Part shown: positions 1-35,413 of the stretch, one piece after another
Layout: every line of letters begins with the position of its first letter
Position numbering within the stretch: position 1 is the stretch's first letter
NCBI GenBank assembly: GCA_012728375.1
Contig: JAAYFF010000077.1
Location: forward strand, 1-35,413
DNA length: 35,413 bases
Reading direction: 5' to 3'
Origin: Bacillota bacterium
GTDB lineage: Bacteria > Bacillota > Dethiobacteria > DTU022 > UBA8154
Program-made: the position numbers and the translations under genes
The notes under the pieces: generated by a model
Databases searched by the model: none
The model's input: the letters and a program-made list of their open reading frames with translations, nothing else
What the model was told of the DNA's origin: nothing

Positions 1-1170
1 ACGGGAGGTTATTTCTTGTAAAGCGCCCAGCGCATAGTCAATCTCTTCTTCCCGTGTAAAGCAGCTGAAGCTGAAGCGCACCGTCCCCTGGGGAAAAGTG
101 CCCAGCGTTTGATGGGCACGGGGGGCACAGTGAAGGCCTGTGCGGCTCAGTATTCCGTAATCCTCTTCCAGGATATAGCCCAGTTCCCCGCTGTCCATTC
201 CCTCTACTGTAAAGGAAGTTACGGCAACGGATTTTTCGGGGTCTCCCGCTCCATAAACCCGGACCCCGCGCAGTTCCTTCAAACCGTTAATAAGCCTGCG
301 GTTAAGCTTAATCTCGTGCTCCCGGACAGCTTCAATCCCGGTCTTTTGTAGATATTTCAGCCCTTCGTTCAGCCCCGCAATGCCCGCGGTATTCATGGTC
401 CCTGCTTCCAAGTAATCGGGCATCATTTCGGGTTGCAACTCTTCTTCCGAACGGCTTCCCGTGCCCCCCTCCCGCCAAGGCTTAATCTTTACTCCGCTGC
501 GCAGATAGAGCAACCCCACTCCAGGAGGCCCTAGAAGGCTTTTATGACCGGTAAAAGCGGCCAGATCCGCCCCAATCCGCGAAAGATCCAAAGAAAGAGC
601 CCCGGCAGTCTGTGCAGCGTCCAGGAGAAACAAAATTCCCCTTTTTCTCGCCAGCTGCCCAATTTCCTCCACAGGGAAAATCCTGCCGATAATATTGGAG
701 GCATGAGTGCAGATAATCAGTTTGGTTTCCGGGCGGATAGCCCTTTCAATATCCTGGGGATCCAGCTGCCCGGTCGGGTCACAGGAAACCATCGTCGTCG
801 TGATCACTCCCCTTTGCCGCAGCGATCCCAGCGGCCGCAGAACAGAATTATGTTCCATTGAAGTATATATCACATGATCACCGGGTTCCAGAATCCCTTT
901 GATGGCCATGTTCAAAGAATCGGTGGCATTGAGCGTAAAGACAATCTCCTCAGGCTTGGCAGCTCCCAAAAAAGAGGCCGCCCTCTCCCTGGTCTCAAAG
1001 ACCAGCCTGTCGGCGCCAAGGGAGCGCGTGTGACCGGAGCGGCCCGGATTGGCTCCGCACTGCCGCATGAACTCTTCGGCAGCCTTGTAAACTTCTTCCG
1101 GCTTGGGCCAGGAGGTGGCCGCATTATCAAAATAACAGTTTTTTAAGGTTTTTCCCATTTTAATTCCCAT
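1..1170 (-). CDS. Cysteine desulfurase-family aminotransferase class V (3' end outside window)
   Basis: PLP-dependent class V aminotransferase of the cysteine desulfurase/selenocysteine lyase type, expected to take sulfur or selenium from (seleno)cysteine. The open frame gives 390 residues with no stop before the left edge; relatives are about 380 residues, so only the extreme C-terminus should be missing. Visible are an N-terminal YFDNAATSWPKP segment, the PLP-lysine segment FTGHKSLLGPPG near residue 205, and a C-terminal RTGLHCAPRAHQTLG loop carrying the presumed catalytic Cys. Two in-frame ATGs are possible, at 1170 and 1158. The first overlaps the end of the DUF3343 gene, so the two are probably translated together. 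The physiological substrate cannot be told from sequence. Confidence 0.9.
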   Translation of the reverse strand, partial: MGIKMGKTLKNCYFDNAATSWPKPEEVYKAAEEFMRQCGANPGRSGHTRSLGADRLVFETRERAASFLGAAKPEEIVFTLNATDSLNMAIKGILEPGDHVIYTSMEHNSVLRPLGSLRQRGVITTTMVSCDPTGQLDPQDIERAIRPETKLIICTHASNIIGRIFPVEEIGQLARKRGILFLLDAAQTAGALSLDLSRIGADLAAFTGHKSLLGPPGVGLLYLRSGVKIKPWREGGTGSRSEEELQPEMMPDYLEAGTMNTAGIAGLNEGLKYLQKTGIEAVREHEIKLNRRLINGLKELRGVRVYGAGDPEKSVAVTSFTVEGMDSGELGYILEEDYGILSRTGLHCAPRAHQTLGTFPQGTVRFSFSCFTREEEIDYALGALQEITSR

Positions 1171-1435
1171 TACCCTTTTTTTTCAAGAAAAATCGCGATC
1201 CGGAAGGCCGGTTCTCTTCCAGTTCATAGTACCCGTTTGTTTCCACCAGCGTTTCCAGGAAAAGGGCGCGTATGGCCTCGGCATCTTCCGGCCGGCAGCG
1301 CAAAGCTGTTCCACAGCTGGAGCTGATGCTGCGGGGAACTGGAACCATTTTAAATTTCCAATCCTTCCCTGTAAGGACTTTTTCTGCTTTCAGAGCCTGA
1401 AAAGTTGTGGGAAAAGTAAAGTATGCATGTTTCAT
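1160..1435 (-). CDS. DUF3343 protein, putative Se/S carrier-like
   Basis: A 91-residue protein of the DUF3343 (putative Se/S carrier-like) family. The family segment VPRSISSSCGTALRCRPED, at about residues 33-51, contains the Cys expected to carry a persulfide or selenide. It lies directly upstream of, and overlaps by about 10 bases, the cysteine desulfurase-like gene, the usual clostridial partner. This suggests it accepts sulfur or selenium from that enzyme. That role is inferred from family and context, not demonstrated here. Transcription probably starts from the promoter at 1486-1515. Confidence 0.85.
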   Translation of the reverse strand: MKHAYFTFPTTFQALKAEKVLTGKDWKFKMVPVPRSISSSCGTALRCRPEDAEAIRALFLETLVETNGYYELEENRPSGSRFFLKKKGNGN

Positions 1436-1485
1436 CTGCTAATACTTTTTCCTTTTTTGTTGGTGTAAAAACGCGCTCTTACTAT

Positions 1486-1515
1486 ATTATAACAGTCTGC
1501 ACTTTTTTGCGACAA
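1486..1515 (-). promoter_or_regulatory. Sigma-A-type promoter for the DUF3343/desulfurase pair
   Basis: On the minus strand a -35 TTGTCG (1510-1515) and a perfect -10 TATAAT (1486-1491) are separated by 18 bases, about 45 bases before the DUF3343 start. No operator-like symmetry is visible. Confidence 0.6.
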
Positions 1516-1575
1516 TAGAAACCCCTAATAGTTCTTCCTTCTATTATAGATATTTTCTATAAGAAGCGCGGCACG

Positions 1576-1606
1576 AAAAAAGGCTTCCTTAAAAGAAAAG
1601 GAAGCC
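1576..1606 (-). terminator. Rho-independent terminator after the serA-FmdB unit
   Basis: On the minus strand a 9-bp perfect stem (GGCTTCCTT / AAGGAAGCC) with a 7-base loop is followed at once by six T residues. It lies about 65 bases downstream of the FmdB-type gene stop. Confidence 0.85.
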
Positions 1607-1670
1607 CGGGAAAAACTTGCCAAAAGCGGGCTTATCAAGCAAACGGCCCTGCGGGTTTTTATTATTAATG

Positions 1671-1892
1671 TTAATGACACGAGGCACAACTTGAACTGCT
1701 GCACCCGCTGCACCCGCTGGAAGAAAAGTCCGCACTACTTAAAGTGCCGGAAGAGCGGGGCTTTGTAAATACGGAGAACACTTTCCGCGTTTCTCCTCCG
1801 CATACGGGACATGCATGAACAGAGTCGTCATTTAAACGGGTCAGTTTTTCAAACTGATGGCCGCAATCGCAACGGTATTCATAAATGGGCAT
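1671..1892 (-). CDS. FmdB-family zinc ribbon protein
   Basis: A 73-residue protein of the FmdB/CxxC regulatory-domain family. It starts MPIYEYRCDCGHQFEKL and has two CxC/CxxC knuckles (CDC near residue 8 and CPVCGG near residue 28) that would bind one zinc ion. The tail is the usual Ser/Cys/Gly-rich low-complexity type (SSGCSGCSSSSCASCH). Function is unknown for the family; a regulatory or metal role has been proposed. It starts 25 bases after the serA stop, so it is probably co-transcribed with serA and ends at the terminator at 1576-1606. Confidence 0.9.
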   Translation of the reverse strand: MPIYEYRCDCGHQFEKLTRLNDDSVHACPVCGGETRKVFSVFTKPRSSGTLSSADFSSSGCSGCSSSSCASCH

Positions 1893-1917
1893 CTCAAAAT
1901 CCTCCTAGCAAAAATTT

Positions 1918-3519
1918 TTATAATAATTCCACAAACCTGGTGGAAATAATATTTTCCCCTTTATCGATCTCTTTTAACATATCTTCAGTAACCGGATGGT
2001 CCACCTGCAGAACCATAAGGGCTTCGCCCTTGCTTTTCTGCCTTCCAACCTGCATGTTGCCGATATTAATATTATTCTCTCCCAGGATGGTGCCGACTCT
2101 GCCGATTGTGCCGGGCTTGTCATAGTAGCGGCTTACCAGCATGTACCGGGAGGGAACCACTTCAATACGGTAATCCCCGATCTGTACTATGCGGATATCA
2201 TTACCTTCAAAAAGGGTTCCGGCAATGGTGTAGCTATTTTGGCCGGCAAAGACCTTAACGGAAATGAAATTGTGGAACGAAGCCGCGCTCTTGCTGCAGA
2301 TCTCGTTTACCTTGATCCCGCGCTGCTTGGCCAGCAAAGGAGCGTTGACAAAGTTTACATTGCTTTTGAGCATAAAGCGTAAAAAGCCTATCAACAGGGC
2401 GGTAGTCAGCGGGGCAACCGGGTAGGAGGCAATCTCCCCGTTGTAAGTCACCTCGATCTTTTCCACTCTACCGTTAAACACCTGCATATAGAAGCTGCCC
2501 ATCGTATCCATCAGCGGTATGAAAGGTTCTACCTCAGCCATTACCTCCGGCGGCAGGACGGGAGCATTTACAGCCATATGCACAGGTTCGCCCTTGAGGA
2601 CGTGGGAAATCTGCTCAGCCACCTGGATGGCAACATTTATCTGCGCCTCCTGTGTTGAAGCACCGAGATGGGGAGTCCCGATAACCTGATCCAGCTTAAG
2701 AAGAGGGTTGTCTTTAGGAGGTTCTTCTTCAAAGACATCCAAAGCAGCCCCGGCAACTTTGCCCCTGAGAATCGCGTCGTGCAGTGCTTTTTCATCAATC
2801 AGGCCGCCGCGGGCACAGTTAATAATGCGCACCCCGTCCTTCATCTTGGCCAGCTCTGCCGCTCCGATCATATGGTGGGTGGAAGATGTCTTGGGAACGT
2901 GCAAGGTAATAAAGTCCGCCAGCGCAAAAATTTCTTCCGGGGTTGCAGAGGTGATCCCCAGTTTTTCCACCTGTTCCGTAGATATATAGGGATCATAGGC
3001 GAGAATATGCATGCCAAAAGCCCTGGCTCTTTTGGCCACTTCGCTGCCGATCCTGCCAAGGCCTATAATTCCAAGAGTTTTTTTGTATAATTCAACGCCA
3101 AGAAACTTGCTTCTCTGCCAGAGGTTTTCCCGCACCGAAGCTGAAGCACGGGATATATTCCTGGCCAGGGCCAGCATTAAAGCCATGGTATGTTCAGCAG
3201 CGGATATGGTGTTGCCTTCCGGGGCATTGACTACGAGTATGCCTCCTTCAGTTGCCTTATCTACGTCAATGTTGTCGACACCAACACCCGCCCGACCGAT
3301 GACTTTAAGCTTTTTCCCGGCTTTGATAACATCCGCTGTTACCTGTGTACCGCTGCGCACCAGCAATGCATCGTACTCACCGATAACTTCAACGAGTTCC
3401 TGGGGAGATAAATCCGGCCGGATATCCACTTGAGCAACTTCTTTAAGCAGATTGACTCCTTCTTCTGAAACGGGATCGCTTACCAGAACCTTGTACCGGC
3501 TTGTCTCATCCATCTGCAC
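1918..3519 (-). CDS. serA: D-3-phosphoglycerate dehydrogenase
   Basis: Oxidises 3-phosphoglycerate to 3-phosphohydroxypyruvate with NAD, the first step of serine synthesis in the cytosol. The 533-residue length fits the long form with an intervening domain and a C-terminal ACT domain. Visible are the Rossmann motif GLGRIG (153-158), the catalytic Arg in NCARGG (R237), Glu in FEEEPP (about 266) and His in GTPHLGAST (284). The ACT domain, about 460-533, begins YDKPGTIGRVGTILGENNI and may give serine feedback control. GTG at 3519 and ATG at 3513 share the GGGAGG ribosome site; the ATG has better spacing. No serC is seen nearby. Confidence 0.97.
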   Translation of the reverse strand: MQMDETSRYKVLVSDPVSEEGVNLLKEVAQVDIRPDLSPQELVEVIGEYDALLVRSGTQVTADVIKAGKKLKVIGRAGVGVDNIDVDKATEGGILVVNAPEGNTISAAEHTMALMLALARNISRASASVRENLWQRSKFLGVELYKKTLGIIGLGRIGSEVAKRARAFGMHILAYDPYISTEQVEKLGITSATPEEIFALADFITLHVPKTSSTHHMIGAAELAKMKDGVRIINCARGGLIDEKALHDAILRGKVAGAALDVFEEEPPKDNPLLKLDQVIGTPHLGASTQEAQINVAIQVAEQISHVLKGEPVHMAVNAPVLPPEVMAEVEPFIPLMDTMGSFYMQVFNGRVEKIEVTYNGEIASYPVAPLTTALLIGFLRFMLKSNVNFVNAPLLAKQRGIKVNEICSKSAASFHNFISVKVFAGQNSYTIAGTLFEGNDIRIVQIGDYRIEVVPSRYMLVSRYYDKPGTIGRVGTILGENNINIGNMQVGRQKSKGEALMVLQVDHPVTEDMLKEIDKGENIISTRFVELL

Positions 3520-3624
3520 AAAACCTCCCGATAGGCTGCACCTTTAAAATCTACTTTTAAAATAAATATATCACAAGTTCTGCTGTCACGCAATAATTCC
3601 CATATTGCTGTTGCAAGGGCTTTT

Positions 3625-4335
3625 TTAACGGTATCGGGTTGCTGCCTCCAGCAGGGCATCAAAAAGTTCCTGTCCGCCGGGATTATTTTTTCCGGCCATC
3701 GCCTCGGGGTGCCACTGCACGCCCAGGGCAAAGGGATGCCTGGTGGATTCCACCGCTTCAATTACGCCATCTGCTGCAACGGCTGATATAATCAAATTTT
3801 CCCCCGGCTTCCTGATGGCCTGGTGATGAAAGCTGTTAACCCGCAATTCGGCTTTGCCGCTGAAAATGCTTCCCAGCTTGGTCCCTTCTTTTATCTTCAA
3901 GCTGTGGTAGGGATAATAGGCGGGCGCTTTTTGCATATGTTCCAGGAGTTGCCCTCCTTTTAACTTGATATCCTGAAAAATATCCCCTCCCAGGGCAATG
4001 TTGAGCACTTGGGCCCCGCGACAGATGCCCAGGATGGGCATTTCTGCCTCAATGGCCGCGCGGGCCAGTTCAAGTTCCATTTCATCGCGCCAAGGGGAGA
4101 TTTCACCGCAACCGGGAAACGGTTCTTCACCGAAGTGGTAAGGATCAACATCTCCTCCCCCGGAAAGGATCAGTCCCCGGATCATTTCCAGAGCCCTGCG
4201 TACGCTCCCGGTCTTAAACAGCATTAGCGGCACCGGAAAGCCGCCGGCCCGTTCAACAGCTTTTACATAATCCCAGGAAAGCCTTAAGCAGCGCTCTTCT
4301 TCCACGATTCCGCAGGTAATACCCACAGGGAGCAT
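3625..4335 (-). CDS. Gamma-glutamyl-gamma-aminobutyrate hydrolase family protein (peptidase C26)
   Basis: A class I glutamine-amidotransferase-like hydrolase of the PuuD/peptidase C26 type. From the ATG at 4335 it is 236 residues, normal for the family. The nucleophile elbow GICRGAQ gives Cys105, and VQWHPEA supplies His209 and Glu211 of the triad. Substrates in the family include gamma-glutamyl-GABA and other gamma-glutamyl amides; the actual one is unknown and no putrescine genes are nearby. The frame is open upstream to 4416, but a GGAGG lies just before GTG 4338/ATG 4335, so I prefer an internal start. It sits between ndoA and serA on the same strand. Confidence 0.9.
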   Translation of the reverse strand: MLPVGITCGIVEEERCLRLSWDYVKAVERAGGFPVPLMLFKTGSVRRALEMIRGLILSGGGDVDPYHFGEEPFPGCGEISPWRDEMELELARAAIEAEMPILGICRGAQVLNIALGGDIFQDIKLKGGQLLEHMQKAPAYYPYHSLKIKEGTKLGSIFSGKAELRVNSFHHQAIRKPGENLIISAVAADGVIEAVESTRHPFALGVQWHPEAMAGKNNPGGQELFDALLEAATRYR

Positions 4336-4438
4336 CACTGTTCTTCCTCCAAAATTAAAAAACGGGTACTCTGCAAAAACAGCTTTGCCGCAACTTTTGC
4401 AGTTTACCCTTGCCAAAACAAAAGGACGATTCCCCGGC

Positions 4439-4798
4439 TTAAAAGTCTATCAACCCCAGGCTGATTTTCAGGGCATCGTTGACAGAATTCATAATCACAT
4501 CATCAAGTTCAGTAATCTTTTGCTGTAACCTCTGTTTATCGATAGTTCGAATCTGCTCCAGCAGGACGACCGAATCTTTTTCCAAGCCGTGCCTCCCGGC
4601 CTGCAGTTCCACATGGGTCGGCAGCTTTGCTTTTTGGATTTGAGATGTAATTGCTGCCACAATTACTGTGGGGCTGTACTTATTACCCACATTATTTTGT
4701 ATAATCAACACCGGCCTGAAACCTCCCTGCTCAGAACCGACTACAGGGCTCAGATCGGCATAAAAGATAAAACCTCGCTTTATCTCCACTATCGTCAC
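4439..4798 (-). CDS. ndoA: Type II toxin, MazF/EndoA-type mRNA interferase
   Basis: A 119-residue PemK/MazF-fold endoribonuclease toxin. The N-terminal family signature ([18 protein letters not shown] followed by [12 protein letters not shown]) is intact, including the conserved Arg of GFRPVL. The [12 protein letters not shown] segment also fits Firmicute EndoA proteins, which cut RNA at specific short sites, typically UACAU. It overlaps the upstream antitoxin gene by four bases, giving translational coupling. The alr-antitoxin-toxin order matches Bacillus and many Clostridia, so this is a chromosomal module and probably not a recent arrival. Confidence 0.95.
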
Positions 4799-5067
4799 TC
4801 TCCACTAACGATTTCCTCAGCAAGACGGTCTGCTTCATTTTCTGCAGAGAGGGCTTCATTGGCCAGAGCAAGGTTTAAACGCGCCATCTCCATGTACCCT
4901 TCCTGCATCTGTTCGCGAATCTGTTTTTTCTTTCGCTCCTGAAGATAAAGCCGCATCGCTTCCCTGATAAATTCACTCCGCGTTCGTTTTTCCATCTCTA
5001 CCACTCCGTCCACTTCCTGCAAAAGATTATGGGGAAGACTGATCATAATCCTTTTTGTTCTTGCCAA
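4795..5067 (-). CDS. ndoAI: Type II antitoxin EndoAI/MazE, ribbon-helix-helix
   Basis: Antitoxin partner of the downstream MazF-type toxin. The N-terminal RHH DNA-binding part reads [20 protein letters not shown] followed by [17 protein letters not shown]. The C-terminal part (about residues 50-90; [17 protein letters not shown]) aligns by eye with the toxin-neutralising tail of Bacillus EndoAI. I place the start at TTG 5067, eight bases after an AGGGGG ribosome site, giving 90 residues. A GTG at 5076 in the same frame would overlap that site. The protein probably autoregulates the module, but no clear operator was identified. Confidence 0.9.
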
Positions 5068-5166
5068 GGAAAGCACCCCCTAAATAATAATACTTGGGCA
5101 TTTAAAAATTATTCATTAAGAATAACACAAATAATACCTTTCATATCATTCCCGTAACCTGAAATA

Positions 5167-6321
5167 TTACACCTTTTGGGTGATTCCGGTGTAGATGCGG
5201 GGAATCCGGCTGTTGATATTGCAGAGGAGTTCATAGCTAATCGTGTCCAACTGCCGTGCCACCTGATCCACCCATATTTCCTGGGAACCCTGTTTTCCGT
5301 AAACAACCACTTCATCCCCCTCCTGGACATCCGGAACCGCTCCCACGTCCAGCATGGTCAGGTCCATGCAAACACGGCCGATTACCGGAACTTTCCGGCC
5401 GCGGACCAGCATGACGCCATTATTGGAAAGCCGTCTGCTGTATCCGTCCCCATAACCCAGGGGCACCACAGCTACCAGTGTTTCTGTTGCAGCAGTAAAT
5501 GTCCTTCCGTAACTGACCGGAGTCCCCGAGGGAATTTTTTTTAAAAGAACGATCCGGCTCTTCAGGGAAAGGACAGGGCAAAGCTTGATCTTTTCCCTGG
5601 AAACCTCATCAGAAGGATAATAACCATACATGCCGATTCCTATTCGCACCATATCCAGGTGAGACTCCGGAAAATTAATGGCTGCCGCGCTGTTGGCTGC
5701 ATGTTTGAGAGGGATGTGGATACCTTTCTTTTCTCCCTCCCTGATCACGGCCTTAAACTTTTCGAGCTGTTCCTCCATAAAATCCTTTTCCATTTCGTCC
5801 GCGGTGGCAAAGTGGGTAAATAATCCTTCAAGCCGAATCCCGGGAAGAGCAGACAGTTTCTCCAGGAGTGAGATTATTCCGGCCGGTTCCCGCAGCCCAA
5901 GGCGGCTCATTCCGGTATCCAGTTTTACGTGAACCGACACCTTCTTCCCCGCAGCCACCGCCTGCTGTGAAAGGGAAAGGGCTGCTTCCCAATGGGAAAT
6001 AGCCGGGGTCAGGTCGTATTCCAATAAAAGGCGGTTTTGGCGGGGATCCGTATACCCCAGGATTAAAATTGGAGATTTGATCCCTTTCTTCCGCAGTTCC
6101 AATCCTTCTTCGAGAGAGGCTACCCCCAGCATCGAAGCCCCCTCCTGTAGGGCGACACGGGAGACCTCATATGCTCCGTGGCCGTATCCATCCGCCTTAA
6201 TCACAGCCATAATCCGAACGCGGGGAGGCAGAAGGCGCCGAAAGCTTTTTAAATTATTAGCCAGACAGGACAGGTCGACCTCTGCCCAGGTAGGCCTCCC
6301 CAGATTGCATGTACCAGTCAT
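5167..6321 (-). CDS. alr: Alanine racemase
   Basis: PLP enzyme converting L- to D-alanine for peptidoglycan and, in spore formers, for control of germination. From ATG 6321 (site GGTGA seven bases upstream) it is 384 residues, the usual size. The PLP lysine is K42 in AVIKADGYGHGA and the opposing catalytic tyrosine is Y271 in VSYGRTF. An upstream in-frame extension to 6402 begins with hydrophobic residues unlike the family and has no ribosome site, so I exclude it. It heads the alr-ndoAI-ndoA group. In related genomes nnr and a YdcC-like gene lie just upstream of alr; here they are about 15 kb away. Confidence 0.97.
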   Translation of the reverse strand: MTGTCNLGRPTWAEVDLSCLANNLKSFRRLLPPRVRIMAVIKADGYGHGAYEVSRVALQEGASMLGVASLEEGLELRKKGIKSPILILGYTDPRQNRLLLEYDLTPAISHWEAALSLSQQAVAAGKKVSVHVKLDTGMSRLGLREPAGIISLLEKLSALPGIRLEGLFTHFATADEMEKDFMEEQLEKFKAVIREGEKKGIHIPLKHAANSAAAINFPESHLDMVRIGIGMYGYYPSDEVSREKIKLCPVLSLKSRIVLLKKIPSGTPVSYGRTFTAATETLVAVVPLGYGDGYSRRLSNNGVMLVRGRKVPVIGRVCMDLTMLDVGAVPDVQEGDEVVVYGKQGSQEIWVDQVARQLDTISYELLCNINSRIPRIYTGITQKV

Positions 6322-6490
6322 AATTTCTTCACCAGCGGCAAATAAAGTGGATCCGGCTCCGGCCTGAAATGAAAAACGATACAGGAAAAAAATCAAGTAC
6401 AATCAATATTTATAGTTATTCAACGTTATTCAGTTTTATTCCTGCCGGATGTATCCTTTTCCATATTTACTCTTTATACCAATGGCCTAA

Positions 6491-7780
6491 TCAGCTTTCA
6501 ACAACCCTGAAAAGGCTGTTAATTCTCTCGATGGCCGGGAAAGCCTTTATTTTTTCCAAAGCACGGTTAAAGCTTCTCTCCTCCACAACATGAGTAATGA
6601 GCACGATCTCTGCCTTGCCTTGGACGCTGCGTTTTTGAATAATCCTGTCCAGGCTGACCGCCTCGTCGGCAAAGGCATTGGCAAGGCCGGCAAAAACCCC
6701 CGGCTGATCTACGGCCTCCAGGCGCAGGTAAAAAGCAGAGGAAAGCATCTCTATGGGAATAATTCTTTTTTCCAGGAAATCCGTCTCCATAATGCCGTTT
6801 TCAACCTGATGGTTAATGTTGCGGATAACGTCGATAAGGTCGGCGACAACAGAGCTTCCTGTGGGCATGGAACCGGCCCCCGGCCCGTAAAACATAACCT
6901 CCCCCACGGCATTTCCCACAAGGTACAGGGCATTATTTTCGTCAAGCACTCCTGCCAGGGGATGCGTGGAAGGAATTAAAGTGGGATGCACCCTTAAGGC
7001 GATGCCTCCATTTATTTCCTCCCCGATAGCCAACAGTTTTAGAGTAAATCCCAGCTCCCCGGCGTAAAAAATATCCCGCAGATTAATGCCCCGTATCCCT
7101 TCCACATATACATTTTCGTAACGAACCCGGCTGTTGAAGGCAAGTCCGGCCAGGATGCAAAGCTTGTAGGCGGCATCCTTGCCGTCCAGGTCGCTGGAGG
7201 GGTCTTGTTCGGCAAAACCTTTTTCCTGGGCTTCTTTCAGGGCAGCAGCAAAATCTGCCTTATCGAGGGACATGCGGGTTAGAATATAATTGGTAGTCCC
7301 GTTAATAATCCCCATGAGGCGGGTAATCTTGTTGGCACCGAGGCTGTGTTTAAGCGGCCGGATCAAGGGAATTCCCCCGCCTACGCTGGCTTCATAGTAA
7401 ATATTCCGGCCTTTTTGCCCGGCCAGGAGGAGAAGCTCTGCCCCCGCGAGAGCCATCAGATCCTTGTTTGCAGTAATAACGTATTTCTCGTTCTTTAAAG
7501 CCTCTTCCACATAAAGGTGAGCCTCCTTAGTCCCCCCGATGAGCTCAATTATCACCTCTATCTCCGGATCCCTGATAATTTCCCAGGGATCTGTAGTCAA
7601 TAGTTTTGGATCAACTTGGACAGACCTTTTCTTGCCGGGATCCCTGACCAAAATCTTCTTTATCTCTATCCCTGCCCCGGCTCTGCGGGTAACTTCCTTG
7701 TTGTTGATCTCAAGTATGCGCAAGACTCCGGAACCTACCGTTCCCAAACCCAAAAGCCCAACCTTAATGACTCGTTCCAT
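6491..7780 (-). CDS. hom: Homoserine dehydrogenase
   Basis: Reduces aspartate semialdehyde to homoserine with NAD(P)H, feeding threonine and methionine synthesis. The 429-residue protein has an N-terminal Rossmann motif (GLLGLGTVGSG, about residues 8-18), the central family signature GIINGTTNYILTRM (about 158-171) and a C-terminal ACT domain starting near residue 350 (EAVDQPGVFAGLANAF), typical of threonine feedback control. The start is supported by GGAGG about ten bases upstream. It is transcribed from a consensus-like promoter at 7838-7866. No thrB or thrC lies beside it in this window. Confidence 0.97.
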   Translation of the reverse strand: MERVIKVGLLGLGTVGSGVLRILEINNKEVTRRAGAGIEIKKILVRDPGKKRSVQVDPKLLTTDPWEIIRDPEIEVIIELIGGTKEAHLYVEEALKNEKYVITANKDLMALAGAELLLLAGQKGRNIYYEASVGGGIPLIRPLKHSLGANKITRLMGIINGTTNYILTRMSLDKADFAAALKEAQEKGFAEQDPSSDLDGKDAAYKLCILAGLAFNSRVRYENVYVEGIRGINLRDIFYAGELGFTLKLLAIGEEINGGIALRVHPTLIPSTHPLAGVLDENNALYLVGNAVGEVMFYGPGAGSMPTGSSVVADLIDVIRNINHQVENGIMETDFLEKRIIPIEMLSSAFYLRLEAVDQPGVFAGLANAFADEAVSLDRIIQKRSVQGKAEIVLITHVVEERSFNRALEKIKAFPAIERINSLFRVVES

Positions 7781-7837
7781 AATCGCGGCGACCTCCGTAA
7801 TATGGTAAATAAGCTCATTTCTGCCCGTTTCCCGCTC

Positions 7838-7866
7838 ATTATATCACCTGGATCCTTATTGTGCAA
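7838..7866 (-). promoter_or_regulatory. Sigma-A-type promoter for hom
   Basis: On the minus strand a perfect -10 TATAAT (7838-7843) lies 17 bases from a weak -35 TTGCAC (7861-7866), about 58 bases before the hom start. No T-box or riboswitch-like leader fits in the short untranslated region. Confidence 0.55.
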
Positions 7867-7919
7867 TCAATTAAGGGCTACTTTTGCAGCACTCCCTGTA
7901 CCAAAAATTTTGCTTTAAT

Positions 7920-7951
7920 AAAAAAATACTCCAACCGCTTTAGCTGGAGTA
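7920..7951 (-). terminator. Rho-independent terminator of the rmlB-rmlC-rmlA operon
   Basis: On the minus strand the 7-bp stem TACTCCA/TGGAGTA encloses an 11-base loop and is followed immediately by seven T residues. It lies about 65 bases past the rmlA stop and separates that operon from hom. Confidence 0.8.
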
Positions 7952-8014
7952 CATTACCGATTAAGTTATTTCCGACGCCCTTTTTTGCTTGCTTTTGCCC
8001 GTCTCTTTTCTCTT

Positions 8015-9082
8015 TCAAAGGTAAATCCTCGATTTTGCTCCCAAAAGAAAGGTTTTACTTTTCATCCCATTTTGCAGGCTGTCCCTGCCGCTTATTTCCG
8101 TTTCCTCCCCCACAATGCTGTTGAGAATAATTCCTTCCACCCTTCGTATGGAGACATTTTCCAGGAGAATGCTCCCTTCAAGGGCGGAACCCTCCACAAA
8201 CGAGCCGTTACCGATGGAAGTAAAGGGCCCGATATAAGAGTCTGCTACCCGGCAATTTTCTCCGATAATGAGAGGCCCCTGCAGGATGCTCCCCGAGATC
8301 AGGGATGAGGGGGTGACAAAACAATTTTGCGAAAGCCTTTCGGTAAAAAGCCCCTTTTTGCTTTTCCTGCTAAGGGAAGATAGCATCATGCGGTTCGCGG
8401 CCAGAACATCTTTAGGCCTCCCGATATCCAGCCACCATCCTGAAAACATATAGGGAGCCACCCTTCCCCCCATGTTTATAAGCTGCTGTATTGCATCGGT
8501 GATCTCCAGCTCGCCGCGCTCCGAAAATGAGATCCGGTCAATGGCGGGAAAAATGGTCTCCCTAAAAATATAAATTCCCATGATGGCAAGATTGCTCCTG
8601 GGATTTGCGGGTTTTTCCGCCAGAGAAATGATCCGCCCGTCTTTTACTTCAGCGACGCCGAACCTCTGCGGTTCGTCAACGGGAATAAGAAAGACAACAG
8701 CATCAAAACGCCCCTCTGCAAAAATTTTCAGGGCTTTGTCCAGCCCTTCCTCAAAAAGGTTATCTCCCAAAACCATAACAAAATCGCTTTTCCCCAGGAA
8801 AGGCCGGGCTGTTTTGACGGCATGGGCCAGCCCGAGGGGGGCATCTTGCACAATATAGGTAAGCTTGACTCCAGGAAGATGCTCTTTCTCAATTTTTTTC
8901 TTAATGAGCTCTTTTTTGTCGCTGACAATGATCCCAATTTCGTCAATCCCGGCATGCTGCAGCGCGTCAATGATATAACAGAGCACCGGCCGGTTGGCAA
9001 TGGGGATAAGCTGCTTGGGCAGGGTATGGGTTAAGGGCTGCAGGCGGCTTCCGGTACCGCCGCTTAGAATAAGACCTTTCAT
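8015..9082 (-). CDS. rmlA: Glucose-1-phosphate thymidylyltransferase, long form
   Basis: Makes dTDP-glucose from dTTP and glucose-1-phosphate, the entry to dTDP-rhamnose. The start at 9082 follows AGGAGG and gives 355 residues beginning MKGLILSGGTGSRLQPLT, the nucleotidyltransferase signature, with the K of LPKQLIPIANRP also present. Length fits the long RmlA subfamily: a nucleotidyltransferase domain (about 1-235) plus a left-handed beta-helix made of hexapeptide-like repeats (about 255-335). That extra domain is absent from the short, roughly 290-residue RmlA. It starts 17 bases after the rmlC-like stop and is the last gene before the terminator at 7920-7951. The exact nucleotide used is inferred from the neighbouring rml genes. 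Confidence 0.92.
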   Translation of the reverse strand: MKGLILSGGTGSRLQPLTHTLPKQLIPIANRPVLCYIIDALQHAGIDEIGIIVSDKKELIKKKIEKEHLPGVKLTYIVQDAPLGLAHAVKTARPFLGKSDFVMVLGDNLFEEGLDKALKIFAEGRFDAVVFLIPVDEPQRFGVAEVKDGRIISLAEKPANPRSNLAIMGIYIFRETIFPAIDRISFSERGELEITDAIQQLINMGGRVAPYMFSGWWLDIGRPKDVLAANRMMLSSLSRKSKKGLFTERLSQNCFVTPSSLISGSILQGPLIIGENCRVADSYIGPFTSIGNGSFVEGSALEGSILLENVSIRRVEGIILNSIVGEETEISGRDSLQNGMKSKTFLLGAKSRIYL

Positions 9083-9099
9083 CGCAGCCTCCTGTCTTT

Positions 9100-9546
9100 T
9101 TACCACTGGAACGGTATCATGGGAGTATCCACAGGCAAACGGTACTCGTCTGGTTCGGCATGGTTATATGGTTCAGTGGGACAGTTGAGCAGAAGGACTT
9201 CCTTCATCCCCAGCGCTTTAAAACCGTGGATCACCTGGGGAGGGATGCTGATCAGAAGGGGATTATAATCGCCGGCAAAAAACTCGTCTACCAGGCCGCG
9301 GGTGCGCGAGCCTTCCCGGTTGTCGTAAAGAACAATTTGAGCCATACCGGACAGAACAGCAAAATAATCCTTCTGCAGCCGGTGATAGTGCCAGGCTTTG
9401 ATCACCCCGGGATAAGCAGTGGTCAGGTAGATCTGCCCAAACTTTTCAAAGATAGGATCATCCCGGCGCAAAATCTCTATAAGCCTTCCCCTTTCGTCAG
9501 GGATAAAGGAAAGCTTTTTGACCATCACACCCTCTATTTGAGGCAT
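9100..9546 (-). CDS. rmlC: dTDP-4-dehydrorhamnose 3,5-epimerase family protein (short, SpsL-like)
   Basis: A cupin-fold RmlC-family protein expected to epimerise dTDP-4-keto-6-deoxyglucose at C3 and C5. At 148 residues it is shorter than classical RmlC (about 180) and closer in size to the Bacillus spore-polysaccharide protein SpsL. The usual RGLHYQ-type active-site strand reads IKAWHYHRLQKDYFAVLSG here, so His is kept in a changed context. YDNREGSRTRG and IPPQVIHGFKALG follow as in the family. Its position between rmlB and rmlA supports the assignment, but exact reaction specificity is less certain than for its neighbours. Confidence 0.8.
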   Translation of the reverse strand: MPQIEGVMVKKLSFIPDERGRLIEILRRDDPIFEKFGQIYLTTAYPGVIKAWHYHRLQKDYFAVLSGMAQIVLYDNREGSRTRGLVDEFFAGDYNPLLISIPPQVIHGFKALGMKEVLLLNCPTEPYNHAEPDEYRLPVDTPMIPFQW

Positions 9547-9566
9547 CCTCTTTCCTCCTTTGCTCT

Positions 9567-10532
9567 TTAGTAAGGCAACTCGGACCTGAATTTATATACA
9601 TACCATTCCACCGTTTTTTGAAGGGCCACTTCCAGCACGCACTTGGGTTCCCAGCCAAGTTCCTGCTTTATTTTTTCCGCTTTGACCGCATACCGCCTGT
9701 CGTGCCCGGGACGATCGGCAACAAAATTAAGCAGGGAAGGGGATTTTCCCATAATATGAAGGATAGAGCCGGCCAGTTCAAGATTGGTCCTTTCTTCCTC
9801 CGCGCTGATATTATAAATCTCACCCGGTTTTCCATCAAAAAGAACCCGTTCCAGGGCCCGGCAGTGATCCTTGACAAAGAGCCAGTCTCTGACCTGCATT
9901 CCGTCACCGTACACGGGAATCGGCTCGTCGCGCAGGGCGCGATAGACGACAACAGGTATAAATTTTTCCCGGTGCTGATAAGGACCGTAATTATTTACTG
10001 AACGCGTTATGCAGGCATTCAAACCGTATGTCCTGTGGTAAGCCCTGGTCAAACAATCAGCTGCTGCCTTGCTGGCAGAATAAGGATTATTGGGAGCCAA
10101 AGGGGAAGTTTCCGTAAAAAAACCCCCTTTATCCAGGGAGCCGTACACTTCATCGGTTGAAACCTGGACAAATTTTTTAATTTTTACCTTTCTGGCTGCT
10201 TCAAGGAGATTTAAGCATCCGATAATGTTCGTTGCGGCAAATTGGGGCGGGAAAACAATACTCCTGTCCACATGAGATTCGGCTGCAAAGTTGATAATCG
10301 CATCAACGCCCTCGCTGACAACCTTGTTGACTGCTTCGGCATCGCTGATATCTCCCCTGATAAATGAATAGTTACTGCTTCCGTCAATACCTTCCAGATT
10401 AGCAAGATCCGCTGCATAAGTGAGCTTATCCATATTGATAAAAAAAATCCGGGGATAACGGGGCACCATCTCTAAAAGAAAATTACTGCCGATAAAACCG
10501 GCTCCACCTGTAACCAGTATTTTATGAAACAA
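9567..10532 (-). CDS. rmlB: dTDP-glucose 4,6-dehydratase
   Basis: Extended SDR enzyme converting dTDP-glucose to dTDP-4-keto-6-deoxyglucose. Visible motifs are the NAD-binding TGGAGFIGSNF near the N-terminus, AESHVDRSI, STDEVYGSL, and the catalytic YSASK inside APNNPYSASKAAADCL. The start is ambiguous: TTG 10532 has GGAG eight bases upstream and gives 321 residues beginning MFHKILVTGG; GTG 10541 and TTG 10562 are also in frame but have weaker sites. It lies 20 bases upstream of the rmlC-like gene and is the first enzyme gene of the rmlB-rmlC-rmlA unit. rmlD is not here but at 16208-17050. Confidence 0.93.
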   Translation of the reverse strand: MFHKILVTGGAGFIGSNFLLEMVPRYPRIFFINMDKLTYAADLANLEGIDGSSNYSFIRGDISDAEAVNKVVSEGVDAIINFAAESHVDRSIVFPPQFAATNIIGCLNLLEAARKVKIKKFVQVSTDEVYGSLDKGGFFTETSPLAPNNPYSASKAAADCLTRAYHRTYGLNACITRSVNNYGPYQHREKFIPVVVYRALRDEPIPVYGDGMQVRDWLFVKDHCRALERVLFDGKPGEIYNISAEEERTNLELAGSILHIMGKSPSLLNFVADRPGHDRRYAVKAEKIKQELGWEPKCVLEVALQKTVEWYVYKFRSELPY

Positions 10533-10588
10533 AATTTTCACTCCGCTTTCTCTATCGTTCAAAAACCGGAAGCAGGACTAATAAGCTT

Positions 10589-10613
10589 CATTTTTCCGGT
10601 ACCTACCGGAAAG
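10589..10613. other. Inverted repeat before rmlB
   Basis: A near-perfect inverted repeat (TTTCCGGTA, two bases, TACCGGAAA) lies between the short gene at 10636-10812 and rmlB. It has no T-tract after it on the minus strand, so it is not an ordinary terminator. It could be an RNA hairpin or a protein site. Confidence 0.4.
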
Positions 10614-10635
10614 GGGGGTATTTCCCCGGCCCGCC

Positions 10636-10812
10636 TCAACAGAAATTTCCCATCTTTTTTAGTTCCTCAAGGCGCTTGTTGTACTCTTCCGCACTTAAAT
10701 TTTCCGGTTCTTTGGAAACGTGGAAGTATGAAGAATCCTTTCCTCTGAGGACTTGCAAACGCCGTCTGGAAATGCTCCGCAGGAATTCATTATCTTCTCT
10801 TTTCTCAGACAA
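10636..10812 (-). CDS. Short hypothetical protein, first gene of the rml operon
   Basis: Not recognised. It encodes about 58 residues from TTG 10812 (GGGAG eight bases upstream), or 63 residues from ATG 10827. The protein is highly charged and probably helical: MSEKREDNEFLRSISRRR at the start, LSAEEYNKRLEELKKMGNFC at the end. It has no signal peptide or membrane segment. It sits about 100 bases before rmlB and about 40 bases after a sigma-K-like promoter, on the same strand. Its start region shares a 16-base identity with the rmlB start. Good ribosome site and operon position make it likely real; its role is unknown. Confidence 0.6.
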   Translation of the reverse strand: MSEKREDNEFLRSISRRRLQVLRGKDSSYFHVSKEPENLSAEEYNKRLEELKKMGNFC

Positions 10813-10851
10813 AATTTTCACTCCCATCTTCTTTCAAGTGAACTTCTTTAT

Positions 10852-10879
10852 TATTTTATGGCCGGGGGGCTGAAATGGT
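10852..10879 (-). promoter_or_regulatory. Sigma-K-like promoter for the rml operon
   Basis: On the minus strand, AC (10878-10879), 17 bases, then CATAAAATA (10852-10860). This matches the Bacillus sigma-K consensus AC-N16/17-CATANNNTA. It lies about 40 bases before the short gene that opens the rml operon. Assignment is by motif only. Confidence 0.5.
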
Positions 10880-10938
10880 TAATGGACAGCGATTAAGAAA
10901 ATTCTTTCCTGCTTTATTTTTTTACCTCTCATTCAGTA

Positions 10939-10965
10939 ACACATTTTTCTTCCGCTCATACACTA
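10939..10965 (+). promoter_or_regulatory. Sigma-K-like promoter for the Cys-rich coat-like gene
   Basis: AC (10939-10940), exactly 16 bases, then CATACACTA (10957-10965), a full match to the Bacillus sigma-K consensus. The downstream gene at 11077 looks like a coat protein, so late mother-cell expression is plausible. The leader would be about 105 bases. Confidence 0.55.
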
Positions 10966-11076
10966 AAGCAGAGCAGCAAAGATCATGCAGATCTTCCGAT
11001 AGATACAAAAACAGCATTATCGTATGCAAGCTCTTCAGCCAACAGCACGATTCAAGAAAAGAAAGGAGTGTATTAA

Positions 11077-11811
11077 ATGGCCGGTCCAGGCATTGATCCG
11101 GAAACTGGTGAGTTCTTGCAGCCTGGTCTTTGTCCTATCAACCCCTATACAGGACAGAGAGAATGCCCTCCCACAACTGAAATAGATTGCCTGGTAGTGG
11201 AGAAGGTTTTTGATCAGTGTTTTAAGGAAGATATTGTTCACAGGAGTTTCCCCATCCCCACAGGGCATGGTGGACCCTGCGCAAATGTTGACCTGACCAG
11301 AGTTGATCGGGTAGAATGTCAAGTTCTTTCCGCGGATTGCGTTGTCGTTGATGTCAGTGCGCCCATTGAGGGTAATACCCGCATTGTAACCGTCAGGCAG
11401 GATGTAGAGCTACGGATTGAACTTTGGGATGACAGCCCGCCCGTACCCGTCCTTCTCTGCACGTTTAACGAAACCATAACCGATTTCTTTAACCAGGTAA
11501 CACTGTTTGTTCCTCCTCCGGGCGTTCTTTTTGGCCCTGCCGGAGGCCCCTTCGTTTTCTGCGAAGTGGTTAACTTTACCTGTTTTGGAATTCCGGAAAC
11601 CGTTCCGCCCGGTGACCCGGTAAGGAATGTTATCATTACCGTTAAAATCTGCAAGGTTATTGAAGTTACTGCGTTCGTCAAGCTGCTGGTTCCTGTTTTC
11701 GGCTTCTGCGTCCCCAGACCCTGTGAAGCTGCGCCGCAGCAGATAGAGATCGAATGTCCGCCTATTAGCAGTCTCTTCCCGCCTCAACCGGATGAGGGAA
11801 ATAACACCTGA
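11077..11811 (+). CDS. Cys-rich, Pro-rich putative spore coat protein
   Basis: A 244-residue protein not matched to a named family with confidence. It has no signal peptide. About 14 Cys are spread along the chain (for example IDCLVVEKVFDQCF, DRVECQVLSADCVVVD, ICKVIEVT, FGFCVPRPCE) and Pro/Gly patches interrupt beta-rich stretches. The alternating hydrophobic pattern after residue 75 loosely recalls DUF3794/SPOCS-type spore proteins, but I cannot confirm this. A strong site (AAAGGAGTG) precedes ATG 11077, a sigma-K-like promoter lies upstream and a terminator downstream, making a one-gene unit divergent from the rml operon. A cross-linked spore-surface structural role is inferred. Confidence 0.75.
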   Translation: MAGPGIDPETGEFLQPGLCPINPYTGQRECPPTTEIDCLVVEKVFDQCFKEDIVHRSFPIPTGHGGPCANVDLTRVDRVECQVLSADCVVVDVSAPIEGNTRIVTVRQDVELRIELWDDSPPVPVLLCTFNETITDFFNQVTLFVPPPGVLFGPAGGPFVFCEVVNFTCFGIPETVPPGDPVRNVIITVKICKVIEVTAFVKLLVPVFGFCVPRPCEAAPQQIEIECPPISSLFPPQPDEGNNT

Positions 11812-11861
11812 TGTTGGACAATAAACCTTAAGGAGCGAAATTCCGCCTCGCTTAAAATGCA

Positions 11862-11901
11862 ACGCCCCGGGAAACAGAAAAGTTTCCCAGGGCGTTTTTT
11901 T
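11862..11901 (+). terminator. Rho-independent terminator of the Cys-rich protein gene
   Basis: Stem ACGCCCCGGGAAAC / GTTTCCCAGGGCGT (14 bp with one mismatch), six-base loop, followed by a run of T residues to 11901. The opposite strand lacks a good T-tract, so it mainly serves the plus-strand gene. Confidence 0.9.
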
Positions 11902-11921
11902 GCCTTTACTTTGTCAAATTA

Positions 11922-12689
11922 TCAGTCCGTAAAAATCTGGACCATGAGGATTCCGGGAACATTTTTCAAGGATAAAACGCCAATCCCCACATTATTATAG
12001 TTTGGGCTGAGCATAATCTGCCGGTGCCCTTTTGTGCTGTATTCCAGCTGAAGGTGGCACTGGTTTATATTCCCGGCTTTGGAAAGGTTCTCAGCAGCCA
12101 TTTTAAAGGAAACACCCGCATTGCGGAGCATAGTACCGATAGAGCCGTATGTAGGTGAAGTATGATCAAAATAATCGTTGTCAATCATATCACGGGCCTT
12201 CATACGGGCAACTTCTGTCAACTGGTAGCTTATGTTGACAGGCTTCAGGTTATGCTTAATCCTCGTCTCATTTAACAATGTGTATGCCTTGGCCTCATTT
12301 GCATTTAGCCAGGAAGGGGGAGCAGGGATATCGGGCGTCTCCTGTGAGGGCGGAGACGCCGGATCATCAGGCTCCGGCACACTGGGGTTAGACGGGACAA
12401 CTGTTCCGCGGCCGGGTGTTGGATCAGGAACATAGCCCCGGTCTGTCCTTGAAAAGCGGGAACCTCCGCTGCCCGGCTGGGACGGCGTGGGTACCGACGG
12501 CGGAGTCCCGGGATCTGCAGGTTCCGCCGGCACATTCGGCTGGCCTGGGGATATTTCTCCGCTAGGTGGATTAACCAAGAAACCTCCCCTGTCCGGACCC
12601 GCGCGGAAAGCTTCCGCCCCCGCTGCGGGGAGGAAGAGGAACATCAGGGAAAATAACAGCAGCATACAACAGATTTGCTTCTTTTTCAT
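11922..12689 (-). CDS. Secreted CAP-domain protein (YkwD/SCP-like)
   Basis: A 255-residue secreted protein. It has an N-terminal signal peptide (MKKKQICCMLLLFSLMFLF, likely cleavage after AGAEA near residue 27), then a Pro/Ser/Gly-rich linker of about 100 residues, then a C-terminal CAP domain from about residue 130. CAP hallmarks seen are LLNETRIKHNLKPV, ARMKARDMIDNDYFDHTSP, AAENLSKAG and STKGHRQIMLSPNYNNVGIGV. Such domains occur in YkwD and in spore-associated proteins of Bacilli and Clostridia, with unclear biochemical function. GGAGG precedes the ATG. It converges with the Cys-rich protein gene. The extracellular or spore-surface site is inferred from the signal peptide. Confidence 0.9.
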   Translation of the reverse strand: MKKKQICCMLLLFSLMFLFLPAAGAEAFRAGPDRGGFLVNPPSGEISPGQPNVPAEPADPGTPPSVPTPSQPGSGGSRFSRTDRGYVPDPTPGRGTVVPSNPSVPEPDDPASPPSQETPDIPAPPSWLNANEAKAYTLLNETRIKHNLKPVNISYQLTEVARMKARDMIDNDYFDHTSPTYGSIGTMLRNAGVSFKMAAENLSKAGNINQCHLQLEYSTKGHRQIMLSPNYNNVGIGVLSLKNVPGILMVQIFTD

Positions 12690-12713
12690 TTTACTCCTCC
12701 AAAATTTTTTTTA

Positions 12714-12743
12714 ATTATACTTATTCTTCATCTAATCATACAA
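12714..12743 (-). promoter_or_regulatory. Candidate sigma-A-type promoter for the CAP protein gene
   Basis: Minus-strand -35 TTGTAT (12738-12743), 18-base spacer and -10 TATAAT (12714-12719), about 25 bases before the start codon. The region is AT-rich, so chance matches are possible. Confidence 0.4.
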
Positions 12744-12911
12744 ACCGCCATTTCTGGGATAATATTCACGAGTTACTTTTCTTTTCCCCGGGCCTGTCAT
12801 ATTGTTAAGGAATCTTAATATTTTAATAACATGTCAATAAATGTAAATAATAACCTGGACTTTTGCTTAATACATATAAAGAGAAGGGTTGCCAAATAGA
12901 GGAGAAAGATT

Positions 12912-14429
12912 GTGAAAACAGACTTTTTTCCGGGAATTAACCTGTTTCCCGCTTTCATAGAAGAAGAGGAAAGAAAGACTTGCTACCTGCTGGGAAAAGA
13001 CGGTTCTCTGCTTCAATTTCAAGAAAAAGACGATAGATGGTCTCTTCTTTCACCCTATTCAGGCCGGCAAACTTTTAAAGGATTTGAAGCCTTGGTGGAC
13101 AACAGGGGCAAGCACATCCTGGTTGCTTTTGATGAAAGGGGAACGCTTTTTCTGCTGCAGCCGGAGGAGGTCGACCGCGCTCCCGAGGCATTTTGCAGAA
13201 AAACCGGCACAGAAGTCATTCAACTTTCCGCGTGCCTGGACCTACAAAATATTTTGCACCTGCTGCAACTTTCCGCCATCCGGGGGGAAAAGGCCTGTTC
13301 CCTCGTTTACCACCGCTATGAGCAGAATAAATGGACAGCAGACGTTATCCTTGAATGGAGCCCCGGCAATGTTCAGCCATTTGCCCTCATAGTGCAAGGG
13401 AAAGGCGGCTCCCTGTTCGCCCTTTACAGTACCTGCGAGGACGGCCTCTGCCGCCCGGTGCTGCGGGAACTGAAAAAAAGGCAGATTGGAAAAACAATCA
13501 GCTTTCCGGAAAAATGGGAAAACCCCCTTTTGCCGTCTGTCTGCCTTGCCGGGGATAAGCTGCACATTTCCATGCTCAGCCGCATCCGAGATTCTCTTTT
13601 TTTAAATTATGCCTGCCTTTCCGATGAAAAGTGGGAAAACATCCTAATACAGGAAGTATCGCCCTTTACCCTGACCCCGGCACCCCTTTACCTCCGGGGA
13701 AAAGAGCTTTTGTTAACCTGGGGAAAGCAAAACACGATCTTTTTTCTCTTTTCCGGCGATGGCGGCAAGAGCTGGGAGAGGACGGGGGCTCTTCCGCGGG
13801 GGCAATATCTTCGCTTAATCCGCTATCTAGCCTCTCCGGACAAACAGTATCTAAACGGGAAGTGGAAAGGAGACTATTTCTTTGCCCGGGGGAGTCCGCC
13901 CGTACACCTTGTTAAACCTGAAGAAATGCTCAGCTACGGAGATGAAACAGTGCCCTTTGAACAAGAATTTAAAACTCTAGATCGTCTTTATTCTTCTCTC
14001 GCGGTCCGTGCCGGGCAAATGCACAGCGTCAATCTGGATCTGCAAAACAAACTGGCCAAAAAGGAACAAGAATTTTCCCGGCTCTATGCCCGAAGCATTT
14101 CGCAAACCAGAGAGCTTGAAGAGCATTATAAAAGCAAGATAAGTGAGTTTGAAAAAGCCGCAGCAACTTTTAAAAGCATCATTAAAGAACTGCAAAGCCA
14201 AATAAAAAAAGAAAAAAAACTGCAGGAAGAAAAACAACAAAATCAATCTCTGGAGATTTCCCGTTTAAAGGAAGAAATTAAAAAACTGCAGGATAAAATT
14301 AGCAGCCAGGAGGAGACGATCAGGCAGCTCAAGGAAAAGAACCTTTTTCTTGAACAAAAAAATGAAGAACTTCAAAAAAAGCGGGTGCACTTTTTTCAAA
14401 GAATATTTAAAGGCTTCAGGCCTTTATAA
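12912..14429 (+). CDS. Hypothetical protein: beta-propeller/sialidase-like N-terminus with C-terminal coiled coil
   Basis: A 505-residue protein, not recognised as a named family. Residues 1-330 show repeated beta-strand and Trp patterns (DDRWSLLSP, NKWTADVILEW, EKWENPLLP, EKWENILIQ) and one clear Asp-box/BNR-like motif, SGDGGKSWERTG, near residue 285, suggesting a sialidase-type beta-propeller without evident catalytic residues. Residues about 350-495 form a long Lys/Glu/Gln-rich coiled coil, and the chain ends HFFQRIFKGFRPL. No signal peptide is visible. GTG 12912 has AGGAG eight bases upstream. Its position among spore-surface genes suggests a structural or scaffold role, which is inference. 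Confidence 0.8.
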   Translation: MKTDFFPGINLFPAFIEEEERKTCYLLGKDGSLLQFQEKDDRWSLLSPYSGRQTFKGFEALVDNRGKHILVAFDERGTLFLLQPEEVDRAPEAFCRKTGTEVIQLSACLDLQNILHLLQLSAIRGEKACSLVYHRYEQNKWTADVILEWSPGNVQPFALIVQGKGGSLFALYSTCEDGLCRPVLRELKKRQIGKTISFPEKWENPLLPSVCLAGDKLHISMLSRIRDSLFLNYACLSDEKWENILIQEVSPFTLTPAPLYLRGKELLLTWGKQNTIFFLFSGDGGKSWERTGALPRGQYLRLIRYLASPDKQYLNGKWKGDYFFARGSPPVHLVKPEEMLSYGDETVPFEQEFKTLDRLYSSLAVRAGQMHSVNLDLQNKLAKKEQEFSRLYARSISQTRELEEHYKSKISEFEKAAATFKSIIKELQSQIKKEKKLQEEKQQNQSLEISRLKEEIKKLQDKISSQEETIRQLKEKNLFLEQKNEELQKKRVHFFQRIFKGFRPL

Positions 14430-14551
14430 TCCGAGCATAGCGGATGTAAAAATATTTAATAAAATTGTCGTAACTTAGGGATATTTTACTTTAAATTATA
14501 TTAAGTATATGAGATAATAAACATATGCCAATTTTATGGAGGTGGAGTTAA

Positions 14552-15745
14552 TTGAAAAGTCTGAAGCGTAAAGTGAGGATTTGTTCAGGAATGTTGTTGG
14601 TCCTATTTTTCCTTTTATCGCTGGCTTGTCCCGCTTATGCTGCAGGCCCGGAAGCCCCTATCAAGGTTTTTCTTAATGGAACTGCCCTGGTGATGGATGT
14701 GTCACCGGTGCAGAAAGAAGGTCGTACCCTTGTGCCTTTTCGCGCCATCGGGGAAGCCTTGATGGCTGAAGTAGACTGGGATGGGTCTGCCGGAAAGGTT
14801 ACTTTGACTTTGGAAGACAAAACTGCCCAATTGGTCATCGGGGATAAAACAGCTTATGTGAACGGGAAGGCCACAACTCTAGATGTGCCCGCAATGCTTG
14901 TGGAGGGCCGGACCATGGTTCCCCTGCGGTTTATCGGCGAATCTTTAGGGGCGTCCGTGCAATGGTCTGAAGAATTAAGGCGAATAGATATCACCACAGC
15001 CACGGGCGCGCCCCCTGCCCCTGCTGCCCCTGAACCTTCCGTCAAGCGGCCTCTCAGTCAGGTAATGGTTTATATAAGCTTGGATGATGAGGGAGAAGTG
15101 CACCCTGATATCCGGCAAACGGCCGGCATGGATGATGTCACCTACAACTGCTACCTGAAACTAATGGCTCAACCGGGTCTTGCCGGTAAAACCGTGGGGA
15201 TTGTGTATGACTTTGTGGGGATGCGCATAGTAGACGGCCCTGTGGAGAAAGATGGCATTACCTGGTGGAAATTAGAGGGGCATGGAAAAAGCGGCTGGGC
15301 GGACGAGAGGTGCCTTAAAGAAATTGAGGGGGAGTGGGACTCCCAGGTTGAAAGCGCTATTGCCTGGGCCATTGAAAATATCGGAAGAACGGACTACAGT
15401 TACAAATGCCTGCGTTTTGTCCAGGACGCGTACAGGAACGGAGGGTTAACCCTTACCGGGATGCCTTGGGGATCTGCCAAAAACGCGGCGACAATTTTCA
15501 ACGCGGAGGCGAATAAAGATAAAATTGTTCCTCGGGGTGCTGCGGTATTTTATAACTGGGAAGGAACAGTAGGGGGGACTACTCAAAACTGGGGCCATGT
15601 AGGAATAGCCCTGGAAACTGGGAAATACGATGAAATCGATATCATTAATGCCTTGGAATATGTGTCTATTGAACCCGGAGCATATCTAGCCCACTACACG
15701 GCCATGGACTATATCGGCTGGGCTTGGATCTTTAACAAAAAATAA
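14552..15745 (+). CDS. Secreted stalk-domain (copper amine oxidase N-like), SH3-like, NlpC/P60- or CHAP-like protein
   Basis: A 397-residue secreted modular protein from TTG 14552, preceded by TGGAGGTGG. The signal peptide runs to about residue 30 (cleavage near AYA-AG). Residues about 37-150 are a copper-amine-oxidase-N-type stalk domain with its duplicated pattern (GRTLVPFRAIGEAL; GRTMVPLRFIGESLGASVQW). A Pro/Ala linker follows, then an SH3-like stretch (about 195-258; GITWWKLEGHGKSGWADERCL). The C-terminus (about 263-397) has YSYKCLRFVQDAY and NWGHVGIAL, giving a candidate Cys/His pair of an NlpC/P60- or CHAP-like cysteine peptidase. A cell-wall or cortex peptidoglycan hydrolase is a reasonable but untested inference. 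Confidence 0.85.
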   Translation: MKSLKRKVRICSGMLLVLFFLLSLACPAYAAGPEAPIKVFLNGTALVMDVSPVQKEGRTLVPFRAIGEALMAEVDWDGSAGKVTLTLEDKTAQLVIGDKTAYVNGKATTLDVPAMLVEGRTMVPLRFIGESLGASVQWSEELRRIDITTATGAPPAPAAPEPSVKRPLSQVMVYISLDDEGEVHPDIRQTAGMDDVTYNCYLKLMAQPGLAGKTVGIVYDFVGMRIVDGPVEKDGITWWKLEGHGKSGWADERCLKEIEGEWDSQVESAIAWAIENIGRTDYSYKCLRFVQDAYRNGGLTLTGMPWGSAKNAATIFNAEANKDKIVPRGAAVFYNWEGTVGGTTQNWGHVGIALETGKYDEIDIINALEYVSIEPGAYLAHYTAMDYIGWAWIFNKK

Positions 15746-15757
15746 ATATGACATAAT

Positions 15758-15798
15758 CCGCAGGGACAGGCCTTTGAAAATCCAACCTGTCTCTGCGG
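15758..15798 (+). terminator. Hairpin just after the stalk-domain gene
   Basis: A 13-bp stem with one mismatch (CCGCAGGGACAGG / CCTGTCTCTGCGG) about 15 bases after the stop. The bases after it are TCCCCCATTTTA, a poor T-tract, so this is a weak terminator or an RNA-stabilising hairpin. Confidence 0.5.
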
Positions 15799-15871
15799 TC
15801 CCCCATTTTATGAACCCTTGAAAAATCTGCCTTGTAGAATTATGAAAAATGCTCAATCCCCATAAATTAAT

Positions 15872-15905
15872 AAAACAGGCCGAAGAATTACAGCCTGTTT
15901 TTATT
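15872..15905. terminator. Bidirectional terminator between convergent units
   Basis: Stem AAAACAGGC / GCCTGTTTT with a 12-base loop. T-rich sequence follows on both strands (TTTTTATT on plus, TTTTATTAATTT on minus). It separates the plus-strand stalk-domain gene from the minus-strand GT2-rmlD operon. Confidence 0.8.
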
Positions 15906-15974
15906 CCTTCCGGCAGCCGTCCGGACGGAGATGATACGATCTGCTAACAAAATAACCGCTTCATAATTTACTTT

Positions 15975-16154
15975 TTAGGAATTTTTCGCCCCGGCAAAAC
16001 CTTTAAGGTTACTATTGCGACAGCTGTACTTTTTCAGAAGAATTACATTGCCGTTGCTGGACTTTAAAAGTTCCCGGCAGTCTTCACTGCTAAATCCCCG
16101 ACGGCTCAATCTTCCTGTTAAAAGCTCTTCCGATGATCTTACCACCTGAAACAA
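15975..16154 (-). CDS. 59-residue hypothetical protein, RRGFS family copy 1
   Basis: Not a known family to me. It starts at TTG 16154, eight bases after a strong AAGGAGG, and runs 59 codons to TAA. The product begins MFQVVRSSEELLTGRLSRRG, continues FSSEDCRELLKSSNGNVILL, and ends with KKYSCRNSNLKGFAGAKNS. It aligns without gaps over its full length with the product of 18020-18199 (23 of 59 identical). The core is RRGFSxEeCxxLLxS, then GxVxxLK and SNxK. It is the last gene of the GT2-to-rmlD operon, 53 bases after rmlD. It is probably cytoplasmic or mother-cell, with no signal peptide. One Cys in the core is conserved in both copies. Confidence 0.75.
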   Translation of the reverse strand: MFQVVRSSEELLTGRLSRRGFSSEDCRELLKSSNGNVILLKKYSCRNSNLKGFAGAKNS

Positions 16155-16207
16155 TTTATTCGCCTCCTTCCATCCTTTATTACAGTATGAAAGAAATGAT
16201 ATAATTG

Positions 16208-17050
16208 TTACAATACATCCTTGAAGAAGTCCCTTAATGCTTTTTTATAATGCCTAACAGGTTTAAAACCCCTTATCCTCCAGGACGCATTATCCAGCAC
16301 CGTAAACCGGGGGCGGTTTGCCGGCAGCTTAAGCTGCTCCATTTTTATCGGAATAACCAAGTCTTGACAACAATCCGCAAGCCCGGCAATCTCCAAGGCC
16401 AATTGATAGCGGCTGCAAAAGCCGCTGTTGGTAAGATGATAGGTCCCGTAGCAATCCGTCTCAATCAATAATTTAACCGCCCGGGCCAGATCGTCTGTAA
16501 AAGTTGGGGAGCCAATCTGATCTATGGCGGCTTGAACATATTTCTGCTCCGTTAACTTTTGCCGGACAAAGCTGACGAAGTTGGCACCACTTTTTCCGAA
16601 CAGCCATGATGTTCGCACGATATAGTGCCGAGGCAAGGCTTTTCTAACCAGCACCTCCCCGGCAAGTTTTGATGCTCCATAAACGGAAAGGGGATTTGGC
16701 CGATCATCTTCCCGGTAAGAAACGCTGCTTTGACCGTCAAAAATATAATCCGTACTAAAGTGAACAAGGCGTGCACCCGCTCGCCGGGCACAAACAGCAA
16801 TATTTTCAGCTCCCCGGGCATTAACCGCAAAAGCTCTTTCAGCAAATATTTCGCAATCATCCACCCGTGTGAAAGCAGCCGGGTTTAAAATGACATGGGG
16901 CTTATAATCTCGGACAATGCTCCAGGTTTGCTGAAGGTCGGTTATATCCATTTCCGCCCTGGGCAGGGAAAGCACCTGCCCGTCATTAAAGCTTTCGGCC
17001 AGGGCACAGGCCAGCATGCCTCCGCCCCCGGTAATCAGGATGCGCTTCAT
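16208..17050 (-). CDS. rmlD: dTDP-4-dehydrorhamnose reductase
   Basis: Last step of dTDP-L-rhamnose synthesis, an NAD(P)H-dependent reduction in the cytosol. The 280-residue SDR protein shows the Rossmann motif ITGGGGMLACALAE at the N-terminus, HFSTDYIFDGQ near residue 100, the catalytic YGASK in NPLSVYGASKLAGE, and VRTSWLFGKSGANFV. It lies on the minus strand, about 5.6 kb from rmlB-rmlC-rmlA and in a different operon, between a hypothetical gene and a 59-residue gene. Together the four rml genes form a complete pathway, so the split is one of arrangement and not of content. Confidence 0.95.
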   Translation of the reverse strand: MKRILITGGGGMLACALAESFNDGQVLSLPRAEMDITDLQQTWSIVRDYKPHVILNPAAFTRVDDCEIFAERAFAVNARGAENIAVCARRAGARLVHFSTDYIFDGQSSVSYREDDRPNPLSVYGASKLAGEVLVRKALPRHYIVRTSWLFGKSGANFVSFVRQKLTEQKYVQAAIDQIGSPTFTDDLARAVKLLIETDCYGTYHLTNSGFCSRYQLALEIAGLADCCQDLVIPIKMEQLKLPANRPRFTVLDNASWRIRGFKPVRHYKKALRDFFKDVL

Positions 17051-17107
17051 TCTTCTTTGTGATCATCCTTTAAAATTTAAATTTATCAGAGTACCGAGCT
17101 GTGCGGG

Positions 17108-17926
17108 TTAATTTTTGTTTTTCTCCTTTTGACCCTCCAATTGTTGAAAAATGAGATCATAATACCGGTAACGTTTTGTTCCTTTTTGAGAATAGCAGTC
17201 CTGTGAACGTTTTTTTAAGGGAGAGGCAGCTTTGCTTTCTTGCTCCAGAGCAATCAGATCCTCCTTTTCCCATAAATTATCGGTCTTTTCCTTTTTATAA
17301 CCGGATTTCAATTGATCCTCGCCCTCAAAGACCCGCGTTCCCTTAGCGGTTTCCAGCTCATCTCTTTTTCCCTCCGATTCTTCTGCGGGAGCATCCGTTT
17401 CGGCAGCCTCCCGGCCGGGGCTCTCCTCCGGAAAAGTAGCTATCGTTTGGCCCACAGAGGGAACTTGTATTTTTTTATACTGAAATCCATTGTAAATAAT
17501 TTTTACCTTTACATTTATTTTCCAGGGAATAAAGGGTATTTTAGCTGCAAAGTTCAGCCCCCAAAGCCTGCTGAAGTTAATTTCCACTTCGCTCTCACAA
17601 TCCAGAGGGGTATCGCCGCCGGGGTACTGGCCGGCCGGATTTTCCACAAGATAACAAAACCTCCGGGGAAAAACTCTTAAGCAGCATTTACCCGGGCTTT
17701 TGGGGGAGTGTAAACCCAGCCAGACTTTGTAGCCCCCGCGTATATAAATTATACCGTCAGGGGTTTGAGCATAAATTACCTCCAACTGTTCAACATGTGC
17801 GAAGAGTAACTGTGGATATAAGAATGAATTAAAGGAAAAATGATCGACAAATGAAGGCAAAAAGCGCTCCCGTTCTTCCTTTTTTACTTCTTCCATATCA
17901 TTTTTCACCCTGGAAATGATCTCCAA
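17108..17926 (-). CDS. Hypothetical protein with beta-rich N-half and Lys/Glu-rich C-half
   Basis: Not recognised. It is 272 residues from TTG 17926, or 262 from ATG 17896, which has AGGGTG about nine bases upstream and seems the better start. The N-half (about 25-160) is beta-rich and aromatic (PDGIIYIRGGYKVWLGL, WKINVKVKIIYNGFQYKKI), loosely like spore-associated SPOCS/DUF3794 domains; I cannot confirm this. The C-half (about 165-272) is charged, low-complexity and probably disordered (EESEGKRDELETAKG). It has no signal peptide or membrane segment. It lies between a 59-residue gene and rmlD in the GT2 operon, so a role in spore-surface assembly is possible. Confidence 0.7.
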   Translation of the reverse strand: MEIISRVKNDMEEVKKEERERFLPSFVDHFSFNSFLYPQLLFAHVEQLEVIYAQTPDGIIYIRGGYKVWLGLHSPKSPGKCCLRVFPRRFCYLVENPAGQYPGGDTPLDCESEVEINFSRLWGLNFAAKIPFIPWKINVKVKIIYNGFQYKKIQVPSVGQTIATFPEESPGREAAETDAPAEESEGKRDELETAKGTRVFEGEDQLKSGYKKEKTDNLWEKEDLIALEQESKAASPLKKRSQDCYSQKGTKRYRYYDLIFQQLEGQKEKNKN

Positions 17927-17946
17927 TCTTAAAAATAAACTTAAGA

Positions 17947-18007
17947 CCTGCCCTTAGAACATGGGCAGGCGTAAACCCGGCTCAAATTAACTGACCTCCG
18001 GTCAGTT
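17947..18007 (-). other. Two hairpins inside the GT2-rmlD operon
   Basis: Between the 59-residue gene and the next gene are two perfect stems: AACTGACC/GGTCAGTT with a 3-base loop (17989-18007) and CCTGCCC/GGGCAGG with a 9-base loop (17947-17969). On the minus strand the second is followed by TCTTAAGTTTATTTTT, a partial T-tract. They may attenuate transcription or stabilise mRNA ends. Neither is a textbook terminator. Confidence 0.45.
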
Positions 18008-18019
18008 CTCTTTCCTTTT

Positions 18020-18199
18020 TCAACAATTAACAAAATTGCCCAGATCCTTTATATTGGATTTGAATAAGCTTCGTTGCTTAAGAAAAGTGACATCGCCTTT
18101 TTTGCTCTGTAAAATATTTTTGCACTCCTCCAGGCTAAAGCCGCGACGGTTGAACCTGCTTTTTAAAATTTTTTCCGGTTCTCTAAGGATAGTAAGCAA
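18020..18199 (-). CDS. 59-residue hypothetical protein, RRGFS family copy 2
   Basis: Paralogue of the product of 15975-16154, equal in length and aligned without gaps (39% identity by eye). I place the start at TTG 18199 because AAAGGA lies nine bases upstream and this matches the other copy; the frame stays open to 18283. The sequence opens MLTILREPEKILKSRFNRRG, then FSLEECKNILQSKKGDVTFL, and ends KQRSLFKSNIKDLGNFVNC. The basic N-half, predicted helix around RRGFSxEeC and conserved Cys suggest a small folded or nucleic-acid/protein-binding unit, but no function can be named. It follows the GT2 gene by about 118 bases in the same operon. Confidence 0.75.
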   Translation of the reverse strand: MLTILREPEKILKSRFNRRGFSLEECKNILQSKKGDVTFLKQRSLFKSNIKDLGNFVNC

Positions 18200-18316
18200 T
18201 CCATTTCTTCCTTTCCCATTAGTTTCTATAATATATGAAGAAAAATAAAAAACCGTGTAACTGCTTAATGCAGGGTACAACAATATTATCTCTTGGCATG
18301 AGCAGTAACAAAAACG

Positions 18317-19102
18317 TTATCTTTTGGCATCCTTGCCCTTGACTTTGTACAAACTCCATTTTTGCTTTAATAAATATTTGTTGTACCTGTATATTTCCTG
18401 AAGGTCCATGTTGTTTTCCAGAAAAGTTTTATGGGAAAAATGATGAATAAAAACATCGCCCGCGCAGAACAGCTTGAACCCGGCCAGCCTTGCCCTGAGG
18501 CAGTAATCAGCATCTTCGTGAGTACCTGCACCAAAGGCTTCATCGAAATATCCTATTTTTTCTACTACTTCCCCTTTGATGAGGAAACAAAAGCCGCTTA
18601 AACTGCGCACAGGGAACCATTTGCTGCTGTCCGGGCGATTGAAGTCAGCGGTAAAAGCATAATATTCCTTCATATTCTTGAATTCTTTTTCCAGCCTCTG
18701 CCGGCCTGGAACGCGATTGCTCATCGGGCCCACGATGCCAATCTTATCATCGCTTAAAGCGCAGGAAAGCATATTGTTCAGCCAGTTATGGCTGACCAGG
18801 CAATCATTATTTATAAGAACCATGTATTTCGTTGAAGCAGCGCGCATTCCCTGGTTGTATCCTCCGGGAAAGCCCAGGTTTTTCTTATTGTGAATAACAT
18901 GTGCACCGGGGATGCTATCAAAAAACTCTTTCGTTCCATCTGTTGAACCGTTATTGATCAGCACAAGCTTATACCCGGCCGGTGTGTAATCCTGTATGGA
19001 TTGCAAGCAGGCCTTTGTGTAATTAAGGGCATTATAAGCGGCCAGAATGATGGTCACATTACTGACATCGAAGGACCGCGCCTGTTGTTTCCTCATCTCC
19101 AT
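18317..19102 (-). CDS. Family 2 glycosyltransferase
   Basis: A GT-A fold inverting glycosyltransferase of 261 residues that moves a sugar from a nucleotide donor. Visible are the N-terminal VTIILAAYNALNYTKACLQS, the NNGSTDGTKEFF segment, NNDC (the DXD-like metal site) near residue 98, and a C-terminal GTHEDADYCLRARLAGF with the ED acceptor-site pair. It resembles rhamnosyl/galactosyl transferases of the WbbL kind. Given rmlD downstream, a rhamnose donor is plausible but unproven. No membrane segment is visible. It is the first gene of the operon ending in the second 59-residue gene; a sigma-K-like element lies at 19145-19162. Confidence 0.9.
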   Translation of the reverse strand: MEMRKQQARSFDVSNVTIILAAYNALNYTKACLQSIQDYTPAGYKLVLINNGSTDGTKEFFDSIPGAHVIHNKKNLGFPGGYNQGMRAASTKYMVLINNDCLVSHNWLNNMLSCALSDDKIGIVGPMSNRVPGRQRLEKEFKNMKEYYAFTADFNRPDSSKWFPVRSLSGFCFLIKGEVVEKIGYFDEAFGAGTHEDADYCLRARLAGFKLFCAGDVFIHHFSHKTFLENNMDLQEIYRYNKYLLKQKWSLYKVKGKDAKR

Positions 19103-19144
19103 TACTCCTAGAAAAAAAGGATATACTAAACATATATTGCCGTT

Positions 19145-19162
19145 ACTATTATTCTATTGCGC
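19145..19162 (-). promoter_or_regulatory. Sigma-K-like element before the GT2 operon
   Basis: On the minus strand GCGCAATAGAATAATAGT, 16 of 18 bases identical to the element at 33299-33316 before cotE. The core AATAGAATA differs from the sigma-K -10 (CATANNNTA) only at its first base, and AC lies 16 bases upstream. It is about 45 bases before the GT2 start. Confidence 0.45.
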
Positions 19163-19231
19163 GGGGTTCATTTTGTGCCCGGCAGCCGATTAAAAAGGGA
19201 CTAATTTGTTATTAGATCCAGCGGGAAAAAA

Positions 19232-20338
19232 ATGCACAAATACTTGACTCAGTGGCTGTTTATCATTCGCCTGGTTGGAAAAGTCCTGCCTGCAGTGGAA
19301 AAGGAACTACAAACCTGGAGACAATTTCTGCGGGCTTGTCCGTCCCCTTTTCTGCAAAAACAAGCCCTGCAAAGCATCCGGAACAAACGGTTCCACTGCC
19401 AGGGCGGAGCCGCCTTTTCCCTTCTTAACCCATCTGCAGCAGAAAAGCTCATACCCATGATCGTAGCTTACCAGACGATTAGCGATTACCTCGATAATCT
19501 CTGCGACAGGGTCCCCCTCTATGAGGGGATTATGTACCTGACGGACCGGGAAAAAGATACCCTGATTGAAAGGGGGCTTCGCCATCTGCATTTATCCATG
19601 TTCAGGGCGCTTCAGCCAAATTACGGGAATAACGAAAACTTTTACTACTTTTACCCTGTTAAGGGTGACGGAGGGTATCTGGATAATTTGGTAAAAGTAA
19701 GCCGGGAGATGCTCAGCGGGCTTCCCGGCTATGTGAAGGTAAAAGAGAAAATTTTTTTTCTGGCCGCCCTTTATTGCGACCTGCAGGCGCTCAAGCACCT
19801 TTCGCCGGGGAACCGTTCCCGTTACCTGATGGAGTGGTTTCAACGGTACCAAAAAGCATATCCCCAGCTCTATTGGAATGAGTTTTCCGCTGCATGCGGT
19901 TCTACCTTGGGAATTTTTGTTCTTTTATCTTGGGCCTCCCGCCGGGAAATAACCACCAATGAGGTGGAAGCACTTTTTAACGGATACTTTCCCTGGATTT
20001 GCGGACTGCACATTCTGCTGGACTACTTTATTGACCAGGAAGAGGACCGGCGTGAAAAAGACTTAAATTTTGTATCTTTCTACCGGGATATGGAACAATG
20101 CCTTGGCCGTATGGAAAAATTCGTTAAAATGGCGCTCATCCAGGCCAAAAAAATGCCGCACCCCATTTTCCACTGCACCATCGTAAAAGGACTTTTGGCT
20201 CTCTATCTTTCTGATCCCAAAATAATCAGCCAGAACCTAGAAAAAAGCGCGTTTCGCCTTTTGGCAGCAACAGGAGAAAGGGATATCTTCGCCATGCTGC
20301 ACGCCTGCCGCCTGCTGCGAAAAAGGAGGCTGATTTAG
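19232..20338 (+). CDS. ytpB: DUF2600 protein, tetraprenyl-beta-curcumene synthase-like terpene synthase
   Basis: A 368-residue DUF2600 protein. The Bacillus member YtpB cyclises heptaprenyl diphosphate (C35) to tetraprenyl-beta-curcumene, and sesquarterpenes of this route have been linked to spore resistance. The Asp-rich motif DYLDNLCDR (residues 85-93) and a later LLDYFIDQEEDRREKD segment (about 262-277), probable metal-diphosphate sites, are intact. The N-terminal region (HKYLTQWLFIIRLVGKVLPAVEKEL) is typical of the family. It ends seven bases from the stop of the convergent polyprenyl synthase gene, its likely substrate supplier. It is divergent from GT2. The ribosome site before ATG 19232 is weak. 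No squalene-hopene cyclase is in the window. Confidence 0.9.
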   Translation: MHKYLTQWLFIIRLVGKVLPAVEKELQTWRQFLRACPSPFLQKQALQSIRNKRFHCQGGAAFSLLNPSAAEKLIPMIVAYQTISDYLDNLCDRVPLYEGIMYLTDREKDTLIERGLRHLHLSMFRALQPNYGNNENFYYFYPVKGDGGYLDNLVKVSREMLSGLPGYVKVKEKIFFLAALYCDLQALKHLSPGNRSRYLMEWFQRYQKAYPQLYWNEFSAACGSTLGIFVLLSWASRREITTNEVEALFNGYFPWICGLHILLDYFIDQEEDRREKDLNFVSFYRDMEQCLGRMEKFVKMALIQAKKMPHPIFHCTIVKGLLALYLSDPKIISQNLEKSAFRLLAATGERDIFAMLHACRLLRKRRLI

Positions 20339-20345
20339 CCAATGT

Positions 20346-21377
20346 TCAGCAAGATCTTTGGGGAATGGAAAGGGCAAGTTCTTTCAGAAGTGTTTTTGCG
20401 GGGCTATCGCGGACAAAAGAAAGATACTCCAGGGCTTTCTCAATGAAGGAAAGGGCAATTTTGCGGCAAGTTTCCAGGGGTACCCGGTTGCAGGAGGGAT
20501 CGCGCAGGAATTCCAGAGAGGCGGAAGAAAAATCTTTTCTGCTGATTATTTCCCTAAGGAGCGGCCCCCAGTCAGGGTCCTGCAGAATGTAAATAAGGGG
20601 AAGTGTAATATTCCCTTCCCTTAGGTCATTGCCCACCGGTTTGCCGGTAATGGCAGGTTTTCCTACAATGTCAAGGATATCATCCGTTATTTGAAAGGCA
20701 AGGCCCAGATTGCGGCCAAAAGCTTCCAGCTTCCCGATAGTCGTATCATCCAAGGCAGCCAGGCGTCCGCCCGCGCCGCAGGAGGCTTCAAGCAAAACGC
20801 CGGTTTTGCGGTAAATATTGGCGAAATAATCCTCTTCGGATATTGTCAGGTCAAAAGCACATCCGGCCTGCTCAATCTCTCCTTCGCACATCGTGGCGAT
20901 AGCCCGGGTAAAGAGCATATTCAGCTCGAAATCACCACAATAGGCAAGGAGTTCAAAGGCACGGGCAAAAAAGAAATCTCCCACTAAAACTGCCGAGCGA
21001 TTGCCAAAAACATCGTTTAACGACAGTCTCCCCCTTCTTTCGGAGGAAGCATCAATCACGTCGTCGTGGATTAAAGAAGCCGTATGAATAAGTTCAACGG
21101 CTGCAGCAGCCCTGACCAGGGTATACTCTTCGGCAAAGGTGCCCAGATTTCCGCAAAGCAACAATAAAACCGGCCGCAACCGCTTTCCTCTGCCGGCTAA
21201 GACATAATCTGCCTGTTCCCTTATTAATCCTTTACCGGGAGCCCTGTAATCCTGAAGAATCCTTTCAACCTTTTCCAGGCTGTCTCCCAGTAATGCTTTT
21301 ATTCTGGCCTGCAAGAGTTCCAGGTCGGTTGTCCCTGTTTCCTGTTTAGTTAAAAATGGATCGTATATCCTGGTCAC
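20346..21377 (-). CDS. hepT: Long-chain polyprenyl diphosphate synthase (heptaprenyl type, component II-like)
   Basis: Trans-isoprenyl diphosphate synthase of 343 residues that elongates allylic diphosphates with IPP. The first Asp-rich motif is LIHDDVIDAS (D105, D106, D109) and the second FQITDDILD (D232, D233, D236); GRGKRLRPVL precedes them as usual. The small residues before the first motif (HTASLIHDD) fit long products such as heptaprenyl. Chain length is inferred, and a partner HepS is not seen here. The GTG start overlaps the upstream YdcC-like stop (GTGA), indicating coupling. Products could serve menaquinone and the adjacent DUF2600 terpene synthase. Confidence 0.9.
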   Translation of the reverse strand: MTRIYDPFLTKQETGTTDLELLQARIKALLGDSLEKVERILQDYRAPGKGLIREQADYVLAGRGKRLRPVLLLLCGNLGTFAEEYTLVRAAAAVELIHTASLIHDDVIDASSERRGRLSLNDVFGNRSAVLVGDFFFARAFELLAYCGDFELNMLFTRAIATMCEGEIEQAGCAFDLTISEEDYFANIYRKTGVLLEASCGAGGRLAALDDTTIGKLEAFGRNLGLAFQITDDILDIVGKPAITGKPVGNDLREGNITLPLIYILQDPDWGPLLREIISRKDFSSASLEFLRDPSCNRVPLETCRKIALSFIEKALEYLSFVRDSPAKTLLKELALSIPQRSC

Positions 21378-22063
21378 TGTTTTACCGTACCGCCTTTATT
21401 GTCAATTTGAAAAAATTCATCGGGAATATGGGCATTGAGAATTGTCTTGCGGAATAGAACCCGCTGCTTAAGTTTATCTTGCTGATCATAAACAAGGATC
21501 TGCACCGGCAGCATCGTCCTTTTCTCCAGCCAGACTTCTTCATAGGCGTGATCCCTCCGGGAATCTTGAGGGACAACCCGCAGCAGGTAATAAGAATGCT
21601 TTTCCTTCTTTTCTATGCCTAAAAATTTCCTTTCCCGGGAATTGGCAAGGCCGTCTAAAAAATTATTTAACAAAAACGGGGTTGGGGCAAGCTCCTGAAC
21701 GCCGGCATCCAGGGGAAAAAAATCTCCCATTTCCGGGCTGGACAGCCACATTTTTTCCCCGTCGGAAATAATAACCTGATCAGGCTTTGAATTTTCTTCC
21801 GGGCAGTAGGGAAAAAGCTCGACCCGGAAAAAATGCGGGTATCTGTACCAAACCTGCGCAAAATGTTCCCGGGTCTCGTCTCCCTGGTTAAAGGCCATTT
21901 CCAGGAGAAAATGATAACTGTTGATTTTCTTTCCTCGTTTCAGCGTGCTCTCGATGATACTTTCCGCATCATCTAAGCTCCGGCGGGGATTAAAATAGAA
22001 AAAACCTGTCAATAAGAGCAAAATCAGCAGCGCGGCAACTATCCTGCCCGGTTTGGATCCCAT
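21374..22063 (-). CDS. YdcC/LolA-like sporulation protein, membrane-anchored
   Basis: A 229-residue protein with one N-terminal hydrophobic anchor (about residues 8-24; IVAALLILLLLTGFFYF) and an extracytoplasmic beta-rich domain. Patterns such as VWYRYPHFFRVELF, IISDGEKMWLSSPEM and YEEVWLEKRTMLPVQILVYDQQ are those of the LolA/LolB-like fold shared by Bacillus YdcC and clostridial GerS-type proteins. No lipobox Cys is evident, so an uncleaved anchor is likely. ATG 22063 has GGAG nine bases upstream, better than the TTG at 22078. It lies between nnr and the polyprenyl synthase gene. In related genomes it is adjacent to alr. Confidence 0.75.
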   Translation of the reverse strand: MGSKPGRIVAALLILLLLTGFFYFNPRRSLDDAESIIESTLKRGKKINSYHFLLEMAFNQGDETREHFAQVWYRYPHFFRVELFPYCPEENSKPDQVIISDGEKMWLSSPEMGDFFPLDAGVQELAPTPFLLNNFLDGLANSRERKFLGIEKKEKHSYYLLRVVPQDSRRDHAYEEVWLEKRTMLPVQILVYDQQDKLKQRVLFRKTILNAHIPDEFFQIDNKGGTVKQ

Positions 22064-22138
22064 CTTTACCATCTCCAAATTGGAAAAACCTATTCATATA
22101 TAAATGTATATTTTTTTTATTTTTTTATAACCGCTTTT

Positions 22139-23737
22139 TTACTGCTGAAACTCTTTAACAGGGAAGAGCGCTCCAGGCGCGCGGCTTGAAAATTCTGAGA
22201 CCCGGTTCAAGGCAGGAGGAATAAAAGCGAGGACATCTCCGGCCAAATGACCTCTTTCACCGACCTGTTCCGCCAGCAGGTCCCCGGCCAGGCCGTGGAG
22301 ATAAGCCCCGCAGACAGCCGCCCACTGCGGCGGGAGTCCCTGGGCAGCCAGCCCCGTAATTAAACCGGTTAGAATATCTCCCGAGCCGGCAGTGGAAAGA
22401 ACAGGGTTTCCCGTGGGATTGACAAATACTTCACCGTCAGGAAGAGCTGTCACGGTGTGGGCTCCTTTAAGCACGACAATGCTGTCCCACTCCCGGGCTT
22501 TCTCCGCTGCTATTTCCCACCTCCTCCGTTGAATGGCAGGCACCTCTATTCCCGTCAGGCGGGCCATCTCTCCCGGATGGGGGGTTACAATGACAGGCCC
22601 TTTCTTCTGTGCAAGAAGGCCGGTATCCAAAGCCAGCGCGCTCAGCCCGCCGGCATCGATCACCATGGGAAGTGCTGTTTTGTTAAGCAGGGCTTTTAAA
22701 AGCTCCAAAGTTTTGCGCCCCGGCTCCATGCCGGGTCCGAAGGCCACAGCCCGGCATTGTCCGGCAAAATTCAGAATTTCTCCGACCCCTGCGGGTTCCA
22801 TATTCCCCTTCCCGTCCCCCGGAAAAACCAGAATAATTACCTCCCGAAGCTTGGCCTCCAAAACAGCCCTTAGTTCAGCGGCGATCCCTGCATACACCAA
22901 ACCCGCGCCGCCCCGCAGCGCCGCTTCGCTCGCCAGAGCCGCGGCACCTGTCATCCCCGCAGAACCGGCCAGGATAAGAGCCCGCCCGTAGGTCCCCTTA
23001 TGGCCGTCAGCCACCCTGCGGGGAAGCTGCCCTTTGATTTCATCGCCGGTGACCAGGTTCTCCCTGATTTCGGAGGAAGCGGTTAGTTCCCGGGGAATTC
23101 CGATATCCCCAACAAAAACCCGGCCCGCATACTGTGCTCCCGGGAAAAGCAAAAGTCCCCGCTTGGGCAGTGCAAAAGTAACCGTATAATCTGCCTTTAC
23201 CGCCTCGCCAAGGACCTCACCCGTGTCCGCGGAAATACCGGAAGGAATATCCACGGCCAGGACCCTGGCACGGCTCCCGTTGATGGCCCTGATAACTTCT
23301 GCAAAGGGTTCCGCCACCCGGTTCCGGACCCCTGTACCTAAAAGCGCGTCCACAATCAGATCCGACTCCTGCAGTTCTTTTGTAATGGCAGACGGATCGC
23401 TCTCCGTTAGCAGTGAAACATGCCCGCCCCCTTTGAGATATATGTCATAGTTGGTGGCAGCATCCCCCTTATATGCGGAAAGGACACCCATGGCCCATGT
23501 TGTTACCCTGTAACCCAATTTCTGCAGGTGCCTGGCAATGACAAAACCATCCCCCCCGTTGTTTCCACGGCCGCAAAAAACCGCAATCATCCCGTCGTCC
23601 GGCCGGGGATACAATTGCTGAACCAGAGACACAACCTGCAATCCGGCGTTTTCCATCAGCACGATTCCCGGTATGCCATAAGCCTCCATCGCCTTCCTGT
23701 CAATTTGGCCCATTTTTTCACCGGAAACAATTTTCAA
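22139..23737 (-). CDS. nnr: Bifunctional NAD(P)H-hydrate epimerase / ADP-dependent dehydratase
   Basis: Repairs hydrated NAD(P)H in the cytosol. At 532 residues it is the fused form. The N-terminal YjeF_N epimerase domain (about 1-215) has MENAGLQVVSLV and VFCGRGNNGGDGFVIARHL. The C-terminal ribokinase-like dehydratase domain (about 225-515) has VTPHPGEMARLTG, VLKGAHTVTALPDG and the anion-hole/catalytic loop STAGSGDILTGLI. It heads an apparent operon nnr, ydcC-like, hepT, and is divergent from the deacetylase gene with only about 100 bases between. Usual neighbours acpS and alr are not adjacent here. Confidence 0.97.
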   Translation of the reverse strand: MKIVSGEKMGQIDRKAMEAYGIPGIVLMENAGLQVVSLVQQLYPRPDDGMIAVFCGRGNNGGDGFVIARHLQKLGYRVTTWAMGVLSAYKGDAATNYDIYLKGGGHVSLLTESDPSAITKELQESDLIVDALLGTGVRNRVAEPFAEVIRAINGSRARVLAVDIPSGISADTGEVLGEAVKADYTVTFALPKRGLLLFPGAQYAGRVFVGDIGIPRELTASSEIRENLVTGDEIKGQLPRRVADGHKGTYGRALILAGSAGMTGAAALASEAALRGGAGLVYAGIAAELRAVLEAKLREVIILVFPGDGKGNMEPAGVGEILNFAGQCRAVAFGPGMEPGRKTLELLKALLNKTALPMVIDAGGLSALALDTGLLAQKKGPVIVTPHPGEMARLTGIEVPAIQRRRWEIAAEKAREWDSIVVLKGAHTVTALPDGEVFVNPTGNPVLSTAGSGDILTGLITGLAAQGLPPQWAAVCGAYLHGLAGDLLAEQVGERGHLAGDVLAFIPPALNRVSEFSSRAPGALFPVKEFQQ

Positions 23738-23841
23738 CTTTAACCCACCCCCAAAACCTCAGGTTTTTTAGATTATATTTTACCATATACAAGCAAAGAG
23801 CAAGATAATATGATAAAATTAAGATCTTGAGGAGAAAAAAA

Positions 23842-24981
23842 ATGCAACGAAAAACCGGCGGTACTTTTTATTGGGGAAAAATTCCCTTTGCAAATACCCT
23901 TCTTTATTGTCTCTGCTTGCTGCTTCTTTTAGCCGCCCCGTCCTGCACTGCCAAAAGCTTGGAAAACCCTTTGATGGGGCTCAGCCCGGAAAACCCGGCA
24001 GAAGAAGGGACAACAGAAGTAAAAGAAGAAGAAGAAGAAATCGAGAACCCGCCTGCAGAACAAAAAGAGGCTGCGGCTATAGATGAAGGGCTTCCCAGGC
24101 CAAATGAGCTTGGAGAAATAATGATCCTCATGTACCATGAGATCGGCTTTCCGGAAGATGAATGGAGGCGCACCCCCGACAACTTCCGGCGCGACCTGCA
24201 AACCCTTTACGACCTGGGCTACCGGGCTGTATCTTTGCAGGACATGGTCAGAGGTCAAATTGAAATCCCTGCCGGAACATCCCCGGTGGTCTTAACCTTT
24301 GATGACGGCAACAAAGGAAATTTTAATTACCTGGAAACAGACGGCGAGCCGGAACTGGACCCGGATTGCGCCGTGGCTATTATGGAGGAATTTTACAGGG
24401 AAAACCCGGATTTCGGCCTTGCCGCAACTTTTTTTATCTACTGGCCCACCCCTTTCAGGCAACCCGGGTATTTGGAAACAAAACTGCAGCACCTGGTAAA
24501 GCAAGGGTTTGAGATCGGCAATCATACAAACAGCCATGCAAACCTTTCACGGCTTAACCCGGATGAGATCCGGCAGGAGCTTGCGCTCCATATCAATGAA
24601 ACGCAAAAATATGTACCCGGATACCGGGTTACTTCCCTTTCTCTCCCCTATGGGGCTTACTCTCAGGATCCCGGAATCGTCCGGGAAGGTTCGTATGAGG
24701 GAATATGCTACCAGCACGAGGCTGTCCTCTTGGTCGGGGCCAACCCCGCCCCCTCGCCATACCACAAAAAATTTGATCCCTTTAGGCTTCCCCGCATCCG
24801 TGCCAGTGAGATAAAAACCGATGGCGTGGGGATGTACGAGTGGCTGGAATATTTCCGCACAAACCCGTCCCGCCGCTTCATAAGCGACGGAGATGCAAGC
24901 TGTATTACCATCCCTTTATCTGCCGAGCAAAATCTGAACCGGGAGATAATTAAGGAAAGAGATGTCCGTTTGTACGAGTAA
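23842..24981 (+). CDS. Polysaccharide deacetylase family lipoprotein
   Basis: A 379-residue NodB-type deacetylase from ATG 23842 (GAGGAG seven bases upstream). The N-terminus has a hydrophobic stretch ending in a lipobox-like LAAPSC (Cys35), so membrane anchoring on the outer face is likely. An acidic linker follows (KEEEEEIENPP, about 60-75). The NodB domain runs from about 95: VVLTFDDGN provides the catalytic Asp and metal Asp, and GNHTNSHANLSRL the two metal His. LSLPYGAYS is the following family motif. Likely substrates are peptidoglycan or another N-acetylated glycan at the envelope; no specific substrate can be named. Confidence 0.92.
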   Translation: MQRKTGGTFYWGKIPFANTLLYCLCLLLLLAAPSCTAKSLENPLMGLSPENPAEEGTTEVKEEEEEIENPPAEQKEAAAIDEGLPRPNELGEIMILMYHEIGFPEDEWRRTPDNFRRDLQTLYDLGYRAVSLQDMVRGQIEIPAGTSPVVLTFDDGNKGNFNYLETDGEPELDPDCAVAIMEEFYRENPDFGLAATFFIYWPTPFRQPGYLETKLQHLVKQGFEIGNHTNSHANLSRLNPDEIRQELALHINETQKYVPGYRVTSLSLPYGAYSQDPGIVREGSYEGICYQHEAVLLVGANPAPSPYHKKFDPFRLPRIRASEIKTDGVGMYEWLEYFRTNPSRRFISDGDASCITIPLSAEQNLNREIIKERDVRLYE

Positions 24982-25032
24982 AAGCAGAAATGATTCCTCT
25001 GCATAAATTATGAAAAGGAGGCTGCGATAAAA

Positions 25033-25521
25033 GTGTCCTATCTTCCGCTAATAATCACCTTCATTTTATTTATTGTCGGCATTATTGGAACGGTTCTTCC
25101 CTTGCTTCCGGGCGTGACCTTGATCTGGGGCGGCATGCTGCTTTACGGAATCCTAACAGGCTTTCCCCCGGGGCTGTCCTGGGACTTTTATCTTTTTCAA
25201 GGAATCGCCGCGCTGCTGATAATGGGCGTAGATTATATAGCCACCGCTGTCGGGGTCAAGCGCTCAGGAGGCTCCAAAGCGGCCACATGGGGAGCCGCGG
25301 TGGGACTTCTCCTGGGCATTTTTATGGGTCCGGCCGGAATCATTTTTGGACCTTTTCTGGGCGCGCTGGTAGGAGAACTCTTAAACGGGTTTCCTCTGGA
25401 CAGGGCCCTGCGCTCCAGCATTGCTTCCCTGGTTGGTCTGCTGGGGGGGATTATTTTGAAACTGGGGATTGAAATAGCGATGATCTTCTGGTTTATAAAA
25501 CGGATAATTCCTCTGTGGTAG
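25033..25521 (+). CDS. DUF456 integral membrane protein
   Basis: A 162-residue, very hydrophobic protein with about four to five membrane helices and the glycine-rich DUF456 pattern (VGIIGTVLPLLPGVTLIWGG; GVDYIATAVGVKRSGGSKAA; GPAGIIFGPFLGALVGELL). Function is unknown for the family. GTG 25033 is preceded by AAGGAGG. The last 141 bases (about 46 residues, including its C-terminal helix) overlap the opposite-strand gpr coding region. The family pattern continues through this region, so the overlap is probably not an artefact of this gene. Confidence 0.88.
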   Translation: MSYLPLIITFILFIVGIIGTVLPLLPGVTLIWGGMLLYGILTGFPPGLSWDFYLFQGIAALLIMGVDYIATAVGVKRSGGSKAATWGAAVGLLLGIFMGPAGIIFGPFLGALVGELLNGFPLDRALRSSIASLVGLLGGIILKLGIEIAMIFWFIKRIIPLW

Positions 25522-26637
25522 AGGATTTCCCCCCGGAATGTTGCCCTGTGGCATAAGGGTGCTTCCTCGCCGCGGCAAATCCTGGTTCATATGATCGAGT
25601 TTGTGCAAATTAATAGTATCGGTAAACCGCTTTTCCTCTTCGCTGGCAATCTGCGGGTGAAAAGCCGCGTCGAGGCTCGCGGCGATAACCAGAGAGATAT
25701 CTTCGATGAGGGTATCAATCTCCTTGGGTGTAACAATCAAATCTCCGGCAAAGGGTTCCAGCACCTCTCTGATCATGGCTCTTTTTTCTTCCAGATTCAT
25801 TTTCTGCACGATACCTGCAAAGACATTTGCCTGAGGCGATTTATTTTTCATCACCTCGGCCATTTTATCCATACTGTCTCCGGCAATAGTTACTGCATCA
25901 ACAACTGTAGGGACTCCGATGGCGTAAACCGGAACCCCCATCGTCCGCCGGTCGATAGCCAGGCGGCGGTTCCCTACGCCCGAGCCGGGAACAATGCCTG
26001 TATCAGACACCTGAATGGTGGTATGAAGGCGGCTCATGCGATGAGCGGCCAATGCATCAACCGCAACGATGAAATCCGGCTTGACGTGTTCCGCGATGCC
26101 GCGGATTATTTCTCCTGTTTCAATACCGGTGATCCCTAAAACACCCGGAGATACAGCGCAGACGGAGCGATATCCGCTTCCGAGAATCTCCGGCTTCAGT
26201 TTAAGAATATGCCGGGTGATAAAAAGCTCCCGAACCACCCGGGGACCCAGAGCATCAGGAGTAACATTCCAATTCCCCAAGCCAATCACCAGAACGCTCT
26301 CCCGGCCGTTCAAATTAAACATACGCTGCAGCTCTTTATAAAAAACCTGAATTACCTTGTCTTGAAGCGCGGTATTCTTTTTTCTCAGCCCGGGGACCTC
26401 CAAGGTGATATAATTCCCCACGGGTTTTCCCATCCTGGCCGCCCCCTGCTCGGTCGTAACAGCAACGCGGTGAATGGTAATATCCTCGTCCCCTTCTTTC
26501 TCCGAAAGGACCCCTTCGATCTCCCCCCGCGCACTGACTACCTCATGAGCTTCCAAGGCAAGATCAGTCCTGATATTAAATCCGGGAATAAAGCCATAGC
26601 GCGTTTCCAATTCTTCTCCAGGAATATTAAAAACCAT
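25381..26637 (-). CDS. gpr: Germination protease GPR
   Basis: Protease that degrades small acid-soluble spore proteins during germination; it is made in the forespore as a zymogen. Family segments seen are FNIRTDLALEAHEVV near the N-terminus, VLVIGLGNWNVTPDALGP, AVSPGVLGITGIETGEIIRG, VAVDALAAHRMSRLHTTIQ and GVPTVVDAVTIAGD. The start is unclear: ATG 26637 and TTG 26661 lack good ribosome sites, and a later TTG has GGAG close by. From 26637 the protein is 418 residues, longer than the roughly 370 of Bacillus GPR. The surplus is a Pro/Asn/Gln-rich C-terminal tail (from about residue 345) that runs antisense to the DUF456 gene. Confidence 0.95.
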   Translation of the reverse strand: MVFNIPGEELETRYGFIPGFNIRTDLALEAHEVVSARGEIEGVLSEKEGDEDITIHRVAVTTEQGAARMGKPVGNYITLEVPGLRKKNTALQDKVIQVFYKELQRMFNLNGRESVLVIGLGNWNVTPDALGPRVVRELFITRHILKLKPEILGSGYRSVCAVSPGVLGITGIETGEIIRGIAEHVKPDFIVAVDALAAHRMSRLHTTIQVSDTGIVPGSGVGNRRLAIDRRTMGVPVYAIGVPTVVDAVTIAGDSMDKMAEVMKNKSPQANVFAGIVQKMNLEEKRAMIREVLEPFAGDLIVTPKEIDTLIEDISLVIAASLDAAFHPQIASEEEKRFTDTINLHKLDHMNQDLPRRGSTLMPQGNIPGGNPLPQRNYPFYKPEDHRYFNPQFQNNPPQQTNQGSNAGAQGPVQRKPV

Positions 26638-26692
26638 TATTTTTGAGCCCGATGAAAACAAACGGGCAAGCCCCCCTTTTGGTTATTTTTTA

Positions 26693-26812
26693 TAACTGCT
26701 CAGTATAGCGAAGCAGGGGGACGGTTCCATCGTCTTCCCATTTGGTCCTTCGCTTCGCTACGGAGACGCCGAACCGTCCCCACAGCTTCGCTTTATAACC
26801 TCCGAGCAGTTA
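26693..26812. repeat. MITE/REP-like palindromic element
   Basis: A 120-bp stretch with terminal inverted repeats (TAACTGCTC at 26693-26701, GAGCAGTTA at 26804-26812). Inner complementary arms are AGCGAAGC/GCTTCGCT and GGGGACGGTTC/GAACCGTCCCC. It has no coding content and is highly self-complementary. It resembles elements mobilised by REP-associated (Y1/IS200-like) transposases, but no transposase is in the window. It lies between gpr and mscS and may form a strong hairpin in transcripts. Confidence 0.75.
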
Positions 26813-26920
26813 CATTTTTTTTTAGCTTAACCAAAAAAGGAGGGCAATACTCAGGAAACTCCCTGATGATTTGCACTCCCTGCAAAATGTAAAATATACC
26901 TCTGATTCCCTTGCGAGGTT

Positions 26921-26956
26921 TTATTCCTGTTCCTGTTCTTGTTCTTGTTCCTGTTC
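26921..26956 (-). repeat. Hexanucleotide repeat encoding an (EQ)n tail of MscS
   Basis: About six tandem imperfect GAACAA/GAACAG units at the 3' end of the channel gene, directly before its TAA stop. Multiples of six keep the frame, so slippage would change tail length without truncating the protein. Confidence 0.7.
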
Positions 26957-28045
26957 CCCGGAATTTAACGGAGGCGGCGTTTCCATGAAAAGTCTGCGGC
27001 TGGGAAGAGCGATGGAAACTCCTTCATTTTCAAGTATCTCAAGTATTTTAAAATTAATTTCTTCCCTGATTTTCAGGTATTCTCCCCAGTTTGTGGTAAC
27101 CGTAAAAAAATAAAGGAAGATATCCAGGCTGCTTTCGCCAAAACGGTTAAAATAGACAAAAATTGTCTCCTTGTGTACTCCGGGGTGACTTTCCAGCAAT
27201 TCCCGAATCAGTTGCACGCATTTTTTTAGCTTTGCCACGGGAGTAGTGTAGGCGACGCCCAAATAAAAATCAATCCGGCGTTTGCCCATGCGCGTCCAGT
27301 TTGTAATCGGTTCATCGGCCAGCTTTTTGTTAGGCACGGAAACCAGCGCCTGGGCAAATGCTCGAATTTTTGTGCTGCGAAATGTTATATCTTCTACTGT
27401 CCCTTCCACGCTGGGCGTGGCAATCCAGTCCCCGATGGTAAAAGGCTTGTCGGTAATAATCACGATCCCGCCGAAAATGTTGGCAATGGCATCCTGTGCG
27501 GCCAGGGCCACGGCCAGCCCTCCCAGTCCCAATCCGGCAATTAAACCGCTGATCTCATAACCCAACTCCTGAGCAATAATGCTAAGCGCGAGGGCAATAA
27601 TGACAACCTTAATAACCTTATTAAAAAAAGGAACGAGAATGCGATCAATTTTGAAGTTTAACTTTGTTGCCGTTGCTTCGGAAAGAGATGTCCCGGCGAG
27701 GTTGTACAAGCCCCATGTAACAAGGAGAATAAGGGCAACCCGTAAAATCTTGAGCAGTAAGATATTTTGGACAGGGGTCAGGGGAAGGATCGTAAAGGCA
27801 AAGTAAAGACCCAGAATAATAAAGAGCGAGCGCAACGGGGCTTCAAAGGCAAGCAAAAAGATATCATCAAGATCAGTGGAAGACCTGTGTGCCAACTTGA
27901 GAATTATTTTAAAGATATAAAGGGTGAAAATCTTTCTTAAAAAAAGAAAGGACAAAAAAACTAAAACAGCTGCGGTAACATCTACCCACTGGGCACTTGT
28001 AAACAACATCATTAAGCGCTGCAGTAACTCCAAAACATAAACCAT
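26921..28045 (-). CDS. MscS-family small-conductance mechanosensitive channel
   Basis: Membrane channel that opens on membrane tension to release solutes in osmotic downshock. Three predicted helices lie in the first 160 residues. The pore-lining third helix region is ISGLIAGLGLGGLAVALAAQDAIANIFGG, the family hallmark with Gly/Ala packing, followed by the beta domain (KPFTIGDWIATPSVEGTVEDITFRSTKIR). The length is about 374 residues from ATG 28045; the start is uncertain because the frame stays open to 28090. The last residues are a Glu-Gln repeat (EQEQEQEQEQE) encoded by a hexanucleotide tract. It is four bases from the DUF2889 gene stop, so probably one operon. Confidence 0.92.
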   Translation of the reverse strand: MVYVLELLQRLMMLFTSAQWVDVTAAVLVFLSFLFLRKIFTLYIFKIILKLAHRSSTDLDDIFLLAFEAPLRSLFIILGLYFAFTILPLTPVQNILLLKILRVALILLVTWGLYNLAGTSLSEATATKLNFKIDRILVPFFNKVIKVVIIALALSIIAQELGYEISGLIAGLGLGGLAVALAAQDAIANIFGGIVIITDKPFTIGDWIATPSVEGTVEDITFRSTKIRAFAQALVSVPNKKLADEPITNWTRMGKRRIDFYLGVAYTTPVAKLKKCVQLIRELLESHPGVHKETIFVYFNRFGESSLDIFLYFFTVTTNWGEYLKIREEINFKILEILENEGVSIALPSRRLFMETPPPLNSGEQEQEQEQEQE

Positions 28046-28093
28046 CCCTTCGCCAACCTGCCTTAATTTGCAGATGCAACCCTTATACAAGCT

Positions 28094-29044
28094 TTAAGTT
28101 GCATTGTCCGTTAATCCCCGGCTTATTTCCCACTCTTGCAATGACCTGGCTGCCTCAATTACCAGGTCGCTCAGGTGAGAGCAACCTTCCGGACCTGTCA
28201 GAACAGAAATAATCTGTTTTTTATTGTCCGGAAGCAGGTGCATCCCTTCAAGCTCCTGCAATTTCTCCGCGGCTTCCCCGCAGATTGGATTTGGAAAGCG
28301 CAGATAATTTCCCTTTGCTTCTTCAATATAATATGGAGGGTCCGAAGAATTTGAAACGCTCAGGGAAAGGGCCATTTCATGAAAGGAATCGCTGAGATGG
28401 GCATGAATAATTTTTTTCGTATCGTTTGGCTGAAAGATAAAAATGCTTTTGCTTCGGCTAAAAAGAGAGCAGGGCCTTTCCTGACCCTGGGTATAAGCAT
28501 TTTCCGGCAATTTTCCCCGGGGTTTGCTGTAAAGTCTACACGCACCCGCATATATTTTGCTAAAATAGTGGTCGTATTCTTGCACGGAAGAAAATCCTCT
28601 TTCCGGAAGAAGAAATATTTCCGTCTGCAGAACATTGGCGATAAGCTCCAGAAACAGTTCGGCAAAATGTTCCCGCTCCGACAGCGGCGGTAGAAATCCC
28701 GTCCGGACCGGAACCGTTCCGGAAGAAGGCCAGGGACTGTGCCTGGTTTCTCCCCATTCGAGGATGGCCCTTTTAAGATTTCTTGCCTCTCCGAGATAAA
28801 CGCTCCTGCCATGAAGAAAAAGAAGGGAAAGGGGCTTAATTGCCCCCCGGATAGAGCGGGGCCTTTCCAAGACAACATCTTTGATGGTAAAATCTTTAAT
28901 GAAAATCTCCACCTTCAAACGATCTTCCCTGGATGTTTCCTGGAAAAAAAGCCCTACCTCCAGAAGGTCTTTTCCCTTGCGCAAACTCTCTACATGAAGA
29001 AAGCGCTGCCATAAAACAGGCCCGCTTTGCTGCCGGCAACTCAT
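28094..29044 (-). CDS. DUF2889-type hypothetical protein
   Basis: A 316-residue protein of unknown function. The C-terminal part (about 255-310) carries a DUF2889-like pattern: CGEAAEKLQELEGMHLLP, then VLTGPEGCSHLSDLVIEAARSLQEWE, with Cys and a GCxHL motif suggestive of metal or thiol chemistry. The N-terminal part (about 15-100) is beta-rich and unrecognised. No signal peptide or membrane helix is visible. ATG 29044 is preceded by GGGGAG. It follows the isochorismatase-family gene by 33 bases and precedes mscS by four, so a three-gene operon from the promoter at 29721-29750 is likely. Confidence 0.75.
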   Translation of the reverse strand: MSCRQQSGPVLWQRFLHVESLRKGKDLLEVGLFFQETSREDRLKVEIFIKDFTIKDVVLERPRSIRGAIKPLSLLFLHGRSVYLGEARNLKRAILEWGETRHSPWPSSGTVPVRTGFLPPLSEREHFAELFLELIANVLQTEIFLLPERGFSSVQEYDHYFSKIYAGACRLYSKPRGKLPENAYTQGQERPCSLFSRSKSIFIFQPNDTKKIIHAHLSDSFHEMALSLSVSNSSDPPYYIEEAKGNYLRFPNPICGEAAEKLQELEGMHLLPDNKKQIISVLTGPEGCSHLSDLVIEAARSLQEWEISRGLTDNAT

Positions 29045-29077
29045 TGTTTAGCTTCTCCCCTTGATATTATTGTTAAT

Positions 29078-29662
29078 TTAACCCTGCAATAAATCTTTCA
29101 AATCCCGGGATGAGGCCACTCTAAACAGCGGATTCAGGGGATTGCGCCGATAAATCTCCAACACACTTTTATGGATATTCTCATTAGCAGCTGCGGTGCA
29201 GTCTTCGAGCAAAACTACCTTAAAATCATGGCAGAGAGCATCCATAGCAGTAGTCAGAACACAAAAATTGGTAGAAATACCTGTTACAACACACATGGTG
29301 ACCCCCTGTTCATGGAGCATCTTTTCCAGGCCGGTCCCGAAAAAAGCTGAAAAGCGCGGCTTGGGAAGCCATGTATCAATTTCCGGCCGGTAATCAAGGC
29401 CATCAGCAATCTCAGCTCCGGGGGTGCCTGCCAGCGAATGGGGCTTCATGCGCCCTTTGAAGATAAAATCCGTCTCCTGAAAAGCATCCGTGGAAAATAT
29501 TACAGGCCAGCCGTGCTTCCTGAACATTTCGCAGAGCTCGTTGATAGTTGGAATTATTTTCGCGGCAAACGGCGTTATGGGAAGGGGATGGTCGGGGTTA
29601 AAGGTGTCTTTCACAAGGTCGATGATCAACAGCGCGGGTTTATCCTTAGATAATTGTTCCAT
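29078..29662 (-). CDS. Isochorismatase-family cysteine hydrolase (nicotinamidase-like)
   Basis: A 194-residue alpha/beta hydrolase of the isochorismatase/nicotinamidase superfamily. The catalytic triad is visible: Asp15 in LLIIDLVKD, Lys101 in LPKPRFSAF and Cys134 in GISTNFCVLTTAMDA. The metal-binding DxHxxH pattern of true nicotinamidases is not obvious, so another amide or a different small substrate is possible. It is the first gene after a consensus promoter holding a palindromic operator-like site, so expression is probably controlled by a repressor encoded elsewhere. The ribosome site is AAAGGA. Confidence 0.92.
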   Translation of the reverse strand: MEQLSKDKPALLIIDLVKDTFNPDHPLPITPFAAKIIPTINELCEMFRKHGWPVIFSTDAFQETDFIFKGRMKPHSLAGTPGAEIADGLDYRPEIDTWLPKPRFSAFFGTGLEKMLHEQGVTMCVVTGISTNFCVLTTAMDALCHDFKVVLLEDCTAAANENIHKSVLEIYRRNPLNPLFRVASSRDLKDLLQG

Positions 29663-29720
29663 TTTATCAAATCCTTTATATTTTTAGTTCTTTAAAGAAA
29701 AAATACTTTGAACTGGGGCA

Positions 29721-29750
29721 ATTATAGCAAGATCTTGCTCTATATGTCAA
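29721..29750 (-). promoter_or_regulatory. Consensus promoter with palindromic operator in the spacer
   Basis: On the minus strand a perfect -35 TTGACA (29745-29750) and a perfect -10 TATAAT (29721-29726) are separated by 18 bases. The 14-bp perfect palindrome AGCAAGATCTTGCT (29726-29739) lies in the spacer and touches the -10. A repressor bound there would block RNA polymerase. It drives the isochorismatase-DUF2889-mscS genes. Confidence 0.8.
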
Positions 29751-29797
29751 CAGCATAGGTGCAGCCTTGGGCTTACGCCAAAATCTGCTCTTTACTA

Positions 29798-29835
29798 GCG
29801 AACATCCCATGAATAACCATTCATGGGATGTTCGC
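29798..29835. repeat. Long perfect hairpin downstream of the cotSA-like gene
   Basis: A 17-bp perfect stem (GCGAACATCCCATGAAT and its complement) around a 4-base AACC loop. It lies 26 bases past the cotSA-like stop. Neither strand has a T-tract after the stem, so it is not a classical terminator; it could protect the mRNA 3' end or block read-through. Confidence 0.7.
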
Positions 29836-29860
29836 AGCGGTAATCCGGCAAAAAAAACTT

Positions 29861-31006
29861 TTAAACCTTTGCCATGAGATCCAAGAGCTGTTTTCCCACC
29901 CTTTCCCAGTTATACTTCCGGACAACCATTTCCCTTCCTGCTTTCCCCATTTTCAAGGCCTCTTCCTCATGCTCCAAAAGATAGTTAATACAATTGGCCA
30001 TTACTTCAGGATTGTTATATTCCTCTATTACTATCCCGTTTATCATTTGCTGCATAACTTCAGCATTGCCTCCCCTGGCAGTGGAAATAATGGGCAGCCC
30101 TGAGGCCATGGCTTCATAATGAACCCTGGCCAAAGGTTCCCTCCATTGAGAAGCGCATACAAAGATGTCTCCCATGCTGTAATATCTATGAATTTCCTGC
30201 GGAGTTAAAAACCCTGTAAAAACAACAGGACCTTTGAGTTTTTTTCCCATTTCCTGTAATTTTCCCACATATTCATCGGTATAATTGATTCCGTACCACT
30301 TGCTTCCAACAAGCACCAGCGCAGCTTCAGGATGGACTTCCATTACTTTCTCCATTGCTTCCAATAAAACATGCGCGCCTTTTTTATGGCTCAACCTGCC
30401 CACAAAGAGAACTACTTTATGATTGTCCAAACCATACCGTTTTCGCATAGCCGCTCTTTCTTCCCTGATATCCTCGAACCAAACGGGTTTAAAGACAGAG
30501 GCATCCGCGGCAGAATAAACGACGCTTATTTTTTCTTGATAAGCCGGGTATTTTTTTATTAAGTCATCGGCAATAAAATGGCTCACAGCAGTGATAAAAC
30601 GTACTTTGTCCAAACATTGCAGAGCCCTCTCAGGATCAATTTTCTTGGATGAAAACATTTCATTATGCAGGCTTAGGCTGAAAGCACTATTGGGAAATAC
30701 GTCGCTGAGACGAATTACCCAGAGCGGTCTGTTAAAAATATGAATTAAATCGTATTCTGCTGCATCTTCCAGAACGGTTCGTTTTAAATTATTGATATAT
30801 TCGTCCGCCGTTTTTCCCATAATGCGTATATACCGGATATTTCCCTGACTTTCCCTGACTGGAAGTTTATTATTGTGCAGACTGAATAAAGTCACTTCAT
30901 GATGCCGGGCTAAAATAGGCAAAACGGAATCAATATATATTTGAATCGCACCGCCTAAAATAGGAGGGACAGGAAGTTTCTCGGTACAAATCAGTGCAAC
31001 TTTCAC
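29861..31006 (-). CDS. cotSA: Family 4 glycosyltransferase, CotSA-like spore coat protein
   Basis: A GT-B fold glycosyltransferase of 381 residues from GTG 31006 (GGGGGG six bases upstream). The N-terminal half has KVALICTEKLPVPPILGGAIQIY. The C-terminal glycosyl transferase group 1 domain has VVLFVGRLSHKKGAHVLLEAM and SQWREPLARVHYEAMASGLPIISTARGGNAEVM, which carries the E-x7-E donor-site pattern. In Bacillus the coat protein CotSA is of this family and is encoded beside cotS; here two cotS-like genes lie directly upstream in the same operon. That context is the basis for the coat assignment; sugar specificity is unknown. Confidence 0.9.
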   Translation of the reverse strand: MKVALICTEKLPVPPILGGAIQIYIDSVLPILARHHEVTLFSLHNNKLPVRESQGNIRYIRIMGKTADEYINNLKRTVLEDAAEYDLIHIFNRPLWVIRLSDVFPNSAFSLSLHNEMFSSKKIDPERALQCLDKVRFITAVSHFIADDLIKKYPAYQEKISVVYSAADASVFKPVWFEDIREERAAMRKRYGLDNHKVVLFVGRLSHKKGAHVLLEAMEKVMEVHPEAALVLVGSKWYGINYTDEYVGKLQEMGKKLKGPVVFTGFLTPQEIHRYYSMGDIFVCASQWREPLARVHYEAMASGLPIISTARGGNAEVMQQMINGIVIEEYNNPEVMANCINYLLEHEEEALKMGKAGREMVVRKYNWERVGKQLLDLMAKV

Positions 31007-31019
31007 AATAATCCCCCCT

Positions 31020-32030
31020 TTAAAACAAATCATTTAAAACATCTGTTTTCGCTAATTCGAATTCTCCGATTCGGATAATTTCTCCAGGGGCAAGAACTTT
31101 ATTTTTCTTAAACAAATTTTTTACCGTACCAAAAAACCGGTGCGGAAAAAGCAAATCTATTTTTAACAGTTCTTTTTCTTCTGAAGAAAGTTCATTATTC
31201 TTTTCATACCACAGCAGAATGTCTTCGATTACCTTTTTATCCCATCGCCCGAGCTTTTCCATGCGTTTGCCGATTATCTTCCGCAAATCTCTTACCGGTA
31301 AATCATAGGTGATTCCATCAAGATCAAGAACATAAACAGTATCTCCTTGAAGAATTGCATTTCCTTCCCCGTAATCCTGATGGCAAAGAGCGGATTGTTC
31401 CGGGGCAATATCCGTCAATTTGCTGTATGAAGACTTCAGCAGGGCTTCCAAAGCCTTATTGCCCATTTCTGCAATAGCGTCGATATACCGGCAGTAACTT
31501 TTATAGACGGCATTTTCTGTTTTGGCCGCGGCTTCGTTTTTCCATTTAAGCATTCTGCTCATCATGGATTCATATTGATGGGGCCACCTGCCGAGCTTTG
31601 AAGATACTTTGGCGCCTTCCGGCGCAGTATATCCTCTGGAAGATACATGAAATTTTGCCAAACCTTCCAAGGCAAGGCGCAGGTCCGCGGGCCTGGCAAA
31701 AGAAAAATCTCTACCTTCAATCCACTCGTACAGAACAAAAATTTGCTCCATATATTCAGTAACAGGGTTCCCTTCCCGGTTTAAATACACTTGCGGCACA
31801 GCTCCGCCCGCTTGGGCAATATAAATTTGAGCGCCTACTGTAAATAATGCTTTTTCTTTGTTCTGTTTTAACCGTTTTAAGCATTTGCTTTCAGGGCCCT
31901 GTGTAATTTTCCACACTGTTTTCAAACCGTTATTCTGGATAACGCTTATCTTATCGGGATCAATATCATACTGTAACAAAACATTTCTTGCCAAATTATT
32001 CAGACTTAAAAGATCATTTTCAGGTTTCAA
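31020..32030 (-). CDS. cotS: CotS-family spore coat protein (kinase-like fold), copy 1
   Basis: A 336-residue member of the CotS family, with an aminoglycoside-phosphotransferase/kinase-like fold. The catalytic-loop-like LCHQDYGEGNAIL (about residue 215) and metal-loop-like YVLDLDGITYDLPVRDLRK (about 230-248) are intact, so phosphotransfer cannot be excluded. TTG 32030 is preceded by AAAGGAGG with an 8-base gap and is preferred over the TTG at 32060 that overlaps the upstream gene. It starts 17 bases after the second cotS-like stop and ends just before the cotSA-like start. In Bacillus CotS is an inner-coat protein placed under CotE control. Confidence 0.9.
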   Translation of the reverse strand: MKPENDLLSLNNLARNVLLQYDIDPDKISVIQNNGLKTVWKITQGPESKCLKRLKQNKEKALFTVGAQIYIAQAGGAVPQVYLNREGNPVTEYMEQIFVLYEWIEGRDFSFARPADLRLALEGLAKFHVSSRGYTAPEGAKVSSKLGRWPHQYESMMSRMLKWKNEAAAKTENAVYKSYCRYIDAIAEMGNKALEALLKSSYSKLTDIAPEQSALCHQDYGEGNAILQGDTVYVLDLDGITYDLPVRDLRKIIGKRMEKLGRWDKKVIEDILLWYEKNNELSSEEKELLKIDLLFPHRFFGTVKNLFKKNKVLAPGEIIRIGEFELAKTDVLNDLF

Positions 32031-32047
32031 GAAAAAAGCCTCCTTTG

Positions 32048-33088
32048 TCAGCTTTGGCAAGGAAGAATTGTCTCGATATTTTTTATGACAGGTTCTATTG
32101 ACTTTTCAAGTTTAATCATTTCATTTAAACGTTGCAGGTACTTTCCTTCCGACCAGCTTTGTTCCCTCTTCTCATAATATTTGCTCATAATTCCGACAAA
32201 TAAGTGCGGATATAATAATGTCGGCTTTAAAACTTTCCAGTGGTCGCTTTTCAAAGGATTTTCCCTTTGGTACCACATTAAAATATCTTTGACCGGCATC
32301 AGATCCCATTGTCCTTTTCTTTTGACAATTTTGTTCAAAAGCTTTCTAATGTCCCTGAGAGGTATATCGATGGTTATAGAATCTGTATCCAAAACATAGA
32401 TTTTTTTAGCCTTGTCTGAGATCAAATTTCCTGCCGTAAAATCCTGGTGGCATAAGCCGCCTTTTTGATTTACCTCTTCAACCCATTGATAATAGGGAGG
32501 CTGATCCGATTCTGCAATGGCCTGCTCCATCCTTTCATAAAAATAAGGGAATTCCTGCAGTATTATCTCTCCAAATTTTGTATGGCTGCTTTGGGAACGT
32601 TCAAGTTCATAATAATTTCTTAATTTCTGTACCTGCTCCCGGTATTTGTTAATCCACCCCCCCAAATGGGTACGGACTTTACAATCCTCCGGTGCTTGAA
32701 AGCCGTGCGAAGCCCTGTGGAACCTGGCAAGTTCTTTTACGATCATTTCAATATTTTCATTGCTGCTGTAATTAAGCTTTTCACCTTTAATAGCATCGCT
32801 TAATACATAACAAGTCTTATCCAATAAAACATACTTATCCCCATTCTTAGATTTGATAATCCTCGGAATTTTAATGCCGTTGCCTGTCAAATACTCCACA
32901 GCAGCAAGGATAAATTCCAATGTTTTGGCAGAATAAGCTTGTTGTTTGAGGATTTTCCAGCCACTTGGGGTTCCAATCCACCATACTCCTTTTTTTACTT
33001 TGTAAGATTCTGTTCTTATATTTAAAACTTTGATATCGTACTCTTTCAAGACTTCCCGGACCTTTTCCGGAACTTCATTTTTCATCAT
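32048..33088 (-). CDS. CotS-family spore coat protein (kinase-like fold), copy 2
   Basis: A 346-residue CotS-family protein, clearly paralogous to the next gene but diverged. It shares the N-terminal VREVLKEYDIKVLNIRTES layout, KELARFHRASHGFQAPEDCKV, the loop LCHQDFTAGNLI and YVLDTDSITIDIPLRDIRKLLNK, then DILMWYQRENPL. ATG 33088 follows GGGGGG by nine bases. An upstream in-frame extension to 33136 looks non-conserved. It is the first gene of the cotS-cotS-cotSA operon, whose promoter should lie within 33089-33200. Divergent from cotE. Confidence 0.9.
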   Translation of the reverse strand: MMKNEVPEKVREVLKEYDIKVLNIRTESYKVKKGVWWIGTPSGWKILKQQAYSAKTLEFILAAVEYLTGNGIKIPRIIKSKNGDKYVLLDKTCYVLSDAIKGEKLNYSSNENIEMIVKELARFHRASHGFQAPEDCKVRTHLGGWINKYREQVQKLRNYYELERSQSSHTKFGEIILQEFPYFYERMEQAIAESDQPPYYQWVEEVNQKGGLCHQDFTAGNLISDKAKKIYVLDTDSITIDIPLRDIRKLLNKIVKRKGQWDLMPVKDILMWYQRENPLKSDHWKVLKPTLLYPHLFVGIMSKYYEKREQSWSEGKYLQRLNEMIKLEKSIEPVIKNIETILPCQS

Positions 33089-33186
33089 GAAACAATTCCC
33101 CCCGCGAAAAAATAAAAAATATCTCCCCTTTTTCAATTTAAAATCAAAGCGCCTTTCAACCTTCTTTAATCCATTATATTCCCCCG

Positions 33187-33260
33187 GCTATAAAGTGTTG
33201 CAGCGCAACGCTCGAACCGTCCTCGCAGCTTCACTTATACATTAACCTCTGAGCAGTTAC
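33187..33260. repeat. Degenerate copy of the 26.7-kb palindromic element
   Basis: The stretch 33214-33260 (GAACCGTCC, CAGCTTC, CTTATA, AACCTC, GAGCAGTTAC blocks) matches in order the right arm of the element at 26693-26812. The left arm is decayed or missing. It lies between the cotS operon and cotE. Confidence 0.7.
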
Positions 33261-33298
33261 GTATTTTTAACAACTGTTGGATAGCACTTCTTACCCTA

Positions 33299-33316
33299 GC
33301 GGAATAGAATAATAAT
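33299..33316 (+). promoter_or_regulatory. Sigma-K-like element before cotE
   Basis: GCGGAATAGAATAATAAT, 16 of 18 bases shared with the minus-strand element before the GT2 gene (19145-19162). AATAGAATA fits ATANNNTA of the sigma-K -10, with AC about 15 bases before it. It is 42 bases before the cotE start. In Bacillus cotE is mother-cell expressed. Confidence 0.45.
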
Positions 33317-33357
33317 GAAAGCAAAATTTCTTCAGATGAAGAGGAGGTGTAATCGAT

Positions 33358-33948
33358 ATGAGCGAAAAAAAGGAGTTTAAAAATTCAATCAGAACCATAT
33401 TAACCAAAGCAGTTTGCGGAAGGGCTTTGCAAACATGCCAAACAACCGTTTATATTAATCCCCGGGACAATGTGGTACCAAATAATGTTTTAGGTTGTAC
33501 CATTAAAAAAGCCAAAATTAAGGAAAAGAATTTTGAAGGCTCTCCCCAGAAAAGTATACAAATTCGGATTGACGGGGAGTTTGAATTACATGTTTGGTAT
33601 GAAACTGACGGAGATACCATTGTGGCTAAAAGCAATGTAAAATTTTCAGAAGTCTTGCCGGTAGAAACGTTGGAAAGCGAAAAATATTATGAAGACGATT
33701 TTTATAGCAAACATATTATGGCCTGGATCAGCAAGGAACCCGTTTTTCTTGGAAGCATGATTGTAAATAAAACAGGCACTCCTGCCATTGCCATCCAATT
33801 GGAATATGAGTTGGGTGTAGAAATCATGGGGGATGTAAAGCTAAACGTTTTGTCTTATACATTAGATAATCACAAAGCAGCAGAAAATACTTCTTGTGAT
33901 AATGCAGAACATATTGGTAATAATGATTACGATGACGGTGATTATTAA
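33358..33948 (+). CDS. cotE: Outer spore coat morphogenetic protein CotE
   Basis: A 196-residue CotE. In Bacillus it organises assembly of the outer coat around the forespore in the mother cell. The family order is visible: RTILTKAVCGRALQTCQTTV (compare REIITKAVVAKGRKFTQC), PNNVLGCTIKKAKIK, IQIRIDGEFELHVWYETDGDTIVAKSNV, and IAIQLEYELGVEIMGDVKLNV. The C-terminus is acidic and short (NNDYDDGDY), as in other CotE proteins. GAGGAGG precedes ATG 33358. It is divergent from the cotS-cotS-cotSA operon and followed by a hairpin at 33961-33999. Confidence 0.95.
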   Translation: MSEKKEFKNSIRTILTKAVCGRALQTCQTTVYINPRDNVVPNNVLGCTIKKAKIKEKNFEGSPQKSIQIRIDGEFELHVWYETDGDTIVAKSNVKFSEVLPVETLESEKYYEDDFYSKHIMAWISKEPVFLGSMIVNKTGTPAIAIQLEYELGVEIMGDVKLNVLSYTLDNHKAAENTSCDNAEHIGNNDYDDGDY

Positions 33949-33960
33949 ATCCTAAGACCC

Positions 33961-33999
33961 AAAGTAAGAGCATTAAAGTCAAAAGTATGCTCTTACTTT
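33961..33999. terminator. Terminator hairpin after cotE
   Basis: A 12-bp perfect stem (AAAGTAAGAGCA / TGCTCTTACTTT) with a 15-base loop, followed on plus by ATATTTTGG. The T-tract is interrupted, so strength is uncertain. It starts 12 bases past the cotE stop. Confidence 0.7.
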
Positions 34000-34008
34000 A
34001 TATTTTGG

Positions 34009-34036
34009 AAAAAAAAGAGGGAATACTCCCTCTTTT
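34009..34036 (-). terminator. Rho-independent terminator of the amphi-Trp gene
   Basis: Minus-strand stem AAAAGAGGGA / TCCCTCTTTT with a 4-base loop and a T-run, eight bases past the gene stop. A strong intrinsic terminator. Confidence 0.85.
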
Positions 34037-34044
34037 CTATTTTG

Positions 34045-34278
34045 TTATTCTTCCTCTTCTTCTTCATTTTCTACTTCGGAAGACCAAGAAACCTTGATTA
34101 CGAACTGCCCGCCTTCTGCATCTTCTTCATATTTTACTTTGTATTCGAGTTCTTTATCAGGAATATCTACTTTTTTATTTTCGATTTCCAGGGTTCCCCG
34201 AATTAGTTTAGATGTAATTGACTTTATGTTGTCCAGGCAATCGTCCTTTGGAACGTAGTATTTTTCTTGATATTTCAT
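34045..34278 (-). CDS. Amphi-Trp domain protein
   Basis: A 77-residue protein resembling the small amphi-Trp domain family: an amphipathic helix near the N-terminus (DDCLDNIKSITSKLIRGTLE), a middle DIPDKELEYKVKYEEDAEGG, and an ending strand FVIKVSWSSE with the characteristic Trp. The tail is an acidic run (ENEEEEEE). Function is unknown. ATG 34278 follows AAGGAGG by about ten bases. It is a single-gene unit with its own terminator and is divergent from galU. Confidence 0.8.
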   Translation of the reverse strand: MKYQEKYYVPKDDCLDNIKSITSKLIRGTLEIENKKVDIPDKELEYKVKYEEDAEGGQFVIKVSWSSEVENEEEEEE

Positions 34279-34438
34279 CTAACATTTCCTCCTTCGATTT
34301 TTTTATATTAGTTTCATTACATTTATAGTATATTCATCTCCTATGAAAGGGTGTTACTTCTTTTATTTAAAAAGTATTGACGGTTGTATCACTTTTTGTC
34401 TTCACAGAATACTGTAACAATTGAAAGGAGGAATTAAA

Positions 34439-35329
34439 GTGAAGGTCAGAAAAGCAATCATCCCGGCAGCAGGATTAGGAACAAGGTTTTTGCCCGCCAC
34501 TAAGGCACAGCCCAAAGAAATGATCCCCATTATAGACAAACCTGCTATTCAATATATTATTGAAGAAGTTGTCAGCTCCGGTATACACGATATCCTGATT
34601 ATAACCGGACGCGGTAAAAGGTCTATCGAAGACCATTTTGACAGATCATACGAGCTGGAGGAAGAACTGGCGAAAAAGGAGAAGCACGACTTATTAGAAA
34701 TAATCCGGAAAATATCGAACTTGCCGAATATACATTATATCAGGCAAAAGCAGGTTTTAGGCCTCGGACATGCTATTTACTGCGCCCGAACGTTCGTCGG
34801 GGATGAACCTTTCGCAGTTCTGCTGGGAGATGATATTATTGTTTCAGAAAAGCCCTGTCTGTTACAAATGCTGGAAATGTACCAGAAGTATAAGGGCAGC
34901 ATTATTGGAGTTCAAGAGATTTCCGAAGAAGATGTGGAAAAGTATGGAATATTGCAGGCAAAAAGCGTTGAAGAAAGGATATTAATTATCGAGGATTTGA
35001 TAGAGAAGCCGGCAAGAAAAGAGGCCCCTTCCAATCTGGCCATAATAGGCCGTTATATTATCGATCCGTTAATCTTTTCAATTTTGCCCGGGCTGCAAAG
35101 CAAAGCAAAAGGAGAGGTCCAGCTTACCGACGCATTAAAAATTTTAAACCGGCAAAAGCCGGTTTATGGTTATTTGTTTGAAGGGAAAAGGTATGACGTG
35201 GGAGATAAAGTGGGTTATTTGAAAGCCACTATTGAATTTGCCCTGCACAGAGAAGATTTAAAAGACGAATTTAAGGAATATTTAGGGACAATTGCTAAAG
35301 AAATTGTAACTGCTCAGTCTAAGAAATAA
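34439..35329 (+). CDS. galU: UTP-glucose-1-phosphate uridylyltransferase
   Basis: Makes UDP-glucose from UTP and glucose-1-phosphate for envelope and spore glycans. The GalU signature is intact: KAIIPAAGLGTRFLPATKAQPKEMIPIIDKPAIQYIIEE at the N-terminus (given here as a family stretch), FAVLLGDDIIV near residue 120, and GRYIIDPLIFSIL. The start is GTG 34439 after AAAGGAGG, giving 296 residues; the TTG at 34421 would place the ribosome site inside the gene. It lies next to the coat genes, in keeping with supply of sugar donor, but GalU is also a general housekeeping enzyme. Plus strand; a promoter was not clearly placed. Confidence 0.95.
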   Translation: MKVRKAIIPAAGLGTRFLPATKAQPKEMIPIIDKPAIQYIIEEVVSSGIHDILIITGRGKRSIEDHFDRSYELEEELAKKEKHDLLEIIRKISNLPNIHYIRQKQVLGLGHAIYCARTFVGDEPFAVLLGDDIIVSEKPCLLQMLEMYQKYKGSIIGVQEISEEDVEKYGILQAKSVEERILIIEDLIEKPARKEAPSNLAIIGRYIIDPLIFSILPGLQSKAKGEVQLTDALKILNRQKPVYGYLFEGKRYDVGDKVGYLKATIEFALHREDLKDEFKEYLGTIAKEIVTAQSKK

Positions 35330-35337
35330 TCTGTTAT

Positions 35338-35413
35338 ACGCGAAGCAGAGGTGCGGACACACCTCTTGCAGAGGAATGTCCATAAATCTAAGGTGCGGGG
35401 ACACACCTCTTGC
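35338..35413. repeat. REP-like direct repeats at the right edge (incomplete)
   Basis: Two near-identical units, AGGTGCGGACACACCTCTTGC (35349-35369) and a version with two extra G residues (35391-35413), separated by 21 bases. Each contains a short inverted repeat (AGGTG...CACCT). The block begins CGCGAAGCAG, like the arm of the 26.7-kb element. It probably continues past the window. Confidence 0.6.

Follow-up and report, generated by a model that had tools for sequence, protein, structure and literature searches.

One of two small paralogous genes in a 35,413-nucleotide stretch of DNA from a Bacillota bacterium of the Dethiobacteria (contig JAAYFF010000077.1 of assembly GCA_012728375.1; hereafter the window) is almost certainly, as judged from its sequence and those of its relatives, the founder of a selenoprotein family absent from a 2026 inventory of 119 prokaryotic selenoprotein families (PMC13188914). 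That inventory holds nothing similar, and "spor" does not occur in its text. The gene, copy B, very likely specifies a protein that contains selenocysteine (Sec) and is made in sporulation.

The two 59-codon frames reported in a first-pass annotation of this DNA are present at 15975-16154 (copy A) and 18020-18199 (copy B), both on the minus strand, which had been left unstated. Both have the TTG starts and strong ribosome sites described: AAGGAGG for copy A, read from 16154 to 15975 and ending in TAA, and GGAAAGG for copy B, read from 18199 to 18020 with TGA as its apparent stop. Their products align without gaps, as had been noted, with 23 of 58 positions identical (BLASTP E 1e-14). The frames were therefore correctly described, but the conserved UGA, the hairpin behind it and the Sec-containing tail, which two copies alone could not show, had been missed. 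Nor are the copies equivalent, as they had been treated: copy A is a derived paralogue in which the Cys, the Sec and the hairpin were lost together, and its type is found only in the window genome and in one other genome of the genus (G002).

Table 1. Features of the two small genes and their partner in the window (all on the minus strand)
Feature	Position	Strand	Basis
Copy B, predicted Sec-containing protein of 65 aa, LLTILREPEKILKSRFNRRGFSLEECKNILQSKKGDVTFLKQRSLFKSNIKDLGNFVNC-U-KRKEN; TTG start at 18199	18005..18199	-	Translation with TGA read as U; in relatives, orthologous place ahead of the 17108-17926 gene
Copy B, predicted selenocysteine codon UGA	18020..18022	-	Apparent stop TGA: 19/19 Sec-type members, 44/205 background genes
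Copy B, predicted bacterial SECIS hairpin, AACTGACC-GGA-GGTCAGTT; UGA to apical loop 20 nt	17989..18007	-	Fit to SECIS model, fold; CC-GGR-GG architecture as in the SelD SECIS of the same genome
Copy B, predicted true stop (TGA) after Sec extension KRKEN	18002..18004	-	Translation with TGA read as U
Copy B, predicted sigma-K-type promoter, AC (18255-18256) - 17 nt - CATATATTA (18229-18237)	18229..18256	-	Motif search
Copy B, likely terminator, second hairpin CCTGCCC...GGGCAGG with a T-rich run behind it	17940..17972 (limits approximate)	-	Fold; absent from the terminator-scan list
Copy A, Sec-less paralogue, 59 aa, ending ...AKNS, TAA stop, without SECIS hairpin	15975..16154	-	Frame listing, hairpin scoring
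Copy A, predicted sigma-K-type promoter, AC (16207-16208) - 17 nt - CATACTGTA (16181-16189); reaches the end of rmlD	16181..16208	-	Motif search
Copy A, intrinsic terminator AAAACAGGCTG...GGCCTGTTTT, of the sequence type seen after other members	15872..15901	-	Terminator scan
Partner gene of orphan family C0 (272 aa); in most members, two genomes of another class among them, it comes immediately after the selenoprotein gene	17108..17926	-	Neighbourhood comparison

Distribution of a family of small proteins

The profile search that the first-pass annotation had proposed brought the family to 21 homologous genes in 19 genomes, 17 of them Dethiobacteraceae and two (G447 and G481) from another class of Bacillota. 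Within the window's class, 17 of 98 genomes were positive, all in one family, and only the window genome and G002 carried two copies. Among the matches with names is a MAG labelled Dethiobacter alkaliphilus; taxonomically it belongs to the window's genus. The GenBank record of G003 (locus L041) is titled Desulfovibrio sp.; its whole-genome placement is in the window's family, and it is apparently a mislabelled MAG. Matches in G025, G058 and G019, together with matches at E 1e-3 in a phylum scan, were taken as chance or as frames of RecX length, and the viral contigs searched held no family member.

In between-species pairs with measurable dS, dN/dS was 0.09 (G005/G013), 0.13 (G003/G008), about 0.2 (copy B and its G002 counterpart) and 0.35 (G003/G012); between copy A and its G002 orthologue dS was saturated and dN was 0.25. 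Homologues in 19 genomes and low dN/dS argue that the family is genuine and selected at the protein level, in agreement with what had been proposed from the two copies. The conserved length of exactly 59 residues did not hold up: nearly all members begin with TTG behind a strong ribosome site, but between 52 and 62 codons precede the apparent stop, and codon 59 of copy B is most likely not its end. The family had not been recognised in the first reading, and indeed no Pfam or NCBIfam model matched the small proteins above its cut-off, with or without Sec; a search for PDB relatives likewise returned none that was convincing.

The in-frame UGA and the hairpin behind it

Outside copy A and its G002 orthologue, the apparent stop is TGA in all 19 members, compared with 44 of 205 background genes (21%; Fisher P 4e-12, or about 1e-6 with one member for each of 9 genera, values in which relatedness is not fully corrected). 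The codon preceding the UGA encodes Cys in 16 of these 19 Sec-type members, the other three belonging to one genus and having weaker hairpins. GG directly follows the UGA in 13 of the 19, against 2 of the 44 background TGA genes (P 2e-7), and a second in-frame stop lies a median of 3 codons further on, against 15.5 in the same background (P 9e-6). Read through, the proteins would have 1-7 residues after the Sec, the first of them usually Gly or Lys; five species give Cys-Sec-Gly-stop. G005 and G013 are identical in Gly codon and hairpin; one has TAG as its second stop and its partner TAA, and the stretch from stop to hairpin differs at about half of its bases. As expected of selenoproteins, the 19 Sec-type homologues carry an in-frame UGA at one position, with coding context beyond it. 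A homologue with Cys in place of Sec, a usual supporting feature that is not strictly required, was not found among the genomes searched; the A copies have TAA or TAG.

Behind the UGA lies a hairpin of the type CTGAC-CGGGA-GTCAG. The model for bacterial SECIS elements requires a spacing of 16-37 nt and a G within the first two loop positions (PMC13188914), and all 18 scored members fit this geometry, with spacings of 16-25 nt and a G at one of these positions; the G481 hairpin, which is outside the scored set, was judged by inspection to fit as well. In a hand alignment, the loop reads N-G-[G/U] in 18 of 18 members, and the five-pair stems are paired at 85 of 90 positions, against 74.7 when the 3' arms are shuffled among species. 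Two members of one genus, G009 (CTGGC/GCCAG) and G015 (CTAAC/GTTGG), differ by two compensatory changes from G-C to A-U around an unchanged loop. The covariation claim rests on this hand alignment, since pair counting based on MAFFT did not rise above shuffles, apparently owing to variable loop length. Against the energy limit for bacterial SECIS elements, -7.5 kcal/mol or lower, the isolated stem qualifies in 5 of 18 members (-9.3 for copy B); some bona fide SelD elements also miss this value.

The SECIS elements of SelD and FdhA in the member genomes have loops and spacings similar to those of the small-gene hairpins, and the SelD element of the window genome (L101), CTGGGTCC-GGG-GGACCTGG, shares the CC-GGR-GG architecture of copy B. 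SelD and FdhA likewise carry an in-frame UGA; unlike the small proteins, they are large enzymes with the Sec inside the protein, and they are not homologous to this family. The Sec machinery that a selenoprotein calls for is present in the host genomes: of the 19 member genomes, 18 have a tRNA-Sec that scores above the Rfam cut-off, and the one that does not (G010) is 84% complete; SelB is above cut-off in all 18 tested; SelD has one in-frame TGA in 17 of 18; and full-length-type FdhA matches have one in 16 of the 18 genomes searched. By their gene content, with tRNA-Sec, SelB and UGA-containing SelD or FdhA, the member genomes decode selenocysteine.

The simplest alternative is an ordinary 59-residue spore protein that ends normally at the UGA, the hairpin belonging to the 3' end or to some other RNA element. 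UGA is after all a legal stop, a terminator follows the hairpin in most members, and the hairpin filter (E <= -3) lets through 12% of background genes. Such a reading does not, however, account for a UGA fixed across 9 genera and two classes, for the Gly codon past it, the nearby second stop and the invariant loop G, or for the presence of the Sec machinery. It is also at odds with the A copies: copy A and its G002 orthologue end in TAA or TAG and show no comparable hairpin on scoring, and this joint loss of UGA and hairpin is the outcome predicted for a Sec codon. We consider an ordinary protein improbable. The conserved UGA, its Gly context, the near second stop, the SECIS-type hairpin and the Sec machinery together indicate that copy B most likely extends past the UGA. 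We read the TGA at 18022-18020 as a very probable selenocysteine codon; the protein would then have 65 residues, with its true stop at 18004-18002 and, most likely, the C-terminus ...Asn-Cys-Sec-Lys-Arg-Lys-Glu-Asn. That Sec is actually inserted at the UGA is highly likely on these grounds. The two members from the other class, G447 and G481, independently show the UGA, the hairpin, the Sec tRNA and the same downstream partner.

Promoters, neighbours and a likely link to sporulation

Upstream sequences were scored for the sigma-K motif AC - 16/17 nt - CATAnnnTA. With at most one mismatch it precedes 17 of 20 members, against 17 of 204 background genes and 5.6% of shuffled upstream sequences; a perfect motif precedes 12 of 20, both window copies among them, against 3 of 204 and 0.2%. 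The family thus carries promoters of the kind expected in a sigma-K regulon, and the motif agrees with the form mapped in C. difficile, AC and CATATAAT (PMC3789822); upstream of G010, G447 and the G002 A copy no good match was found. Expression of the small selenoprotein in the mother cell is, on the strength of this motif, very likely. A terminator of the AAAACAGGCT...AGCCTGTTTT type follows the gene in most members, and with its own promoter and terminator the small gene is probably transcribed alone. The window also carries a GPR protease gene and two CotS-family genes; the latter adjoin each other at 31020-33136, beside a glycosyltransferase.

The first-pass annotation had placed both copies in a spore-glycan operon, with a role in spore-surface polysaccharide synthesis alongside the glycosyltransferase and rmlD. 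The neighbourhood in the window, and a glycosyltransferase next door in about half of the loci, speak for such a role; against it stand the separate promoter and terminator, the absence of a glycosyltransferase beside the gene at the other loci, including that of G481, and an rmlD adjacent in the window genome only. The operon is thus a local arrangement, and a part in polysaccharide synthesis is very unlikely. The proposed spore connection fares better than the operon did, being consistent with the sigma-K-type promoters and with the GPR and CotS-family genes.

The genomic-context counts that had been called for do reveal a tight linkage, though not to the glycosyltransferase or rmlD. No neighbour is more constant than the orphan gene at 17108-17926, which has homologues in 15 of the 17 in-class member genomes and in none of the 81 other genomes. 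The two exceptions are G017, whose locus stops at a contig edge, and G002, whose genome has no match; in G447 and G481 the homologue adjoins the small gene. No Pfam or NCBIfam family was found for its product, which has a conserved N-terminal half, a variable low-complexity middle and a conserved C-terminal YYxxYxLFY-like motif. A second, truncated copy of this family lies at a contig end in G003 (locus L064, 10259-10567).

This arrangement of a small frame, a hairpin and a terminator upstream of the 17108-17926 gene in most loci could also describe a leader peptide with an attenuator that controls that gene. Selection at the amino-acid level argues against it, as do the retention of both copies in G002, whose genome lacks the supposed target, and the position of copy A in the window, with no such gene downstream; we regard a leader peptide as exceedingly unlikely. 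In the mechanism proposed below, the 17108-17926 product would probably act together with the selenoprotein.

Several other genes recur at the locus. A CAP-domain gene and the orphan gene 11077-11811 are found near the small gene, including in G481. The protein of the latter, which begins MAGPxIDPETGEFLQPGLCPINPxTGQRECPPTTE, belongs to no known family and is about 60% identical between the window genome and G481, a member of another class; its recurrence near the spore cluster makes it a candidate spore-surface protein. The gene at 12912-14429 encodes an orphan of 505 aa whose C-terminal part is a long coiled coil, is convergent to the block of selenoprotein and partner genes, and keeps this position in nearly all relatives. 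At 19232-21377 a DUF2600 protein (PF10776, E 9e-117) lies beside a polyprenyl diphosphate synthase, a conserved pair that possibly represents a spore terpenoid (YtpB-like) pathway. Also conserved at the locus is a LolA/MucB-RseB-like protein at 21374-22078 (sub-threshold Pfam matches); one protein of the MucB/RseB kind is reported to influence the shape of B. subtilis spores (PMC7769602).

Possible function and significance

AlphaFold, run with a 20-sequence alignment, predicts, with moderate confidence, helices at residues 8-15 and 23-31 in a block with pLDDT 72-86, followed by a basic tail of low confidence (mean pLDDT 69.8). A structure search with this model gave no significant fold match (best E 6.6). 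Weak Pfam matches to RecX_HTH1 and RecX_HTH3 (E 0.025-0.05, below cut-off) and a pI of about 10 could suggest a nucleic-acid-binding regulator in which the RRGFxxExC helix pair acts like the three-helix units of RecX. Only two helices are predicted, however, with no structural match, and the Cys-Sec tail would be left unexplained, which makes such a regulator quite improbable. Membership of RecX itself was rejected: the RecX HTH models score 14-15 bits against a gathering score of 26, taken as short-motif similarity.

We propose that the mother-cell RNA polymerase containing sigma-K would transcribe copy B from its own promoter late in sporulation. SelB, bound to the SECIS hairpin just 3' of the UGA, would bring Sec-tRNA, so that the ribosome would continue through the UGA and stop a few codons on. 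The product would be a basic protein with a two-helix head (residues 8-31) and a flexible basic tail bearing adjacent Cys and Sec. Most likely this pair would cycle between selenolate/thiol and selenenylsulfide, and the tail would either reduce peroxides or disulfides, or exchange and cross-link the thiols of coat or exosporium proteins as the shell is assembled. Copy A would keep the head and a basic tail that lacks the redox pair, and may retain a binding or structural role.

The closest mechanistic analogue is the C-terminal Gly-Cys-Sec-Gly arm of animal thioredoxin reductase, where an adjacent Cys and Sec followed by Gly also occupy a flexible C-terminus. The likeness is one of mechanism only: the small protein is basic, stands alone at about 60 residues and has no flavoenzyme domain. 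Among prokaryotic families, KCU-star (DUF466, NF033934) is listed with a Cys-Sec (CU) motif, and its name suggests a C-terminal K-C-U end (PMC13188914). Its HMM does not match copy B or its relatives at E up to 10, and in the small family the Sec, after which Gly or Lys usually comes first, has 1-7 residues behind it, and the gene has a sigma-K-type promoter. SaoC, the Cys-Cys-COOH selenoprotein (NF040734), also has a Cys-Sec tail; again its HMM gives no match at E up to 10, and SaoC is grouped with transporter and metal-resistance selenoproteins (PMC13188914). None of the NCBIfam selenoprotein-family HMMs matches the small proteins.

Instead of a redox enzyme, the small protein could be a Cys-Sec binder of metals or metalloids in the spore coat, a role compatible with Sec insertion. 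The terminal Cys-Sec pair and the basic flexible tail would suit such a protein, and metal-ligand roles have been suggested for other selenoproteins, for example SaoB and SaoC (PMC13188914); the conserved neighbourhood, however, is without recognised metal-resistance or transporter genes, and we hold a metal binder to be unlikely, if less so than the alternatives above. Redox enzymes made under sigma-K have a precedent in the coat of an anaerobe: in C. difficile these are two catalases, CotCB and CotD, and a peroxiredoxin, CotE (PMC3789822). A redox role of the small selenoprotein in the spore coat, in which both role and location are conjectural, is plausible while falling somewhat short of probable. 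A little more tentative is the fuller picture of a structural spore-shell selenoprotein whose Cys-Sec tail would cross-link or redox-protect the coat of a strict anaerobe. In this picture the making of endospores would be tied to the supply of selenium, and a duplicated form that lacks Sec would be evolving alongside.

Literature searches that combined selenoprotein or selenocysteine with sporulation, spore coat or endospore returned no such protein, an earlier mention elsewhere being possible, and in the literature searched we found no sporulation-linked prokaryotic selenoprotein family. If our reading is true, UGA recoding would operate within the sporulation programme, and in some anaerobes the quality of the spores would depend directly on selenium. 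Tiny selenoproteins with a Sec only a few codons from the end would also be annotated as ordinary short proteins, or missed. The occurrence of a Sec copy and a Sec-less copy in one genome would then amount to a natural experiment.
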